From positions 248,001 through 312,000 of the forward strand of contig NZ_QMKK01000022.1 in assembly GCF_003287875.1 (NCBI RefSeq): 64,000 bases of DNA. The letters are read 5' to 3'. How positions within the stretch are numbered: position 1 is the stretch's first letter; each line of letters begins with the position of its first letter. This document shows positions 1-64,000 of the stretch, piece by piece. The translations under genes and the position numbers were made by a program. The notes under the pieces are model-generated. The model saw only the letters and a list, made by a program, of their open reading frames with translations. It was not told the origin of the DNA and did not search any database. This DNA is from Martinezella tropici. GTDB lineage: Bacteria > Pseudomonadota > Alphaproteobacteria > Rhizobiales > Rhizobiaceae.

Positions 1-498
1 GCGCGTCGTGCCAAGCGTGACCGGCCGCCCCGGCGTGCGGCGGCGGCCGCGAAAGCGAACCCAGCCGGACTCCATCAGCACGTCAAGTGTGCCCTTGGAG
101 GTCTGCACGCCTCTGATATCTTCGATCTCCGCACGCGTCACCGGCTGGTGATAGGCAATGATGGCCAGCACTTCGAGCGCGGCGCGGGACAATTTTCGCA
201 CCTCGCTCTCGTCGCGCCGGATCACGAAGGAGAGATCCGCGGCGGTGCGGAAGGCCCAGGCTCCATCCACCTGCACGAGATTGACGCCGCGCGAGGCATA
301 ATCGGCCTTGAGCTTCTGCATGACGGCGGCAATATCGACGCCGCGCGCCACGCGCTCGGCGATGAAGGCTTCGGAAACCGGTTGCGCCGAGGCGAAAACC
401 AGCGCTTCGGCGATCCGCTCGGCCTCGCTCAACCGGCGCTCGTCGATCTCAAGCGTTTCCGCCTCCGCTTCCATATGCTCGTCGTTCGGCTCGTTCAC
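1..498 (-). CDS. scpB: Segregation and condensation protein ScpB (3' end outside window)
   Basis: ScpB is the winged-helix kleisin partner that, with ScpA and SMC, forms the bacterial condensin that compacts and segregates the chromosome. The 166 visible codons start at a GTG (complement of 496-498) and run off the left edge with no stop. Visible family features are the N-terminal helix reading ERIAEALVFAS, the segment RAALEVLAIIAYHQPVTR, and the winged-helix signature EIEDIRGV followed by GRPVTLGTT. It lies 13 bases after the scpA stop on the same strand, as expected for an scpA-scpB operon. The GTG start is inferred from position; an ATG eight codons further in is an alternative. Confidence 0.9.
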   Translation of the reverse strand, partial: MNEPNDEHMEAEAETLEIDERRLSEAERIAEALVFASAQPVSEAFIAERVARGVDIAAVMQKLKADYASRGVNLVQVDGAWAFRTAADLSFVIRRDESEVRKLSRAALEVLAIIAYHQPVTRAEIEDIRGVQTSKGTLDVLMESGWVRFRGRRRTPGRPVTLGTTR

Positions 499-511
499 GC
501 CTGTCCCCGCC

Positions 512-1351
512 CTATTCCGCTGCTTCCAGCGACGAATGCTTCGGCCCCCGCCGCATATAGAGCGGCTGAAACGCGCCTTCCTGGCGAATTTCCAGCTGAC
601 CCTCGCGCACCAGTTCGAGCGAAGCCGCAAATGCGCTGGCGATGGCCGTTACGCGATCGCTGGCAGTCGTCATATAGCTCAGCAGGTAATGTTCCAATGC
701 TGTCCAATCGGTGATCTCGCCGATCATACGATCGAGAATGACACGGGCATCGGCGAGCGACCAGACACGGCGCTTCTCGATCGTCACCTGCGTCACCGCT
801 TGGCGTTGACGCAGGCTGGCATAGGCCGTCAGAAGATCATAGAGGCTGGCATCGAAAGCGGATTGGCGTCGATCGGGAATATGTTCCGGTGCGCCGCGCG
901 CAAAGATATCCCGGCCGAGACGATTGCGATTGACGAGGTCGGTGGCCGCATCGCGCATGGCTTCCAGGCGCTTCAAGCGGAAGGCGAGCGTCGCCGCCAT
1001 CTCCTCGCCGGTCGGGCCGTCTTCCTTGCTCTGCTGCGGGATCAGCAGCTTGGATTTCAGATAGGCGAGCCATGCGGCCATGACGAGATAATCGGCCGCG
1101 AGTTCGATTCGAATGCGCCGGGCGCTTTCGATGAACTGAAGATATTGCTCGGCAAGCGCCAGAACGGAGATGCGCGACAGATCGACCTTCTGGGTGCGCG
1201 CCAGATGCAGCAGCAGATCGAGCGGTCCTTCGAAGCCGGCAAGATCGACGACAAGCGACGGCTCGTGCGAGCCGCGCTGCGCCTCGCCCTCCTGCCAGAG
1301 CTTGTCCATCGGCGTTGCCGCCTGCTGAAGCTTGTCCGTGCTGCCGCTCAC
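512..1351 (-). CDS. scpA: Segregation and condensation protein ScpA
   Basis: Kleisin subunit of the SMC-ScpAB condensin, bridging the SMC heads. The N-terminal SMC-binding motif is clear (DLAGFEGPLDLLLHLARTQK), followed by ISVLALAEQYL and a C-terminal winged-helix region with SDRVTAIASAFAASLELVREGQ, giving 279 residues, a usual length. The frame is open further upstream to 1444, inside the neighbouring nagZ. The GTG at 1351 was preferred because it gives a 31-base gap from nagZ, has GAGG in the leader, and leaves the conserved part intact. It is followed closely by scpB and preceded by nagZ, all on the minus strand. Confidence 0.88.
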   Translation of the reverse strand: MSGSTDKLQQAATPMDKLWQEGEAQRGSHEPSLVVDLAGFEGPLDLLLHLARTQKVDLSRISVLALAEQYLQFIESARRIRIELAADYLVMAAWLAYLKSKLLIPQQSKEDGPTGEEMAATLAFRLKRLEAMRDAATDLVNRNRLGRDIFARGAPEHIPDRRQSAFDASLYDLLTAYASLRQRQAVTQVTIEKRRVWSLADARVILDRMIGEITDWTALEHYLLSYMTTASDRVTAIASAFAASLELVREGQLEIRQEGAFQPLYMRRGPKHSSLEAAE

Positions 1352-1382
1352 TCTGTCACCCGTCCGTTCCTCGAAGTCCGGT

Positions 1383-2396
1383 TTACGCCACTGCGACCAT
1401 CGCGTCGAATTCCGCCCGAATCGAGGCTTCATCGGCGCCATCATTTTTGCCGAATGCCGCTTCGACCGCCTTGGCCCTTGTCAGCGACGCACCCGCCAAA
1501 GCGGGAACATTGCGAACGACCTGCTGCATTTCGTCCATGACGCCATTGCAATGCAGCACGATATCGCATCCGCCCGCAATAATATTTGCTGTACGTTCGC
1601 CGATCGTGCCCTTCAGCGCATTCATCGAGGTATCGTCCGACAGGAGCAGCCCCTGGAAACCGATATGCCCGCGAATGATCTCCTCATTCACCTTGCGCGA
1701 CGTCGTGGCCGGGTTTTCCGGATCGATATCGGTGAAGACAACGTGGCATGTCATTGCCATCAACTCGTCCTTGAGAGCCACGAAGGGCGCGAAATCATGC
1801 GCCTCCAGCTCCGCACGCGGCACCGAGACGACGGGCAGTTCGTGATGCGAATCGGCAAAGCCGCGGCCGTGGCCGGGCATGTGCTTCATCACGGGCAGTA
1901 CGCCACCGGCTTTCAGACCTTCCGCCGCAGCACGCCCCATCTCCGTCACCGTCACCGGATCGGAGCCATAGGCGCGATTGCCGATGACATTGCTCGATCC
2001 CTCCACCGGCACGTCCAGCACCGGCAGGCAATCGACATTGATCCCGAACTTCAGCAAATCGAAGGCATGCAGCCTCGACATGAGCCAGGCGGCCCGCAGG
2101 CCGCGTTCACGATCCTGACGGTAGATATCGCCAAGCGCCTGCCCCGAAGGGTAATGCGGCAGGATCGGCGGACGGATGCGCTGCACCCTGCCGCCCTCCT
2201 GATCAATGAAAACAGGAGCATCGCGCCCGACGCTGTCACGCAGGGACGCAACGAGATCGGCGATCTGCGCCGGCTCGGAAATATTGCGCCCGAACAGGAT
2301 AAAGCCCCATGGCTGCTCCCCCTGATAGAAGGAACGCTCTTCGGGCGTGATGGAGTGGCCGCTACAGCCGAGGATCATGGATTTCGATTCGGTCAT
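1383..2396 (-). CDS. nagZ: Beta-N-acetylhexosaminidase NagZ (GH3)
   Basis: Cytoplasmic glycoside hydrolase of family 3 that removes N-acetylglucosamine from anhydro-muropeptides during cell-wall recycling. The 337-residue protein carries the NagZ signature KHMPGHG at residues 171-177 followed by the DSHHELP loop, whose His and Asp act as the general acid/base. The catalytic nucleophile is expected at Asp254 in SDDTSM. FIDQEGGRVQR at 64-74 is the substrate-binding segment. It lies between the SPOR-domain gene and scpA on the same strand. NagZ affects AmpC beta-lactamase induction in species with AmpR; no ampR or ampC is visible here. Confidence 0.93.
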   Translation of the reverse strand: MTESKSMILGCSGHSITPEERSFYQGEQPWGFILFGRNISEPAQIADLVASLRDSVGRDAPVFIDQEGGRVQRIRPPILPHYPSGQALGDIYRQDRERGLRAAWLMSRLHAFDLLKFGINVDCLPVLDVPVEGSSNVIGNRAYGSDPVTVTEMGRAAAEGLKAGGVLPVMKHMPGHGRGFADSHHELPVVSVPRAELEAHDFAPFVALKDELMAMTCHVVFTDIDPENPATTSRKVNEEIIRGHIGFQGLLLSDDTSMNALKGTIGERTANIIAGGCDIVLHCNGVMDEMQQVVRNVPALAGASLTRAKAVEAAFGKNDGADEASIRAEFDAMVAVA

Positions 2397-2473
2397 ATCC
2401 GAATCATAAGGCTTGCTCCGGGAAATGCGAGTGACGTCAAGCCGAGATACACAGGAACAGCATATTTCAAACG

Positions 2474-2502
2474 AAAACGGCGAGCCGAGGCCCGCCGTTT
2501 TT
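2474..2502 (-). terminator. Terminator after the SPOR-domain gene
   Basis: A 9-base inverted repeat (AAAACGGCG at 2474-2482 with its complement at 2493-2502) encloses a GC-rich loop and is followed on the minus strand by TTTTCG. It sits 20 bases beyond the SPOR-gene stop. The T run also present on the plus side makes it look bidirectional, but no plus-strand gene is visible upstream. Confidence 0.6.
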
Positions 2503-2522
2503 ATCAGTTCCGTATCCGATCC

Positions 2523-5222
2523 TTACTTCGAGATCAGGCAGGTGCCGCCGGCGGCGCGATAGCGCGTGCAGATGGCTGCGGCCTCATCCTTGGAGCCGGC
2601 GACGACGCGGACGCGATAGTAGGTGCCCTTGCCGGCGATATCGGCCTTGCGGATCTCAAGCGGATGGTTGCCGATGACGCTGGCGAACTTGACCTTGAGG
2701 TTCGCCTGCGACTTCTGCGCATCGGCCTCGGTCGGCAGGGATGCGATCTGGACGCCGTAAGCACCGCCACCCGCGGCAGAGGCCGCAGCCGGAGCTGCCG
2801 CAGCAGGACTTGCCGATGCAACCTGCTTCGGCTGAGCCTTGGGCTGAGCTTGAACTTGGGCTTCCTGGGCCGGAGCAGCGGTATTGGCCTTGGCGGCGGG
2901 CTCGGGACGTGCCGTCGGAACCGGGTTCGTCTTGACGACGCGGATCGGCGTGCTTTCGGCGCTGGCGGCATCGCCGCTATCGGGCTGGGCTGCGGCCGGC
3001 GGGTTTGCCTGAGACGGGCGCGGATTGGCCGACGCGACCTGATTGTTCGCGGGCTTCGCAACAGCGGTCGTCGTCGTATCGACGGCCGGCTCGTCACGCG
3101 GAACCAGCGAGCCATCCGGCTTGACGATCATCGTGCGGACCTTGCGCGGCGAAACAGCCGGCACCTGATCGTCGCCATTGGCGGCGACATTGGTGTTTCC
3201 CCCGTCCTGGTTGGGCAACAGGCGCGGATCCTCGGTTTCGCCGACCGGCGTCGACGTGACCTGATCGGCGCTGCCGTCATCCGGAGAAACCGCCTCTGGG
3301 ATCAGGGTCTTCTGCACGACATCGACAGGCTGCTCGTTGGAGGAGACGAGAGCCTTCTGCTTCGGCGCTGCAGTGCTGTCGCCCGCCACGCGGTCGTACA
3401 CGGCCTTGTCCTGATTCGGGACCACGGTGCCACCCGGATTTTCCGGGGCGACCTTTACCGGGTCGCTATCGGCGGTGATCACGCGCGGCTCGCCGGAGAA
3501 GCTGGAGATCGGCGCACCGTGGCGGATCCAGCTATAGGCGCCATAGGCGCCGACACCGAGAACCACGATGACGGCAGCGGCGGTCGCAATGCCCCGCATG
3601 GAGCGCACAGGGCGGCGGCCGCCTGCGGCCGGGTTCAGCGTCATTCTGGCAACGTTCTCGACGGGACTGGACGCTTCGCGGTAGCTGCGGCGGAAATCTT
3701 CTTCCAGCGCACGCTCGAACTCGTCGAACTCCTCGATGGGCTGCTTGGCAACGGGTGCAGCGGGTTGGGCAGCCGCGTTCTTCGACCACGAGGCCGCAGC
3801 GGCGGCACCGCCGAGCATGGCAGCGGCAGCCGGCTTGATCGGCTCGGATGCGGCTTCCTTGGCAGGCGTCCCCAGAAGGCTCGCCATCTCCGAATCGAGA
3901 TCGAAATCATATTCCGGCGGAACGACGACCGGCTCTTCCGGCTCGATCGGCGGCAGGTGCGGAACATGCGAGCCCTCGAAGGTCTCGACACGATCCTCCG
4001 TCTCGGAGATTTCAGTGGGATCGAAAGGCAGTGCCTGTTCGACCTCGAACGTGGGAGCGGCAGGCACGACCGGCATCGGCGCTGCCTGGATCGGCTGCGG
4101 CGCTACGGCGGCAGCGGCAGGAGCGACCTGCGCCGGCATGACCGGCGTTGCGCGGGAAACGATCGGCTCTACAACGGGCGCTGCCGGAGCCGGCTGCCGC
4201 GCATCGGAGGATTTGTCGGCTTCGGCAAAATCGAGACCGGCAAGTTCCATCTCGATATCGGCAAGATCGAATTCGAAATCCTGACCGGCGAACGGATCCT
4301 CCGCATCGAAGGCGATCGGCTTCGGTTCTTCACGCGACAGCGCAGCCGCAGATGCAGCCGGCGCTATCGACTGTTCGTCAAACGAAGCGCTGAAATCGCC
4401 GAAGGCCGGCTCGTCCGGCGCAGCGGCCCTGGAGGGGACCGGATACCGATTCACATCAGCCAGCAGGGCATCGATCTCGGCGGCAAGCGCTGCGGGATCG
4501 GCCTTGGCGATCTTTGGCGGCTCGGGCGCCTTGAAGACAGCCGGAATGGGCTCAGGCTCTACGGGCTTCGAAGCCGGTTCCTGAGCGATGAAAGGCTCGA
4601 CAGGGCCAAGCTGCTCAAAATCCGGCAGCTCGTCGAACATTGCTTCGGCGGGAGCTGCCGGGGGTACTGGCGGCGCAATGGAGGGCGCCGGCTGCTCGCG
4701 CGGCGCAACCGGGGTTGCCAGTGTGAAATTGGCTATCGGCAGCCGCATCGTGGCAGCAGCGGATTGCGGCGTCTTGGCGACCGGAGCCACCACTGGCCGT
4801 TCGGCGGGCGCAGCTTTCGGCGCCGGCTGCAGAGCAGGCGTAATCGACATTTCCAGCTCGTCGATCAGGTCACGAGCGCCGAGCGTCGGCTTGACGGGAG
4901 CAGCAACCTGCTGGGCAGGCTCCTCAAATTTCGGCTCGGCCCGCACGGGCTCGACTGGAGCCTGGCTTGGAGGAGATACCGGCTCCGTCGGGACGGAGAT
5001 GTCATTCGCCGGACTCATTCGCGGCGTATCGTACCGCTCGAATTCGCGAAGAAGCTCGTCTTCGAGATTGAAGGCAAGCTCCTGCCGCTGAGCCGCAGGA
5101 GTTGCTTGAGCAGCAGAGCGCGGCTCAAAACCTACGATACGAGCGAGTTCTGCGAGCGGATCATCATCCGCAAAGAACTCGTCGTTTCCGCTTGCGCGAT
5201 ACGCCAACTGTTTTTCTGCCAT
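2523..5222 (-). CDS. Large SPOR-domain membrane protein
   Basis: A 899-residue protein with three visible parts: a long N-terminal cytoplasmic region rich in Pro, Ala and Glu (low complexity); a single membrane segment around GIATAAAVIVVLGVGAYGAY; and a periplasmic Pro/Ala-rich linker ending in a SPOR domain (YGVQIASLPTEADAQ ... YYRVRVVAGSKDEAAAIC). SPOR domains bind denuded glycan strands at division sites, so a septal role is likely. The ATG at 5222 was chosen over a TTG six codons upstream because GTGATGGCAGAA fits the spacing to the argS stop. It sits between argS and nagZ in the usual rhizobial order. The N-terminal region has no recognised domain. Confidence 0.85.
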   Translation of the reverse strand: MAEKQLAYRASGNDEFFADDDPLAELARIVGFEPRSAAQATPAAQRQELAFNLEDELLREFERYDTPRMSPANDISVPTEPVSPPSQAPVEPVRAEPKFEEPAQQVAAPVKPTLGARDLIDELEMSITPALQPAPKAAPAERPVVAPVAKTPQSAAATMRLPIANFTLATPVAPREQPAPSIAPPVPPAAPAEAMFDELPDFEQLGPVEPFIAQEPASKPVEPEPIPAVFKAPEPPKIAKADPAALAAEIDALLADVNRYPVPSRAAAPDEPAFGDFSASFDEQSIAPAASAAALSREEPKPIAFDAEDPFAGQDFEFDLADIEMELAGLDFAEADKSSDARQPAPAAPVVEPIVSRATPVMPAQVAPAAAAVAPQPIQAAPMPVVPAAPTFEVEQALPFDPTEISETEDRVETFEGSHVPHLPPIEPEEPVVVPPEYDFDLDSEMASLLGTPAKEAASEPIKPAAAAMLGGAAAAASWSKNAAAQPAAPVAKQPIEEFDEFERALEEDFRRSYREASSPVENVARMTLNPAAGGRRPVRSMRGIATAAAVIVVLGVGAYGAYSWIRHGAPISSFSGEPRVITADSDPVKVAPENPGGTVVPNQDKAVYDRVAGDSTAAPKQKALVSSNEQPVDVVQKTLIPEAVSPDDGSADQVTSTPVGETEDPRLLPNQDGGNTNVAANGDDQVPAVSPRKVRTMIVKPDGSLVPRDEPAVDTTTTAVAKPANNQVASANPRPSQANPPAAAQPDSGDAASAESTPIRVVKTNPVPTARPEPAAKANTAAPAQEAQVQAQPKAQPKQVASASPAAAAPAAASAAGGGAYGVQIASLPTEADAQKSQANLKVKFASVIGNHPLEIRKADIAGKGTYYRVRVVAGSKDEAAAICTRYRAAGGTCLISK

Positions 5223-5283
5223 CACCCGTTCCACTCGCAAACACTACAGTTAATGCCAGCGCAATGTGGGTAAATGGTGACGT

Positions 5284-7044
5284 TTATCGCATTTCGTCAG
5301 GTGCTGCGGTCCCGGTTATACCAAGACCCGACTTCAAAACCGACGCGACAGCGTACACCAGCCCAAGTCTGGCAATGCTCAATTCTCGGTTCTTATCGTT
5401 AACAAAACGTAATTCAGGTAAATCTTTACCTTTATTCCAGTGTCCATGGAAGGAACTTGCCAGGTCGTAAAGGTAAAATGCGATGCGATGCGGCTCTTGC
5501 GACTGCGCTGCAGCTTCGACGATTCGCGGGAACTCCGCAATCTTTGCGACAAGCTGTAGTTCGGCCGGATCGGAGATCGCGCCGAGGACCGCCTTCGACA
5601 GATCAAGCGAGGTAATATCGATATCCGGGAAGGCTTCCTTGGCCTGACGGAAAACGGACATGCAACGGGCATGCGCATATTGCACGTAAAAGACCGGATT
5701 GTCCTTGGACTGCTCGGTGACCTTGGCAAAGTCGAAGTCCAGGGGCTCTGAATTCTTCCGGTAGAGCATCATGAAGCGCACGGAATCGCGGCCGACTTCA
5801 TCGACGACTTCGCGCAGCGTGACGAAATCGCCCGAGCGCTTCGACATCTTCACCGGCTCGCCATTGCGATAGAGCTTGACGAGCTGGCACAGAAGCACGG
5901 TCAGCTTCGCCGCACCATCGGAAACACCGCGCGCGACCGCCTCCAGCCGCTTGACGTAGCCACCATGGTCGGCGCCGAGGATGTAGATCATCTCGTTGAA
6001 GCCTCGGTCGAACTTGTTCTTGAAGTAAGCAACGTCGGCAGCGAAGTAAGTATAGGAACCATCCGACTTGATCAGTGGACGGTCGATATCGTCGCCCACT
6101 TCCGTCGAGCGGAAGAGCGTCTGCTCGCGATCTTCCCAATCTTCCGGAAGCTGTCCCTTCGGCGGCGGCAGCGCGCCCTTGTAGACATAGCCCTTGAAGG
6201 TCAGGTCATTGATCGCGGTGCGGATCAACGCGGCACCATTGGCATGCAGGGTGCGTTCGGAAAAGAACACGTCATGTTTGACGTTCAGCGCTTCCAGGTC
6301 TTCCTTGATCATCGCCATCATCGCGTCGATGGCGCGATCCTTGACGATGGGAAGCCATTGCTCTTCCGGCATGCCGCGCAGCTTGGTGCCGAATTCCCTG
6401 GCGAGCGCCTCGCCGACGGGAACCAGGTAATCGCCAGGATAGAGACCCGCCGGGATCTCGCCCACCTGCTCGCCAAGCGCTTCGCGATAACGAATGAAGA
6501 CGGAGCGCGCCAGCACGTCGATCTGCGAACCGGCATCGTTGATGTAATATTCCTTGGTAACCTCATAGCCGGAGAAGGCCAGCAGGTTTGCCAGCGCGTC
6601 GCCGACAACGGCGCCGCGGCAATGGCCGACATGCATCGGCCCGGTCGGGTTGGCCGAAACATATTCGACATTGACCTTTTGCCCCTCACCCAGCTTCGAG
6701 CGGCCGAATTTCTCGCCTTCGGAGATCATCGTCGATAGTAGACGTTGCCAGTAGCCGACCGAGAGACGGATATTGATGAAGCCGGGGCCCGCTACCGAAA
6801 CCTCGGCAACGTCGGCGTCCTCCTTCAGCTTGGCGACGATAATCTCGGCAAGCGCACGCGGATTTGTGCCCAGCGGCTTGGACAGAACCATGGCCGCATT
6901 GGTGGCGACATCGCCATGGCTGGCGTCGCGCGGCGGCTCCACGCCGATACGTCCGAAATCGACTTCAGATCGCTTTTCCCTCACAATATCAATTTGCTCG
7001 AGAGCGTTCTTAATTCTTACTTCGAAGTCGGTGAAAAGGTTCAT
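5284..7044 (-). CDS. argS: Arginyl-tRNA synthetase
   Basis: Class I aminoacyl-tRNA synthetase charging tRNA-Arg. The 586-residue product has the HIGH-type motif HVGH at 138-141 (preceded by SANPTGPM) and a KMSKR motif at 399-403, an N-terminal additional domain (residues 1-85), and the C-terminal DALR anticodon-binding domain beginning around [10 protein letters not shown] and ending at DEMR. The start was set at the second of two adjacent ATGs (7044), giving [15 protein letters not shown], since the longer frame begins with an unlikely Arg-rich stretch. The gap to the upstream dgt gene is 55 bases and both are on the minus strand. Confidence 0.95.
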
Positions 7045-7099
7045 CATATTGTCCACGCATAGCTTGATCAGGCCGCTATCGGCCCGACGCCGCCGCTGC

Positions 7100-8317
7100 C
7101 TACCGCAAATCGGGAGTCTGGTCAAACAGGCGCTTGTGGGCGCTGATGGCGTAGGTATCGGTCATGCCGGCCAGATAGTCGCCGACATGCCTTGCCTTGG
7201 GGGCGATCGCAAGCCCGGCGATATGGTCGACCCAATAGTGGCTCTGCATCTCCTTGGGATTTTCCATATAGGCGTGGAAGAGATCCGTTACGATCTGCGC
7301 CGCGCCGGCACGAATCCGCATGATGTCGGGATGGCGATAGATGCGCTTGAACAGCATCTGTTTGATCAGCCTGTCGGTTTGCGCCATGTCAGGCGAAAAG
7401 GTCGCGACGACGCGGCCGGCGGCCCGGATGTCGGCGACATTGCCCGGCCTGATTTCGGCAAGTGCCTGCTGCGATACGGCAATGACATCCTCGACCATAC
7501 GGGTGATCTGGCGGCGCATGATTTCGTGCGTGTAGCGGCTCGGCTCCAGATGCGGATAGCGCGCCCTCACCTCGGCCATCAGCCCCGCGAGAAACGGCAC
7601 TTCCTCCAGCATATCGAACGTCAGATAGCCGGAGCGCAAACCGTCGTCGATGTCATGCGTGTTGTAGGCGATGTCATCGGCAATCGCGGCAACCTGCGCT
7701 TCGAGGCTGGCGAAGGACGCGATTTCGAGATCGTGGATTTCGCAATAGTCGAGAATCGGCTGCGGCACCGGCCCGCGAATGCCCTTGCCATCAGGCGTCA
7801 TTAGCGGGCCATTGTGCTTGACCAGGCCCTCGAGCGTCTCCCAGGTGAGATTGAGCCCGTCGAAATCGGCATAGCGGCGCTCGAGCTTGGTAACGATGCG
7901 CAGCGACTGGGCATTGTGATCGAAGCCGCCATAGGGCAGCAGCATCTCGTGCAGCGCATCCTCGCCGGTGTGGCCGAAAGGCGTGTGGCCAAAATCGTGA
8001 ACCAGCGCCACGCCTTCCGCCAGATCTTCGTCCACCTTCAGAGCACGCGCCAGAGCGCGCGCGATCTGCGCCACCTCGATCGTATGCGTCAGCCGCGTGC
8101 GGTAGTGGTCGCCATCTTGGGCGATAAAGACCTGCGTCTTGTGCTTAAGGCGCCGGAAAGCGGTCGCGTGGACGATCCGGTCGCGATCGCGCTGGAATTC
8201 GGAGCGCGTGGGGCTCGCCCCCTCGTCGTAGAGCCTTCCGCGCGATGCCCAGGGGTCCGTTGCATAGACCGCCTTCTCACCATATCCAAAACCCAATGCA
8301 TGCGTATCGATCGTCAT
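7100..8317 (-). CDS. dgt: Deoxyguanosinetriphosphate triphosphohydrolase-like protein
   Basis: HD-domain dNTP triphosphohydrolase of the dGTPase type-2-like family, which trims deoxynucleotide pools. The HD metal site is visible: HIS-type residues in [10 protein letters not shown] (His78), then [10 protein letters not shown] with the His-Asp pair at 107-108, and a later Asp in [14 protein letters not shown]. The family signature [12 protein letters not shown] precedes it. Length is 405 residues from the ATG at 8317; a TTG two codons upstream is the only near alternative. It is the first gene of the minus-strand run and is divergent from erpA. Confidence 0.9.
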
Positions 8318-8623
8318 TACCAATCCATTCCGGCATCTGGCCCCCGCACAATCATAGATGCGAAGGTCGTTTCATCATACCCGGCGAAGGCGTTGCTCGC
8401 AGATCGGAATATAGTATCCCATCGCGAAGCGGTGACCCATTGACGCCGCATTGCGGCCTTCATACCTATAGACAAGAAAACAGCAAAACGGTGCGTGGCT
8501 CAACCACATAACCAAAGCTGTCACCGGCCTGGCTTTCATGATAAAGGCTATGGATATCAGCCGTTTGAAAGTTCGACGGCCTATTTGGTTCTCTCCGGAT
8601 CTTGACCCCGGCAGGAGGAAAGC
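8318..8623. promoter_or_regulatory. Divergent promoter region dgt / erpA
   Basis: A 306-base gap between divergently read genes. No convincing -35/-10 pair or operator palindrome was found by eye. A strong ribosome-binding site AGGAGG (8614-8619) precedes erpA. Confidence 0.4.
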
Positions 8624-8956
8624 ATGACTGAGACTAACGTTACCCTATCGGACGCCGCGGCGAAGCGAATCGCTGCGATCGTCGGCGCAGAGACCGGCAA
8701 ACGCGCGCTTCGTGTTGCCGTTGAAGGCGGCGGCTGTTCCGGTTTCTCCTATAAATTCGATCTCGTCGAAGGCCCGGAAGATGACGATATCGTTGTCGAA
8801 AAGGACAACGCCACCGTGCTGATCGACCAATTGTCGCTGGTCTATATGGCCGGTTCCGAAATCGATTTCGTCGATAACCTGCTCGGCCAATCCTTCCAGA
8901 TCAAGAATCCGAATGCGGTCGCAAGCTGCGGCTGCGGCACGAGCTTCTCGATCTGA
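8624..8956 (+). CDS. erpA: Iron-sulfur cluster insertion protein (ErpA/HesB type)
   Basis: A-type iron-sulfur carrier that passes clusters to apo-proteins. The 110-residue protein shows the family motif GGGCSGFSY with Cys38 and the C-terminal pair Cys102 and Cys104 in SCGCGTSF, the three cysteines that ligate the cluster. It is preceded by the strong ribosome-binding site AGGAGG and followed by a clear terminator hairpin, so it is probably monocistronic. Distinction between ErpA and IscA/SufA rests on its stand-alone context and is an inference. Confidence 0.9.
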   Translation: MTETNVTLSDAAAKRIAAIVGAETGKRALRVAVEGGGCSGFSYKFDLVEGPEDDDIVVEKDNATVLIDQLSLVYMAGSEIDFVDNLLGQSFQIKNPNAVASCGCGTSFSI

Positions 8957-8984
8957 GGCTTTCCCCTTTTCCACAGCTTGATCG

Positions 8985-9016
8985 CCGGCCGGGAGCCATC
9001 GCTCCGGGCCGGTTTT
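8985..9016 (+). terminator. Terminator after erpA
   Basis: A 12-base stem with one mismatch (CCGGCCGGGAGC against GCTCCGGGCCGG, loop CATC) is followed by TTTT, 28 bases beyond the erpA stop. Confidence 0.8.
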
Positions 9017-9083
9017 GATATGGGCTGTAGTCAAGCCCGTCGGCTGCAGATACAACAGGGCGAAGCAAAGGAATGAGCTATCC

Positions 9084-9875
9084 ATGAAAATCGCCACCTG
9101 GAACATCAACGGTGTCAAAGCGCGTATTGAAAACCTCTGCCAGTGGCTGAAGGATTCGAGCCCGGACATCGTCTGCCTGCAGGAGATCAAGACGGTCGAC
9201 GAAGGTTTTCCGCGGCTGGAGGTCGAGGCGCTCGGCTATCATGTCGAGACCCACGGGCAGAAGGGTTTCAACGGTGTCGCCATCCTCTCAAAGATCAAAC
9301 CCGACGAGGTGACGCGGGGGCTGCCCGGCGGCGACGGGGATGAACAGTCGCGCTTCATGGAAGCGGTGTTTTCCGTGCCGGGCCACGGCGCTCTGCGCGT
9401 CTGCTGCCTTTATCTGCCGAACGGCAATCCGGTCGATACCGAGAAATATCCCTATAAGCTCGCCTGGATGGAGCGCCTGCGCAAATTCGCGTCGGATCGC
9501 CTCGCGCTCGAGGAGCCCCTCGTGCTCGCCGGCGACTACAATGTCATTCCGGAGCCGCATGACTGCTTCGATCCGAAGGTCTGGGAAAGCGATGCGCTGT
9601 TCCTGCCACAGACGCGCCAATCCTTCCGTCAGCTCGAACATCTCGGCTTTATCGATGCCGTGCGCGCGACAACGGATGCGGTGAAGCTTTACTCATTCTG
9701 GGATTACCAGGCCGGAGCATGGCCGAAGAACAATGGCATCCGCATCGATCACCTGATGCTCTCGCCGGAAGCTGCCGATCGACTCACTGCGACGGCAATC
9801 GAAAAGCATGTGCGCGCTTGGGAAAAGCCTTCCGACCACGTCCCGGTCATCGCGCATCTCGATTTCGCCAACTAA
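9084..9875 (+). CDS. xthA: Exodeoxyribonuclease III
   Basis: AP endonuclease / 3'-5' exonuclease of the EEP superfamily, used in base-excision repair. The 263-residue protein begins MKIATWNINGVKAR and has the expected active-site residues: Asn8, Glu34 in LQEIK, Asp151 and Asn153 in AGDYNV, and the terminal Asp251-His252 pair in SDHVPV. Length matches the family. The ATG at 9084 is preferred over an upstream frame extension because the protein must begin at the first beta strand. Confidence 0.95.
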   Translation: MKIATWNINGVKARIENLCQWLKDSSPDIVCLQEIKTVDEGFPRLEVEALGYHVETHGQKGFNGVAILSKIKPDEVTRGLPGGDGDEQSRFMEAVFSVPGHGALRVCCLYLPNGNPVDTEKYPYKLAWMERLRKFASDRLALEEPLVLAGDYNVIPEPHDCFDPKVWESDALFLPQTRQSFRQLEHLGFIDAVRATTDAVKLYSFWDYQAGAWPKNNGIRIDHLMLSPEAADRLTATAIEKHVRAWEKPSDHVPVIAHLDFAN

Positions 9876-10043
9876 AGCATTCCAGGAAAAGGTCTCGCGG
9901 TTTTCCGTCCGGACTGCACAGGAAATAAAAAGACAGAGCGTCTTCGCGATCCGAAGGAAAGCGGAAAGGCTTAGACGTCAGCCTAAAACAAGAGAGTTCG
10001 GCAACCGCCCCCATCGCGGCAACGGGGCAGTGAAAGCCGGCAA

Positions 10044-10847
10044 TCAGTCAGAGCCGGCGACGTCAAGCTGATGGGCCATGGAGACCGCCACGCGACGGTC
10101 GTTCTCATTGGCAACGGAAAATGCCTGCTCCTGCAGGTCTTCCATCCAGCTGCAGTCCTTCGGCTTGCACTTGTCCAGTGCCGCCGTCATGAAGGCGAGA
10201 CCCCGGATGGATTGACCTTCCTGGAACAGGATATTGCCGAAGACGGCCATGGCACCCGGATGGCCGCTCTTGCGTGCCTGGTTCAGCCACTTCTTGGCCT
10301 GCTGCACATTGGTGGCGCCGCCCTCGCCCGTCAGCATCATCTGCGCGAGCTGAAACTGCGCTTCAGGAACGCCGAAGGTGGATGCAACCTGGAAATAAAG
10401 CTGGCGGGCCTGATTGAGATCGATCTTGACCGGGCTGTTGGCAATACCGGTCTTGTAGTAGCTGGCAAGCGCAAGCAGCGCGTTGATAAAGAAGCCGGTA
10501 TCTTCCGAACCCGGCTCCACGCCCTGCTGGGCGATCTCGCTATAGATCTTGAACGCTTCGAAATCGTTCTGCGTCACACCGTCGCCATCTGCATACATGT
10601 TGGCGAGAGCCCAGCGCGAGCCCGTATGGCCCTTTTCGGCGGCATAACGATAGGCTTCGACCGCCTCTTCCTTCTGCCCGTTCTTGTAGGCCTTGAAGCC
10701 GAACTTGAAGAGGTCGAACGGACCCGATTCCTTGGTGACACCGGCATTGATATCGAATGCCTTGGCTTGACCTGCCAACACCACTGCCGTGGCAAGGGAC
10801 AGGCTGAGCATCATGACTCTCGCTGATATGAACTCGGACTTAAACAT
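10044..10847 (-). CDS. exoR: Exopolysaccharide regulator ExoR
   Basis: Periplasmic repressor protein that in Sinorhizobium and Agrobacterium binds the sensor kinase ExoS/ChvG and holds the ChvI regulon off, controlling succinoglycan, flagella and symbiosis. The 267-residue product starts MFKSEFISARVMML, has a signal peptide ending near AGQAKAF, and contains Sel1-type repeats such as AAEKGHTGSRWALANMYADG and FGVPEAQFQLAQMMLTGEGG. The frame is open eight codons further upstream, but the ATG at 10847 gives the normal signal peptide. In known systems ExoR is cleaved after acid or host signals; no partner gene is nearby. Confidence 0.93.
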   Translation of the reverse strand: MFKSEFISARVMMLSLSLATAVVLAGQAKAFDINAGVTKESGPFDLFKFGFKAYKNGQKEEAVEAYRYAAEKGHTGSRWALANMYADGDGVTQNDFEAFKIYSEIAQQGVEPGSEDTGFFINALLALASYYKTGIANSPVKIDLNQARQLYFQVASTFGVPEAQFQLAQMMLTGEGGATNVQQAKKWLNQARKSGHPGAMAVFGNILFQEGQSIRGLAFMTAALDKCKPKDCSWMEDLQEQAFSVANENDRRVAVSMAHQLDVAGSD

Positions 10848-11441
10848 AACAGTCGATTTCTTTCGCTCCATTCGGGCCTGTCACGGCGCTTGCATGAACG
10901 CCGTCAGTTTCGCGAATGTTTTCCCTGATGGCGCATGAGACTGGATCATCCTTTGCAAAGACGGTTCCCATGGCATTCAACCGAGGCTGTTTGCCACAAT
11001 TGCGAGCATAGCTTGCAATTATGTCCAAACCAGCATTCGTGCGGCCGTTATCGCATCCCATCGCCGACCCTGCGCTCTCATTCGCTTGCCGAGGAGTGAG
11101 ATCGAACGTCGTCAGGCTGACGGTTTCCCTTGGCGGACAAAGACTTTTCCCCTGCATCGGAAGCATCACGGCCCCGATCCCGGATTGTTGCTTATGCCAA
11201 AGTGGAAGTTCACCCATCGATCGTTTACGCACTTTCTACAAGGCCAACCCCTGTGCCCACGTAATCGCTGCTCCCCATTTGTGGCGGGAAATGGACAAAT
11301 TGTAATCTGATCACGTGGCTGCAATGTCTTGAAATAGAGTGTTGCTAATTCGTCACAAAGATTTGACCGACCTTGTGACTTCCTTAACCATAAATCCGGC
11401 AAAGAGGCCGGTTTGACGCTTCGACCCATCCAAGCCAGGCA
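10848..11441. promoter_or_regulatory. Long upstream region of exoR
   Basis: About 600 bases without a credible gene. It contains an inverted repeat GTCACAA (11352-11358) / TTGTGAC (11373-11379) with a 14-base spacer, about 500 bases upstream of exoR. Any open frames here have implausible composition. Confidence 0.35.
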
Positions 11442-11473
11442 AAGAAAAGCCGCGGGACTTGTACAGGCCCGCG
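11442..11473 (-). terminator. Terminator after the FadL-like gene
   Basis: On the minus strand CGCGGG (complement of 11468-11473) pairs with CCCGCG (complement of 11451-11456) and is followed by GCTTTTCTTT. A second 9-base inverted repeat (11499-11507 with 11524-11532) overlaps the stop codon of the gene. Confidence 0.5.
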
Positions 11474-11530
11474 ACCTTGTCGATATGATGAGGCGATAGA
11501 CGATAAGCTTGTCAATCCAACGACTTATCG

Positions 11531-12784
11531 TCAGAAGCTGACTTTCACCGACGTCTGAAGAGCGGCGACCAGGTCATTGCCGAAGCTATAGGTCGCATCA
11601 TCGCCATAGACGATGCCGCCGCGGGTGACAGGCCCGGATTTGCCTGATGTCATGAGGCCAAGCGCGCCGCCGAAGTTGAACTGAACGTGCTCCGTCGCCT
11701 TGTAGGCAACACCTGCGCCGAGTGTCCACGTGTCGGAGTTCATGCCGTAGCCGTCGCTCGTACCGCGATCCCAGCTCAGGCTGATCGCGCCGCTCCATTT
11801 GTCATTGAATTTATGCCCGATACCGCCCGTGATGGTCCAGCCGTCGCGATACAGAAGGTCAAGCGAGGTCAATTGCGTCGGACCGCCGGTCCTGCAGGCT
11901 ATGCTGCGGGTCGAGGTCGGGCAAAGGGCGATGCTTTGCAGAACGCTCCAATTCGTCCATTTGACCGAGCCGAAGGCCAGCCAGTCCGGCGCGATGCCAC
12001 TCTGCACTTTCCACTCCAGCGAGTCCGGGGCATCCGCAGACCCGAAGACGGAGGTGACCGAGCCGAAGAACGGCCGAATCGGCGGCAGCTCGGTCAGATC
12101 CACACTGCCCTTGAGATTGTCGTACTTGACCCGGCTGTTATAGACGAGGCTCGTGCGGAAGGCATATTCGGGGATTTCATAGGCCAGGCCGGCGCGCCAG
12201 CCCCAACCGTGACCGTCCACATCGAGCGAGCCGACGCCGTCGTAGACAGAGGAAAGCGGAGCCGGGATGGCCGAGACGAGGCGTGATTTGAAACCGCTGA
12301 CCTCCTGGTAGAAGCCGCCGCCGATGATGCGAAATTCGCCCGGACCTGCATCGAACTTGTACGAGCAGGTCGCTCCATAATTGTTCGTGCGGACCTTCAC
12401 CTTGATTTCATTATTGGCGCCAGCCCAGTTCTTACCCTCATAGAGATACCCGCCGAATGGCTGGGAATAGTCGGCCATGCAGTCGATGTTGTCGGTGATG
12501 CCGATCTTGAAGGCGGCATAAGGCATCGCGTAATTTTTCGAGGCATCGGTCGAGTGGCTTCGGTTATTGAGATTGCCGTCTGTCGGATCGATGTCTTTCG
12601 CATTCTTCAACTTGCGGTCCGGCATGACATAGGTAACGCCGGACTCGAAGACATAACGACCCTTGTCGAAGAGCAAGTCGATGTCATAACCGGAACGATC
12701 GAGGCCGCCCGCAAAGGCTGCGCTCGCAAAAGACGTACCGATGACGAATGAAACTGCGCTCCTCAACGCAATAGAAAATGCCAT
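11531..12784 (-). CDS. FadL/OmpP1-family outer-membrane transporter
   Basis: A 417-residue outer-membrane beta-barrel protein resembling the FadL family of hydrophobic-compound channels. It has a signal peptide (SAVSFVIGTSFASAAFAGGL), then alternating amphipathic strands with family-like pieces GWGWRAGLAYEIPEYAFRTS, WTNWSVLQ and TWTLGAGVAYKATEHVQFNFG, and ends in the aromatic TSVKVSF typical of barrels inserted by the BAM complex. The ATG at 12784 follows GGGGGAG at good spacing. Substrate is unknown; long-chain fatty acids are only the family default. Confidence 0.75.
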   Translation of the reverse strand: MAFSIALRSAVSFVIGTSFASAAFAGGLDRSGYDIDLLFDKGRYVFESGVTYVMPDRKLKNAKDIDPTDGNLNNRSHSTDASKNYAMPYAAFKIGITDNIDCMADYSQPFGGYLYEGKNWAGANNEIKVKVRTNNYGATCSYKFDAGPGEFRIIGGGFYQEVSGFKSRLVSAIPAPLSSVYDGVGSLDVDGHGWGWRAGLAYEIPEYAFRTSLVYNSRVKYDNLKGSVDLTELPPIRPFFGSVTSVFGSADAPDSLEWKVQSGIAPDWLAFGSVKWTNWSVLQSIALCPTSTRSIACRTGGPTQLTSLDLLYRDGWTITGGIGHKFNDKWSGAISLSWDRGTSDGYGMNSDTWTLGAGVAYKATEHVQFNFGGALGLMTSGKSGPVTRGGIVYGDDATYSFGNDLVAALQTSVKVSF

Positions 12785-13285
12785 TGTAACTCCCCCACGT
12801 GTGCATTCGCTTTTTCGATTGTTGCGACGATCACTTGAATTGGCAATGCGGCCTACAAGGGATGAAACCCGGTAAAAGAGTGATTGATTTACGTAAGAAA
12901 ACGAACTGCGCCGCACAAAAACTGTGCAATTAGGTAAATTTTTCCTTTTTAATGTCATTTTCTTCCCTGCTTAGATTTTTATTCTTCGCGGCAATAATTC
13001 TGTTACAATATGACAACAGCTCTGTTTTTCACGAACAGCGAGCGGATTCCATGTAATATGTTTTGCCTGTGTGAAACTGGCGGTGGATTAGGGCGCACGG
13101 CTCAGTTCATCGACATCGAATCAAAGAAACAAACAAGAAAGGCACGCAACGTAAGCCGCGTGCCTTGCATCAAATTTGAAAGCATGTCGTGCAAAGGCGT
13201 ACAGTGATTTGCGATTACGACATGCACAAGATCAAGAACTTAGGCGAATCTGAAAGATCCGCGATACGCTTCAGTTCTCTCTTTC
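12785..13285. other. Gene-poor interval between FadL-like gene and valS
   Basis: About 500 relatively AT-rich bases. It holds the upstream region of the FadL-like gene and a hairpin that may end valS. A 65-codon plus-strand frame at 13010-13207 has no family resemblance and no ribosome-binding site and is not called. Confidence 0.4.
13120..13166 (-). terminator. Candidate terminator for valS
   Basis: A perfect 9-base inverted repeat (AAGGCACGC at 13139-13147 with GCGTGCCTT at 13158-13166) is followed on the minus strand by TTTCTTGTTTGTTTC. It lies about 120 bases beyond the valS stop. Confidence 0.5.
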
Positions 13286-16129
13286 TCAGCTCGCTTCACT
13301 GACCCGTGCCAGTGCCACCTTCAGGCTCGCCTGTTGCCCTTCGAGTTCACCGAGGCGCTCACGTTCGGCGGCGACCACATCCGGATTCGCGTTCGCAACG
13401 AACTTCTCGTTCGAAAGCTTGCCGTTGATGCGCGCGATCTCCTGGTCGTTCTTGGCGATCGCCTTTTCAAGGCGCGCCTTTTCGGCCGAGAGATCGATGA
13501 GGCTGCCGAGCGGCAGGCAGACGGTCGCCTCGCCGACAACGATCTGTGCCGCACCTTTCGGCGCGGTATCGGCAAGCGAGACCGCTTCCACACGCGCCAG
13601 CCGCTTGATGGCGGCGTCGTGACGGAATAGTCGCTCCCGAGTCAGGCTGTTCGCATCGACGACCACCAGCGGAGCGGTCGCTGCCGGAGGCACGTTCATT
13701 TCCGAGCGCACCGAACGAATGCCGGAAACAAGGTCGATCAGCCAGTTGATTTCATCGGCGGCAACATCATCCGCATAGGAAGGCGTCGGCCAATCGGCAT
13801 GGCAGATCAGGCCGTCGCGCTCATTGCCCTCGCCGGCCGTATGCGCCCAAAGCTCTTCGGTCATGAAGGGCATGAACGGATGCAGCAGCTTGTAGGTTTC
13901 TTCGAGAACATAAGCAGCGCAGGACTGGGCTTCCGCCTTGGCGTTCTTGTCGTCACCGTTGAAGATCGGCTTCAGCAGTTCAAGATACCAGTCGCAGAAC
14001 TGGTTCCAGATGAAGCGATAAAGCGCGCTTGCCGCATCGTTGAAGCGGAAGCTTTCCAGCGCTTCGGTAACGTCGCGCTCGGCACGCGCCAGCTCGGTCA
14101 GGATCCAGCGATTGACAGTGAGTTCGGCTGCTTCCGGCACGAAATGCGGGTCGCTCTTGGCGCCGTTCATCTCGGCAAAGCGCGTCGCGTTCCAGAGCTT
14201 GGTGCCGAAATTGCGATAGCCGGCGATACGGGCCGGATCGAGCTTCACGTCGCGCCCCTGCGCCGCCATGATCGCCAGCGTAAAGCGCAGGGAATCGGCG
14301 CCGTACTGGTCGATCAGTTCCAACGGATCGATGACGTTGCCCTTGGACTTCGACATCTTCTGTCCGTTCTTGTCGCGCACCAGCGCATGGACATAGACCG
14401 TGCTGAATGGCTCGACAGGCTCGCCATTCTCATCCTTCATGAAATGCAGGCCCATCATCATCATGCGGGCAACCCAGAAGAAGATGATGTCGAAGCCGGT
14501 AACGAGGACATTCGTCGGATAGTAGCGCGCCAATTCCGGCGTCTCATCCGGCCAGCCGAGCGTCGAGAACGGCCAGAGCGCGGACGAGAACCAGGTATCG
14601 AGCACGTCTTCGTCGCGCGTCAGGATTTCGCCCGGCTTGAAGTTCTCCAGCAGGTCCTCGACATAGGCCTTCATCGGCCCCTCATGCGAGAGATAATGCT
14701 GGATCGCCGCCTGCAGTGCCTCTTCTTCGGTCTTCTCAACGAAGACCTGACCATCCGGTCCATACCAGGCGGGAATCTGGTGACCCCACCAGAGCTGACG
14801 CGAAACGCACCACGGCTGAATGTTTTCCATCCAGTCGTAATAGGTCTTGTCCCAGCTCTTCGGAACGAGCTTCGTGCGGCCGTCGCGGACGGAGGCGATC
14901 GCCGGTTCGGCAAGCGTCTTGGCGTCGACATACCACTGCTCGGTCAGGCGCGGCTCGATCGGCACGCCGCCACGGTCGCCATGCGGAACCATGTGCTTGT
15001 GCGGCTCGACCCTATCCAGCAATTCGGATTCTTCGAAAATGCGGACGATGATCTTGCGCGCCTCGAAGCGATCCTTGCCTTCCAGCTCGTCCCATGCGCC
15101 ATGCAAGGCGGCCGGATGATCGAGACCTTCGAGGAAATCCTCGTTGTCCTTGATGGTTATGGTGGCTTCCGGGGTCAGAATATTGACGACGCGCAGACCG
15201 CGGCGCTTGCCGACTTCGAAATCGTTGAAATCATGCGCAGGCGTCATCTTCACCGCGCCCGTGCCAGCCGTCGGATCCGGATATTCGTCGCCGACGATCG
15301 GGATGCGGCGACCGACGATCGGCAGGATGACGTGCTTGCCGATGATCGACTTGTAGCGTTCGTCGCTCGGATTGACCGCGACGCCGGTATCGCCGAGCAT
15401 TGTCTCGGGACGGGTGGTGGCGACGACGAGATAGTCGCGCGTCTCCCATTCCGTCGGCTTGCCCTCGTCATCGAAGGCAATCGGATGCTGATAGGTGACG
15501 CCCGGCTCCAGCGGATAGCGCAGGTACCAGAGATTGCCGTTGACCTCGTGCTGCTCGACCTCGATATCCGAAATCGCGGTCAGCATCTTCGGATCCCAGT
15601 TGACCAGCCGCTTGTCGCGATAGATCAGGCCTTCCTTGTAGAGCGTGACGAAGACTTCGAGAACGGCCTTGGACAGGCCCTCGTCCATGGTGAAGCGTTC
15701 GCGCGACCAGTCGCAGGAGGCACCGAGGCGCTTGAGCTGGTTGAAGATCAGGCCGCCCGATTCCGCCTTCCATTCCCAAACCTTCTCGATGAAGGCTTCG
15801 CGTCCCATCTTGTGGCGATCCGGCTGCTGGCGTTCGGCCAGGCGACGCTCGACGACCATCTGCGTGGCGATGCCGGCATGGTCCATACCAGGCTGCCAGA
15901 GAACGTCCTTGCCGCGCATGCGCTCGAACCGCACCATGATGTCCTGCAGCGTGTTGTTCAGCGCATGGCCCATGTGCAGCGAACCAGTCACGTTCGGCGG
16001 CGGAATGACGATGGTGAAGGTTTCCGCACCCGGCTTGGCGTTCGCGCCGGCGCGAAAGGCGTCGGCCTCATCCCATTTTTGGGCGATCTTCGGTTCGACG
16101 GCGGCGGAATCATATGTTTTGTCGAGCAT
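13286..16129 (-). CDS. valS: Valyl-tRNA synthetase
   Basis: Class I synthetase charging tRNA-Val, with an editing (CP1) domain that removes mischarged threonine. The 947-residue protein has HMGH at residues 52-55 (PPPNVTGSLHMGH), the editing-domain signature TTRPETMLGDT, GTGAVKMTPAHD, the catalytic segment DVLDTWFSSALWPFSTLGWP, and KMSKSKGNVIDP. The C-terminus ends in the coiled-coil arm (EKARLEKAIAKNDQEIARIN) typical of ValS. The ATG at 16129 begins MLDKTYDSAAVE; the frame continues upstream but without resemblance to the family. Confidence 0.96.
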   Translation of the reverse strand: MLDKTYDSAAVEPKIAQKWDEADAFRAGANAKPGAETFTIVIPPPNVTGSLHMGHALNNTLQDIMVRFERMRGKDVLWQPGMDHAGIATQMVVERRLAERQQPDRHKMGREAFIEKVWEWKAESGGLIFNQLKRLGASCDWSRERFTMDEGLSKAVLEVFVTLYKEGLIYRDKRLVNWDPKMLTAISDIEVEQHEVNGNLWYLRYPLEPGVTYQHPIAFDDEGKPTEWETRDYLVVATTRPETMLGDTGVAVNPSDERYKSIIGKHVILPIVGRRIPIVGDEYPDPTAGTGAVKMTPAHDFNDFEVGKRRGLRVVNILTPEATITIKDNEDFLEGLDHPAALHGAWDELEGKDRFEARKIIVRIFEESELLDRVEPHKHMVPHGDRGGVPIEPRLTEQWYVDAKTLAEPAIASVRDGRTKLVPKSWDKTYYDWMENIQPWCVSRQLWWGHQIPAWYGPDGQVFVEKTEEEALQAAIQHYLSHEGPMKAYVEDLLENFKPGEILTRDEDVLDTWFSSALWPFSTLGWPDETPELARYYPTNVLVTGFDIIFFWVARMMMMGLHFMKDENGEPVEPFSTVYVHALVRDKNGQKMSKSKGNVIDPLELIDQYGADSLRFTLAIMAAQGRDVKLDPARIAGYRNFGTKLWNATRFAEMNGAKSDPHFVPEAAELTVNRWILTELARAERDVTEALESFRFNDAASALYRFIWNQFCDWYLELLKPIFNGDDKNAKAEAQSCAAYVLEETYKLLHPFMPFMTEELWAHTAGEGNERDGLICHADWPTPSYADDVAADEINWLIDLVSGIRSVRSEMNVPPAATAPLVVVDANSLTRERLFRHDAAIKRLARVEAVSLADTAPKGAAQIVVGEATVCLPLGSLIDLSAEKARLEKAIAKNDQEIARINGKLSNEKFVANANPDVVAAERERLGELEGQQASLKVALARVSEAS

Positions 16130-16194
16130 TTTATGACCGGATCTTGAGGATTGGATGATGCGGGTTGTAAATAGGATGGCTGTGGGCAAGTCAA

Positions 16195-16227
16195 TAAAAA
16201 AGCCGCCCCGGAGCCCGGAGCGGCGGA
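16195..16227 (-). terminator. Terminator after popZ
   Basis: On the minus strand GCCGCTCC and GGGGCGGC form a GC-rich stem followed by TTTTTT (A run at 16196-16201 on the plus strand), about 25 bases beyond the popZ stop and upstream of valS. It suggests that popZ and valS are separate transcripts. Confidence 0.75.
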
Positions 16228-16250
16228 TCTGCTACCCGAAGCTCAGGCTG

Positions 16251-17138
16251 TCAGCGGCGCGGGCCGCGGGCCACTCGTTCGATTTCCTCGCGCACGAGGC
16301 GCTCGACGAGGGTCGGCAGATTATCGTCGAGCCATTCCTGCAGCATGGGGCGCAGCATTTCCTGAGCCAGTTCATCGAGGGAGCGGCGCGGGCCGCCATC
16401 GACGATGGCGGCAAGCTCTTCAAACGAACGGGTAACCTGCGCGCCGGCTGCTTCAGACATCAGCGGCGATGCAGACACGAGCTGGGCCGGCGGCAGGGAC
16501 GCTTCCATTTCCGCCGCAACGGCAGCGGTCGGCTCCGGAGCCTGGAAAACCGGTGACTCGACCGACGCGGCTACCTGAGGCACCGGGGCAGCGACCGTCG
16601 GCTGCAATTCTTCCCTTTCGGATTCGGCACCGACCTCTGCGGCAGCCTGCATGGCCAGTGAAGCTGCCGGCGCTGCGATATCGGCAATGGTGTGCCGCAA
16701 CGGCACATCGGCCATCGGCTCGACATGGACTTCGGCAAGACGCGCGGCCATGGCCGGCGGCAATTCACGCGGCTGCGGGGGCTCGCGCCCGGCATTCAGC
16801 AATGCAGCGGCGTTGCGTTCGGATGCAGCGCGCACACGCGCGGCGACATCCGCCAGCGACAGGCCGCGACCGGCACCATCCGGCTCGGCAACGGGCATTT
16901 GCGAGTTTGCGGCGACGAAACGCGGGTCCTGCTCCGCGGCACGGGCGCGATCCGCGGCAGCGAACTCTTCATCCACGGTCAGCGGAATATCGTCGTCGCG
17001 CATGCTGGAAGCGGCAAGATGAGGGGAGGAAATCGGCTTGGTGCCTACAGGCTCGTTGCTTTCGATGATCCTGCGGATCGATGCCAGGATCTCTTCCATG
17101 GACGGTTCACGCACTACATTTGGCTGAGCCATATTCAT
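16251..17138 (-). CDS. popZ: Polar organizing protein PopZ (DUF2497)
   Basis: PopZ self-assembles at the cell pole and anchors the centromere/ParB complex in alphaproteobacteria; in Rhizobiales it marks the growing pole. The 295-residue product has the conserved N-terminal helix EPSMEEILASIRRIIE that recruits partners, a long acidic Pro/Ala-rich disordered middle, and the conserved C-terminal assembly region SLDELAQEMLRPMLQEWLD followed by LVERLVREEIERVARG. An ATG two codons in (17132) has better spacing from GGGG and is an equally good start. Confidence 0.88.
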   Translation of the reverse strand: MNMAQPNVVREPSMEEILASIRRIIESNEPVGTKPISSPHLAASSMRDDDIPLTVDEEFAAADRARAAEQDPRFVAANSQMPVAEPDGAGRGLSLADVAARVRAASERNAAALLNAGREPPQPRELPPAMAARLAEVHVEPMADVPLRHTIADIAAPAASLAMQAAAEVGAESEREELQPTVAAPVPQVAASVESPVFQAPEPTAAVAAEMEASLPPAQLVSASPLMSEAAGAQVTRSFEELAAIVDGGPRRSLDELAQEMLRPMLQEWLDDNLPTLVERLVREEIERVARGPRR

Positions 17139-17317
17139 CCCCGTTTTCCATATTCAACGACCGGAAACGCGCCAACACGGCACCCGAATCAGGGCCACCC
17201 TAGATGACTGCCTTCGGGAAAAAAATCACCGTCAAAGCACTAAACCCGGTGATGCACAGTTTTGTTACGACCACGACGAATCGCTCCATCGCCTGCGATT
17301 CTGCCACAGGCGACGGC

Positions 17318-17347
17318 AATAAAAAACAGGCGCCTCAAGGCGCCTGT
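17318..17347 (-). terminator. Terminator after pcm
   Basis: A perfect 9-10 base stem (ACAGGCGCC / GGCGCCTGT, loop TCAA) at 17326-17347 is followed on the minus strand by TTTTTTATT, about 32 bases past the pcm stop. Confidence 0.85.
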
Positions 17348-17378
17348 CGCAAGCTGGATCATCAGACCGTTCTGAAAA

Positions 17379-18047
17379 TCAGAATACGAATTCCTTGGCC
17401 TTGGCAAAGCCCGGCAGCGGCTTGATCGATGCGTTGAAAAAGACGTTTTCCGAGAAGGCGCCGCGTTCGCGCATGAAAACAGTGGCGCGGGCGGCATGGC
17501 CATAGCCGATGACCGTGATCAGGCGGCCGTCTTCGCCGAGTTGGTCGAGCAGTCCCTGCGGCAGCTGCTCGATCGAGCCATCGATAAAAATCACGTCATA
17601 GGGGGCATTGCCGGCGTACCCCTTTTCCAGATCACCGGTGACGACCGTGACATTGTCATAGCCGAGTGCGGCGATATTGGCCTTGGCCTGAGCGGCAAGT
17701 TCCTCATCGCTTTCGAGGGCGACGACCTTTTCGGCGAGCAGCGACAGGATGGCGGCTACATATCCAGTGCCGCAGCCGACATCGAGAACCTTGTCTTGCT
17801 TGGTGATGACGCCAAGCTGCAGAAGCTTTGCCAATGGCGATGCCTCCATGAGAAAGCGGGCCGGCTTGCCGGCCGACGCAGCGGCGATCTCGATGTCATT
17901 GTCGATATAAGCCAGGAGCTTTGACTTCTCCGGCACGAAATTTTGGCGCGGTACCGTCAAAAAGGCGTTCAACACGGAATGGGAGGTGACATCCGTCGTC
18001 CGGATCTGGTTCTCGACCATCTTCACGCGCGCTGCTTCGAAATCCAT
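17379..18047 (-). CDS. pcm: Protein-L-isoaspartate O-methyltransferase-family protein
   Basis: SAM-dependent methyltransferase resembling PCMT, which repairs isoaspartyl residues in damaged proteins. The 222-residue protein has the PCMT-like N-terminus (RVKMVENQIRTTDVTSHSVL, PRQNFVP), the SAM-binding motif VLDVGCGTGYVAAIL around residues 87-101, an acidic motif ALESDEEL, and VIFIDGSIEQLP. The glycine motif differs from the typical EIGTGSGYQ of classical PCMTs, so the true substrate in this alphaproteobacterial subgroup is uncertain. It is monocistronic, with its own terminator. Confidence 0.8.
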   Translation of the reverse strand: MDFEAARVKMVENQIRTTDVTSHSVLNAFLTVPRQNFVPEKSKLLAYIDNDIEIAAASAGKPARFLMEASPLAKLLQLGVITKQDKVLDVGCGTGYVAAILSLLAEKVVALESDEELAAQAKANIAALGYDNVTVVTGDLEKGYAGNAPYDVIFIDGSIEQLPQGLLDQLGEDGRLITVIGYGHAARATVFMRERGAFSENVFFNASIKPLPGFAKAKEFVF

Positions 18048-18406
18048 CTTGTCCTCTTGCGCCCTTCATGCCCGAACGGGCCTGCTCTGCTTTCTGTTAC
18101 GCGTGTCTTAATCGCCTGACGCCACGCTTTCAAGGCATTGCGGCAACTGGGGCGGAGATTCATGGCCAGACGTCGCCCGCGCACAACAAACGGCGCCCTG
18201 GAATGCGGGTCCGAACCTCTCGACAAATCCCGTTGCCGACGACATCGCGCTGCTCGCCGTGCTTCAGATCGAAGCATCCGTTAGTAAAATGTTAACTTCC
18301 CAGGACCACGCTTCATAACCTGGAACCGCCTGAGTGTGGTCACAGATCAACCTTCCGGCCCGAAGCCTTTCGGGTTAAGACTAAATTCGAATAGAAGGTG
18401 ACTGGG
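18048..18406. promoter_or_regulatory. Region between pcm and the small-peptide gene
   Basis: About 360 bases without a credible larger gene. It contains a CCCGAA/TTCGGG hairpin (18359-18374) shortly before the small membrane-peptide frame. No clear promoter was identified. Confidence 0.3.
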
Positions 18407-18490
18407 ATGCCTGTCTCTCTCGTTCTTTTCGTTGCAACCTCGTTGCCGCTCGTGGTCTTCCTGGCTGCCAGTCTTTCTTCCATGATGTAG
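18407..18490 (+). CDS. Candidate 27-residue hydrophobic peptide
   Basis: A short frame reading MPVSLVLFVATSLPLVVFLA and seven more residues, almost entirely one membrane segment. It has a good ribosome-binding site (AAGGTG six bases before the ATG) and stops eight bases before the next gene's ATG, so the two may be translationally coupled. It could be a membrane micropeptide or only a translated leader for the downstream gene. It is not recognised as a known family. Confidence 0.4.
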   Translation: MPVSLVLFVATSLPLVVFLAASLSSMM

Positions 18491-18498
18491 GTTTCCGA

Positions 18499-18924
18499 AT
18501 GAGGCTTTCGCTCTCCCTCGCAGCGCTTCTCCTTCTTCTGCCTCAAGGCGCATCGAGCGAGGAAGCTCCGCAGGAGGCGACGCCCATCATCGGACACGTC
18601 GTGACCGGAAAACAGCTAGACGAATGGTGCGAAGAGGATCGCACGCTCGCTTCGGTCTATATTCAGGGCATTCTCGACGAAGCGCAGCGGACGAAAAACC
18701 TGACAATCCGTGCCACCAAGCAGACGCCGAAGAACTCGTCCCGCTACGAGCGCTATCTTCAGCAATTTGTCGGCGCCTTCTGCCTGCCGCCCGATCTCAG
18801 CAACACAAAGGCAACCGCGATCGCCTGCAAGTGGATGGCGGAACACTCATGGCAGCTCGAACGCCCCGCCAGTTCGCTGATCGCACGTTCCTACAAATTC
18901 GCCTTTCCATGCCTTGAGGAATAG
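18499..18924 (+). CDS. Rap1a/Tai-like small secreted protein
   Basis: A 141-residue protein with a signal peptide (LSLAALLLLLPQGASSEE) and a mature domain whose pattern matches the Rap1a/Tai family: TGKQLDEWC, YIQGILDEA, FCLPPDLS and a terminal IARSYKFAFPC. Members are known as immunity proteins against type VI amidase effectors (Tai) or resistance-associated proteins (Rap1a), but many rhizobial members stand alone, as here; no type VI effector is nearby. Three conserved cysteines may form disulfides in the periplasm. The gene follows the 27-residue peptide frame by eight bases. Confidence 0.6.
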   Translation: MRLSLSLAALLLLLPQGASSEEAPQEATPIIGHVVTGKQLDEWCEEDRTLASVYIQGILDEAQRTKNLTIRATKQTPKNSSRYERYLQQFVGAFCLPPDLSNTKATAIACKWMAEHSWQLERPASSLIARSYKFAFPCLEE

Positions 18925-19056
18925 GCATTCACAGTCCCTGCGGCTTCAACTCCCATAAGCAATTGAATCTTCCAAAATCCCGCCCCAGCATGAAGACCCG
19001 TGGAACAATGCCTTTGCTTGGCCCACGTCACCGAGGCACGCAACATCTCATTCCTG
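18925..19056. other. Spacer before the small-RNA candidate
   Basis: Short stretch between the Rap1a/Tai-like gene and the promoter at 19057. No gene or hairpin recognised. Confidence 0.4.
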
Positions 19057-19084
19057 TTGACAATTAGTAAGTAAAACTTATAAT
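19057..19084 (+). promoter_or_regulatory. Near-consensus sigma-70 promoter
   Basis: TTGACA (19057-19062) and TATAAT (19079-19084), both perfect hexamers, are separated by 16 bases. Transcription would start near 19091. No protein gene begins within the next 200 bases, but a terminator lies about 60 bases downstream. Confidence 0.7.
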
Positions 19085-19090
19085 TAGGAC

Positions 19091-19165
19091 GCTGAATTTG
19101 ATTGACCTCTAGTCCAGCGAAAGGCGGCCCAGTTTTTTCCCTAGACTGGACCGCTTTTGCTTTTC
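19091..19165 (+). ncRNA. Candidate small RNA (about 75 nt)
   Basis: The interval runs from the predicted start of a near-consensus promoter to the T run of an intrinsic terminator. The terminator stem is GCGGCCCAGT (19124-19133) against ACTGGACCGC (19145-19154), nine of ten pairs, followed by TTTTGCTTTT. The 5' part (about 19091-19115) is unpaired and contains GACCTCT, which could pair with ribosome-binding sites. No known RNA family was recognised. The alternative is that the terminator belongs to the upstream Rap1a/Tai-like gene and the promoter match is chance. Confidence 0.55.
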
Positions 19166-19300
19166 CGGACGTGACGATCGCCGCAACACCCAGCTGCGCC
19201 TCACGATATTTCCGCCGCCCGGTCTGCAGAAAGGCCATCTCCCCTGTACCTTAAGCGTCATTTCAGTTTCAAATGCGACGCTGCGGTGGGGGGAATCTCT

Positions 19301-19441
19301 ATGGAATTGCCGAGGTCGCCGTGGTCTACGCTGACGTCGTGCGAGCGCAACAAGCTCGCTCGGCTGGTCATGAAGATGCTGCTGCCAATCTTCGCAGCTC
19401 TGACGCTGCTTGGCGTCGCGTTGCTTATCCTGACGACATAA
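19301..19441 (+). CDS. Candidate 46-residue membrane protein
   Basis: A small frame beginning MELPRSPWSTLTSCERNKLA and ending in one membrane segment (LLPIFAALTLLGVALLILTT). GGGG lies seven bases before the ATG. The pattern of a basic amphipathic N-terminus plus C-terminal membrane helix is what real small proteins look like, but no family was recognised. It is isolated between the small-RNA candidate and tRNA-Cys. Confidence 0.45.
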   Translation: MELPRSPWSTLTSCERNKLARLVMKMLLPIFAALTLLGVALLILTT

Positions 19442-19643
19442 TGCGAACAGGTTGCCACTGACACGCACAGCAATCCAAAACGGTGGTGTGGATAACCATG
19501 CCCGCCGAACGAACGGCAAATGGATCGGTTTCAGCCACCACATGCTTTAGAAATCGAACAGAACATTTTTCAAAAATTGCCTCTTGCGGTTTTCTTTGGA
19601 TCATTCTAAATCCGCGCCACCACAACGCAAATTGTTTCCGGAT

Positions 19644-19717
19644 GGCCTCGTGGCGGAGTGGTTACGCAGAGGACTGCAAATCCTTGCACCCCGGTTCGAT
19701 TCCGGGCGAGGCCTCCA
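19644..19717 (+). tRNA. tRNA-Cys (GCA)
   Basis: A 74-base cloverleaf: acceptor GGCCTCG pairs with CGAGGCC, the anticodon loop CTGCAAA gives anticodon GCA, the T loop is GGTTCGATTCC, and the CCA end is encoded (19715-19717). Confidence 0.97.
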
Positions 19718-20438
19718 TTCTCCCCTTTATATCGGTAGGCAGTGGAATTCGGGGCGTCTTTTTGAAGACGCGGCCATTGGCTGACGCTTTGCCTTCTTTG
19801 ACCTGGGGCCATAGCCGGAACGGTCCGCTCACTTTCGGGTGAGCCCTTAGCCAGAGGCGCCAGTCCATTCAGGTAGGTTATAGGTACCTGCGGTAGATGC
19901 TAAAATCAGCGCTACCGGTTTGGACGCCACCCCCGAGCCGGACAGTGCCGCGTCCGACGAGAATACGCCCCCAAAGTAATGTCGTCGGACGCACCACAGC
20001 CAAGCCGGCTCGGAAAACGCCCTTTCCCCGATTTCTTTCCTGGAGAATCATTTCCGCAACCGCGGTTCAAAGCCTTAAATTTGTAGGAGGGCGTAGTGAT
20101 TGCTCATAGTCGATCGACCAGAAGCGGTGGGTGGCATAACTATGATCATATGACGGCAGCCCTCTTCTCTATATCGGCCGCTCGCATATTCCTTTCACCC
20201 ACCAACTCCAGCCGTTTCCACGCTATAAAAGCGGATGTCGTGCTGACGATATCGAAAGCGGCCGTGGTCGGTCCCGATTAACGAATTGCGTCATTTTTGC
20301 AACAACGTCCATTTTCAAGTAGTGCGCATATAGTTCGTAACTCTTAGTATCTTGCCAAATCAGCGAAGCAGGTTCACGAAATAGTTCGCGAAGCTTATTA
20401 CTTCGCACCTACTGAATAGGGAACATGAACGGGATGGG
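19718..20438. other. Long non-coding interval before ropA, with nested inverted repeats
   Basis: About 720 bases without a convincing protein gene. It contains a hairpin GCGTCTT/AAGACGC (19754-19771), a repeat CGGTAG/CTACCG (19891-19917), and the nested repeat block listed separately. A 61-codon GTG-start frame at 20096-20281 has a strong TAGGAGG site, but its sequence resembles nothing and is not called. Confidence 0.4.
19933..20013. repeat. Nested inverted-repeat block (possible structured RNA)
   Basis: An outer 9-base perfect repeat (CCGAGCCGG at 19933-19941 with CCGGCTCGG at 20005-20013) encloses an inner 11-base perfect repeat (GCGTCCGACGA at 19950-19960 with TCGTCGGACGC at 19982-19992) around a 21-base loop. 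Twenty stem pairs without mismatch is well beyond chance for this span. It may be part of a non-coding RNA, a long leader, or a small palindromic element. Confidence 0.6.
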
Positions 20439-20493
20439 GTTGGGCACGTCGTTTTCGGCGCGATATCTCATGCCCAATCAAGAAAGATTGGAG
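20438..20493 (+). promoter_or_regulatory. ropA leader with alternative hairpins over the ribosome-binding site
   Basis: GGTTGGGCA (20438-20446) can pair with TGCCCAATC (20471-20479, one G-U pair). The same CCAATC (20474-20479) can instead pair with GATTGG (20486-20491), which overlaps the GGAG ribosome-binding site (20490-20493). The two structures exclude each other, so the leader could switch ropA translation on and off. Confidence 0.45.
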
Positions 20494-20498
20494 TTACT

Positions 20499-21605
20499 AT
20501 GAACATCAAGAGCCTTCTTCTCGGCTCCGCTGCTGCGCTCGCGGCAGTTTCCGGTGCTCACGCGGCCGACGCCATCGTCGCCGCTGAGCCGGAGCCGCTG
20601 GAATACGTCCGCATCTGCGACGCTTACGGTGCTGGCTACTTCTTCATTCCGGGCACGGAAACCTGCCTCAAGATCGGCGGCAAGGTTCGTACCGAAGGTG
20701 AATGGTACAATGCTTACAACCGTGACAGCCACCAGGGCACGCTCTGGCACACGCGCGCCGAGCTGAACGTCGACACCGCGACCGACACCGAATACGGTCC
20801 GCTGAAGACCGAAACCATCGTTCGTTGGGACTGGAACGACGGCGGCTCCACCTCCACCAACCTGCTATGGTCCTACATCAGCCTCGGCGGCTTCACCGTT
20901 GGTAAGAAGGACTCGCAGTACAACCTGTACATCGGTTACGCCGGCGACGTCATCAACGACGACGTGATCTATGACGGCCCATACGAACTCAACCAGTTGA
21001 CCTACGAATATGATGCGGGCAACGGCTTCTCGGCAGTGATCTCGCTTGAAGATTCCAACTCCGCCACGACCGGTTCGGCATCCTACGGCGCAAGCTGGTG
21101 GACGGACGACCGGACCAACCACTACGCTCCCGACGTCGTTGCCGGTGCCGGCTTCAAGTCCGGTGCATGGGGCTTCAAGGTTGTCGGCGGTTATGACTCG
21201 ATCGTCGAAGAAGGCGCCATCAAGGCTCGCGTCGATGCCGATTTCGGCGCATTCACGGCCTTCTTGATGGGCGGCTGGAACACCGACGGCGACAAGCTCA
21301 ACAAGTATGCCGGCACGAACCAGGACGTCTCCGCTTGCACGGCGCCGAACGGCACCGTCAATGCCTCTAAGTGCGGCTGGGGTGACTGGGCCGTTTGGGG
21401 CGGCGTCGGCGTTCCGTTCAACGACAAGCTGAAGTGGAACCTGCAGCTTGCCTACAGCGACTCGAAGATCTTCGAAGCAACCACGAACCTGAAGTTCAAT
21501 CCGGTCAAGAATCTCCTGGTCGAGCCGGAAGTGACTTACGTTCACTATGACTATGCCCACGACGACACCGTTTCGGGCATCCTGCGCTTCGAACGCAACT
21601 TCTGA
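20499..21605 (+). CDS. ropA: Outer-membrane porin RopA
   Basis: General porin of the alphaproteobacterial porin-2 family, the major outer-membrane protein of rhizobia. The 368-residue precursor has a signal peptide ending AVSGAHAADA, the family N-terminus EYVRICDAYGAGYFFIPGTE followed by CLKIGGKVR, many alternating barrel strands (TEGEWYNA, HTRAELNVDT), and a terminal strand closing with RFERNF, ending in Phe as barrels require. It has its own leader and strong terminator. Rhizobia usually carry several paralogues; which one this is cannot be told here. Confidence 0.93.
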   Translation: MNIKSLLLGSAAALAAVSGAHAADAIVAAEPEPLEYVRICDAYGAGYFFIPGTETCLKIGGKVRTEGEWYNAYNRDSHQGTLWHTRAELNVDTATDTEYGPLKTETIVRWDWNDGGSTSTNLLWSYISLGGFTVGKKDSQYNLYIGYAGDVINDDVIYDGPYELNQLTYEYDAGNGFSAVISLEDSNSATTGSASYGASWWTDDRTNHYAPDVVAGAGFKSGAWGFKVVGGYDSIVEEGAIKARVDADFGAFTAFLMGGWNTDGDKLNKYAGTNQDVSACTAPNGTVNASKCGWGDWAVWGGVGVPFNDKLKWNLQLAYSDSKIFEATTNLKFNPVKNLLVEPEVTYVHYDYAHDDTVSGILRFERNF

Positions 21606-21639
21606 CCTGATCAGACTTGACCTCCGATCAGAGAAGGAA

Positions 21640-21671
21640 GGGGTCCGGCTTTCCCTGCCGGCCCCCTTTTT
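21640..21671 (+). terminator. Terminator after ropA
   Basis: GGGGTCCGGC and GCCGGCCCCC form a strong stem followed by TTTTT, 35 bases beyond the ropA stop. Confidence 0.9.
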
Positions 21672-21814
21672 GACGGCAACTCCTGGAAATTGCAGAGCCA
21701 TCCTGCGATCAGCACGCGTGTCACAAGGCTTCCGATCAACCGGAGAAGGGAACCTTGTCGTCACCGTGGCGTTTTTCGCTGAAAGGGACGTGGCTGAATA
21801 TAGGAGTTACCGCC

Positions 21815-22141
21815 TTGAAACATCTCGCCTCAATCGCCTTGACCGCCGCGCTTGCCTTGGGTTCCGTACTATCGGCTGCCCTGCCCGCCGCGTCTACAAC
21901 GCTTGGCAGTTCATCGACGGCTTCGAACGTCATCCTGGTGCAGGAACGCGGAACACGCAGATATCCAGATTACGACCGCCGGCCTTATTGGCGTGACCGT
22001 GATTACGACCGCCGCCATTGGCGGGAGCGCCGCTGGGAACGCCGCCATTGGCATAACAGATGGCGGGACGACAGATGGCGGGACGACCGTCGTTATTATC
22101 GTCGGCACCATAGCGGCGTAATATTGGAAATCCGCCCCTGA
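21815..22141 (+). CDS. Secreted Arg/His/Trp-rich small protein (TTG start)
   Basis: A 108-residue precursor. The start is taken as TTG at 21815 because AGGAG (21803-21807) lies seven bases before it and because it opens a normal signal peptide (KHLASIALTAALALGSVLSA). The mature part is highly charged, with repeated units such as YWRDRDYDRRHWRERRWERR, then RDDRWRDDRRYYRRHH. Similar RDR/HW-rich secreted proteins are common and uncharacterised in Rhizobiales; function is unknown, and envelope or metal binding is only a guess. A longer ATG-start frame from 21755 would bury the signal peptide. Confidence 0.65.
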   Translation: MKHLASIALTAALALGSVLSAALPAASTTLGSSSTASNVILVQERGTRRYPDYDRRPYWRDRDYDRRHWRERRWERRHWHNRWRDDRWRDDRRYYRRHHSGVILEIRP

Positions 22142-22220
22142 TATCCCAGCGCCGCTTCCCGCTAAGCCGCAAGGCAAGATGAAACGGACACGCAATCCTT
22201 CCGACTGCACCAAAAGAAAA

Positions 22221-22258
22221 CGGCCGCTGCTGAGATATCGGTAGCGGCCGCTTGTTTT
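22221..22258. terminator. Bidirectional terminator
   Basis: An 8-base stem CGGCCGCT (22221-22228) / AGCGGCCG (22243-22250) is flanked by CTTGTTTT on the plus side and TTTTCTTTTG on the minus side. It can end the secreted-protein gene, and on the other strand the DoxX-like gene. Confidence 0.7.
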
Positions 22259-22358
22259 CGGATTAGCCTACTGCCATTCGCGCTGTCCGGACAATCAACT
22301 GCAGCGCAAGTCACTTGCTGTTGCGGCAAAAAATCGAGAATGATGTGCGCGCCGCTTT

Positions 22359-22778
22359 TCACCCGATCGCAGAGCGGATGGGCAGAAGGCGCCGGAGGCG
22401 TTCATCGCGAAGATAAAGCCCGCTCCACGCCATGACTCCCAGAAGCAAACTGATAAGTTGTGGCGGCGAGCCGATCTCTCCAAGACGGAAATGCGTGCAG
22501 ATTGCGCCGCCAAGAAAGCCCGTCATCAGGACTGCGCCGAGCACCGCCGTGTGCGGAACTGCGTAAAGAACCGCACAGACGAGGATGATCAGCCCGACTG
22601 CTCCCGCCTGATTGGCCGAAAATCCGGTTGCGGTCATCTCCGCCGTAAGTGTGGCGGGCGAAAACAAGTTGACGGCGGCGTCGGCCGCAAAAGCAAGAGT
22701 CACGATCGCCGTGAGCACTCATCCCGCCCACGAAATGCGACGCGTAGCCGCCTTCCAGGCGACTGCATTCTCCACCAT
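22359..22778 (-). pseudogene. DoxX-like membrane protein gene with in-frame TGA
   Basis: From the ATG at 22778 (preceded by GGGGAG at seven bases) the frame reads MVENAVAWKAATRRISWAG, then TGA (22719-22721), then VLTAIVTLAFAADAAVNLF and on to 22359. The part after the stop has the DoxX-like family pattern: first membrane helix with DAAVNLF, then GLIILVCAVLYAVPHTAVLGA, LMTGFLGGAICTHFRLGE, and WSGLYLRDERLRRLLPIR. The family normally has Trp where the TGA falls (TGG to TGA). Without the stop the protein would be 139 residues, a normal length. A GTG immediately after the TGA could restart translation and give 119 residues lacking the N-terminus. Confidence 0.75.
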
Positions 22779-23067
22779 GCCAGATCTCCCCTGCCCCCTT
22801 GCGGTCCCAGCCGGTGCAAAGAGCACGCGATCCTGCCACGACTTGGAAACGCTGGCAATGAGAACGGTTTGCCGGGGAAATCCAGATAGAAGACAGAGGT
22901 CGAGAAACTGCCGGCGCGAAGCATGTGCAATAAAACTGCCAAACTGCGCTGCCAGAGCTTTGCCGTTCAGAGGCTGGCCAACCGCCTGCACGAGACAACG
23001 ACCATCGCTCGGCAAAACGACGACGCTTTCGCCACTATCTCTATGCTGCAATATTTATGGAAGAAAG

Positions 23068-23142
23068 TGGCTCCCCGGGCCGGATTCGAACCGGCGACCT
23101 GTCGATTAACAGTCGAATGCTCTACCGCTGAGCTACCAGGGA
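23068..23142 (-). tRNA. tRNA-Asn (GTT)
   Basis: A 75-base cloverleaf on the minus strand: acceptor TCCCTGG with CCGGGGA (one G-U), D arm AGCTCAGCGGTAGAGC, anticodon loop CTGTTAA giving GTT, T arm GGTTCGAATCC, and encoded CCA. Confidence 0.97.
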
Positions 23143-23258
23143 ATGCGCTTGGCGCGGTGTGAGTGGGCTTCTACAAATGCTTTCTCGATTTGCCAAGCGG
23201 TTTTTTCAAAAAAATCGAATTCTCTTGCATTATTTCCCCGCCTCACCATTTCCTGTGG

Positions 23259-23570
23259 ATGACCGATCAGAGCCGAACGACCGAAAATGCCGATCGAAAT
23301 GGCCGGAAAACCCGCCGTTTCGGCATTGATCCCGCAACACGCGAGCTTGTTTTCGGCTCCTTGAGAATTCCCCTGCCGCAGTCACGCCTTGCCCGCCTGG
23401 GCGTGGGAGTTGCCCTCATCTTCGGCGGCCTGCTCGGCTTCCTGCCGGTGCTCGGTTTCTGGATGCTGCCCTTGGGCTTCATCGTGCTCTCGCACGATAT
23501 GCCCATCGTTCGACGCTGGCGCCGCCGCTTCGCCGTCTGGTGGGCCAAGAAACGCCGTCCGGCGGACTAG
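23259..23570 (+). CDS. Small membrane protein, PGPGW-like
   Basis: A 103-residue protein with a hydrophilic N-terminus, then a hydrophobic helical hairpin LGVGVALIFGGLLGFLPVLG and FWMLPLGFIVLSHDMPIVRR, and a basic Trp-rich tail (RRRFAVWWAKKRR). The G-x-L-G-F-L-P-V-L-G turn resembles the PGPGW putative transmembrane family, of unknown function. The ATG at 23259 is chosen because the preceding 32 codons are unlike protein; its ribosome-binding site is weak. Its TAG stop shares bases with the TAG of the convergent acetyltransferase gene. Confidence 0.6.
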   Translation: MTDQSRTTENADRNGRKTRRFGIDPATRELVFGSLRIPLPQSRLARLGVGVALIFGGLLGFLPVLGFWMLPLGFIVLSHDMPIVRRWRRRFAVWWAKKRRPAD

Positions 23571-24130
23571 TCGGTCGCTGCGCCGATCGCGCGGGCTGGA
23601 TTGCCGACAACGGTCGCACCGGCTGCGACATCCCTGGTCACGACCGCGCCCGCGCCGATGATTGCGCCATCGCCGATCGTCACGCCGCCGACAAGGATTG
23701 CACCACCGCCGATCCATACGCTGCTGCCGACGGTGACCGGCCGCGCGATTTCGATACCCGCACCGCGCAGCTCGCGATCCTTATGGTGCTCGGCACAGTA
23801 GATATGGACGCCCGGTCCCAGCATACTGCCATCGCCGATGCGGACGCTGCCGCTGTCGAGAATGGTGCAGCCGGCATTCATATAGACCCGCCGGCCGAGT
23901 GAGATGTTGATGCCATAGGAGCAATGGAACGGAGCCTCGATGAAAACATTCTCGCCGGCATCGGCAAAGAGCGCCGCCAGAGCCGGTCCGATATTGCCGC
24001 GCTCGACAGGCGGCATCGTATTGTGCTGATGCACTGCTTCCCGGGCCTGCCAGCGCAGACGATCGAGCTCGGGATCGAAGCAGCAATACCATTCTCCCGC
24101 CGCCATCTTCTGCCGCTCGCTCAGGTTCAT
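23567..24130 (-). CDS. Maltose/galactoside O-acetyltransferase-like protein
   Basis: Left-handed beta-helix acetyltransferase of the Maa/LacA/NodL group, transferring acetyl from acetyl-CoA to a sugar. The 187-residue protein has the N-terminal Maa domain (SERQKMAAGEWYCCFDPELD, LNR-like LRWQAREAVHQHN), the segment FHCSYGINISLGRRVYMNAG, hexapeptide repeats (IGDGSMLGPGVHIY, ILVGGVTIGDGAIIGAGAVV), and the catalytic His within EHHKDRELR. Rhizobial NodL is in this family, but the gene is not among nod genes. The start follows GGAGG. Confidence 0.82.
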   Translation of the reverse strand: MNLSERQKMAAGEWYCCFDPELDRLRWQAREAVHQHNTMPPVERGNIGPALAALFADAGENVFIEAPFHCSYGINISLGRRVYMNAGCTILDSGSVRIGDGSMLGPGVHIYCAEHHKDRELRGAGIEIARPVTVGSSVWIGGGAILVGGVTIGDGAIIGAGAVVTRDVAAGATVVGNPARAIGAATD

Positions 24131-24459
24131 TGCTTGCCTCCTCGCATGCTTCTCCGGATTCGTCTCGAAGCGATCATGCATCACCACTCGGGCAGGCAGC
24201 AAGCAAGCCAATCTTCGGCTTACGAATATGCGAGGAGCCCGGCGCGAACCAGCCAATATCGCACGCCTCGATTAGCGTTGACTCAAATGCCTGATCGTTC
24301 AAAGATTGGTTGCCCGAAATCCCTGATTTCGGCCGGAAATGCCCGGCAATACGGGATTCTTGCCCTCAACAAACTGTCACACAGCTTGTCTATAACCCGC
24401 GCTACCGCGGACTTGCGCAAGGCCACCGGTTCCGAGCTTTCAAAAAGGAAATAGGGATT
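24131..24459. promoter_or_regulatory. Divergent promoter region, acetyltransferase / ugpB, with a weak Pho-box-like site
   Basis: A 329-base gap. CTGTCAC (24374-24380) followed by CTTGTCT (24385-24391) resembles a degenerate pair of PhoB direct repeats. In other rhizobia ugp genes belong to the phosphate-starvation regulon, which makes the weak match worth noting. Confidence 0.3.
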
Positions 24460-25812
24460 ATGTCGAAACTTAAAAACTACATTTCGGCCGCTGCTGCCGG
24501 CGTCATGAGCGTAGCGCTGGCTTTGCCTGCTGCCGCTGCTCCGGCCAAGTTCGATTTCTGGTTCGGCCTGTCGGGCGACCTGGAACGCGTCGTACAGACG
24601 CTCTGCAAGAACTTCAACGATTCCCAGAAGGATTACGAAGTCTCCTGCGTCAGCCAGGGCAATTACGACGCCGCGCTGCAGAACACCATTGCCGCCTTCC
24701 GCGCCAACAAGCAGCCGACGATCGTCCAGGTCTATGACGTCGGCACCGCCACCATGATGCTTTCGGGCGCTTACTACCCGGTCAGCAAGCTGATGTCCGA
24801 AAACGGCTACAAGGTTAAGTGGGACGACTATTTCCCGGGTATTGCCCGCTATTACGCCACCTCCAAGGGCGAACTGCTCTCCTTCCCGTTCAACTCCTCG
24901 ACTGCCCTGCTCTACTGGAACAAGGACGCCTTCGCCAAGATCGGCAAGACCGCCGCTCCGAAGACCTGGGAAGAAGCTGCCGAAGACATGAAGGCGCTCA
25001 AGGGCGCCGGCTATGATTGCCCGATGGCGATCAACATCTCCGGCAATGAAAGCTGGCAGCTGATGGAGCAGTTCTCTGCTATCCACGATCAGCCGGTTGC
25101 CACGAAGAACAACGGCTATGACGGCCTCGATGCCCGCCTGACCGTCAACAAGACGAAGTTCGTCAAGTACGTAACGGACCTCAAGGGCTGGTACGACCAG
25201 GGCCTCATCAAGATCAAGTCCAAGGACCTCGGCCAGGACATGGTTCAAGCCTTCGCCGCCGGCGATTGCCAGATGATCATGACCTCGGTCGGCGACCACG
25301 GTACCGTTGGCAAGACGCAGAAGGCCGGCATGAACTGGGATGTCGCCGAGCTTCCGGTCTACGCCGGTACCGAGCGCAAGAATTCGCTCGTCGGTGGCGC
25401 GTCGCTCTGGGTTCTCTCCGGCAAGTCGGCTGACGAATACAAGGGGGCTGCAGCGTTCCTCGACTTCATCGGCAAGCCCGAAACGGCTTTGTTCTGGTCC
25501 ACCAACACCGGCTACATCCCGGTCAAGAAGTCCGGCTTCGACTTCATGAAGTCCTCCGGTTTCTATGACAAGGCTCCCTACAAGGGCCGCGAAGTCGCTA
25601 TCGCCAGCCTGACCGCTTCCGAGCCGACCCCGATCACCCGCGGTGTCCGCCTCGGCAACTTCACGCAGATCCGCGCCGAATTCGGCAACCAGATGCAGGC
25701 CATCTTCGCCAACAAGGTCAGCGTCCAGGAAGGCATCGACAACCTGGTCAAGAACGGCAACGCCGTCCTCGACCGCTTCGAAGCCACCTACAAGGGCAAG
25801 CAGCTGCCGTAA
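24460..25812 (+). CDS. ugpB: Glycerol-3-phosphate-type ABC transporter, substrate-binding protein
   Basis: Periplasmic solute-binding protein of the CUT1 family, 450 residues. It has a signal peptide (AGVMSVALALPAAAAPAKFD), then FDFWFGLSGDLERVVQTLCK, NQSQ-like FNDSQKDYEV, GTATMMLSGAYYPV, FPFNSSTALLYWNKDAF and WSTNTGYIPV, the pattern seen in UgpB of rhizobia. The ligand would be sn-glycerol-3-phosphate or glycerophosphodiesters, an important phosphate source. It heads ugpB-ugpA-ugpE; a strong hairpin separates it from ugpA, as expected when the binding protein is made in excess. The ATG follows AGGAAATAGGG. Confidence 0.85.
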   Translation: MSKLKNYISAAAAGVMSVALALPAAAAPAKFDFWFGLSGDLERVVQTLCKNFNDSQKDYEVSCVSQGNYDAALQNTIAAFRANKQPTIVQVYDVGTATMMLSGAYYPVSKLMSENGYKVKWDDYFPGIARYYATSKGELLSFPFNSSTALLYWNKDAFAKIGKTAAPKTWEEAAEDMKALKGAGYDCPMAINISGNESWQLMEQFSAIHDQPVATKNNGYDGLDARLTVNKTKFVKYVTDLKGWYDQGLIKIKSKDLGQDMVQAFAAGDCQMIMTSVGDHGTVGKTQKAGMNWDVAELPVYAGTERKNSLVGGASLWVLSGKSADEYKGAAAFLDFIGKPETALFWSTNTGYIPVKKSGFDFMKSSGFYDKAPYKGREVAIASLTASEPTPITRGVRLGNFTQIRAEFGNQMQAIFANKVSVQEGIDNLVKNGNAVLDRFEATYKGKQLP

Positions 25813-25834
25813 GCAGCGCAAGCTCGCGACAGAC

Positions 25835-25863
25835 AACGTCCGCCGGGATTCCCGGCGGACGTT
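25835..25863 (+). terminator. Intra-operon hairpin between ugpB and ugpA
   Basis: A 13-base perfect inverted repeat (AACGTCCGCCGGG / CCCGGCGGACGTT) with a 3-base loop lies 22 bases after the ugpB stop and 47 bases before ugpA. There is no T run, so it is more likely an mRNA-stabilising or attenuating stem than a full terminator. Confidence 0.7.
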
Positions 25864-25910
25864 CGTTATGAGAGCAAGCGTGGCATCGGGATACCAAGCC
25901 GGAAGAGACA

Positions 25911-26795
25911 ATGGAAAAGCGTATAACTTTCAGCAAGTGGAGTGTCGGCATCCTGTTCGCGGTGCCGCAACTGCTCCTCATCTTCACCTTTTTCTATTGG
26001 CCGGCCGGTCAGGCGGTCTTCTGGTCGCTGACGCTGCAGCAGCCCTGGGGCGGCGGCAATATCTGGGTCGGGCTCGACAATTTCAAATCGATCCTCGCTA
26101 ATACTGATTACTGGAACTCAGTCACGATCAGCATCATTTTCGCGGCCATCAGTACCGGTATTTCCATGGGGGCCGCACTGATACTTGCTGCTTTGACCGA
26201 TCGGCAGCTGCGGGGTTCGAAAATCTACCGCGTGGTATTGATCTGGCCCTATGGTATCGCGGCTCCCGCGTCGGCAATGGCCTTCCGCTTCATCCTGGCG
26301 CCGGAGGCCGGATTCATGTCGGTCGTCAACCACTATTGGCCAGGTTTCTGGGATCCGGGCCTTGACGGTACGGCCGCAATGGCCTCGATCATCGCCGCCT
26401 TCTCGTGGAAATATATCGGCTACAGCTTCATTTTCTTTCTGGCGGCCTTCCAGGCCATCCCGCGTTCGCTGATCGAGGCGGCCGCCATGGACGGCTCCGG
26501 CGTACTGCGCCGGTTCTGGGACATCCAGTTCCCGCTGATCACGCCGACGATCTTCTTCCTGCTTGTCATCAACATCACCGAAAGCTTTCAGGATTCATTC
26601 GCCATCGTCGACATCATGACATCGGGCGGCCCGCACAACTCGACCAATCTCATGGTCTACAAAATCTATTCAGACGGCTTCAAAGGCCTCGATTTTTCCG
26701 GTGCGGCGGCGCAGAGCATCATCCTGATGCTGCTGATCATCGTCCTTACCATCTTTCAGTTCCGCTTCATCGAGAAGCGCGTGCATTACCGTTGA
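25911..26795 (+). CDS. ugpA: Glycerol-3-phosphate-type ABC transporter permease UgpA
   Basis: Inner-membrane permease, 294 residues with about six membrane segments (GILFAVPQLLLIFTFFYWPA, ISIIFAAISTGISMGAALIL, FIFFLAAFQAIP, IILMLLIIVLTIFQF). The EAA loop that docks the ATPase is EAAAMDGSGVLRRFWDIQFP. It pairs with UgpE, seven bases downstream, and uses the UgpC ATPase encoded convergently. Family assignment is firm; substrate follows from the neighbours. Confidence 0.87.
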   Translation: MEKRITFSKWSVGILFAVPQLLLIFTFFYWPAGQAVFWSLTLQQPWGGGNIWVGLDNFKSILANTDYWNSVTISIIFAAISTGISMGAALILAALTDRQLRGSKIYRVVLIWPYGIAAPASAMAFRFILAPEAGFMSVVNHYWPGFWDPGLDGTAAMASIIAAFSWKYIGYSFIFFLAAFQAIPRSLIEAAAMDGSGVLRRFWDIQFPLITPTIFFLLVINITESFQDSFAIVDIMTSGGPHNSTNLMVYKIYSDGFKGLDFSGAAAQSIILMLLIIVLTIFQFRFIEKRVHYR

Positions 26796-26802
26796 GGCTG
26801 AT

Positions 26803-27717
26803 ATGGTCGAGCGCACACCCATCCTTAATTTCTTCACGCACCTGATCCTGTTCATCGGCTTCGTCGTAGCAGTCGGACCTTTCGCCATCGTCGCCATAGC
26901 GGCGTCCCATAATCTCGCCGATGTCAATAAAGTGCCGATGTCGCTCATCCCCGGCTCGGACTTCTGGGTCAACATGAAGACGGCGTGGACGACTGCCAAT
27001 CTTGGTCCCAAGCTGCTGAACAGCCTGATCTTTGCGGGAGGCGTCGCGGTAGGAAAGGTGGCCATTTCGGCGATCACCGCCTTCTCACTGGTCTATTTTC
27101 GCTATCCGGGCCGCCACTTCATTTTCTGGCTAATCTTCATAACGCTAATGCTGCCGCTCGAAGTGCGTATCGTGCCGACCTATGCGGTCATAGCGAACGT
27201 CCTGTCGCCCTATCAGGGGCTGCTCGACATCACCGGCATCAGCTGGCTTGTCGAGAAGCTCACGGGTGTTCAGATCTCACTGGATTTCGGGCTGCTTAAC
27301 TCCTCCCTCGGTCTGATCCTGCCGCTGATCGCAACGGCGACCGGGACCTTCCTCTATCGTCAATTCTTCCTGACGATACCGGACGAGCTTACCGAGGCCG
27401 CGCGTATGGATGGCGCCGGAGCGCTGCGCTTCTTCATTGATATCCTGCTGCCACTGTCGCGCACCAACATGGCCGCGCTCGGCACCATCATGTTCCTCTG
27501 GGCCTGGAACCAGTATTTGTGGCCACTGCTCGTCACCACCGATCCAGCTCACATGACTGCGGTCACCGAACTCAAGCAGCTCATCCCGAACATCGGCGGC
27601 CTTCCCGAGTGGCACATCGCCATGGCCGGCACGCTGATCGTCATGCTGCCGCCGCTTGCCGTCGTCGTGCTGATGCAGCGCTGGTTCGTTCGCGGCCTGA
27701 TCGCAACCGAGAAGTAA
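26803..27717 (+). CDS. ugpE: Glycerol-3-phosphate-type ABC transporter permease UgpE
   Basis: Second permease, 304 residues. Membrane segments include THLILFIGFVVAVGPFAIVA and FWLIFITLMLPLEVRIVPTY; the EAA loop is EAARMDGAGALRFFIDILLP. The segment DVNKVPMSLIPG and the motif NSSLGLILPLIATATGTFLY agree with UgpE proteins. It starts seven bases after ugpA. A small hairpin CTGCACC/GGTGCAG (27724-27743) just past the stop could end the transcript. Confidence 0.87.
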   Translation: MVERTPILNFFTHLILFIGFVVAVGPFAIVAIAASHNLADVNKVPMSLIPGSDFWVNMKTAWTTANLGPKLLNSLIFAGGVAVGKVAISAITAFSLVYFRYPGRHFIFWLIFITLMLPLEVRIVPTYAVIANVLSPYQGLLDITGISWLVEKLTGVQISLDFGLLNSSLGLILPLIATATGTFLYRQFFLTIPDELTEAARMDGAGALRFFIDILLPLSRTNMAALGTIMFLWAWNQYLWPLLVTTDPAHMTAVTELKQLIPNIGGLPEWHIAMAGTLIVMLPPLAVVVLMQRWFVRGLIATEK

Positions 27718-27901
27718 GTGCTCCTGCACCATGCTCGGTGCAGTCATTGCGAACCAGTCTCCTCTCTCGGCGCGCGGCGGTGCAAGCACGTGCGAGGCAC
27801 GTCGACACTGCAAGATCGCTCTCTCCGCGAGGGGAGAACGACCTTGCGGCAACGATTTCGCTTCATACGCGATTGGAGAGGGCGCTGGCTCGCAATGGCC
27901 G

Positions 27902-27938
27902 AAAATAAAAGCCCGGAAGTCGGGAAAGACTTCCGGGC
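27902..27938 (-). terminator. Terminator after ugpC
   Basis: A perfect 11-base stem GCCCGGAAGTC (27911-27921) / GACTTCCGGGC (27928-27938) is followed on the minus strand by TTTTATTTTC. It lies 29 bases beyond the ugpC stop and separates it from the convergent ugpE. Confidence 0.9.
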
Positions 27939-27966
27939 GCACCTGTTGAAAAGTTATGTTTGAAAA

Positions 27967-29079
27967 TCAGCTCGCCAGCACCTTCAGCGGCGTGACTGTG
28001 GCGACGGTATCGAGCCGCAACCCGGTATCCTGGGCGAAGAGATGGGTATGCTGCTGCGGCAGCTCCAGCGCGACCGACTGACCGGTCTGACCTGTCGTGT
28101 GGTCGGCAACGGCGACCGCGAAGCTCGAACCGTTGATATCGCAATGAATGACGCGGCCCGCGCCGAGTTCTTCGACAAAATCGACCGTTGCCGGGATAGC
28201 GCCCGGCGTGCCTGCGGGGACGAGACGCGCATGCTCGGGACGGACGCCGAGGACAACCGGCTGACCGGCATGGCGCTTGCCGATATTGGCGTCGATAGCG
28301 ATCGGAATGCCGTCGAAGATAAACTGTTCGCCATTGGCAGCAAAAGTGCCTTCCAGGAAATTCATGGCTGGCGAGCCGATGAAGGAGCCGACGAAACGGG
28401 TGCGCGGCGTGTTGTAGACCTCGAGCGGCGTGCCGACCTGCTCGACATTGCCCTTGTACATGACGACGAGCTTGTCGGCGAGGGTCATGGCCTCGACCTG
28501 ATCGTGGGTGACGAAGACCGATGTGGCCGACAGGCGCTTGTGCAGGCGGCGGATCTCGACACGCATCTGCACGCGCAGCTTGGCATCGAGGTTGGACAGA
28601 GGCTCGTCGAAAAGGAAGACCTTCGGCTCGCGGATGATGGCGCGGCCCATGGCGACGCGCTGACGCTGACCGCCGGAAAGCTCGGCCGGCTTGCGGGCCA
28701 GGAAATCTTCGAGGCCAACGATCTTGGCAGTTTCCTTGATGCGGCGCTCGCGTTCGGCGCGCGGCACACCGGCAACCTTGAGCGCATAGCCCATGTTGGC
28801 GGCGACATCCATGTGCGGATAGAGCGCGTAGTTCTGGAAGACCATGGCGCAGCCGCGCTCGCGCGGCTCGAGCTGGTTGACCACCTTGCCATCGATGATG
28901 ATCTCGCCCGAGGTGATGTCCTCAAGGCCGGCGATCATGCGCAGCAGCGTAGACTTGCCACAGCCGGAAGGTCCGAGGATGACGACAAATTCGCCCGATC
29001 GGAAATTCAGGTCGACGCCGTGAACGACCGGATTGCGGCCATAGGCCTTGCGAACTTGCTCGATGCGGATTTCCGCCAT
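27967..29079 (-). CDS. ugpC: Glycerol-3-phosphate-type ABC transporter ATP-binding protein UgpC
   Basis: Cytoplasmic ATPase of the CUT1 importers, 370 residues. Walker A is [14 protein letters not shown], the Q loop [12 protein letters not shown], the ABC signature [15 protein letters not shown], Walker [18 protein letters not shown], and the switch His [10 protein letters not shown]. The C-terminal TOBE region ends [13 protein letters not shown] and beyond. Unlike the common ugpBAEC order, it is on the opposite strand and convergent with ugpE, so it has its own promoter (divergent from the photolyase gene) and terminator. It could serve several sugar importers like MsmK-type ATPases. Confidence 0.85.
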
Positions 29080-29244
29080 TTTTAATCTTCCCCGCCTGTC
29101 CATTCTCGGCACGTCAATCGGGTGGACTGCTAGCGAATTTGCATTACAGAACAGTGACAAGCATTCCTTATACCACAGAGGATAGCGAGTTTTCCTTACG
29201 CGAGTTGCGTGTGGCATTCGCTTATGTAACGCGCGGTAGCGAAA

Positions 29245-29280
29245 CCATACGATGGTCGGCATCGTATGGGGGTTTCCCCC
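29245..29280. promoter_or_regulatory. Perfect palindrome in the ugpC / photolyase promoter region
   Basis: CCATACGATG (29245-29254) and CATCGTATGG (29260-29269) form a 10-base perfect inverted repeat around GTCGG, directly followed by GGGGG-TTT-CCCCC (29268-29280). It lies 49 bases before the photolyase ATG and could be an operator or a leader hairpin. Confidence 0.5.
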
Positions 29281-29328
29281 GTTACAAGGCATGCGACAAG
29301 CACAGAGGATAGGCGATCGGCCAGGACC

Positions 29329-30786
29329 ATGACGACATCGACAAAAGAGCCGAATCCCATCCTGCTATGGTTTCGCAAGGATCTCCGCCTCGACGACAAC
29401 CACGCGTTACAGGCGGCGGCAATATCGGGCCGCGCGGTAATTCCCGTCTATATTCGCGAGCCGGATGCAACGGAGCGTGGCCCGCTCGGCGGAGCGCAGC
29501 AATGGTGGCTGCATCATTCGCTCACCGCCTTGCAAACCGCCCTCAATGCACTCGGAAGCAGGCTCATCCTCCGCCAGGGCGATGCGCTGACGGTGCTCGA
29601 AAAACTTATTGAGGAAACCGAGGCTGAAGCCGTCGTCTGGAACCGTCGATACGATCCGGCTGGGATCGATGTGGACATCCAAATCAAGAAGGCGTTGCGG
29701 AGCAAGGGCATCGAGGCCAACAGCTTTGCCGGCCAGCTGCTGCATGAACCGACACGCCTTCGCACGGGCGCAGGCGACCATTACAAGACTTACACGCCGT
29801 TCTGGCGTGCCTTCGAGCAATCCGGCGAGCCGCCGTTTCCGATAGAAGCGCCCGCAAAGCTCCTCGCACCCAGCCGCTGGCCGCAATCGGACGCGCTCGC
29901 CTCTTGGTCAATGCTGCCCACAAAGCCCAACTGGGCAGCAGAATTCCCTAACATTTGGACGCCGGGCGAGACCGCGGCACATGAGAAGCTCAAGGATTTC
30001 GTCGATGGCGCCATCGATGATTATGCGGTCGGCCGCGATTTTCCGGACAGACCGGCGACCTCCCTGCTCTCGCCGCATCTGGCGCTCGGAGAGATTTCGC
30101 CTGCCCGTATCTGGCACGCGACGCGCGGACTATCAGGCAAAATCTCGGCGGATAATATCGTCCGCTTTCGCAAGGAGCTTGTCTGGCGGGAATTCTGTTA
30201 CCATCAGCTCTTTCATTTCCCGAAGCTTCGGACAGCCAATTGGAACAATCGCTACGATGATTTTCCGTGGCTATCCGATGCCAAGCTGCTCACACGCTGG
30301 CAACGCGGGCAAACCGGTTATCCGATCGTCGATGCCGGCATGCGGCAGCTGTGGCGCCATGGCTGGATGCACAATCGCGTTCGCATGATCGCGGCCTCCT
30401 TCCTGATCAAGGATCTGCTGATCGACTGGCGCAAAGGCGAAGCCTGGTTTCGGGATACGCTCGTCGATGCCGATCCGGCCGCCAATGCGGCAAACTGGCA
30501 GTGGGTTGCGGGCTCCGGCGCCGATGCCTCGCCCTTCTTCCGCATCTTCAATCCGGTGCTGCAGGGTGAGAAATTCGATCCGGATGGCCGCTATGTGAGG
30601 GCTTTCGTGCCGGAGCTCTCCAAGCTCGAAAGCAAATATATCCATCGACCGTTCGAGGCGCCTGATGACGTACTCAAGCGTGCAGGCATAGAACTCGGCA
30701 AGCACTACCCCCGGCCGATCGTCGATCATGCCATGGCGCGGCAGCGCGCACTCGCTGCACACGCATCGCTTAAAGATGATGGATAG
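29329..30786 (+). CDS. phrB: Deoxyribodipyrimidine photolyase
   Basis: Light-dependent DNA repair flavoprotein that splits cyclobutane pyrimidine dimers. The 485-residue protein begins [17 protein letters not shown], the photolyase N-terminal domain that binds the antenna chromophore. The FAD-binding domain has [34 protein letters not shown], and the signature [26 protein letters not shown] followed by [18 protein letters not shown]; the conserved Trp residues of the electron-transfer path lie in these segments. It may instead act as a related cryptochrome, but the repair signature fits. A regulatory palindrome precedes it. Confidence 0.93.
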
Positions 30787-30789
30787 GCG

Positions 30790-31620
30790 CTATTCGGCCG
30801 GATGCGCGGTAATATGCGGCCCGACAGGCCGGCGCTTCCTGCCGCTTCCCAGAAGATATCCGAGCACCCGGAAATAGAGGCTATAGGGCAAGAACTTCAA
30901 AAGCTTTGCCCGGAAAACCAGGCTCTTCGGGAAGCAGATGTTGAAGGCCGATGATTTCAATCCGGCCGATATCGCCTCGGCCGCCTGCTGCGCCGATACT
31001 ATATCGGGCATCTCGAACTTGTTCTTTGCCGTCAACGGCGTATCGACGTAACCGGGCGTGACAAGCTGGATACGGATGCCCATGCGATCGAGCTCGAAAT
31101 TCAAGCTCTCGGCCATGTTGATGAGTGCGGCCTTGCTGGCGCCATAGGCAGCGCCCCCGGGTAGGCCGCCATAGCCGGCGGCGGAAGATACGAGGGCAAC
31201 CTGGCCGTATCCCCTGGCGCGCATATGTCGGACCGCCGGAACGAGGCAGTTGACGACACCATGAAGATTGACCGCGAAACTGCGCTCGAACGCCTCGTGA
31301 TTGAGGTCTTCACCGCGCGCGGACAGATAGATGCCGGCGTTCAGGACCGCCAGGGCGACCGGGCCGTGCTGATATTCGATGGCTGCAACGGTGTGCTCCA
31401 TATCCTCGGCATTGGTCACATCGCCATCGAGCACGACGATGCTGCCGGCAAGTGCGCTTGCCTCTGCCTGCAAGGCCAGAAGCTTGTCATGGCTGCGGGC
31501 AGTCACGGCAACTTTATAGCCTTCATCTGCCAGTTTCAGCGCAAGCGCGCGGCCGATACCGGAACTCGCGCCGGTAATCCAGACGACTCCATGTTCAGGA
31601 CGTGCGATGAACGGGCTCAT
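30790..31620 (-). CDS. Short-chain dehydrogenase/reductase
   Basis: NAD(P)-dependent oxidoreductase of the classical SDR family, 276 residues. The cofactor motif is TGASSGIGRAL near residues 16-26, the structural motif NAGI at AVLNAGIYLS, and the catalytic YxxxK in YGASKAALINMAESL. The C-terminal part is extended and basic (LRVLGYLLGSGRKRR-like ending), with a possible membrane-associated segment at LKFLPYSLYFRVLGYLL. Substrate is unknown. It is divergent from cysK across 295 bases and its stop is three bases from the photolyase stop. Confidence 0.82.
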   Translation of the reverse strand: MSPFIARPEHGVVWITGASSGIGRALALKLADEGYKVAVTARSHDKLLALQAEASALAGSIVVLDGDVTNAEDMEHTVAAIEYQHGPVALAVLNAGIYLSARGEDLNHEAFERSFAVNLHGVVNCLVPAVRHMRARGYGQVALVSSAAGYGGLPGGAAYGASKAALINMAESLNFELDRMGIRIQLVTPGYVDTPLTAKNKFEMPDIVSAQQAAEAISAGLKSSAFNICFPKSLVFRAKLLKFLPYSLYFRVLGYLLGSGRKRRPVGPHITAHPAE

Positions 31621-31915
31621 GGCTCTTCTCCTTGGCTGGCGGCCGCCTGAATCAAACGCTTTACCGAGGCCGCCCGTGGCATTTTAGAAATAACGTATCA
31701 TTGTGGCCGCTTTCGGCCTGTTTGGCGGCCCAGCGAGGGAAACAATGTCACCGAATGGAGACTGGCGCGCCGTGTGGCAGACTTCGGCGGACGAAGGTTG
31801 CCAAGTCGAATTTTGCGGCGCGAACAAATAGCGAGGAACAGAATTTCTTGCCTATACCGCCTTGTGAAGGGAAAAGACCGTTCTTACAGTAGTTGCGAAC
31901 AGAAGGCAGATTCCA
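31621..31915. promoter_or_regulatory. Divergent region SDR / cysK with a 28-codon leader frame
   Basis: 295 bases. A short frame at 31745-31831 (28 codons, starting MSPNGDWRAVWQT, with two Cys codons near its end) has GAGGG at good spacing before its ATG and stops 84 bases before cysK. It may be a leader peptide or chance. No clear promoter hexamers were found. Confidence 0.3.
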
Positions 31916-32956
31916 ATGACCGTCCATCCGTCCGTCCTCGAAGCAATTGGCAATACGCCGTTGATCAAGCTCAAGGGCGCCTCCGAGGCGACGGGCTCGA
32001 CCATTCTCGGCAAGGCCGAATTTCTCAATCCCGGCCAATCGGTGAAAGATCGCGCCGCGCTCTACATCATCCGCGATGCCGAGAAGAAGGGGCTGCTGAG
32101 GCCCGGCGGCGTCATCGTCGAGGGCACGGCCGGCAATACCGGCATCGGCCTGACGCTGGTTGCCAAGGCGCTCGGCTATCGCACCGTCATCGTCATTCCT
32201 GAGACACAGAGCCAGGAAAAGAAGGATGCGCTGAAGCTGCTCGGCGCCGAGCTGGTCGAGGTTCCGGCTGTCCCCTACAAGAACCCGAACAACTATGTGA
32301 AGGTCTCGGGCCGGCTAGCCGAACAGCTCGCAAAGACCGAGCCTAACGGCGCGATCTGGGCAAACCAATTCGACAATGTCGCCAACCGTCAGGCCCACAT
32401 CGAGACGACCGCCAAGGAAATCTGGCACGATACCGATGGCAAGATCGACGGCTTCATCTGCTCGGTCGGTTCCGGCGGCACGCTCGCGGGCGTAGCCATG
32501 GGGCTGCATGCCTTCAACAAGGACGTCAAGATCGGTATTGCCGACCCGGAAGGCGCGGCCCTCTATGAATTCTACAAGAACGGCGAGCTGAAATCCTCCG
32601 GCTCCTCCATCACCGAAGGCATCGGCCAGGGCCGCATCACGGCGAACCTGGAAGGCTTCACGCCCGATTTCGCCTATCAGGTTACCGATGCCGAAGCGCT
32701 TCCCTACGTCTTCGATCTCGTCGAACACGAGGGCCTGTGCCTCGGCGGTTCGACGGCCATCAATATTGCCGGCGCGGTTCGTCTCGCCAAAGATCTCGGT
32801 CCCGGACATACGATCGTGACCATCCTGTGCGATTACGGCAATCGCTACCAGTCCAAGCTCTTCAATCCCGACTTCCTGAAGTCGAAGGGCTTGCCGGTGC
32901 CAGGCTACTTGGAAAAGCGGACTGAAATCGCCGTCCCATACGAAACAACAGCGTGA
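31916..32956 (+). CDS. cysK: Cysteine synthase A
   Basis: PLP-dependent O-acetylserine sulfhydrylase making cysteine from O-acetylserine and sulfide. The 346-residue protein has the PLP lysine in NPGQSVKDRAAL (Lys44), the substrate loop EGTAGNTGIGL (70-78), and the phosphate-binding GSGGTLAGV. It is longer than typical CysK (about 310-325) because of insertions around YKNPNNYVKVSGRLAEQ and IWANQFDN, a pattern also seen in alphaproteobacterial enzymes of the cystathionine-beta-synthase-like group. It is followed five bases later by the AlaX gene, so they are probably co-transcribed. Confidence 0.88.
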   Translation: MTVHPSVLEAIGNTPLIKLKGASEATGSTILGKAEFLNPGQSVKDRAALYIIRDAEKKGLLRPGGVIVEGTAGNTGIGLTLVAKALGYRTVIVIPETQSQEKKDALKLLGAELVEVPAVPYKNPNNYVKVSGRLAEQLAKTEPNGAIWANQFDNVANRQAHIETTAKEIWHDTDGKIDGFICSVGSGGTLAGVAMGLHAFNKDVKIGIADPEGAALYEFYKNGELKSSGSSITEGIGQGRITANLEGFTPDFAYQVTDAEALPYVFDLVEHEGLCLGGSTAINIAGAVRLAKDLGPGHTIVTILCDYGNRYQSKLFNPDFLKSKGLPVPGYLEKRTEIAVPYETTA

Positions 32957-32960
32957 TCTG

Positions 32961-33698
32961 ATGACCGTCAATGCCCTCTATCGTGACGATTTCTATCTCT
33001 CGACCGCGGAAGCCGTCGTCACCGCAATTCACGAGGACGGGGGTATCGAACTCGATCAGACCTGCTTTTACGCCACCTCGGGCGGCCAGCCGGGCGATAC
33101 GGGTTTCCTGGAGCGCGGCGACGGCTCCAGGATCATGCTCGGTCAGACGAAACATGGGCCGATCAAGGACATCATCATTCACGTCCCGCTCGAAGATCAG
33201 CCCCTGCCCATCCTCGGCGAAAAGCTGGTGCTGCACATCGATTGGGCGCGCCGCTACAAGCTGATGCGGATGCATACGGCCTGCCATCTGCTTTCGGTGG
33301 TCTGCCCCTATCCGATTACGGGTGCTGCGGTCGGCGAAGATGAAAGCCGCGTCGATTTCGACATGAGCGAGACGATCGACAAGGATGCGGTGACGGCGAA
33401 AATGATGGCGCTCGTCAATGAGAACCATCCCGTTTTCGTCCGCTGGATCACGGACGAAGAGCTGGTTGCCAATCCAGGCATCGTCAAATCCAAGAATGTG
33501 CGCCCGCCCATGGGCCTTGGCCGGGTCAGCCTCGTCTGTATCGGCGAAGATTCGGCCATCGACAGCCAGCCCTGCGGCGGCACGCATGTGTCGGAGACGC
33601 AGGAGGTCGGCGCTATCCACATCGCCAAGATCGAGAAGAAGGGCAAGGAAAACCGGCGCTTCCGCATTCGCTTCGGCGCACCGAGCGACGAGAATTGA
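32961..33698 (+). CDS. Alanyl-tRNA editing protein (AlaX type)
   Basis: Trans-editing hydrolase that clears Ser or Gly mischarged on tRNA-Ala, homologous to the AlaRS editing domain. The 245-residue protein has zinc ligands His105 and His109 in MHTACH and Cys205 and His209 in SQPCGGTHV. The N-terminal segment with CFYATSGGQPGDTG corresponds to the AlaRS-like beta-barrel found in AlaX-M types. It lies five bases after cysK. Association of AlaX with a Cys/Ser metabolic gene is common and fits a role against misuse of serine. Confidence 0.88.
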   Translation: MTVNALYRDDFYLSTAEAVVTAIHEDGGIELDQTCFYATSGGQPGDTGFLERGDGSRIMLGQTKHGPIKDIIIHVPLEDQPLPILGEKLVLHIDWARRYKLMRMHTACHLLSVVCPYPITGAAVGEDESRVDFDMSETIDKDAVTAKMMALVNENHPVFVRWITDEELVANPGIVKSKNVRPPMGLGRVSLVCIGEDSAIDSQPCGGTHVSETQEVGAIHIAKIEKKGKENRRFRIRFGAPSDEN

Positions 33699-33771
33699 CC
33701 GGGCAACGCCTATATCCTTATCCCGATATCCCGATATCAAAACCAAGAGACATAAGCAGGGAGAGATCATC

Positions 33772-34629
33772 ATGACAGCGGACAAGAGCCGTTTCGTCGT
33801 ATCTGCCGACTGGCTGCAAGGCGAGCTGGGAGCCAAGGACCTTCGCATCCTCGATGCATCCTTCTATCTGCCGGCCCAGAAGCGCAATGCCGATGCCGAA
33901 TATGCCAGTGGCCATATTCCCGGTGCGATCCGATTCGATCAGGACAAAATTGCCGATCATTCGACCAACCTGCCCCACATGGTCCCCTCGCCCGAATTCT
34001 TCGCGTCCGAAGTCGGCAAGCTCGGCATCAGCGACAGCGATCGCATCGTGATCTATGACGGTCCCGGCCTGTTTGCCTCACCGCGCGTCTGGTGGCTGTT
34101 CCACATCGTCATGGGGGCGCCAAATGTGTTTGTACTCGATGGCGGTCTGGACGGCTGGAAGGCCGAAGGGCGGCCGCTGGAGACGGCGACGCCTAGCTTC
34201 GCGCCCGCAACTTTCAAGCCCAAGTTCAACGGCAGCCGCGTCGTTTCACTCGAAGAGATGCGAGAAATCGTCGACAGCCGTTCGCTGCAGATCGCGGATG
34301 CCCGCAGTGGCGGCCGTTTCGCAGCTACGGAGCCGGAGCCCCGCGAAGGCATGCGCTCGGGCCATATGCCGGGCGCGAGAAGCCTGCCATCCGGCGTCTT
34401 TGCCACGAATGGCAAGTTCAAGTCGCTGCCGGAATTGAGGGAAACCATCGAGAAGGCCGGCATCGATCTCGACAAGCCTGTGGTGACGACCTGCGGATCC
34501 GGCATTACCGCCGCCATCATCACGCTGGCGCTCGAATCTCTCGGTCACGGCAACAACAAGCTCTATGACGGCTCCTGGTCGGAATGGGGCAGCCGGGCGG
34601 ATACGCCCATCGTCACCGGTCAAGATTGA
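33772..34629 (+). CDS. sseA: 3-mercaptopyruvate sulfurtransferase
   Basis: Two-domain rhodanese transferring sulfur from 3-mercaptopyruvate. The 285-residue protein has two rhodanese folds (HIPGAIRFDQD near 48-58, and HMPGARSLPSG near 198-208). The catalytic Cys241 is in CGSGITA, the loop form of mercaptopyruvate enzymes rather than the CRKGVT of thiosulfate sulfurtransferases. The ATG at 33772 follows GGGAGAG. The upstream frame extends to 33418 but overlaps the AlaX gene. Spacing suggests an operon cysK-alaX-sseA with the GNAT gene. Confidence 0.92.
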   Translation: MTADKSRFVVSADWLQGELGAKDLRILDASFYLPAQKRNADAEYASGHIPGAIRFDQDKIADHSTNLPHMVPSPEFFASEVGKLGISDSDRIVIYDGPGLFASPRVWWLFHIVMGAPNVFVLDGGLDGWKAEGRPLETATPSFAPATFKPKFNGSRVVSLEEMREIVDSRSLQIADARSGGRFAATEPEPREGMRSGHMPGARSLPSGVFATNGKFKSLPELRETIEKAGIDLDKPVVTTCGSGITAAIITLALESLGHGNNKLYDGSWSEWGSRADTPIVTGQD

Positions 34630-34634
34630 GCATC

Positions 34635-35198
34635 ATGGCCGTGAAGACGCCCTCCTCCATCAAGGTTCACATCACCCGCCTGGAAATGACCGCGCCGCCC
34701 AAGGCCAGTCTGCCGGTGCCGGTCAATATCCAGACCGCGATCATGCGGACGCCTGGCATCCCGCTGCCCTTCTACCGCTATCTCTATCGCCAGGTGGGCG
34801 CCCGCTGGCATTGGGTGGAGCGTCTACGCCTCTCCGACGAGCAGCTGACGGCCGTTCTTCACGACCAGCGCAACGATATCAGCGTACTTTACGTCAACGG
34901 CGCGCCGGGTGGATTCTTCGAATATTTCCGCCAGGATGAGGAGACGATCGAACTCAGCCATTTCGGCCTTATCGAAAACGCGCTCGGTCTCGGCATCGGC
35001 AAATGGTTTCTGCTGCAGTCGCTCTACGCCATCTGGACGCTGAACCCGCAGCGCATCGTGACGACCACAAATAATCTCGATCATCCCAGGGCATTACAGC
35101 TCTATCAGATGTTCGGATTCTCGCCGATTTCGACTGGCGAAGGTATCGTTCGGCCATTGAGCGACAAGGAGCTGCTTGAGCTCGCCAAGAAAGGCTAG
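34635..35198 (+). CDS. GNAT-family N-acetyltransferase
   Basis: A 187-residue acetyl-CoA-dependent transferase of the GNAT fold. The acetyl-CoA-binding strand-loop-helix is at ELSHFGLIENALGLGIGKWF followed by LLQSLYAIW, and the late motif HPRALQLYQMFGFSPI is typical. The substrate is not predictable. It starts five bases after the sseA stop, so it is probably part of the cysK-alaX-sseA transcript. No regulator is nearby. Confidence 0.82.
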   Translation: MAVKTPSSIKVHITRLEMTAPPKASLPVPVNIQTAIMRTPGIPLPFYRYLYRQVGARWHWVERLRLSDEQLTAVLHDQRNDISVLYVNGAPGGFFEYFRQDEETIELSHFGLIENALGLGIGKWFLLQSLYAIWTLNPQRIVTTTNNLDHPRALQLYQMFGFSPISTGEGIVRPLSDKELLELAKKG

Positions 35199-35278
35199 GG
35201 AACTGAAGCCGCAGGAATCGGGTGGCTTCGCACCTCTCTCCGGCGCATCACATGGCAAATCTCGAAAGGAGCTTTGCC

Positions 35279-35788
35279 ATGCCTTCCATCGCCTTTGCAG
35301 CCATGCCCACGTCCGATGCCGAAGTGTTGTGGAACGGTGGCACAGATGCCTATGGTCATCGGCCGGAGACGATGATTTCCGATGGCCCCGGCCATCCCTG
35401 CCGTCACTGCCTGCGCAATATCGATGCCGGCGAAGAGCTGTTCGTCTTCGCCTATCGCCCCTTCCCGGAATTGCAGCCCTATGCGGAGACGGGTCCGATC
35501 TTCCTGCACAAGACGCCGTGCCAGCGCTACGAGGCAGTAGAAGTGCTGCCGCCAGTGCTCGCGAACACTCGCGATTTCATCGTGCGCGGCTACGGCAAGA
35601 ACGATCGAATCGTCTATGGGACCGGTGCCGTGACGCCGACCGGCGACATCCCGGCCTATGCTGCCTCGCTGCTTGAGCGTCCAGACATCGCCTATGTCCA
35701 CGTCCGCTCGGCACGCAACAATTGCTATCAGTGCCGGATCGATAAAATAGGAGCGCCGGCATATGCGGATGCCGGCGCCTCCATCTGA
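35279..35788 (+). CDS. DUF1203-family protein
   Basis: A 169-residue protein of the DUF1203 family, with the pattern PCRHCLRNIDAGEELFVFAYRPF, ETGPIFLHKTPCQRY and the final ARNNCYQCRIDKIG. The CxxC pairs suggest metal or redox binding, but no function is established for the family. The start at 35279 follows AGGAG at seven bases. It is a single gene between the GNAT gene and the convergent ald. Confidence 0.75.
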   Translation: MPSIAFAAMPTSDAEVLWNGGTDAYGHRPETMISDGPGHPCRHCLRNIDAGEELFVFAYRPFPELQPYAETGPIFLHKTPCQRYEAVEVLPPVLANTRDFIVRGYGKNDRIVYGTGAVTPTGDIPAYAASLLERPDIAYVHVRSARNNCYQCRIDKIGAPAYADAGASI

Positions 35789-35805
35789 CGTGCGCGCGAT
35801 GGGCT

Positions 35806-36924
35806 TTACGCGACGTTCAGAATGCTTTCCGCAGCAACGGCCTCATAGCCGAGCGCCTCGGCCACGGGCCGGTTCGTGATACGGCCCTTATGAACATTGA
35901 GGCCATTGCGGAGGTGCTTGTCTTCCGCGATGGCGCGCAGGCCACGATCGGCCAAAGCGAGGCCATGATAGATGGTGGCGTTGTTGAGCGCATGGGCCGA
36001 GGTCACGGGAACGGCACCCGGCATATTGGCAACGCAGTAGTGCACGACGCCTTCCACCACGTAGATCGGATCGGAATGCGTCGTCGCATGCGAGGTCTCG
36101 AAACAGCCGCCCTGGTCGATGGCGACATCGACGATGACCGAGCCCTTCTTCATGCCTGACAGCATTTCGCGCGTCACCAGCTTCGGCGCGGCAGCACCGG
36201 GGATCAGCACGGCACCGATGACGAGATCGGCGGAAAAGACCTCTTCTTCCAGCGCCTGGATGCTGGAATAGCGGGTGTGAACGCGGCCGTTGAAGATATC
36301 GTCAAGCTGGCGCAGGCGCGGCAGCGAGCGATCGAGGATGCTGACGTCGGCACCGAGGCCGGCTGCCATCTTGGCCGCATGCAGGCCGACAACGCCGCCG
36401 CCGATAATCGCTACCTTTGCCGGCAGCACGCCGGGCACGCCGCCGAGCAGGATACCGAGGCCGCCATTGGCCTTCTGCAGAGCGGTTGCACCCGCCTGGA
36501 TCGACAGGCGGCCGGCGACTTCGGACATCGGCGCAAGCAGCGGCAAGCCGCCGCGCTCGTCAGTCACGGTCTCATAGGCAACAGCGGTGACGCCGGAGGC
36601 GAGCAGGCCCTTTGTCTGTTCCGGATCAGGCGCCAGATGCAGATAGGTATAGAGAAGCTGGCCTTCTCGGAGCTGCGCCCATTCAGACGGCTGCGGCTCC
36701 TTGACCTTTACGATCATATCGCACTTCTCGAAAATATCCTTGGCGCTTGCGGCGATCTTGGCGCCGGCAGCCGCATAGGCGTGGTCATCGGCACCGATGC
36801 CGGCACCGGCCTTCGTCTCGACCCAGACTTCGTGGCCATGGGCGATGTATTCGCGAACGGATGCCGGCGTCAGCCCGACGCGGTACTCGTGGTTCTTGAT
36901 TTCCTTGGGGCAGCCAACGCGCAT
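35806..36924 (-). CDS. ald: Alanine dehydrogenase
   Basis: NAD-dependent interconversion of L-alanine and pyruvate plus ammonia; in rhizobia it matters for nitrogen exchange in bacteroids. The 372-residue protein opens MRVGCPKEIKNHEYRVGLTP with the catalytic Arg15, has Lys74 in VKVKEPQ, a substrate His in YLHLAPD, the Rossmann motif VAIIGGGVVGLHAAKMA, and VTSAHALNNATIYHGL. A divergent Lrp-family gene beginning 152 bases upstream on the other strand is the probable regulator (AldR), as in other rhizobia. Confidence 0.95.
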   Translation of the reverse strand: MRVGCPKEIKNHEYRVGLTPASVREYIAHGHEVWVETKAGAGIGADDHAYAAAGAKIAASAKDIFEKCDMIVKVKEPQPSEWAQLREGQLLYTYLHLAPDPEQTKGLLASGVTAVAYETVTDERGGLPLLAPMSEVAGRLSIQAGATALQKANGGLGILLGGVPGVLPAKVAIIGGGVVGLHAAKMAAGLGADVSILDRSLPRLRQLDDIFNGRVHTRYSSIQALEEEVFSADLVIGAVLIPGAAAPKLVTREMLSGMKKGSVIVDVAIDQGGCFETSHATTHSDPIYVVEGVVHYCVANMPGAVPVTSAHALNNATIYHGLALADRGLRAIAEDKHLRNGLNVHKGRITNRPVAEALGYEAVAAESILNVA

Positions 36925-37076
36925 TTCATTCCTCCTCGAATGCTTTTGCGTCTTTCATTTTCTCCAAGTGAAATCAGACCACCTCCGTCCCGCAATGTCC
37001 TTGCAAAGACGATTTGCTTTGCGGTCATTTTTCGTGATTTATTGCGTCAAGGGGAGTTTTTTCGAAAGTTCTTCGA
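36925..37076. promoter_or_regulatory. ald / lrp-type divergent promoter
   Basis: A 152-base region with a GCAAA (37003-37007) / TTTGC (37013-37017 or 37018-37022) palindrome in an AT-rich context, a plausible Lrp/AsnC binding site. No strong promoter hexamers seen. Confidence 0.4.
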
Positions 37077-37538
37077 ATGTCCGACCTCGATGCCATCGAT
37101 CATTCGATTCTGCGGATGCTGCAGCAGAACGCCCGGATCACCAATTCGGAACTGGCCGAGAAGGTCGGGCTTTCGCCCTCGGCCTGTTCGCGGCGGCTCG
37201 ATATTCTGGAAAAGAGCGGCGTCATCGACGGTTATCACGCGCATCTCTCGCACAAGGCGCTGGATTACAAGATGATCGCCTTCGTGCACATCTCGCTGTC
37301 AGGCCAGTTCGCAAAGACGCTTTTGGAATTCGAAACCGCGGTGAAGCGCTGCCCCAATGTGCTGTCCTGCTACCTCATGTCTGGCGAATATGACTACATA
37401 CTCCGGGTCGCCGCGCGGGACCTCGAGGACTACGAGCGCATCCATCGCGACTGGCTCTCGGCCCTGCCGCACGTCGTGAAGATCAATTCCAGCTTCGCGC
37501 TTCGCGAGATCATCGACCGGCCGAATGTTGGCCTGTGA
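37077..37538 (+). CDS. aldR: Lrp/AsnC-family regulator, probably of ald
   Basis: A 153-residue DNA-binding protein with an N-terminal helix-turn-helix (LDAIDHSILRMLQQNARITN, ELAEKVGLSPSACSRRLDIL) and a C-terminal RAM/AsnC sensing domain (FVHISLSGQFAKTLLEFE, VLSCYLMSGEYDYILRVAA). This is the usual layout of Lrp-family feast-famine regulators that respond to amino acids. Divergence from ald matches the AldR-aldA arrangement of Rhizobium leguminosarum, in which the regulator activates alanine dehydrogenase. The gene name is inferred from that context. Confidence 0.88.
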   Translation: MSDLDAIDHSILRMLQQNARITNSELAEKVGLSPSACSRRLDILEKSGVIDGYHAHLSHKALDYKMIAFVHISLSGQFAKTLLEFETAVKRCPNVLSCYLMSGEYDYILRVAARDLEDYERIHRDWLSALPHVVKINSSFALREIIDRPNVGL

Positions 37539-37544
37539 TCTTCG

Positions 37545-38348
37545 TCAGCGGATATCCAGCAGCAATGCACGATGATCGGACACTTCTGGCTCCGCGACAG
37601 GATCGAAATGGATGACCTCGACATTCGACGTCACGAGCATGTAGTCGGCAAAACGCGGCTGCTTCTTGTAATGCGAGGTGCGCGTGTCGTCATGTCCCCT
37701 TGAAGTGACGAGATCGACAAGCCCCAGGCTGGCAAGAATCTCGAAGGTCTCGCTATCCGGCAACACGTTGAAGTCACCGCAAACGACCAGCCTGTCGCCC
37801 TCTTGCCGAACCTGGCGAATGATCTCGACCAGCGCGTGCGCCTGATGGCGCCGGGCCGGCGTATCGCCCTTGCCTTCCAGATCTCGCAGGCCATGCATAT
37901 GAGCAATGGTTATAGGATAGCCGCGCTCATAGTCGAAGAGACGGATGCAATGGGCATTGCGGGAGCGCGGATGCGGTCCATAACCGTCAGCCGAAAATTC
38001 GCCGTGAACAAAGCCGGCTGCCTGGCCGATGATTGGACGGGTTTTGCGCACGAAAGTTGCCAGTCCGAACTCAGAGTCCAATCGCGTGGCACCGTCGAAG
38101 AGATCGCCCCGCGCGACCGGGAGGAAGAAGGCATCGTAAGCCGGCAAAGCAGCCTTCAGCTCCTCGAAGAGATTGGCGCGCTGCGGAAGCTCGACACCAT
38201 GATCACGATAGACCAGCCACTCAGATTGTGCGTCGTGCGTTCGGACCACTTCCTGCAGGCACAGAACATCTGCATCGACGTCGGCGACATAGGGCATAAG
38301 CGGGTCATGCAGCCGACCGCCCCATGCATTCAAAGAAACGATGCGCAT
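37545..38348 (-). CDS. Endonuclease/exonuclease/phosphatase-family protein
   Basis: A 267-residue EEP-superfamily hydrolase. Active-site pieces are SLNAWGGRL (Asn), LQEVV (Glu), VCGDFNVLPDS (Asp, Asn) and the terminal SDHRALLLDI (Asp-His). Possible substrates are nucleic acids, phospholipids or inositol phosphates; nothing here decides between them. The ATG at 38348 follows GAGAGG and opens directly into the first strand; upstream ATGs would add an unlike stretch. It is six bases from the convergent lrp-type stop. Confidence 0.8.
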   Translation of the reverse strand: MRIVSLNAWGGRLHDPLMPYVADVDADVLCLQEVVRTHDAQSEWLVYRDHGVELPQRANLFEELKAALPAYDAFFLPVARGDLFDGATRLDSEFGLATFVRKTRPIIGQAAGFVHGEFSADGYGPHPRSRNAHCIRLFDYERGYPITIAHMHGLRDLEGKGDTPARRHQAHALVEIIRQVRQEGDRLVVCGDFNVLPDSETFEILASLGLVDLVTSRGHDDTRTSHYKKQPRFADYMLVTSNVEVIHFDPVAEPEVSDHRALLLDIR

Positions 38349-38504
38349 ATTCTGCCTCTCAACATTCATATTGCGGCCGGGTTCGGCACTGATTTGCGGT
38401 ATCGATTCGATACGGCCGCCTACAATTTTAGCGATTACCCTAAGCATCCCTCAATGCAAACCTGCTATCCAGAGCAGGAAAAATGCACGAGCCTGGATAA
38501 CGTC

Positions 38505-38864
38505 ATGCAATTCTCTTCGAAATCTCTCGTTCAAGGCAATCTGAAAATCAAGACGCGGGGTTCGCCGCGCCATCACGCTCGGCTGATGGGCCAGGTTCGC
38601 TATTTCACCAAGCTCGTCGCCGGCCGCGTGGTCAATATTTCCACCAGCGGCATCGCGCTCGATCTGCAGTCGCCGCTCTATGCGGCCGCCGGCAGCAAGG
38701 TTCGCGTCGAATGCGACGATATCGGCTTGCTGGATGGTTTCGTGCGCTGGGCTCACAACGGCCGCATGGGTATCGAATTCGATCGTTCATCCAACGCCTC
38801 GGCTAAGGTCGCGTCCTATTTTCGCTTTTTCCACAAGGACATAAAGCCGGTTCTCAAACGTTGA
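38505..38864 (+). CDS. PilZ-domain protein
   Basis: A 119-residue protein consisting essentially of one PilZ domain, a receptor for cyclic di-GMP. The ligand-binding motifs are the Arg-rich RHHARL and NISTSGIALDL; FVRWAHNGRMGIEFD follows. PilZ proteins act by contact with a partner, often for motility, cellulose or exopolysaccharide; no partner gene is adjacent. The start is uncertain: an in-frame ATG at 38454 would add 17 residues, and a 5-codon frame with a better ribosome-binding site (38483-38500) stops four bases before 38505. Confidence 0.75.
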   Translation: MQFSSKSLVQGNLKIKTRGSPRHHARLMGQVRYFTKLVAGRVVNISTSGIALDLQSPLYAAAGSKVRVECDDIGLLDGFVRWAHNGRMGIEFDRSSNASAKVASYFRFFHKDIKPVLKR

Positions 38865-39001
38865 TGGCATGCCGGCGGAAGCCGGCTACGATCCACAATA
38901 AGCCTGTCACATTCCTGGTGCACACCTTCAAAAATCGTCCTAATCTCCCTCGCCCGAGAGATGATCGACGGACCATAGCCCCATCGTTGAAGGAGTGTCT
39001 T

Positions 39002-40990
<1,989 letters not shown>

Positions 40991-41002
40991 GCATTGACCA
41001 CC

Positions 41003-41078
41003 CCTTCTCCCCACTGGGGAGAAGGAGCTCACGATACGAAAAAGCACCTTACGCACCTGGCCTCCCTTTTTCAGGGAG
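41003..41078. repeat. RIME-like palindromic element between convergent genes
   Basis: CCTTCTCCCC (41003-41012) pairs perfectly with GGGGAGAAGG (41016-41025) around ACT, and a second hairpin CTCCCT/AGGGAG (41062-41078) follows. This resembles the Rhizobium intergenic mosaic palindromes and probably doubles as a terminator for cpdB and the lysR gene. A degenerate CTCTCC-GCGA-GGGGAG copy may occur at 27821-27836. Confidence 0.55.
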
Positions 41079-41087
41079 AGGACTTCT

Positions 41088-42056
41088 TCACTCGGCCGCC
41101 AGGCGCTTGTCGTCTGGATGGAACATCTCGACAGTGGACTTGAAGTCCTCCTGACTCGGGCATCGCGACAGACGATCACGGAAAGCCTCGATCATCCAGG
41201 CAGCCGCAGGGCCAGGGGGATTATCCACCTTGCGGATGGCATAGAGTGGATATTCGCTCTGGTCATAGGCATCGAGAGCCAAAGGCACCAGCCGTCCCTT
41301 CTGCAGATCCTCCATGATGAACGAGGCCGGCAGGCCGCCCCAGCCAAGACCACCGCGGATCAGCTGATGCTTGGTGGCGATGTCGCTGAGATGCCAGATC
41401 TTGTAGGACAGGACGTTGAAATCCTTGCCATTGGTGAGGTTTGACGCGTCGGTGACGACCAGTTGCACCTCTTCGCGCACGTCGGCAAGCGTCAGCGGCC
41501 GTCCCAGCAGAGCGAGCGGATGCGTCGGAGCTGCGACCGGCATCATGAAGGAATGTCCGATGCGCTCGATGACCAGGGCATCATCCTGCTTCAAGACCGA
41601 GCCGCCGATACCGATCGTCGACTTGCCGCTGGCAACCAGCTCCAGCATCGAACCGAGTTCGCCGGTGTCGAGGCGCAGGGAAACATAAGGGAAGCGATCG
41701 CGGAATTCCCGCAATACATCGACGGTGGCATGCACCGGCACCATGACGCTGATGGCAACAGCCACCTCCGCCTCAAGGCCGCTCTTCAGGCCTTTCACGC
41801 GTGCGCGCATTACCTGCAGATCGGAAAGAATGCGGCGCGCATCCTCCAGCATCACCCTGCCCGCATCGGTCAGCTTCGGCTGGCGCGAGCCGGAGCGCTC
41901 GAACAGCGGCATTTCGAGCTGGGCCTCCAGATTGGCAATCGTGTAACTGATGACCGACTGCGCGCGGTTGAGCATCCGCGAAGCAGCTGAGAAGCTGCCT
42001 GACTCGGCAACGGTCAGAAAGACCTGCAATTGGTCGAGGGTGGGATTGGGGAGCAT
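41088..42056 (-). CDS. LysR-family transcriptional regulator
   Basis: A 322-residue LysR regulator with N-terminal winged helix-turn-helix (LDQLQVFLTVAESGSFSAAS, SVISYTIANLEAQLEMPLFER) and a substrate-binding-like C-terminal domain. It is divergent from the azoreductase gene with a 136-base gap that contains a LysR-type palindrome, so it probably controls itself and azoR. The inducer is unknown; quinones, azo compounds or electrophiles are plausible given the target. Confidence 0.87.
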   Translation of the reverse strand: MLPNPTLDQLQVFLTVAESGSFSAASRMLNRAQSVISYTIANLEAQLEMPLFERSGSRQPKLTDAGRVMLEDARRILSDLQVMRARVKGLKSGLEAEVAVAISVMVPVHATVDVLREFRDRFPYVSLRLDTGELGSMLELVASGKSTIGIGGSVLKQDDALVIERIGHSFMMPVAAPTHPLALLGRPLTLADVREEVQLVVTDASNLTNGKDFNVLSYKIWHLSDIATKHQLIRGGLGWGGLPASFIMEDLQKGRLVPLALDAYDQSEYPLYAIRKVDNPPGPAAAWMIEAFRDRLSRCPSQEDFKSTVEMFHPDDKRLAAE

Positions 42057-42073
42057 CTGCCATCCATTCTATC

Positions 42074-42095
42074 GATAATTCCAATCCATATTATC
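42074..42095. promoter_or_regulatory. LysR-type operator
   Basis: GATAAT-N10-ATTATC, a 6-base perfect inverted repeat with the LysR-family T-N11-A geometry, lies 18 bases upstream of the lysR start. A wider CTATCGA/TCGATAG repeat (42069-42112) surrounds it. Confidence 0.6.
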
Positions 42096-42192
42096 ACAGT
42101 TTTTCTCGATAGCACTGACGACTTATTTATGGAGGCGAACGTGATCGGACTCTCCCAGCCGATTTAGCAACTCATTGAAAAGGAAAACGGAT

Positions 42193-42807
42193 ATGTCCTC
42201 CATTCTGCTTCTGACCTCCAGCCCGCGTCCGGACTCGCTCTCCACGAAGATCGCCACCGAACTGGCCGAGAAGATCAAGGCCAACAATCCGGGCAAGACG
42301 CTCGTCAAGCGCGACCTCGCTGCCGACAACCTGCCGCACATCGATGGCCCCTTCACGGTCGCCATCCGCACGCCGGCTGACGCCCGCACGCCCGAGCAGC
42401 AGGAACTGGTCAAGGTTTCCGACGCGCTGATCGACGAGCTGCTGGCAGCCGACACCCTGGTCATCGGCACCGGCCTCATCAACTTCAACATCTATTCCTC
42501 GCTGAAGACCTGGATCGACAACGTCGCCCGCGCCGGCCGCACCTTCACGTACACGGAAACTGGCCCGAAGGGTCTGGCGACCGGCAAGAAGGCCTATATC
42601 GTGCTTGCTTCCGGCGGCGTCTATTCCGAAGGCCCGGCTGCCCCGCTGAACCATGCCGTTCCCTACCTGAAGTCGGTTCTCGGCTTCATCGGCATCACCG
42701 ATGTCGAGACCGTTTACATCGAAGGCGTTGCTTTTGGTCCGGAAGCTGCCGAAAAGGCCGTCGGTGCCGCCCAGGCCCGCGCCTCGGAGCTGGCTCTCGC
42801 CGCTTGA
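42193..42807 (+). CDS. azoR: FMN-dependent NADH-azoreductase
   Basis: A 204-residue flavodoxin-like quinone/azo reductase. It opens SSILLLTSSPRPDSLSTKIA, the FMN phosphate loop of AzoR, followed by DALIDELLAADTLVIGTGL with NFNIYSSLKTWIDNVARAGRTF, and ends with the family-like VETVYIEGVAFGPEAAEKAV. The physiological role is usually two-electron reduction of quinones. The start at 42193 follows AAGGAAAACGG. It is divergent from the LysR gene. Confidence 0.93.
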   Translation: MSSILLLTSSPRPDSLSTKIATELAEKIKANNPGKTLVKRDLAADNLPHIDGPFTVAIRTPADARTPEQQELVKVSDALIDELLAADTLVIGTGLINFNIYSSLKTWIDNVARAGRTFTYTETGPKGLATGKKAYIVLASGGVYSEGPAAPLNHAVPYLKSVLGFIGITDVETVYIEGVAFGPEAAEKAVGAAQARASELALAA

Positions 42808-42860
42808 TCGACTGCAGCCTTCAGACATCGACAGGCGGCCGGCATCAGCCGGCCGCTTTG

Positions 42861-43442
42861 CTATTCCGCCTGTGGCAACTCCTTCACGAACGACCTCACG
42901 GTTTCCAGAATTTCATCGGAAAGAGCCTCGTCATTTGACACGCGCGCAAGGCCGAGCGCACCGGTCATCAGGCAGGAAGCGATGATCGCCTTGCGTCTGG
43001 CTTCGGCTGTCTCCGGTTTCGGCATGCGCGCCGTCATCGCATCGAAATTCCTCCGCAAGCCTTCCGTCGCAACAGCGCGGACCGTATCGCTGCTGCGCGC
43101 CATATCCGCCGTCAGTGCCGCATAGGCACAGCCCTCACCGCAATGATCGCGGTGACGCTCGCTGAGATAGGTATCGACATACTCATCGAGCGAGATGCTT
43201 CTGGGATCGATCCCCTTGTCCTCCTGCTGCCGCCGCCATGATCCGATCGCCGACTCCACAGCTTCCGCGACCAATTCGTCGCGGGAAGCAAAGTGCTTGT
43301 AGAAGCCGCCGACTGTAAGCCCCGCTTCCTTCATGAGGTCGGCAACGCCGATCCCTTCCAATCCCTCCTCGCGCAGACGCTTGGCGGCGAGCGTCACGAT
43401 GCGTTCATGCGTCTTCTGCTTCTCCAATTGTGAGCGGCCCAT
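42861..43442 (-). CDS. TetR-family transcriptional regulator
   Basis: A 193-residue TetR-type repressor. The helix-turn-helix is in RIVTLAAKRLREEGLEGIGV followed by ADLMKEAGLTVGGFYKHFAS. A Cys-rich piece HCGEGCAYAALTADMARSS resembles the subgroup with TetR_C (YxiF/AcrR-like, related to oxidant or electrophile sensing). The ATG at 43442 follows AAGGA; two earlier ATGs are possible. It is divergent from an SDR gene with tandem 13-base repeats between them. Confidence 0.87.
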   Translation of the reverse strand: MGRSQLEKQKTHERIVTLAAKRLREEGLEGIGVADLMKEAGLTVGGFYKHFASRDELVAEAVESAIGSWRRQQEDKGIDPRSISLDEYVDTYLSERHRDHCGEGCAYAALTADMARSSDTVRAVATEGLRRNFDAMTARMPKPETAEARRKAIIASCLMTGALGLARVSNDEALSDEILETVRSFVKELPQAE

Positions 43443-43479
43443 CGAAAATCCTTTCATGCCTGGCTTGACAAAATGGCTT

Positions 43480-43514
43480 ACGATCATAATCCTTATAGAT
43501 AACGATCATAATCC
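43480..43514. promoter_or_regulatory. Tandem 13-base repeat in the TetR / SDR promoter
   Basis: ACGATCATAATCC occurs twice, at 43480-43492 and 43502-43514, 22 bases apart (two helical turns). This is a strong candidate operator for the divergent TetR repressor. Confidence 0.65.
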
Positions 43515-43547
43515 AGATCGTGTCAAAAGCCAACAGGAGCTACGAAC

Positions 43548-44324
43548 ATGCGTCTCAAGAACAAGGTCGCCGTCATCACCGGTGGAAACAGCGGCATCGG
43601 ACTGGCCACCGCCCGCCTCTTCCTCGCCGAAGGCGCCAAGGTCGCCATAACAGGCCGCAATGCCAAGACACTGGCCGCGGCAGCCGAACAGCTCGGCGGC
43701 CGCGTGCTGGCGTTGCAGGCCGACACCACCGATATTCCTGCCATGGAGAAGGCGTTTGCCGAGGCCGCGGAGAAGCTTGGAAAATTCGATGTGGTCTTTG
43801 CCAATGCCGGTATTGCCGGCGATACTCCGCTCGGCAAGACCACGCTTGAGCAGTTCGAAACCATCGTCCGCATCAATTTCACCGGCGTCTTCTTCACCGT
43901 GCAGGCCGCCTTGCCATATCTGAACGATGGCGGCTCCGTCATCCTGAACGGCTCCGTGCATGCCGTGCTCGGCATTCCCGGCGCCTCGGCCTATGCCGGC
44001 ACGAAGGGCGCGGTTCGCGCCATGACCCGCAATCTCGCCTCCGAACTCGCGCCCCGCGGCATCCGCGTCAACCAGGTGACGCCCGGCGCCACCAAGACGC
44101 CGATCTGGGAGCCGCGCGCCAGCACGCCGGAGGCCCTGGATGCGCTGCAGGCCCGATTTGGCAGCCTCAGCCCGCTCGGCCGCATGAGTGAAGCCGACGA
44201 AATCGCGAAAGCCGCGCTCTATTTCGCCTCAGACGATTCCGCCAACGTGACGGCGATCGAAATCACCGTCGACGGCGGCGCGATCAACGCTCCATCCGGC
44301 GCGAAGATATTCCGTGCGGCTTGA
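43548..44324 (+). CDS. Short-chain dehydrogenase/reductase under TetR control
   Basis: A 258-residue classical SDR: cofactor motif TGGNSGIG (residues 11-18), NAG in FANAGIAG, catalytic Ser in ILNGSVHA, and YAGTKGA for YxxxK. C-terminal VTAIEITVDGGAINAPSG is typical. The ATG follows AGGAG. The substrate is unknown, but the arrangement of a divergent TetR regulator plus one SDR is common for electrophile- or aldehyde-response genes. A GGCCGCC/GGCGGCC hairpin (44367-44394) lies downstream. Confidence 0.87.
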   Translation: MRLKNKVAVITGGNSGIGLATARLFLAEGAKVAITGRNAKTLAAAAEQLGGRVLALQADTTDIPAMEKAFAEAAEKLGKFDVVFANAGIAGDTPLGKTTLEQFETIVRINFTGVFFTVQAALPYLNDGGSVILNGSVHAVLGIPGASAYAGTKGAVRAMTRNLASELAPRGIRVNQVTPGATKTPIWEPRASTPEALDALQARFGSLSPLGRMSEADEIAKAALYFASDDSANVTAIEITVDGGAINAPSGAKIFRAA

Positions 44325-44429
44325 GCCTCGCGAATTATCAGCCATCAATTTTCAATGAGTGTTATGGGCCGCCAAAGCAGATGCAGAGGCGGCCTTGCAT
44401 CTGATGCATGTTAAAGGAGTTTGGCTGCT

Positions 44430-44768
44430 TCAGACCTGGCGGACTTTTTCGCCGTCGCCAAAGAGGCCGGCGCCGTTCTGATCGATGATCTGCTGGCCCT
44501 TGCGGAAGGTCGATTCCACGGCATCGTCGGACGAGGTGAAGACGTCGGCGCGGATGAAATTGCGCACCAGGATCTCGCCGTTCACATCCTTCTCGATCCG
44601 ACCCATGAGACGGAACTGATTGCCCTCGCGCTGCGGCGTCGCATAGATCGTGCAGCCGGCATGCACCTGGGGCTCGATGTTAACTGTCGAGCCGCCGGAC
44701 TTTTCAGTGCCAGCCTGCGATGCGCCACCGGTGAAGATCGAAAGGATATTTGAAAAGAACGAAGCCAT
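44430..44768 (-). CDS. HlyU-family protein
   Basis: A 112-residue protein with the HlyU family pattern EPQVHAGCTIYATPQREGNQ, FRLMGRIEKDV, RNFIRADVFTSSDDAVEST and a C-terminal GQQIIDQNGAGLFGDG. The family is named after a Vibrio hemolysin activator, but this version has no helix-turn-helix like the ArsR-type HlyU, so a transcriptional role is not supported. It is located downstream of ilvA on the same strand with a 37-base gap. Confidence 0.8.
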   Translation of the reverse strand: MASFFSNILSIFTGGASQAGTEKSGGSTVNIEPQVHAGCTIYATPQREGNQFRLMGRIEKDVNGEILVRNFIRADVFTSSDDAVESTFRKGQQIIDQNGAGLFGDGEKVRQV

Positions 44769-44805
44769 GGATCGCCTTTAGCATGAAGGTTGCGGGGTCG
44801 CAAAG

Positions 44806-46077
44806 TCAAATGATCAGGTTTGCCAGGATCTCGTTTTCGGTGATGTCCTCATAGCCCATGCCGGAACTTTCAAAATTGGCGATAAGCTGCTTGAAATTAT
44901 CCGGATTCTTCGTCTCGATGCCGATCAGGATGGAGCCGAAATTGCGGGCGCTCTTCTTCAGATATTCGAAGCGGGCGATATCGTCTTCCGGCCCGAGCAT
45001 GTTGAGGAAATCGCGAAGCGCGCCGGGGCGCTGCGCCAGCCGCAGGATGAAGTATTTCTTCAAGCCCGCATAGCGCATGGCGCGTTCCTTGACATCGGGC
45101 AGGCGCTCGAAGTCGAAATTGCCGCCGGAGACGACGGCGACAATGGTCTTGCCGCGGATGCTGTCGCGATCGAGCTTTTCCAGCGCCGTGATCGCCAACG
45201 CGCCGGCCGGCTCCAGAACGACGCCTTCCACATTCAGCATATCGGTGATGGTGACGCAGATGGCGTTTTCCTCGATGAGCTCAACCTGCTCGGCCGCAAA
45301 ACCCTTCAGCGCGGCGAAGTTCAGCTCGCCGATGCGGCCAACGGCGGCGCCATCGACGAAATTATCGACCTTGGCCAGTGTGATCACCTTCCCCGCCTCG
45401 ATGCTGCGGCGCAGGCTCGGCGCTCCCGCCGGTTCGGCGAAGGTGAAGGCGCTACGGGCAAGCGTATCGGAAAAATAGCCGGTAATGCCAGCTGCCAGGC
45501 CTCCGCCGCCAACAGGCAGGAGGACATGATCGACGACAACGCCATCAGGCAATTGCTCGGCGATCTCGGCAGCAACCGTCGCCTGCCCTTCGATGATATC
45601 GGCATGATCGAAAGGCGGCACCATGACGCCATCGATCTCATCGACATACTCGCGGGCCGCCTGATAGCATTGATCGAAGAAATCGCCGAAGAGCCTTATG
45701 GTGATGAACTCGCCGCCGAAAATGCGGGTCTTGTCGATCTTCTGCTGCGGCGTTGTCACGGGCATATAGACGACGCCCGGCACACCAAAATGCCGGCAGA
45801 CGAAGGCAAAGCCCTGGGCATGATTGCCGGCGGAGGCGCAGACGAAAGTCCTTCCCGTGCCGCCCTCGGCAATAACTTTGCGGAAGAAATTGAAGGCGCC
45901 GCGGATCTTGTAGGAACGAACCGGCGTCAAATCCTCGCGCTTCAGCCAGATGTCGGCACCATAGCGGGCGGAAAGATGCTCGTTCAGCTGCAGCGGCGTT
46001 GCGGGAAAAAGGCCACGCATGGCCTCGGTGGCTTCGAGAACAGTCTGTTTGTCCACGGCTTGTCCGTCCTTCTTCAA
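44806..46077 (-). CDS. ilvA: Threonine ammonia-lyase (threonine dehydratase)
   Basis: PLP enzyme converting threonine to 2-oxobutyrate, the first step toward isoleucine. The 423-residue protein has the PLP lysine in VRSYKIRGAFN, the glycine loop PVGGGGLAAG, SAGNHAQGFA, and a single C-terminal ACT-like domain (FILRLAQRPGALRDFLNM, FGSILIGIETKN) for feedback control; the short form with one ACT domain resembles IlvA1-type enzymes. It is the likely first gene before the HlyU-like gene. Confidence 0.9.
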   Translation of the reverse strand: MKKDGQAVDKQTVLEATEAMRGLFPATPLQLNEHLSARYGADIWLKREDLTPVRSYKIRGAFNFFRKVIAEGGTGRTFVCASAGNHAQGFAFVCRHFGVPGVVYMPVTTPQQKIDKTRIFGGEFITIRLFGDFFDQCYQAAREYVDEIDGVMVPPFDHADIIEGQATVAAEIAEQLPDGVVVDHVLLPVGGGGLAAGITGYFSDTLARSAFTFAEPAGAPSLRRSIEAGKVITLAKVDNFVDGAAVGRIGELNFAALKGFAAEQVELIEENAICVTITDMLNVEGVVLEPAGALAITALEKLDRDSIRGKTIVAVVSGGNFDFERLPDVKERAMRYAGLKKYFILRLAQRPGALRDFLNMLGPEDDIARFEYLKKSARNFGSILIGIETKNPDNFKQLIANFESSGMGYEDITENEILANLII

Positions 46078-46391
46078 TCCATCCCCGCTATGGCACAGGA
46101 AAGATGAGTAAAGAAAGCCTGTTTAGCGCGCTTTCGGACCTGCCGGAACGAGATTCTTCCCAATGATGCCGTCCACCTCTTCATCCCCAAATTCTGCGAG
46201 TTGACAGTGCGGCTTCGCCTGTCTCCAATGCGTGACAGCCATCATGATGATGGTTAGAGGCCCGTCCAACACCGATCCGTCGGCTCAGGCGGGCTTCGCC
46301 TGGGTCACTCAGGCAAAGCCATAGAGATCAAACTCTTCCCACAAAACATTTCCTTGACTGAATCGCTCAAGTGCTTGAAGGGAAAAAGCAC
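46078..46391. other. Interval between ilvA and tRNA-Leu
   Basis: 314 bases without a gene. It contains a short AGGCG/CGCCT hairpin within 46290-46305 and the region upstream of tRNA-Leu, where TTGACT occurs near 46353 without a good -10 partner. Confidence 0.35.
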
Positions 46392-46477
46392 GCGGACGTG
46401 GCGAAACTGGTAGACGCAAGGGACTTAAAATCCCTCGGCCTTTGGCTGTACGGGTTCGACCCCCGTCGTCCGCACCA
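46392..46477 (+). tRNA. tRNA-Leu (TAA)
   Basis: An 86-base class II tRNA: acceptor GCGGACG with CGTCCGC, anticodon loop with TAA (GGGACTTAAAATCCC), a long variable arm (CGGCCTTTGGCTG), T arm GGGTTCGACCCC, and encoded CCA. Confidence 0.96.
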
Positions 46478-46558
46478 AAAAGTCAAATTCCATCAAGCCC
46501 AAACGAAAAAGGCGCAGCTTTTGCCGCGCCCCCTCTCAATCGATATGCAGAATTCAAA

Positions 46559-47158
46559 TCAGGCCGTGAGCTTGGCCGCGATCTTGGCGACGTGCGCGCC
46601 CTGATATTTTGCGGCTTCCAGTTCGATTTCCGATGGCTGGCGCGAGCCGTCGCCGTTGGTGATCGTCGAAGCGCCGTAGGGCGAGCCGCCCTTGACTTCC
46701 TCGGTGCCCATCTGGCCCTGGAAAGCGTAAGGGAGGCCGACGACGGCCATGCCGTGATGCAGAAGGGTCGGGATGAAGCCGAGAATGGTGGATTCCTGGC
46801 CGCCATGCTGGGTCGCGGACGAGGTGAAGACCGAGCCGACCTTGCCGACCAGCTTGCCGCCAAACCAGAGACCGCCGGTCTGATCCCAGAAATTGCGCAT
46901 CTGCGAGGCAACGGTGCCGAAGCGGGTGCCGGCGCCGATGATGATGGCGTCATAGTCTGCGAGTTCGTCGGGCGTTGCGACCGGGGCTTCCTGATCGAGC
47001 TTGAAATAGGAGGCCTTGGCAACCTCTTCCGGGACCAGTTCCGGAACGCGCTTGACGGTAACTTCAGCGCCGGCCGACTTTGCGCCTTCCGCGACGGCAT
47101 AGGCCATCTTCTCGATATGACCGTAGGAGGAATAATAGAGAACCAGAACCTTAGCCAT
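46559..47158 (-). CDS. wrbA: NAD(P)H:quinone oxidoreductase WrbA
   Basis: Flavodoxin-like FMN enzyme reducing quinones by two electrons. The 199-residue protein begins [20 protein letters not shown] (FMN loop), has [21 protein letters not shown], the WrbA-specific [18 protein letters not shown] and [19 protein letters not shown]. Length and motifs are full. The ATG at 47158 replaces a longer frame that has no resemblance upstream. It is divergent from the CinA/MoaB-like gene. Confidence 0.95.
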
Positions 47159-47398
47159 GAACGTCTCCTGTTTGTTGGACGCGTTGATTGTGGTGGCAAG
47201 TTTTATCAGCGATGCGACAACAGCGCAGCCCCCATGCCCGGAACGCACTGTTCATCCCCTGTAGACGAAAAATTCATTTGCGTCGCTTCCCGATGGTTGC
47301 CGCCCATGCGAAATCGACCGTTTGCATTCGCGGAAAACGGCGCTACCTATTTCGAACTTTTTGCGAACGCGCCAATGCGCATTTTCACGGATGTCCTC

Positions 47399-48172
47399 AT
47401 GTCAAACGATATCATTGTCACAGCCGCCATGCTGGCCATCGGCGACGAACTGCTCTCCGGCCGGACGAAGGACAAGAATATCGGCCATCTCGCCGATGTC
47501 CTGCTGCTGGCCGGCATAGACCTGAAGGAAGTCCGCATCGTTGCCGATGACGAGGATGCCATCGTCTCGGCGCTGAATGCCCTACGCCCCCAGTACGACT
47601 ATGTCTTCACCTCCGGCGGCATCGGGCCGACCCATGACGACATCACCGCCGATGCCATCGCCAGGGCCTTCGGGGTGCCCTGCGAGCACGACGCCGAGGC
47701 CATGCGGATCATGGGGGAAATGTATGCGCGACGCGAGATGGAGTTCACCGAGGCGCGCCAGCGCATGGCCCGCATGCCTGTGGGATCGAAGCACATCGCC
47801 AATCCGGTCTCGACCGCTCCCGGCTTCAACATCGGCAATGTCTATGTCATGGCCGGCGTGCCGCAGGTCTTCCAGGCCATGCTCGACAATGTCATACCGA
47901 CGCTCAAGACCGGAGCGCGCGTTTTGTCGACCGCCATTTCCTGCCCTTATGGCGAGGGCGAGATCGGCACGCCACTCGGGCTCATCCAGAAGGCACATCC
48001 GGACACGAGCATCGGTTCCTATCCGCGCTATGTCGGCCAATCCTTCTCGACGGAAATCGTCGTGAGGGGCCGATCCGCCGAATTAATTGAAAATGTCGCA
48101 GCCGAGGTACGCGCGATGATCGAAGACATCCGCCAGTCGAAAGCCAAGGAAAATCAATCGGCTGAGGCATAA
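47399..48172 (+). CDS. CinA/MoaB-like molybdopterin-binding domain protein
   Basis: A 257-residue protein with the MoCF_biosynth domain: AAMLAIGDELLSGRTKDKNI, the substrate loop FTSGGIGPTHDDITADAIA, and PVSTAPGFNIGNVYVMAGVP. It corresponds to the N-terminal half of CinA without the C-terminal amidase domain. In some bacteria such stand-alone proteins hydrolyse ADP-ribose-type compounds, but no function is firm. The ATG at 47399 lies at the start of the conserved domain; another ATG eight codons upstream is possible. Confidence 0.75.
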   Translation: MSNDIIVTAAMLAIGDELLSGRTKDKNIGHLADVLLLAGIDLKEVRIVADDEDAIVSALNALRPQYDYVFTSGGIGPTHDDITADAIARAFGVPCEHDAEAMRIMGEMYARREMEFTEARQRMARMPVGSKHIANPVSTAPGFNIGNVYVMAGVPQVFQAMLDNVIPTLKTGARVLSTAISCPYGEGEIGTPLGLIQKAHPDTSIGSYPRYVGQSFSTEIVVRGRSAELIENVAAEVRAMIEDIRQSKAKENQSAEA

Positions 48173-48286
48173 TACTCAACGAATGGCTGCACTCCTTGCG
48201 GAACCAGAGGCGATCGAAGCGCATTAATTTATCGCGGAATGCAGATATAATGCTGAGATCCAACCCTCCGCATGGGAGATCACGTC

Positions 48287-49132
48287 ATGTCGTACAAGAC
48301 CCTATTGACCGTTCTCGACAATCCCGGCAACACGCGCATCGCCGCCGATTTCGTGGCGGCGCTGGCGAAGGAGCACGACGCTTGCGTTGTCGGTCTTCAT
48401 GCGGAAATCGTCTCGACTGTGCCGCTGGTGGCGCCGATGGAAATTCCTGATCCCGTCGCCGTGCAGGCTCTTCAGGATGCCGCTCATCATCAGGCGGTCG
48501 AAATCGAGCGGCTGTTCCGCGCAAAGATGGAAAGCGCCGGTCTCGACTATGAATGGCACAGTTTTGCCAGCACGTCCGGCTACGGCACCGAACCACTGAT
48601 CGAAAGCGCCCGCAGCGCCGACCTGCTGGTTGCCGTGCAGCCGGACCCATCCAAATATGGCGACTCTCAGGTCGACGTCGAAACCTTCCTGTTCGACAGC
48701 GGCCGCCCGGTGCTTCTGATCCCCTATATATTGACCGCTCCGAAGCCGATCCGCCGCGTCCTGATCGCCTGGAACGGATCGAAGGAAGCGGCGCGTGCAA
48801 CGTTCGATGCCCTACCCTTCCTGAAGGCTGCAGATTCGGTCGAGATCCTCTCGGTCAGCACATCCGAGAAAGAATCCCACCCGTCGAGGGAAACCGGCGT
48901 TCGCATCGCGGCGGCGCTGACGCGCCATGGCGTTCGCGCCAAATTCGTGACGGCGGCCTGCACCGGCAAGTCGACGCCGTCGCAGGTCATCGAAAACCGC
49001 CTGGCGGATGACAGTATCGATCTGCTTGTTATGGGTGCCTATACGCATTCCTGGCTGTGGCAAATGATCTTCGGTGGCACGACGCGCACCCTGCTGCAAT
49101 CGATGACGGCGATGACGCTTCTGGCCCGCTGA
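48287..49132 (+). CDS. Universal stress protein-family protein
   Basis: A 281-residue protein with two tandem UspA-type Rossmann domains: the first from [20 protein letters not shown], the second from [20 protein letters not shown]. The second carries the nucleotide-binding signature near its end ([22 protein letters not shown]-2x-G-9x-G-S/T-like). Such tandem proteins occur under stress or low oxygen control in rhizobia, but no regulatory site was seen. It starts after GGGAGATC. Confidence 0.82.
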
Positions 49133-49448
49133 GCCGCCAAAGCGCGAATCAAACGGTTTCGGGTGCGGATGTGCACCGATTGCGGGCTTTGCGGCTATTG
49201 CCTTTTGCCGGCAAATCCAGCAGAAAGCAGCGACCGATGACAGAATTCCCGCCAGGGAACCGTTCGCGCGGTCGACGGAGCATGGTCCCGAAAAAGCACA
49301 TGGCTTTTTCCCGGATGAGATCCTGTTCAAGCAGATAGCAAGCGAATCGCGTTCCGGATTTGGTTCATGGTCCGCGCCCGCCGCGGGGTCTGCTCAGGGT
49401 CGCCGGCATTGCCGGCGCGTTATTATTCCATGCCCCGGAGCTTCTGCC
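49133..49448. other. Interval between usp and gpt
   Basis: 316 bases without a credible gene. A CCGCG-rich hairpin region near 49375-49420 lies ahead of gpt; no promoter or operator was recognised. Confidence 0.35.
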
Positions 49449-49946
49449 ATGTCCCTGCCCGATAAAGCCTTTCCCGTGTCCTGGGATCAGTTCCACCGCG
49501 ATGCGCGCGCCCTTGCCTGGCGGCTCGCCGGTCTCAACCGCGATTTCAAGGCAATCGTCTGCATCACCCGCGGCGGCCTCGTGCCGGCCGCCATCATCTC
49601 GCGCGAACTCAATATCCGCCTGATCGAGACGGTCTGCGTCGCCTCCTACCACGACTATTCCAGCCAGGGCGAAATGAACCTGCTGAAAGGCATCGCGCCG
49701 GAACTGACGGTCAATGGCGGCGAAGGCGTGCTCGTCATCGACGACCTGACCGATACCGGCAAGACGGCCGTCGAGGTTCGCAACCTGCTGCCGAAGGCAC
49801 ATTTCGCCTGCGTCTATGCCAAGCCGAAGGGCGTGCCGACCATCGACACCTTCATCACGGAAGTCAGCCAGGATACCTGGATCTACTTCCCCTGGGACAT
49901 GGGCTTCACCTATCAGGAGCCGATCGCCAAGGGTCACCGCGGTTAA
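49449..49946 (+). CDS. gpt: Xanthine/guanine phosphoribosyltransferase
   Basis: Purine salvage enzyme transferring phosphoribose from PRPP to xanthine or guanine. The 165-residue protein has the PRPP motif [13 protein letters not shown] (94-106), the N-terminal [17 protein letters not shown], and the C-terminal WIYFPWDM for base recognition, in the order and length of Gpt. A hairpin GTGGGCGC/GCGCCCAC at 50021-50040 lies 75 bases downstream. Confidence 0.92.
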
Positions 49947-50020
49947 ACCGCCATTTCGCGTTGCGAATCACTCGCTGATTCTGCTGCGCGTCGAAATCGA
50001 ACCGGAAGACGGTAATAGAG

Positions 50021-50048
50021 GTGGGCGCTGCGGCGCCCACTAGATTTA
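50021..50048 (+). terminator. Possible terminator after gpt
   Basis: Perfect 8-base stem GTGGGCGC / GCGCCCAC with loop TGCG, followed by TAGATTTAG; the T run is weak. Confidence 0.45.
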
Positions 50049-50288
50049 GTAGGCGTCACCATAGCGAGAAAGCGTGGGATTCAAGGGTTTCCGCCCGAAT
50101 CGTGATGCGCCACAGCATGATTTCGCTGCCTTGCCAATGGTCTCGCGGTCACGGACACAAATTTGTCGTTTTCGACACCCGCAGTGATGAGGCTTGCGCC
50201 GTCATCGATCCCACAAAGGGCGAGCATCTCCCATCAAGCTCTTGATTCTTCTACTCTACTGACGTTTCCCCACTTTCCACAGGTGAGC

Positions 50289-50304
50289 CCACAAGATATT
50301 GTGG
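50289..50304. promoter_or_regulatory. Palindromic NrdR-box-like site (distal)
   Basis: CCACAAGATATTGTGG matches the NrdR consensus acaCwAtATaTwGtgt at 13 of 16 positions, including the six strongly conserved ones. It is 25 bases upstream of a TTGACG hexamer (50330-50335). The nrdJ ATG is 412 bases away. Confidence 0.5.
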
Positions 50305-50534
50305 TTAGCAATCCATTACAAACCACCCCTTGACGGAATCGGGTCTTTCAAAGTTAATGGACGACGTTGCGGCGGCGACTGGACCAGGCGGGTTAGTGAG
50401 GGCTGGTTCTCAATTCGAAATCGGATCTTGATTCAAGGCGATTCACCTTTGCCGGTGGCCGCCGCGGGGGTTTTTGTGCCGATCTCGATGCCGTCGAAAA
50501 AATAGATGCGGGGACTGGCGGCAATAAGCTGTTA

Positions 50535-50581
50535 ATACTATATTTAGTGTTTGCAGCCACCATCACCACAAGATACAGGAA
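50535..50581. promoter_or_regulatory. Tandem NrdR boxes upstream of nrdJ
   Basis: ATACTATATTTAGTGT (50535-50550) matches the NrdR consensus at 14 of 16 positions. CCACAAGATACAGGAA (50566-50581) is a weaker second copy exactly 31 bases away, the usual three-turn spacing of paired NrdR boxes. They lie 135-180 bases before the nrdJ start. Confidence 0.65.
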
Positions 50582-50715
50582 ACTCATCTCCGGGTGACAC
50601 CTCCTGTCAGAAAGCGGATTGAAGACTGGCTGCGCGTTGAAATCGCGATGCCGGAATGAGAATTTTTGCGCCCTGCTTTCATGCGGGCGCACACCAACGA
50701 ATGAGGATTGGGACT

Positions 50716-53700
50716 ATGCGCATCGAACGTCGTTTTACGAAGGCCGGCCAGTCACCCTATGCGGATATCGAATTCCGCAAGGCGACCAGCGAGATCAAGA
50801 ATCCGGACGGCTCGATCGTCTTCCGCCTCGAAAATATCGACGTGCCCGCGCAGTTCTCGCAGGTTGCCGCCGACATTCTCGCGCAGAAGTACTTCCGCAA
50901 GGCCGGCGTGCCCGCCAAGCTCAAAAAGGTCGAGGAGAACGACGTTCCTTCGTTCCTGTGGCGTTCCGTGCCCGACGAAGCTGCCATGAAGGATCTGCCG
51001 AAGGAGCAGCAGAGCGGCTCCGAAACCGATGCGCGCCAGGTCTTCGATCGCCTTGCCGGTACCTGGACCTATTGGGGCTGGAAGGGCGGCTACTTCTCTT
51101 CCGAGGAAGATGCTTCAGCCTTCCGTGACGAGCTTGCCTATATGCTTGCCACCCAGCGCGTCGCTCCGAACTCGCCGCAGTGGTTCAACACCGGCATGCA
51201 CTGGGCCTATGGCATCGATGGCCCCGGCCAGGGCCATTTCTATGTCGATCCCTTCACCGGCAAGCTCACCAAGTCCAAGTCGGCCTATGAGCATCCGCAG
51301 CCGCATGCCTGCTTCATCCAGTCGGTCGAGGACGATCTCGTCAACGAAGGCGGCATCATGGATCTGTGGGTTCGCGAAGCCCGCCTCTTCAAGTATGGCT
51401 CCGGCACCGGCTCGAACTTCTCGATGCTGCGCGCCGAGGGTGAAAAGCTTTCCGGCGGCGGCCGCTCCTCGGGCCTGATGAGCTTCCTGAAGATCGGCGA
51501 CCGCGCCGCCGGCGCCATCAAGTCGGGCGGCACGACGCGCCGCGCCGCCAAGATGGTCGTCGTCGACATCGACCATCCGGATATCGAGGAATACATCAAC
51601 TGGAAGGTCAAGGAAGAGCAGAAGGTTGCCGCTCTCGTGACCGGCTCGAAGATCGTCGCCAAGCACCTGAAGGCGATCATGAAGGCGACGGTGAATTGCG
51701 AAGGCGACAATGACGATTGCTTCGATCCGGCCAAGAACCCTGCCCTGAAGCGCGAGATCCGCGCTGCCAAGAAGGACCAGGTTCCGGAAAACTACGTCCA
51801 GCGCGTCATCCAGTTCGCCCGCCAGGGCTACAAGGATCTCGAATTCAAGACCTACGACACGGACTGGGATTCGGAAGCCTATCTGACCGTATCCGGCCAG
51901 AACTCCAACAATTCCGTCTCCATCAAGGACGACTTCCTGCGCGCCGTCGAGAATGACGGCGAATGGCACCTGACCGCCCGCAAGGACGGCAAGATCATCA
52001 AGACGCTGAAGGCCCGCGACCTCTGGGAGTCCATTTCCTACGCCGCCTGGGCATCGGCCGATCCGGGCCTGCATTTCAACACGACGATGAACGACTGGCA
52101 TACCAGCCCGGCTGCCGGCCCGATCCGCGCCTCCAATCCGTGCTCGGAATACATGTTCCTCGACGACACGGCCTGCAACCTTGCTTCGCTGAACCTGATG
52201 ACCTTCAAGGATGCAGCGACGAAGCGCATCAACATTGCCGATTACGAGCATGCCGTCCGCCTCTGGACCGTTGTTCTCGAAGTCTCCGTGATGATGGCGC
52301 AGTTCCCCTCGCGCCGTATCGCCGAACTCTCCTACGAATACCGCACGCTCGGCCTCGGCTACGCCAATATCGGCGGCCTGCTGATGTCGTCGGGCATTCC
52401 CTATGACTCGGACGAAGCCCGCGCCATCGCCGGCTCGCTGACGGCGATCATGACCGGCATCGCCTATGCGACCTCGGCTGAAATGGCATCCGAACTCGGG
52501 ACCTTCCCGATGTTCAAGCCGAACCGCGAGAACATGCTGCGCGTCATCCGCAACCATCGCCGCGCCGCCTATGGCGAGACCTCGGGCTATGAGAACCTGT
52601 CGGTCAATCCGGTGGCGCTGATCCATTCCGACAATCCGGACCAGGATCTCGTTGCCCATGCCAAGGCCGCCTGGGACAAGGCGCTGGAACTCGGCGAAAA
52701 GCACGGCTACCGCAACGCCCAGGCAACCGTGATCGCGCCGACCGGCACCATCGGCCTCGTCATGGATTGCGACACGACCGGTATCGAGCCGGACTTCGCT
52801 CTCGTAAAGTTCAAGAAGCTCGCCGGCGGCGGCTACTTCAAGATCATCAACCGTGCCGTTCCGGAAGCGCTGCGCGCTCTCGGCTACTCCGAAAGCCAGA
52901 TCGCCGAGATCGAGGCCTATGCCGTCGGCCATGGCAACCTGAACCAGGCTCCCGCCATCAACCCCTCGACGCTGAAAGCCAAGGGCTTTACGGCTGAGAA
53001 GATCGATGCCGTCAACGCCGCTCTGAAGAGCGCCTTCGACATCAAGTTCGTCTTCAACCAGTGGACGCTCGGCGCCGACTTCCTGAAGGGCACGCTGAAG
53101 GTTTCCGACGAGCAGATGGCCGATATGAGCTTCAACCTGCTCGACCATCTCGGCTTCTCCAAGAAGGACATCGAGGCCGCCAATATTCATGTCTGCGGTG
53201 CCATGACGCTGGAAGGCGCGCCGTTCCTGAAGAACGAGCACCTCGCCGTCTTCGATTGCGCCAATCCCTGCGGCAAGATCGGCAAGCGCTACCTCTCGGT
53301 CGAAAGCCACATCCGCATGATGGCGGCCGCTCAGCCCTTCATCTCGGGTGCGATCTCCAAGACGATCAACATGCCGAACGAGGCGACCGTCGAGGATTGC
53401 AAGAACGCCTACATGCTGTCCTGGAAGCTCGGCCTCAAGGCCAACGCTCTTTACCGCGACGGCTCCAAGCTCAGCCAGCCGCTGAACGCTTCGCTGATCG
53501 AGGATGACAGCGACGAGGATGCGCTGGAGGAATTCCTGCAGGCGCCGGCCGCCGCGCAGGCCGTCACCATCACGGAAAAGATCGTCGAGCGCGTGATCGA
53601 GAAGGTCGTGCGCACGCAGGAAAAGCTTCCCGGTCGCCGCAAGGGCTACACCCAGAAGGCCAAGATCGGCGGACACACGATCTTCCTGCGCACCGGCGAA

Positions 53701-54522
53701 TATGACGATGGCCGTCTCGGCGAAATCTTCCTTGACATGAACAAGGAAGGCTCGGCTCTGCGCGCCTTCATCAACAACTTCGCGATCTCCGTCTCGCTCG
53801 GCCTGCAGTATGGCGTGCCGCTCGAGGAATATGTCGACGCCTTCACCTTCACCAAGTTCGAGCCGGCCGGCATCGTCACCGGCAACGACGCCATCAAGAA
53901 CGCCACATCGATCCTCGACTACGTGTTCCGCGAGCTGGCGATCTCCTATCTCGGCCGTCACGATCTTGCCCATGTCGACACCTCGGACTTCAACAACACG
54001 GCGCTCGGCCGCGGTGTTTCCGAGGGCAAGGCCGATGTCGTCTCCAAGGGCCTGACCCGCGGTTACAAGCCGACACTGGTTCCGACCGGCGGCGAACGTC
54101 CGGCAGCCGAAGCCAAGGGTTCGGCATCTGGCGCCCCGGTCCGCGGAGCCTCGCTTTCGACCGTGACCGCCTTTGCCGGCAACACGGTGCGCAAGCTGGA
54201 GCCGGCGAGCGCGGTCTCGACCTCCGAAGTCGTCGCCTTCAAGCGCGACTATGAGGAGCGCGCGAAGGAATTGGCCGAAGAGATTGCAGAGGAACTGGCG
54301 AACGAAACCGCTGAAGCCACCGGCCTCTTCACCGACAAGGCCGCAAGCGACGCGGCAACGGCCAAGACCGAAGCCAAGAAGCTCGAATCCGAACGCCGCG
54401 CCCGCTCCATCATGCAGGGCTACACCGGTAACATGTGCACGGAGTGCCAGAACTTCACGATGGTCCGGAATGGAACTTGCGAGAAGTGCGATACTTGCGG
54501 CGCGACGAGTGGGTGCAGCTGA
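50716..54522 (+). CDS. nrdJ: Adenosylcobalamin-dependent ribonucleoside-diphosphate reductase (class II)
   Basis: Single-chain class II ribonucleotide reductase of 1268 residues, which makes deoxynucleotides with adenosylcobalamin and needs no oxygen. Visible are [11 protein letters not shown], the [20 protein letters not shown] segment with an active-site Cys, [30 protein letters not shown], and a C-terminal Cys-rich tail ([20 protein letters not shown]) for reduction by thioredoxin. The insert around CEGDNDDCF and the long Lys/Glu/Ala linker near the end are normal in rhizobia. The ATG at 50716 has GAGG in front and a conserved MRIERRFTK start. Only this RNR is visible in the window; paired NrdR-box-like sites precede it. 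Confidence 0.95.
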
Positions 54523-54930
54523 GCATCTGATCGCACACGGATGTAGGCAGCCATTGATTCTGTCGCACGGCCACGAAAATGACGCAGTAACAGAAGGGTC
54601 GCGTATTGATGCGCGACCCTTCTGGAGAAGAGACGAAGAAAATTCCGACTCCCTGGAGATGGTTCATCTCTTCTTTGAAGACGAATTCGGCCCCCTGATA
54701 TGTGCTTTCTTCAATGAATACACAAATGGTGTTTTGGACTTTCTTATACTGTAACTAGGAACGGTAACGTCATCTCCAAACTGATGCCTTTTCCATTTCC
54801 TTAATCTCGAGTTTCCACTCAAAGCAAGCGATCCCGGAACATCCGGCGAGATCGTTGACCAAAGCAAGAAACATTCAGGCGTCCTCGACGTCTGAAAGCC
54901 CTAAAGGGAACGAATAGGGATCAAAGTTAG
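54523..54930. other. Junction between nrdJ and the CBASS island
   Basis: 408 bases: the nrdJ hairpin, then a noticeably AT-rich stretch (about 54640-54800), then a hairpin TTCAGGCGTC/GACGTCTGAA (54874-54896, one G-U pair) 35 bases before capV. No tRNA, integrase or direct repeat was recognised to explain insertion here. The region is likely to hold the CBASS promoter. Confidence 0.45.
54591..54624. terminator. 13-base perfect hairpin after nrdJ
   Basis: CAGAAGGGTCGCG (54591-54603) pairs with CGCGACCCTTCTG (54612-54624) around TATTGATG, 68 bases past the nrdJ stop. There is no T run on either side. It probably marks the 3' end of nrdJ transcription and lies at the edge of the accessory region. 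Confidence 0.65.
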
Positions 54931-56076
54931 ATGGACGTGCAGATGACAGGTGGAACTACTCCCATAGGTAAGCGCCCCTATCGCGTGCTCTGCATCGACG
55001 GCGGTGGCATGAGGGGCATCTACACGGCAGCGCTTCTGGACAAGCTGACGGGCTACTACGCAAAACTCCGAGACGTCGAGGCTCTCGATATCGGCAAGGG
55101 CTTCGATCTTATAGCTGGCACGAGTACCGGAGCGATCCTCGGATGCGCTGCCGCCATCGGACGACCGATGTCATCAGTCGTGAAACTCTACGAGGATCAC
55201 GGCGCGTCCATTTTCCCTCACCGCATCAAAGACGGGGTCGTCAGCCCGCTCTGGCGCGCGCTGACCAAAGGCGGCCGCATCGTCCGGGCCGGCGACAAGG
55301 CACTTCAGTCCGCGCTACAAAACGAGATGCGGGACGTCACGATGAAGCAGGTCTTGGACGGGCGCGGAATCAGCCTCTCGATCCCCGCTGTTTCCATGGA
55401 GAAACACCGTTCCTGGGTTTTCAAGAAGACCCCCAAGAGCGGCGTACGGGACGACAACTACCGCCTAGCCGATGTGTGCCTCGCGTCAAGCGCGGCGCCG
55501 ATCTATCGTTCGCTCGCTGCGATCCGGGACCCGGATACAAAATCCGATAACTTTCGTGTTTTCGCCGACGGCGGCCTGTGGGCGAATAACCCTGTTCTCG
55601 TCGCCATGATCGATGCGCTCTCTTGCGCCGAACCTGATCAGCCGATCGAGATCTTCTCGATCGGGAACGTGTCTCGACCGGCCGGGTCGCAAATCCAGCC
55701 CAAAAAGGTTCATCGTTCGATGCTTTCATGGAAGCTCGGCGCTGAGATCGGGCCGCTTGCAATCGATGTCCAAGAGTTCGCCTATGATCAGATGGCTCGG
55801 TTCTTTGCCGGGCACCTGACCAAGCTAGGACGATCCGTGACCCATGTCCGCATTCCGCAGCAGGAAGCAGCGTCGACAATGCTTCAGTACCTCAGCCTCG
55901 ACGAAGCTCGCCCCGAGGCCCTGAAGGCTCTCATCGCTCACGGCTACGACGATGCAGACATGGTCAAGAGCCTCTGCGACCGCACAGATCACCCAGAAGG
56001 CCGAATGATCCACAAGCTTTTCAACGAAGTCCCTGCGATGCCGAAATCGGGGATCCCGATGGAGGTGTTTCAATGA
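54931..56076 (+). CDS. capV: CBASS effector: patatin-like phospholipase CapV
   Basis: Phospholipase effector that degrades the inner membrane when it binds the cyclic nucleotide made by the neighbouring CD-NTase, killing the infected cell. The 381-residue protein has all patatin elements: oxyanion loop DGGGMRGIY (residues 23-31), nucleophile GTSTG with Ser65 (63-67), and the Asp of the dyad in DGG (213-215). It is the first gene of a four-gene operon; its stop overlaps the next start by four bases (ATGA). In the Vibrio cholerae system CapV responds to 3',3'-cGAMP. Confidence 0.9.
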   Translation: MDVQMTGGTTPIGKRPYRVLCIDGGGMRGIYTAALLDKLTGYYAKLRDVEALDIGKGFDLIAGTSTGAILGCAAAIGRPMSSVVKLYEDHGASIFPHRIKDGVVSPLWRALTKGGRIVRAGDKALQSALQNEMRDVTMKQVLDGRGISLSIPAVSMEKHRSWVFKKTPKSGVRDDNYRLADVCLASSAAPIYRSLAAIRDPDTKSDNFRVFADGGLWANNPVLVAMIDALSCAEPDQPIEIFSIGNVSRPAGSQIQPKKVHRSMLSWKLGAEIGPLAIDVQEFAYDQMARFFAGHLTKLGRSVTHVRIPQQEAASTMLQYLSLDEARPEALKALIAHGYDDADMVKSLCDRTDHPEGRMIHKLFNEVPAMPKSGIPMEVFQ

Positions 56077-57125
56077 AGAACTGCGACAGTCAAATCCTGA
56101 AGTTCCAGCGCAAGATGGTGAAGCTGTCGGACGACGATCGCCTGGACATCAAGGACAAAGCCGACACCAACCGTGACCGCCTGAAAGGCGGACTACGGGT
56201 CCAGGAAAAGCCGACACCCATCGGTATGCACACCCAAGGATCATATTCGATGAAGACGATGATCCAGGAGGACGATGCAGACTATGACATCGACGACGGC
56301 GTCTACTTCAAGAAGGAAGATCTCGTCGGGCCGAACGGTGGCGAAATGTCTGCGCTCGATGTCCGGAAAATGGTATGCAACGCACTTCAGGACAGCCGCT
56401 TCAAACAGGCACCGGAGGTACGCAAGAACTGCGTGCGCGTCTATTACAACGAGGGATTCCACGTCGACGTCCCCTCCTACCGAAAGATCGAAATCAAGGA
56501 TCCGATCTCCGGCGAACCGAAGACCGCCTGGGAACTGGCCGGTCCTGACTGGAAACGCTCGGACGCCAGAGCGGTTACCAAGTGGTTCAAGACAGCGAAC
56601 AGCACTAAATGCTCCGATGCGAGCAAGGACGGTAACAGCGGCCAGTTCGTCCGGATGACACGGTTGATGAAAAAGTTCGCCAAAAGTCGCGGCACTTGGA
56701 AGTCGAAGACCATCTCGGGCTTCGCGATATCGCGCCTTGTCGAGGAATGCTACCTCGAGATTAGAGGTCGGAACGACAAGGCATTCAGGGATCTGATGCG
56801 GAGGATCGTTGACCGCCTGAACTACAACGACGAGATCGAGCATCCTACGCTCAAAGACGAGAACATTGTCAATTCCGGAAGCTCGAAGGTCTCCTTTTTC
56901 AAGGAATGTCTCGAAGAGAACCTCGGACATTTCGAGATCCTCGATGATCCGGACTGCACCCATGATCAGGCCATGAAGGCTTGGGACAGGGTTTTCAACA
57001 CGGACTGGTTCCGAACCCAGCCGGATCCCGACGCCGAGAAGAAACTGGACAGCAGCGCCAGATCCGGCCCTTTCATCAAGCAGGGTGAGACCCGCTACGC
57101 GTCCAACGACGGAAGGTACGCATAA
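56073..57125 (+). CDS. CBASS CD-NTase (cyclic dinucleotide synthase)
   Basis: cGAS/DncV-like nucleotidyltransferase, 350 residues, that senses infection and makes a cyclic oligonucleotide. The active-site hallmark is QGSYSMKTMI (Gly-Ser 56-57) followed by the metal-binding Asp72 and Asp74 in DYDIDDG, and the third Asp131 in FHVDVPSY. The N-terminal helix (ILKFQRKMVKLSDDDRLDI) resembles the DncV group, so cGAMP is a reasonable guess, but the product and clade are not shown. Its C-terminus is Gly/Arg-rich, ending GRYA, and would be the substrate of Cap2 conjugation. It lies eight bases before cap2. Confidence 0.87.
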   Translation: MKNCDSQILKFQRKMVKLSDDDRLDIKDKADTNRDRLKGGLRVQEKPTPIGMHTQGSYSMKTMIQEDDADYDIDDGVYFKKEDLVGPNGGEMSALDVRKMVCNALQDSRFKQAPEVRKNCVRVYYNEGFHVDVPSYRKIEIKDPISGEPKTAWELAGPDWKRSDARAVTKWFKTANSTKCSDASKDGNSGQFVRMTRLMKKFAKSRGTWKSKTISGFAISRLVEECYLEIRGRNDKAFRDLMRRIVDRLNYNDEIEHPTLKDENIVNSGSSKVSFFKECLEENLGHFEILDDPDCTHDQAMKAWDRVFNTDWFRTQPDPDAEKKLDSSARSGPFIKQGETRYASNDGRYA

Positions 57126-57133
57126 GGTTTTCC

Positions 57134-58831
57134 ATGTCCTACCCGACGCCCGAGATCGATGGCTGGTTCGAATCCCTGGAAGGGGCCTTCCAGGGGAAGC
57201 TGCCAGACGACCATACTTTGATCCGGGTGTTTGGCGGTCAGGGCTGGCGTGTCCGAACCATGGGCGTGGAACTTTTGGTCGTCGCTGATCGCGACTTTCC
57301 ATACTCCAAGCCACAGGCGTTCATCGGGCAGTACGATCCCCAGGATCCCAGACCACACATAGAACCCGCCCCACTCCTCGGCGAGATCGCCAGGATTTGC
57401 CTCGATACGCCGACCGCCCCTGCCGATCCTCTAGGTGCCGTGAAGGCTGCCTTTCACGATGCTCGCAAGCTCCTACAGGCGAACGAAAATGGCGACGAGG
57501 ACGGCGATTTTGAAAACGACTTCGGATCGTACTGGGCACACTATCTTCCCCAGAACGCGCGGTCAGCTCGATTAAGCCTGGCGGGCGTTAGGGAGGGGTT
57601 GGGTGCATACTTTTATTATTCGAAGGACGACGCCTATTACTGTTTCCCGAACAAGGTGTCGCTCAGAAGGTTTTCGAAGCACCTCTGGAACGTCTTCATT
57701 CGCGAGCCGCATCAGTTCCCCGTCATCGAACTGCGTCGCATTCCGCGTCCCGATCGGTATCCGAAGGATGCGGAGGGATTTCTTGCTTTCCTTAGACGGT
57801 ACTCATCCGGGGGAATGGCAACTGTGGGCGCGCTCCTTCGTCCTTGTCCGCGACGGCTTCCGGTCGTTTTCTCGGCGGAAGCGCGGGATGGGCGCCAGTT
57901 CAAGGTGGCCGTCGAGCTTTCGCTTCGGGTGGATAAAAGGGGGCGGCCACCTCACAAGGCACCTGTCCAATCGAAGCTGGCGGACGAGGATGTCATCCGA
58001 CTTTACGATGTTGGCCGGTTGGACACGAAGGACATCGAATCCTCGCGTAGCCGCCTGCCTGATCCCGAGGTTGCCCGCTTACCCAAGACGGTGGTCATCG
58101 TCGGATGCGGCGCCTTGGGTTCCGGCGTCGCGTCCTTGCTGGCAAAGTCTGGCGTCTCCCGGTTGGTCCTGATCGACAACGAGATTCTTGGATGGGAGAA
58201 TATCCGCCGACACGAACTCGGTGCAGAAAGCGTCGGCATCGCGAAAGTCGACGCTCTCAAGGCGAGACTCGAGCGGCTGATTCCGTCACTGGAGGAGGTC
58301 GTCGCCTATCGCACCACCCTGCGAAAGGCAATCGCCGAAAAGCCGGGACTGATGGATGATGTCGATCTGATCGTTTCGACCACAGGCGATTGGGGCTGCG
58401 ACGTCTTCTTGGATAACAAGGTCAAGGAACTTGGGAAGTCCCTGCCGGTCGTCTACGCATGGACAGAAGCCTATGGGCTCGCCAGCCATGCGGTGCTGAT
58501 CTCAGGAAAGGACAAATCGTTCGTCGAGGGATTCGACGTCAATGGCAGCTTCATGGGCAAGGCGTCGCACACCGATCTGCCACCGCCGGCGGAGTGCGGA
58601 AACAGCACGTCGCCCTTCGGTGCGGTCGAAGTCGCCCAATCGCAGGCGCTTGCTGCGCGGCTCGCTCTCGAAGCCCTTTCAGGATTTAACAAAAGCACAG
58701 TCTGGCGTACATGGACGGCCGAAGAAAGCACGGTGGGCGCCGCCGAAGGATGTTGGACTGAGTACTGGCTGAGGGAGCACGGAACCCCGCCGAGACATGG
58801 TGGCATTACTGAGAGTGATTGGTCTTTTTGA
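57134..58831 (+). CDS. cap2: CBASS Cap2: E1-E2 fusion that conjugates the CD-NTase
   Basis: A 565-residue ubiquitin-like conjugating enzyme that attaches the C-terminus of the CD-NTase to targets, priming it for activity. The N-terminal E2-like domain has a candidate catalytic Cys89 in ARICLDTP. The E1-type adenylation domain follows: nucleotide motif VVIVGCGALGSGVAS (GxGxxG at 324-329), the adenylate site VLIDNEILGWENIRRHEL, and a catalytic Cys488 in PPAECGNST. This is the expected two-domain architecture of type II CBASS. Stop and next start overlap (TGATG). Confidence 0.9.
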   Translation: MSYPTPEIDGWFESLEGAFQGKLPDDHTLIRVFGGQGWRVRTMGVELLVVADRDFPYSKPQAFIGQYDPQDPRPHIEPAPLLGEIARICLDTPTAPADPLGAVKAAFHDARKLLQANENGDEDGDFENDFGSYWAHYLPQNARSARLSLAGVREGLGAYFYYSKDDAYYCFPNKVSLRRFSKHLWNVFIREPHQFPVIELRRIPRPDRYPKDAEGFLAFLRRYSSGGMATVGALLRPCPRRLPVVFSAEARDGRQFKVAVELSLRVDKRGRPPHKAPVQSKLADEDVIRLYDVGRLDTKDIESSRSRLPDPEVARLPKTVVIVGCGALGSGVASLLAKSGVSRLVLIDNEILGWENIRRHELGAESVGIAKVDALKARLERLIPSLEEVVAYRTTLRKAIAEKPGLMDDVDLIVSTTGDWGCDVFLDNKVKELGKSLPVVYAWTEAYGLASHAVLISGKDKSFVEGFDVNGSFMGKASHTDLPPPAECGNSTSPFGAVEVAQSQALAARLALEALSGFNKSTVWRTWTAEESTVGAAEGCWTEYWLREHGTPPRHGGITESDWSF

Positions 58832-59346
58832 TGGAACGCCTGACCTATCGATTCGGCGACCTCGTGGTCGATCTGATGCCGTCGGCCTTATCGACGATGC
58901 TCGCTCACCAGCAGAAACGATTTATGCAGAAGGAGGCTGGCGGCCAGATGTTCGCGTCCCTTTCAGAGAACTACTGGCGGATCGACGTGGCGACCGGCCC
59001 CCGACTTGGAGATCGTCGGGGGATGTTTCACTTCTGGCCGGACCGGCGAGCTGAGCAAGAAGAGATCAATCGCTTTTACGAGCAAGGCTTAGAATTCATC
59101 GGCGACTGGCATACTCATCCACAAAACGTCCCGCGTCCATCCGCGCAGGACTTTGCAAGCACGGAGAACATCCTGCGAGAGTCGCATCATGACCTGCCAG
59201 GACTTCTCATGTGCATTCTCGGCCGGCGTGAACCGCCGGTTGGTCTGTGGATGTCCTTCCATCCGATCGGTGGTGGAATGAGGAAGGACGAGGCAACTGT
59301 CAGCAAGGAGGAGAAGCCTCAACGACGAAAGGCTAAGTGGATCTAG
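58831..59346 (+). CDS. cap3: CBASS Cap3: JAMM-type deconjugating protease
   Basis: A 171-residue JAB/MPN metalloprotease that cleaves CD-NTase conjugates. The JAMM zinc site is complete: Glu35 in KEAGGQ, then GDWHTHPQNVPRPSAQD with His94, His96, Ser104 and Asp107. The start codon is the ATG sharing an A with the cap2 stop (TGATG), indicating translational coupling. A longer start at 58819 would overlap cap2 by 12 bases. It is the last gene of the operon; the next gene is on the other strand. Confidence 0.9.
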   Translation: MERLTYRFGDLVVDLMPSALSTMLAHQQKRFMQKEAGGQMFASLSENYWRIDVATGPRLGDRRGMFHFWPDRRAEQEEINRFYEQGLEFIGDWHTHPQNVPRPSAQDFASTENILRESHHDLPGLLMCILGRREPPVGLWMSFHPIGGGMRKDEATVSKEEKPQRRKAKWI

Positions 59347-59636
59347 CTGAACGGCAATGGAATCCGACGTGCCGGCTAGAAGCGATGCTATAGCAAGACT
59401 TCCTCGTTCGGCTCCAAAATGAAAACCAAATTGGTGTCGAGATAAGACCAGGGGTCGTCGAGAAGCCCAGAGCCAGGAGTCCGCCTAGAGACGCTTGCGG
59501 AATAGCTCCGTCACCACCGGAACCGCGTGCGGGTTCGAAAATGGCATCGTCCGGTCGCCGCGCGGTATCGAGACCAACGTGGATGGCGACCATTCCGCAT
59601 CGCTATTTTGAACGCCCTCTCCCGACCTGCAAACCG
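59347..59636. other. Spacer between CBASS and the DUF4365-like gene
   Basis: 290 bases; short frames here have no family resemblance. No terminator with a T run was seen for the CBASS operon, although this is where it would be expected. Confidence 0.4.
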
Positions 59637-60506
59637 TCAATCTTGATCATCGTCTGCATAGCTTTCAGCCGAATTTTCGTACCAACGATCCACTTCCAAG
59701 GGCACGCTGCCGTTCTCCAGGTAGTCTTCGACTTCAAGGAAAGCTCGGCCTAGGGAGTTTACTTTGACCTCCAGGATGTGACCCTCGACCTCGATTGACC
59801 CGTCGTCGATCGGTTCTGCGTACTCGAAATCCATCCACGGAAAGCTCTCGTTCATGAAGTTGCCGAGATCGCTGTACGGCACCCAGCGATCGAACTCAAA
59901 AACCGGCTCTCCCCTTGGATCGCCGTAGAACAGGGTGCTGTTACGAAAGTTGAGTGTCTTGTTCACCCACTCGTCGACAACAAGGAATACCGCATCTTCC
60001 TCCTGCTTCTCCAGAACCTCCCGCATGAGCGGGACGTCGAGCAGCATGCGAACCCTGCGTACCGATCTGGCATCCGAGGAAATCCCTTGCCGCAGGAACT
60101 CACCAGCCGATGCGTTCAGAACCTGGTCTGCAGGAATCTCGAGTGACCATCTTCCTCCACCGTGTTCCTCGACGAGCTCGGGATCCACGCGCTGCCAGAC
60201 AGTCTGGCCGGTCGTTGGATTGTGAAGGATGATGAAGACCGGCAGGATATGACGTCGCCAATAGTCCAAATGAATTCGCTCGCCATAGAAGACGTAATTA
60301 TCGCCGCGCTTTTTGAAATATGAATCGCCGGTCTTGATTTGCAGGGCGATCAACTGCCCGGTCGGTACGCCATCGTCCTTGGGCTCGACATGCGCGTCGA
60401 TGCCGTAGTCGCTGATTGTCTGCTCGCGGAAGATCCAGCCCATATGCAGGAAAATGGCCTCTACCGCGTTCACGCCGACCCGCTCCGTCTGGTTACTATC
60501 CGCCAT
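59637..60506 (-). CDS. DUF4365-like protein (putative nuclease-fold)
   Basis: A 289-residue protein. The N-terminal 60 residues fit the DUF4365 pattern: ERVGVNAVEAIFLHMGWIFRE, ISDYGIDAHVE, LIALQIKTG and then a Tyr-rich HLDYWRRHILPVFIIL. The Asp in GIDAHVE and the Gln-Ile-Lys triplet resemble a PD-(D/E)xK-like nuclease core and such proteins often sit in defence loci, but activity is not shown. The C-terminal half is acidic with no recognised domain. The ATG at 60506 follows GGGGTGG; a GTG three codons upstream is also possible. It is divergent from the metallophosphoesterase gene. Confidence 0.65.
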   Translation of the reverse strand: MADSNQTERVGVNAVEAIFLHMGWIFREQTISDYGIDAHVEPKDDGVPTGQLIALQIKTGDSYFKKRGDNYVFYGERIHLDYWRRHILPVFIILHNPTTGQTVWQRVDPELVEEHGGGRWSLEIPADQVLNASAGEFLRQGISSDARSVRRVRMLLDVPLMREVLEKQEEDAVFLVVDEWVNKTLNFRNSTLFYGDPRGEPVFEFDRWVPYSDLGNFMNESFPWMDFEYAEPIDDGSIEVEGHILEVKVNSLGRAFLEVEDYLENGSVPLEVDRWYENSAESYADDDQD

Positions 60507-60625
60507 TACAGCCACCCCTACCGCTCGATCGGTTTATCTCGCCATGCTTCCCTCAACTTCTATCGAATCTTTTGATCGCGAGGAAAGCTCTGCAACCTAT
60601 GTTCAAGCAAGTCGCTGCGGGGGAT

Positions 60626-61417
60626 ATGACGCCAATGAGAATTTATGCCATCGGGGACGTGCACGGGCGCGCCGATCTCCTGGATGCTCTCCTGTCGCAT
60701 CTTCGGAAGGATTCCCTTCGAACGTCGACGCCGTACCGGGTGATCTTTCTCGGCGATATCATCGATCGCGGCCCGTGGAGCAAGCGCGCCATGGATCTGG
60801 TCATCGCTACTCTTCTGAACGTTCCGGGCAGCACGCTGCTCCGCGGAAACCATGAAGACTTTGTGCTGCGATTTATCGACAACCCCTTTAATCGAGACTA
60901 CGAATTGATGAACTGGATGTACAACGGAGGCGTCGCAACGGCCCTTTCGTATGGCGTTACACCAGCAGAACATTGGGGAGAACTCCAGCGCATGATCCCG
61001 GAGATGCTAGCGGCGCTGGAGGCGCACCCTTCCCATATTGCCGCCATGCGCGACGCGGAGCACAAAGTAGTTGACCAAGGCCACGTTTTTGTCCACGCCG
61101 GCCTTCGCCCGGATGTGAGCTTCAGCGGGCAGTCGATATATGACATGATGACGATACGTTCCGATTTCCTGGACGTGGACTACGACTTCGGCATGCCGGT
61201 TGTTCACGGCCACACGGTGACCGCCTCCCGCCTTCCCGAAGTCCACAACTATCGTATCGCTCTTGATACCGGCGCCGAGGAGACAGGGTTCTTGACGGCT
61301 GTGGCTGTAGAGGACGGCGCAGTACGATCCTTTGTGAGCACCTGGATGTCGGAAACGGAAACGATCGGAGTCGAAGAGGTCACGCCAAGCTCTTTCCATC
61401 TCGTTCCGTGTGGTTGA
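60626..61417 (+). CDS. Metallophosphoesterase, Ser/Thr phosphatase-like
   Basis: A 263-residue PPP-family metallophosphoesterase (ApaH/PrpE-like). Motifs are in order: GDVHGRADLL, GDIIDRGPWS, LRGNHEDFVL, HVFVHAGLRP and VVHGHTVT, supplying the two-metal site. It could dephosphorylate proteins or dinucleoside polyphosphates. It lies back to back with the DUF4365-like gene in the defence island, and its 3' end overlaps the convergent ATPase gene by 38 bases. The start is uncertain: ATGs at 60599 and 60635 are in frame. Confidence 0.8.
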   Translation: MTPMRIYAIGDVHGRADLLDALLSHLRKDSLRTSTPYRVIFLGDIIDRGPWSKRAMDLVIATLLNVPGSTLLRGNHEDFVLRFIDNPFNRDYELMNWMYNGGVATALSYGVTPAEHWGELQRMIPEMLAALEAHPSHIAAMRDAEHKVVDQGHVFVHAGLRPDVSFSGQSIYDMMTIRSDFLDVDYDFGMPVVHGHTVTASRLPEVHNYRIALDTGAEETGFLTAVAVEDGAVRSFVSTWMSETETIGVEEVTPSSFHLVPCG

Positions 61418-61970
61418 GGATTGGCTGGAGCCCTAGCTCGCCCATGAAGAAGTCCGACATCGTGGCTTCGAAAGATTCGTCATCCCTGAATTTTCGAACG
61501 ACGAGAACCTTGCCGTCGGTAATCCTCTCAAGCTGCCCGGCGTCCTTCTGGGCGTCGGTCAGGACCACGCGAAAATCTCGCCCATCCAGTGTGAAGCCCA
61601 CCAAAACTGTCCGAAACCACGGATCCATGTCGTCGCGGACGGATCGCTTTCCGGTCAGCGTCCATCTGATGACATTGAGAACCGTGGTCTTTCCTCTGAG
61701 GTTGTGCTCGCTAAGGACTGCCCAGACGCCCGGTCCCAGTGCATCCCACTTGAAGTCGAACGGAACGGAGCTGTTGCCCTTCACACCTGAAAACTGGATG
61801 GAAGTGATTGTCAGCCTCTGTGGCACGGCCTTGGTCTGCCGCGCGGATATCCCGTTGCGAGCGAGGACGTCTTTAACATGGTCAACGTCGCTTCCAGCCT
61901 TTGCTGCGATCATCTCCAACCAGGCTTTCCTGCCCTCGTCGTCCGGCTGGATCATGGTGCCGTCGGTCAT
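61380..61970 (-). pseudogene. Truncated ATPase of an ABC-three-component-like system
   Basis: 196 codons with the N-terminal part of an AAA/ABC-type ATPase: TITSIQFSGVKGNSSVPFDF and then WAVLSEHNLRGKTTVLNVIR, whose RGKTT lacks the first Gly of Walker A but matches the form seen in this ATPase group. Such proteins are normally above 500 residues and carry a signature and Walker B near the C-terminus; none is present. The frame ends 38 bases inside the convergent metallophosphoesterase gene, so the missing part was probably removed when that gene came in. It overlaps the preceding gene by four bases (ATGA). It could still be a short functional protein. Confidence 0.55.
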
Positions 61971-62599
61971 ACGAGCTCCTCCAATGCCTCTAGTCTCTTT
62001 AGGACGCGCTCCGCGATGGTTGGTATGAGATCGCCGGTCTGCGCTTCATGATATTCCTTTTGCGCGTGCTGCCTTTTCTTAAGGTCAAATCCACCCCGGC
62101 CGTTCGCGACATTCAGTACGAGTTCGGTTCTGGCGCGATACCACTCGAGCGTTGGAAACGCGGATACGATCTCGTCGAGCTTCTGCCTCGAGAACGCCCC
62201 TGTGAGGAAGTCATGGCTCGACCTGCCGTCCATCGCCTTGCGCGTGCGCGGCAGAACAAGACCTCGTGACTTGAGTATTCCGAGGGAGGTATCCAGAGGC
62301 TCGTAGGCACCGAAATAGCGTCTCAACATCGGGATTTTGCGAAGGCTCGGTTCCTCGTTTTCGAAAATCCGCCTCGCCTGCGCGAGAAGAAAGACGTCGT
62401 GACAGTGCTCGTATTGCGAAAGCATCTCGTCTGCTAGGTAGTCCGGGTAACGAACCCAAAAATCCAAGGCCTGTAGCCTCGACTCCCCGGCGAAAACACG
62501 ATCATGTTCTGGATATGCGGGATCGTTGAATCCGTTGGAGCCAGCCAAGATAATGAAGAATATTCGGAGGGCGTCTCGGCGGTAGTCGTGTTCTTCCAT
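61967..62599 (-). CDS. ABC-three-component system middle-component-like protein
   Basis: A 210-residue protein that resembles the middle component of ABC-3C defence modules: RIFFIILAGSNGFNDPAYPEH, then DRVFAGESRLQALDFWVRYP and YLADEML. Its role in these systems is to link the ATPase to an effector. Its stop overlaps the ATPase start by four bases, which supports co-expression. No effector gene with a recognised domain adjoins. With the ATPase truncated, this is likely a remnant, though the middle component itself looks intact. Confidence 0.55.
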   Translation of the reverse strand: MEEHDYRRDALRIFFIILAGSNGFNDPAYPEHDRVFAGESRLQALDFWVRYPDYLADEMLSQYEHCHDVFLLAQARRIFENEEPSLRKIPMLRRYFGAYEPLDTSLGILKSRGLVLPRTRKAMDGRSSHDFLTGAFSRQKLDEIVSAFPTLEWYRARTELVLNVANGRGGFDLKKRQHAQKEYHEAQTGDLIPTIAERVLKRLEALEELV

Positions 62600-62831
62600 A
62601 TGCGATGCTCTGCAGTGGGTGATGGCGTCGCGAGCTAATTTCGTTGAACTACCAAAAAGTGCAATCTGAATCTGAGTGATAGAGCGAAAAGAGTAACAGG
62701 ATCATCCACGGAGGCATCGGGGAATTTCGCGGCTCCGGAACTAGGAAATGAACGAGACTGGCTTCCGATCCTATTTCCGCGAGCATGCGAGCGACTTCGT
62801 ATTGTCGCAGCCATAAACTAGCGGCGTAGAA

Positions 62832-63239
62832 CTACAACACGCCGGTCCATTTCAAAGCCATGATTGTCCATCCCGCCAGCATCGCAGGAAAGAGGCTGTA
62901 CACCACGGCGTGAGCCACCCATAGGGCGAGCTGCGTGCTGTCGCTGAGGACGCTCGACCCGCTGTAAAAATAGGCGAACGAAGACGCCGCAACGAATGCG
63001 ACGATAGTGACAAAGATAAGCCCCCAAACCCTGAGGGCCAAGCATGTCGACACCAGCAGGACGATCGCAAACGGCATGATCCAGGCTCTATTTTCCTGGA
63101 GCCATCCTGCGTGGTAGAACGGGTCTCTCAACGTCTGCGTGCCCAATAGGCCCGGTATCAGAGTGACGACGGCCCACGTTACGCCGCCGACGACGTAGTC
63201 TAGTGCCTTGTCTGCGATCTTGTCTCCCAAACCCGCCAC
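62832..63239 (-). CDS. Unrecognised small membrane protein
   Basis: A 135-residue protein with a GTG start behind a very strong site (TAGGAGG, seven bases away). It has three to four membrane segments: VVGGVTWAVVTLIPGLLG, IMPFAIVLLVSTCLALRVWG, FVTIVAFVAASSFAYFY and VAHAVVYSLFPAMLAGW. The TAG of the ribosome-binding site is also the stop of the upstream gene, so the two are translationally coupled. The family is unknown. Its partner runs off the window. Confidence 0.6.
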   Translation of the reverse strand: MAGLGDKIADKALDYVVGGVTWAVVTLIPGLLGTQTLRDPFYHAGWLQENRAWIMPFAIVLLVSTCLALRVWGLIFVTIVAFVAASSFAYFYSGSSVLSDSTQLALWVAHAVVYSLFPAMLAGWTIMALKWTGVL

Positions 63240-63248
63240 TGCCGCCTC

Positions 63249-64000
63249 CTATTGCGCACAGCGGTCGAGATCGTAGTTCACGGCGAAGGGCAGATATGAC
63301 TGGAACCTGTAGCAGTACTCGTTGTCGTTCGCGCGTACCGTGATCACATGTTCGGATAGAAAAAGTGAATTGTGCAGTAATGCTCGGCGGTCGAGCGTCG
63401 TCGAGAACCGTTGCTGCTTGAAGTCTCCGATAAATTCAGATCTCTGTGTTTCGACGGAACTCAGATAAGCGTCATAGTATTCGGGAGCCCCTGCTGCTTT
63501 CGTGTCCGCCAGGGCCAGCAACGCCGGCATGGCGATCCGAGCATTGCCCGCGCTCTCACCGCCGAGCGACACGTCGGTCTGGAAACTCACGCTGCTTCCG
63601 TCCAATACGACGCGTGAATTTACTTCGAGATCGATCCCTTCGCCGGAGACAGTCTGACGGATCGGGTAGATCGGCTTGCCTTCCTCGATATTGACGACTT
63701 TCAGCAGTCCTCGCTGCGCAATCGAGTTCGCGGCCAATACCTGGAGCACGGCGCCGGGCAGAAATTGCTCCCTGTCGACGGCCACTACCTCCGCGAACGG
63801 CGACGCGGTCGCTTTGGCGGTCTGAGTTTCGACCCTCCACACCTGAGATTCCGCCTTATTGTTGGTGAATGCGTTCAGCACGGTCCTGTCGATTTCGGGA
63901 TCCTTGAAGCTCTGGAGCTGCTGCGACCGTGACTGGCGATCGTGCGCACCGGGCCGGAAGTCCTTTACAGATATGCCTGCCAAGCCCCAGTAGAGGTTCT
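63249..64000 (-). CDS. Unrecognised protein, 5' end outside window
   Basis: The frame is open from 64000 to the stop at 63249 (complement of 63249-63251), at least 250 codons. A TTG at 63983 could serve as a start, but upstream codons (NLYWGL before AGISVKDF) continue in frame to the edge and look like protein, so the true start probably lies beyond the window. The visible part is hydrophilic with ESQVWRVETQTAK, AVDREQFLPGAVLQVLAAN, SLGGESAGNARI and a C-terminal YRFQSYLPFAVNYDLDRCAQ. It is not recognised. It forms a coupled pair with the downstream membrane protein. Confidence 0.55.
   Translation of the reverse strand, partial: NLYWGLAGISVKDFRPGAHDRQSRSQQLQSFKDPEIDRTVLNAFTNNKAESQVWRVETQTAKATASPFAEVVAVDREQFLPGAVLQVLAANSIAQRGLLKVVNIEEGKPIYPIRQTVSGEGIDLEVNSRVVLDGSSVSFQTDVSLGGESAGNARIAMPALLALADTKAAGAPEYYDAYLSSVETQRSEFIGDFKQQRFSTTLDRRALLHNSLFLSEHVITVRANDNEYCYRFQSYLPFAVNYDLDRCAQ

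Follow-up and report, generated by a model that had tools for sequence, protein, structure and literature searches.

The window, by which we mean the whole stretch of DNA analysed (64,000 nucleotides), carries between a gene for a small secreted-looking protein and a porin gene a short element that resembles a free-standing small RNA (sRNA) gene (Table 1). The upstream protein has a Rap1a domain, and the Rap1a family takes its name from type VI secretion immunity proteins. The initial annotation had proposed a novel sRNA here on the strength of TTGACA and TATAAT boxes with 16-base spacing, and both boxes are indeed read at the positions given in Table 1. It held such a perfect pair to be rare in alphaproteobacteria. 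This pair is the only one in the 64-kb window with a spacer of 15-19 nucleotides, and none of 100 dinucleotide shuffles contained any. The spacer and the -10 box are overlapped by an inverted repeat that may serve as an operator. Covariance model R1 was built from six copies of the 72-nt transcript and R2, a joint model, from 24 copies (classes A and B, and porin tails); the window copy is a member of both training sets.

Table 1. Features of the locus, in window positions.
Feature	Position	Strand	Details
Small secreted-looking protein, Rap1a domain	18499-18924	+	Upstream of the sRNA, same strand; Pfam PF18602
Promoter	19057-19084	+	-35 TTGACA 19057-19062, 16-nt spacer, -10 TATAAT 19079-19084
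Putative operator	19068-19087	+	Inverted repeat TAAG-N5-CTTA (19068-19080) plus ATTAG (19083-19087)
Predicted sRNA, class A	19091-19165	+	About 75 nt; R1 and R2 match 19090-19161
5' hairpin GCTG...CAGC	19091-19118	+	Predicted; alternative GATTG-ACCTC-TAGTC, 19100-19114
Loop 1 GATTGACCTC	19100-19109	+	Predicted seed for porin Shine-Dalgarno region
Intrinsic terminator	19120-19164	+	Arms 19120-19133 and 19145-19158, tail TTTTGCTTTT
Terminator loop 2 core TTTCCCT	19136-19142	+	Within the intrinsic terminator
Porin gene (Porin_2, RopA type)	20499-21605	+	Pfam PF02530, 277 bits
Porin 3' UTR module copy	21604-21673	+	Loop 1 ACTTGACCTCC, terminator loop TTTCCCT

The terminator was described as a nine-of-ten-pair stem followed by a tail, which is what we find: GCGGCCCAGT and ACTGGACCGC (19124-19133 and 19145-19154) pair at nine of ten positions, AAAG and TTTT could extend the stem, and TTTTGCTTTT follows directly 3' at 19155-19164. 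Its distance from the promoter had been overestimated, with about 40 nucleotides measured between TATAAT and the stem instead of some 60. An automated terminator scan of the window did not include 19120-19164 among its calls, probably because its rule, in our own reading, allows no internal C-A mismatch. The folding z-score was -4.8 for positions 19088-19166, a value equalled by none of 200 shuffles, and -4.2 for 19091-19166 (1 of 200), the start at 19091 being deduced from the position of the -10 box and the onset of strict conservation. The terminator is the same in the R1-fitted alignment and in the de novo fold; the pairing of the 5' hairpin is uncertain, because the two predictions disagree there (the de novo fold gives GAUUG-ACCUC-CAAUC). 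The motif GACCTCT, formerly assigned to a single-stranded 5' part, would instead be held in this weak predicted hairpin.

A protein-coding origin finds little room in this structure. A TTG-started frame of 50 amino acids does run across the predicted sRNA, but a short peptide gene is hardly credible, as single-base indels in four copies (L032, L035, L036, L040) break any frame and the conservation sits in RNA stems and loops; no conserved ORF was found among the sRNA copies, in line with the earlier view that nothing protein-coding fits here. Rhizobial alpha-r sRNAs are represented in Rfam. At the gathering threshold, Rfam searches of the whole window, of eight class A/B loci and of seven further loci (porin-tail, D, E and A types) returned just tRNA and terC, and at E <= 5 the positions 18900-19720 of the window gave the tRNA and one weak match on its opposite strand. 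No Rfam family matched the element in the sequences scanned.

The element was matched by blastn in 6 of 61 genomes, its own genome (6.95 Mb) counted; this search missed diverged classes, which the covariance models recovered. At E <= 0.001, R1 matched 41 of 148 same-genus genomes, and class A, set at 80 bits or more, is present in 25 of the 148. When named genomes were scanned by pattern, class A turned up in 19 stretches, each from Rhizobium or a "Rhizobiales bacterium", with R. tropici, R. lusitanum, R. multihospitium, R. hainanense, R. rhizogenes, R. dioscoreae and isolates without species name among them. In a plasmid collection, the 20 records listed of 21 matched by blastn the tRNA-Cys part of the query alone, and not the element. 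Across the 25 class A copies, majority identity rose from 0.42 in the upstream flank to 0.78 over the promoter and 0.94 over the transcript, and fell to 0.45 in the downstream flank, so that conservation goes beyond the terminator and covers the promoter and the whole transcript, while the flanks have diverged. Three genomes (G006, G020, G021) have the class A copy in synteny with the window, between the Rap1a-like gene and the tRNA-Cys and porin genes; in G010 and G004 it occupies other genomic sites.

The promoter is conserved in a regular manner. TTGACA is present in 25 of 25 class A, 8 of 8 class B and 15 of 15 distinct class E copies, always 34 nt ahead of the GCT of the transcript; the -10 box of class A is TATAAT in 16 of 25 copies, with near variants in the remainder, and the operator half-sites stand at a fixed offset in 25/25, 8/8 and 14/15 copies, respectively, around a variable centre. 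The constancy of TTGACA and of its spacing in all the A, B and E copies examined suggests that the promoter of class A is kept by selection. It was conceivable that the stem merely ends the mRNA of the Rap1a-like gene, which lies upstream on the same strand, the hexamers being due to chance. Such an explanation is very improbable and already contradicted, because the promoter distance is constant in every class, two copies stand at other sites, and the 5' loop is conserved as well as the stem. Copies at other sites in G010 and G004 also mean that class A is more than a tail of the upstream gene. Judged from its conservation, 19091-19165 is almost certainly a real sRNA gene of one group within Rhizobium, and the proposal of a novel sRNA with its own promoter and terminator appears to be borne out.

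The free copies belong to three classes, A, B and E, under one promoter type containing TAAG-N5-CTTA. In class B (8 copies read), the promoter, repeat and loops are as in class A, and the terminator stem is different, with compensating changes. Class E, which was found by searching for the repeat, is composed of TTGACA, the repeat, then GCTTCAGTCAGATTTGACCCCTGACC and a terminator; when up to three mismatches are allowed, 26 of 148 genomes contain it, with none for the reversed control, and classes A and E are found together in 24 genomes. Covariation was evaluated on two alignments. In the R1-fitted alignment of 24 copies (A, B and porin tails), 92.6% of cells pair, both-side changes occur in 15 of 22 pairs, and 85 double-change cells were counted vs 25.5 in shuffles, figures that lean towards the structure because of the fit to R1. 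For 15 A and B copies aligned by MAFFT with no such fitting, there were 30 double-change cells vs 14.7, all in the terminator and reached in none of 500 shuffles; in the same alignment, neither the number of double-change pairs (reached in 63 of 500 shuffles) nor the number of pair types (331 of 500) was unusual. Compensatory changes distinguish the terminator stems of classes A and B, and the gene has an intrinsic terminator with a covarying stem, as expected of trans-encoded sRNA genes.

The initial annotation recognised neither that the same module also forms porin 3' UTRs nor that sister sRNAs exist. The two-hairpin module (loop 1 GAUUGACCUC, terminator loop UUUCCCU) stands 3' of porin genes, including the porin gene of the window, whose tail scores 20.9 bits with R1 (E 0.0059) and 52.7 bits with R2, being itself outside the alignment used to build R2. 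That alignment was fitted to R1 because MAFFT, applied across all classes, put loop 2 of the porin tails in the wrong place. R1 matches of 42-30 bits are of two kinds, class B and porin tails; two of the lowest R1 matches in the genus (L054, L056) are without either loop motif and look like chance. In most porin tails read, the protein ends in RFER-x-F-stop and is directly followed by a hairpin such as CTGATC-AGATTGACCTCC-GATCAG, and the terminator loop is TTTCCCT or TTCCCT; in two D-type copies, 84 and 113 nt separate the porin stop from the hairpin. Loop 1 hardly varies in classes A and B or in those porin 3' UTRs that were read. Class A is very probably homologous to the porin 3' UTR module, as judged from these common loops and model scores.

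R2 matched 146 of the 148 genus genomes, most of these matches not being individually read. In the own genome, eight matches were obtained at E <= 0.0053, six after porin genes and two free with TTGACA promoters. Ten porin C-termini were located there by a Porin_2 search, and six carry the module according to the model; by eye, it looks degenerate in the tails of C30:46111 and C10, and no module was seen in those of C11 and C42. Outside the genus, in a family sample of 297 genomes, at least 14 genomes had R2 matches at E <= 0.01, comprising four convincing porin tails (G273, G344, G402, G462), one doubtful (G251) and nine that are not, and these counts are lower bounds, 16 candidates having been scored per genome. 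From the presence of R2 matches in 146 of 148 genus genomes and of four porin tails beyond the genus, we infer that the module is more widespread as a porin tail than as a free gene. G010 has a porin followed by its tail module (35.6 bits) and then by a free class A gene, whose promoter begins about 430 nt past the porin stop; this arrangement may illustrate how a free copy originated.

The loops of the free genes point to putative targets among the porins themselves. In the own genome, the leader of porin C30:46111 ends in GGAGGTCAAT-ATG, the complement of the A/B loop 1: copies with CCTCC pair at 10 of 10 positions, and the window copy forms nine Watson-Crick pairs and one G.U. The A/B loop is therefore complementary to a porin translation start region, as in the MicF/MicC type of regulation. 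The next porin in tandem, C30:47616, bears at -94, away from the start codon, the sequence TCAGGGGTCAA, which is complementary to the class E loop over 11 nt. Duplex energies were computed for nine own porin leaders, that of C16 not being located and that of C55 being cut at the contig end. The best duplex of class A loop 1 was with C30:46111 (-18.7 kcal/mol, vs -16.4 for the next porin and -15.8 for the best among 49 window genes), a value matched by none of the 49 genes and by 3 of 1000 shuffled loops. Class E loop 1 reached -22.2 with C30:47616 (vs -14.9 for the next porin and -16.5 for the best among the 49 genes), a value equalled by none of the 49 genes and by 44 of 1000 shuffled loops, so that the loop control is modest in this case. 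With the porin of the window itself, loop 1 is predicted to pair weakly (-8.5). It may be added that the region C30:46032-48704 (L077, L074) contains tandem porin leaders complementary to different free sRNA classes.

The predicted targets follow the distribution of the sRNA classes, with the reservation, for all these counts, that the patterns were picked after the own porin leaders had been read. A porin-type start with GGAGGTYAA, which in every case reads GGAGGTCAAT, occurs at 72 places in 70 of the 148 genomes, against none for the reversed control. It is found in 25 of 25 class A and 8 of 8 class B genomes (33/33), vs 37 of 115 others, among which there may be further class B genomes since this class was recognised solely among the R1 matches read. 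The porin leader CAGGGGTCAA occurs in 38 of 148 genomes, namely in 25 of 26 class E genomes (G095 is without it) vs 13 of 122 others. As the genomes are related, these co-occurrence counts are not independent and Fisher values computed from them are overstated. Three class A genomes have a loop mismatched to the conserved target, G094 and G097 with GATTAACCTC and G006 with GAGTGACCTC, which are also the exceptions to loop 1 conservation in this class. Pairing of loop 2 as a second site was considered and is not supported, its energies with AGGGAA in porin leaders being within the controls (equalled by 242 of 1000 shuffles and 4 of 49 genes); of the 72 matches, 31 target leaders were read, and all 31 contain AGGGAA.

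Shine-Dalgarno sequences are G-rich, and partial complementarity to a CCUC loop is for that reason easily had. The pattern GGAGGTCAAN{0,8}ATG was indeed not enriched in the own genome (6 sites vs 4 for the reversed control), and four of these six sites are neither porin starts nor located antisense to porin tails. Non-porin mRNAs might then be regulated by the free and 3' UTR copies through an anti-Shine-Dalgarno loop, in line with the anti-Shine-Dalgarno seeds of other sRNAs of this bacterial group, such as AbcR1, in the sections of PMC6234868 that concern them. This seems quite improbable to us, since the best duplex among the sets tested is with a porin and all 33 A/B genomes retain the porin target. 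By complementarity, porin mRNAs are probably the main targets.

We thus favor, with a probability of roughly 60%, a reading in which trans-acting sRNAs, controlled by an operator and related to the 3' UTRs of porins, repress porin paralogues through base pairing with their mRNAs. The sequences display a conserved gene, a promoter, an inverted repeat, a terminator structure, a location after porins and the complementarity; from these we infer that the gene is transcribed, that the 3' UTR copies are processed, that the RNAs pair inside the cell, that the outcome is repression and that there is a regulator. From a mechanistic point of view, 19091-19165 would be a trans-acting small RNA under a sigma-70-type promoter and an operator, and its 5' loop AUUGACCUC would block the translation of a porin paralogue by pairing at the Shine-Dalgarno region of the latter, GGAGGUCAAU-AUG. 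Its class E sister, with loop UUGACCCCUGA and the same promoter type, would pair with UCAGGGGUCAA in the leader of the porin next to it. Copies in porin 3' UTRs may be released and act likewise, in which case the expression of one porin would cross-repress its paralogues. As the module is common to the sRNA and to porin tails, these bacteria probably turn particular porins down, a prediction made from sequence.

Alternatively, the free sRNA may be a decoy that copies the porin 3' UTR and titrates an RNase, an RNA-binding protein or another sRNA acting on the tails. The conservation of both loops, and not of loop 1 alone, between free A/B copies and porin tails agrees with this, as does the parallel of the SmelB053 family and cold-shock gene 3' UTRs, for which the relevant part of PMC3927594 proposes an interceptor role. 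A decoy would leave unexplained why the class A and class E versions of loop 1 fit the leaders of two distinct porins that are neighbours, and we regard it as rather unlikely. Repression of porin paralogues, the reading we favor, has functional precedents. Among the porin-repressing sRNAs of enterobacteria, MicC and MicF are encoded beside porin genes; MicC pairs with the ompC 5' UTR and adjoins ompN (PMC5745476); as with MicC/MicF, a free-standing sRNA near a porin gene is complementary to the 5' region of a paralogous porin mRNA, a likeness of function by description that implies no relation of sequence. The present case differs in that the module is also a porin 3' UTR and that at least three sister classes stand under one inverted repeat. 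The porin tails recall FadZ, a 3' UTR-derived sRNA that represses OmpD and OmpC (PMC10703908), and OppZ/CarZ, 3' UTR-derived sRNAs with autoregulation, OppZ acting on its own gene (PMC7398697). These likewise place in an mRNA tail a module able to act on porin mRNAs or on its own gene; the free rhizobial copies differ by having their own promoters, and release from porin tails is only putative here.

Among rhizobia, the nearest published arrangement that we found in the sources covered is that of SmelB053 in Rhizobiales, where a free sRNA family and cold-shock gene 3' UTRs have common stem-loops (PMC3927594, relevant sections), with GGAUGUA as loop motif and cold-shock genes instead of GAUUGACCUC/UUUCCCU and porins. 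NfeR1 (alpha-r14) of Sinorhizobium meliloti, as described in PMC10746234, is also a rhizobial trans-sRNA with a regulated sigma-70 promoter; its signature is a different one (CTTAGAC-N17-CTATAT, with an upstream LsrB box), and the sequences scanned here match no Rfam family. PmaR of Agrobacterium, an sRNA with a C-rich loop, is set apart by its other targets in the description available. The family presented here would work most like MicC/MicF, its porin tails recall FadZ/OppZ, and it is filed under none of them and in no Rfam family. No published report of the module family was found in the mostly open-access literature searched; the family is absent from the porin and UTR parts of PMC3927594, PMC2881028, PMC2873474 and PMC2573895, and from the UTR and sRNA parts of PMC6011978. 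A single porin mRNA of Salmonella is the target of a dozen sRNAs (PMC10703908), and no rhizobial counterpart was found in the portion of the literature searched.

The inverted repeat extends beyond the sRNA genes. Among the matches listed, 18 repeat sites were fetched, 13 exact and five with one mismatch (L204-L208), the latter chosen for their resemblance to the own C35 copy or for the look of a further class: nine are class E genes (5 exact, 4 one-mismatch), eight, all exact, lie about 100 nt before an ORF starting MSIIHAL[SG]ANSGRL, and one is an E-like unit on the other strand. One-mismatch matches carry no weight in themselves, because among the matches listed they are as frequent as in the reversed control. 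At least eight loci (L196-L203) thus have TAAG-N5-CTTA-NN-ATTAG ahead of a penicillin-binding-protein-like gene, with no TTGACA box visible by eye at these sites. At one of them (L201), the ORF contains the Pfam domains Transpeptidase and PBP_dimer, and a search of this ORF against NCBIfam returned no model at cut-off. CenR was considered as the regulator and set aside, its site, AGTCAC-N6-GTGACT in the part of the literature consulted, not fitting TAAG-N5-CTTA.

Porins control the entry of antibiotics, metals and plant compounds into Gram-negative cells. A module common to porin tails and free sRNAs would, if confirmed, be a case of sRNA genes arising from, or exchanging parts with, mRNA 3' ends, and would offer a route, open to testing, by which an envelope signal could influence porin choice in root-nodule bacteria. 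More speculatively, and with clear doubt on our side, Rhizobium may possess an RNA cross-talk in which modules in the tails of many porin mRNAs can silence other porins and have been copied into A, B and E genes controlled by a stress operator and matched to different leaders, this operator being shared with the penicillin-binding-protein gene; the wall and the permeability of the outer membrane would then be set together.

Minor observations concern the surroundings of these genes. A diverged E-like unit with the repeat (L208, 931-1002, minus strand; 26.2 bits), located in a class B genome, perhaps represents a further class. A tRNA-Pro lies within about 1.2 kb in four of five class B loci scanned (L041-L043, L045), and a tRNA-Cys is often near class A copies. 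The latter (19545-19810 in the window) is inverted in G006 and G020, at L008 7486-7750 and L009 7470-7609, between collinear neighbours, which points to a small local inversion.
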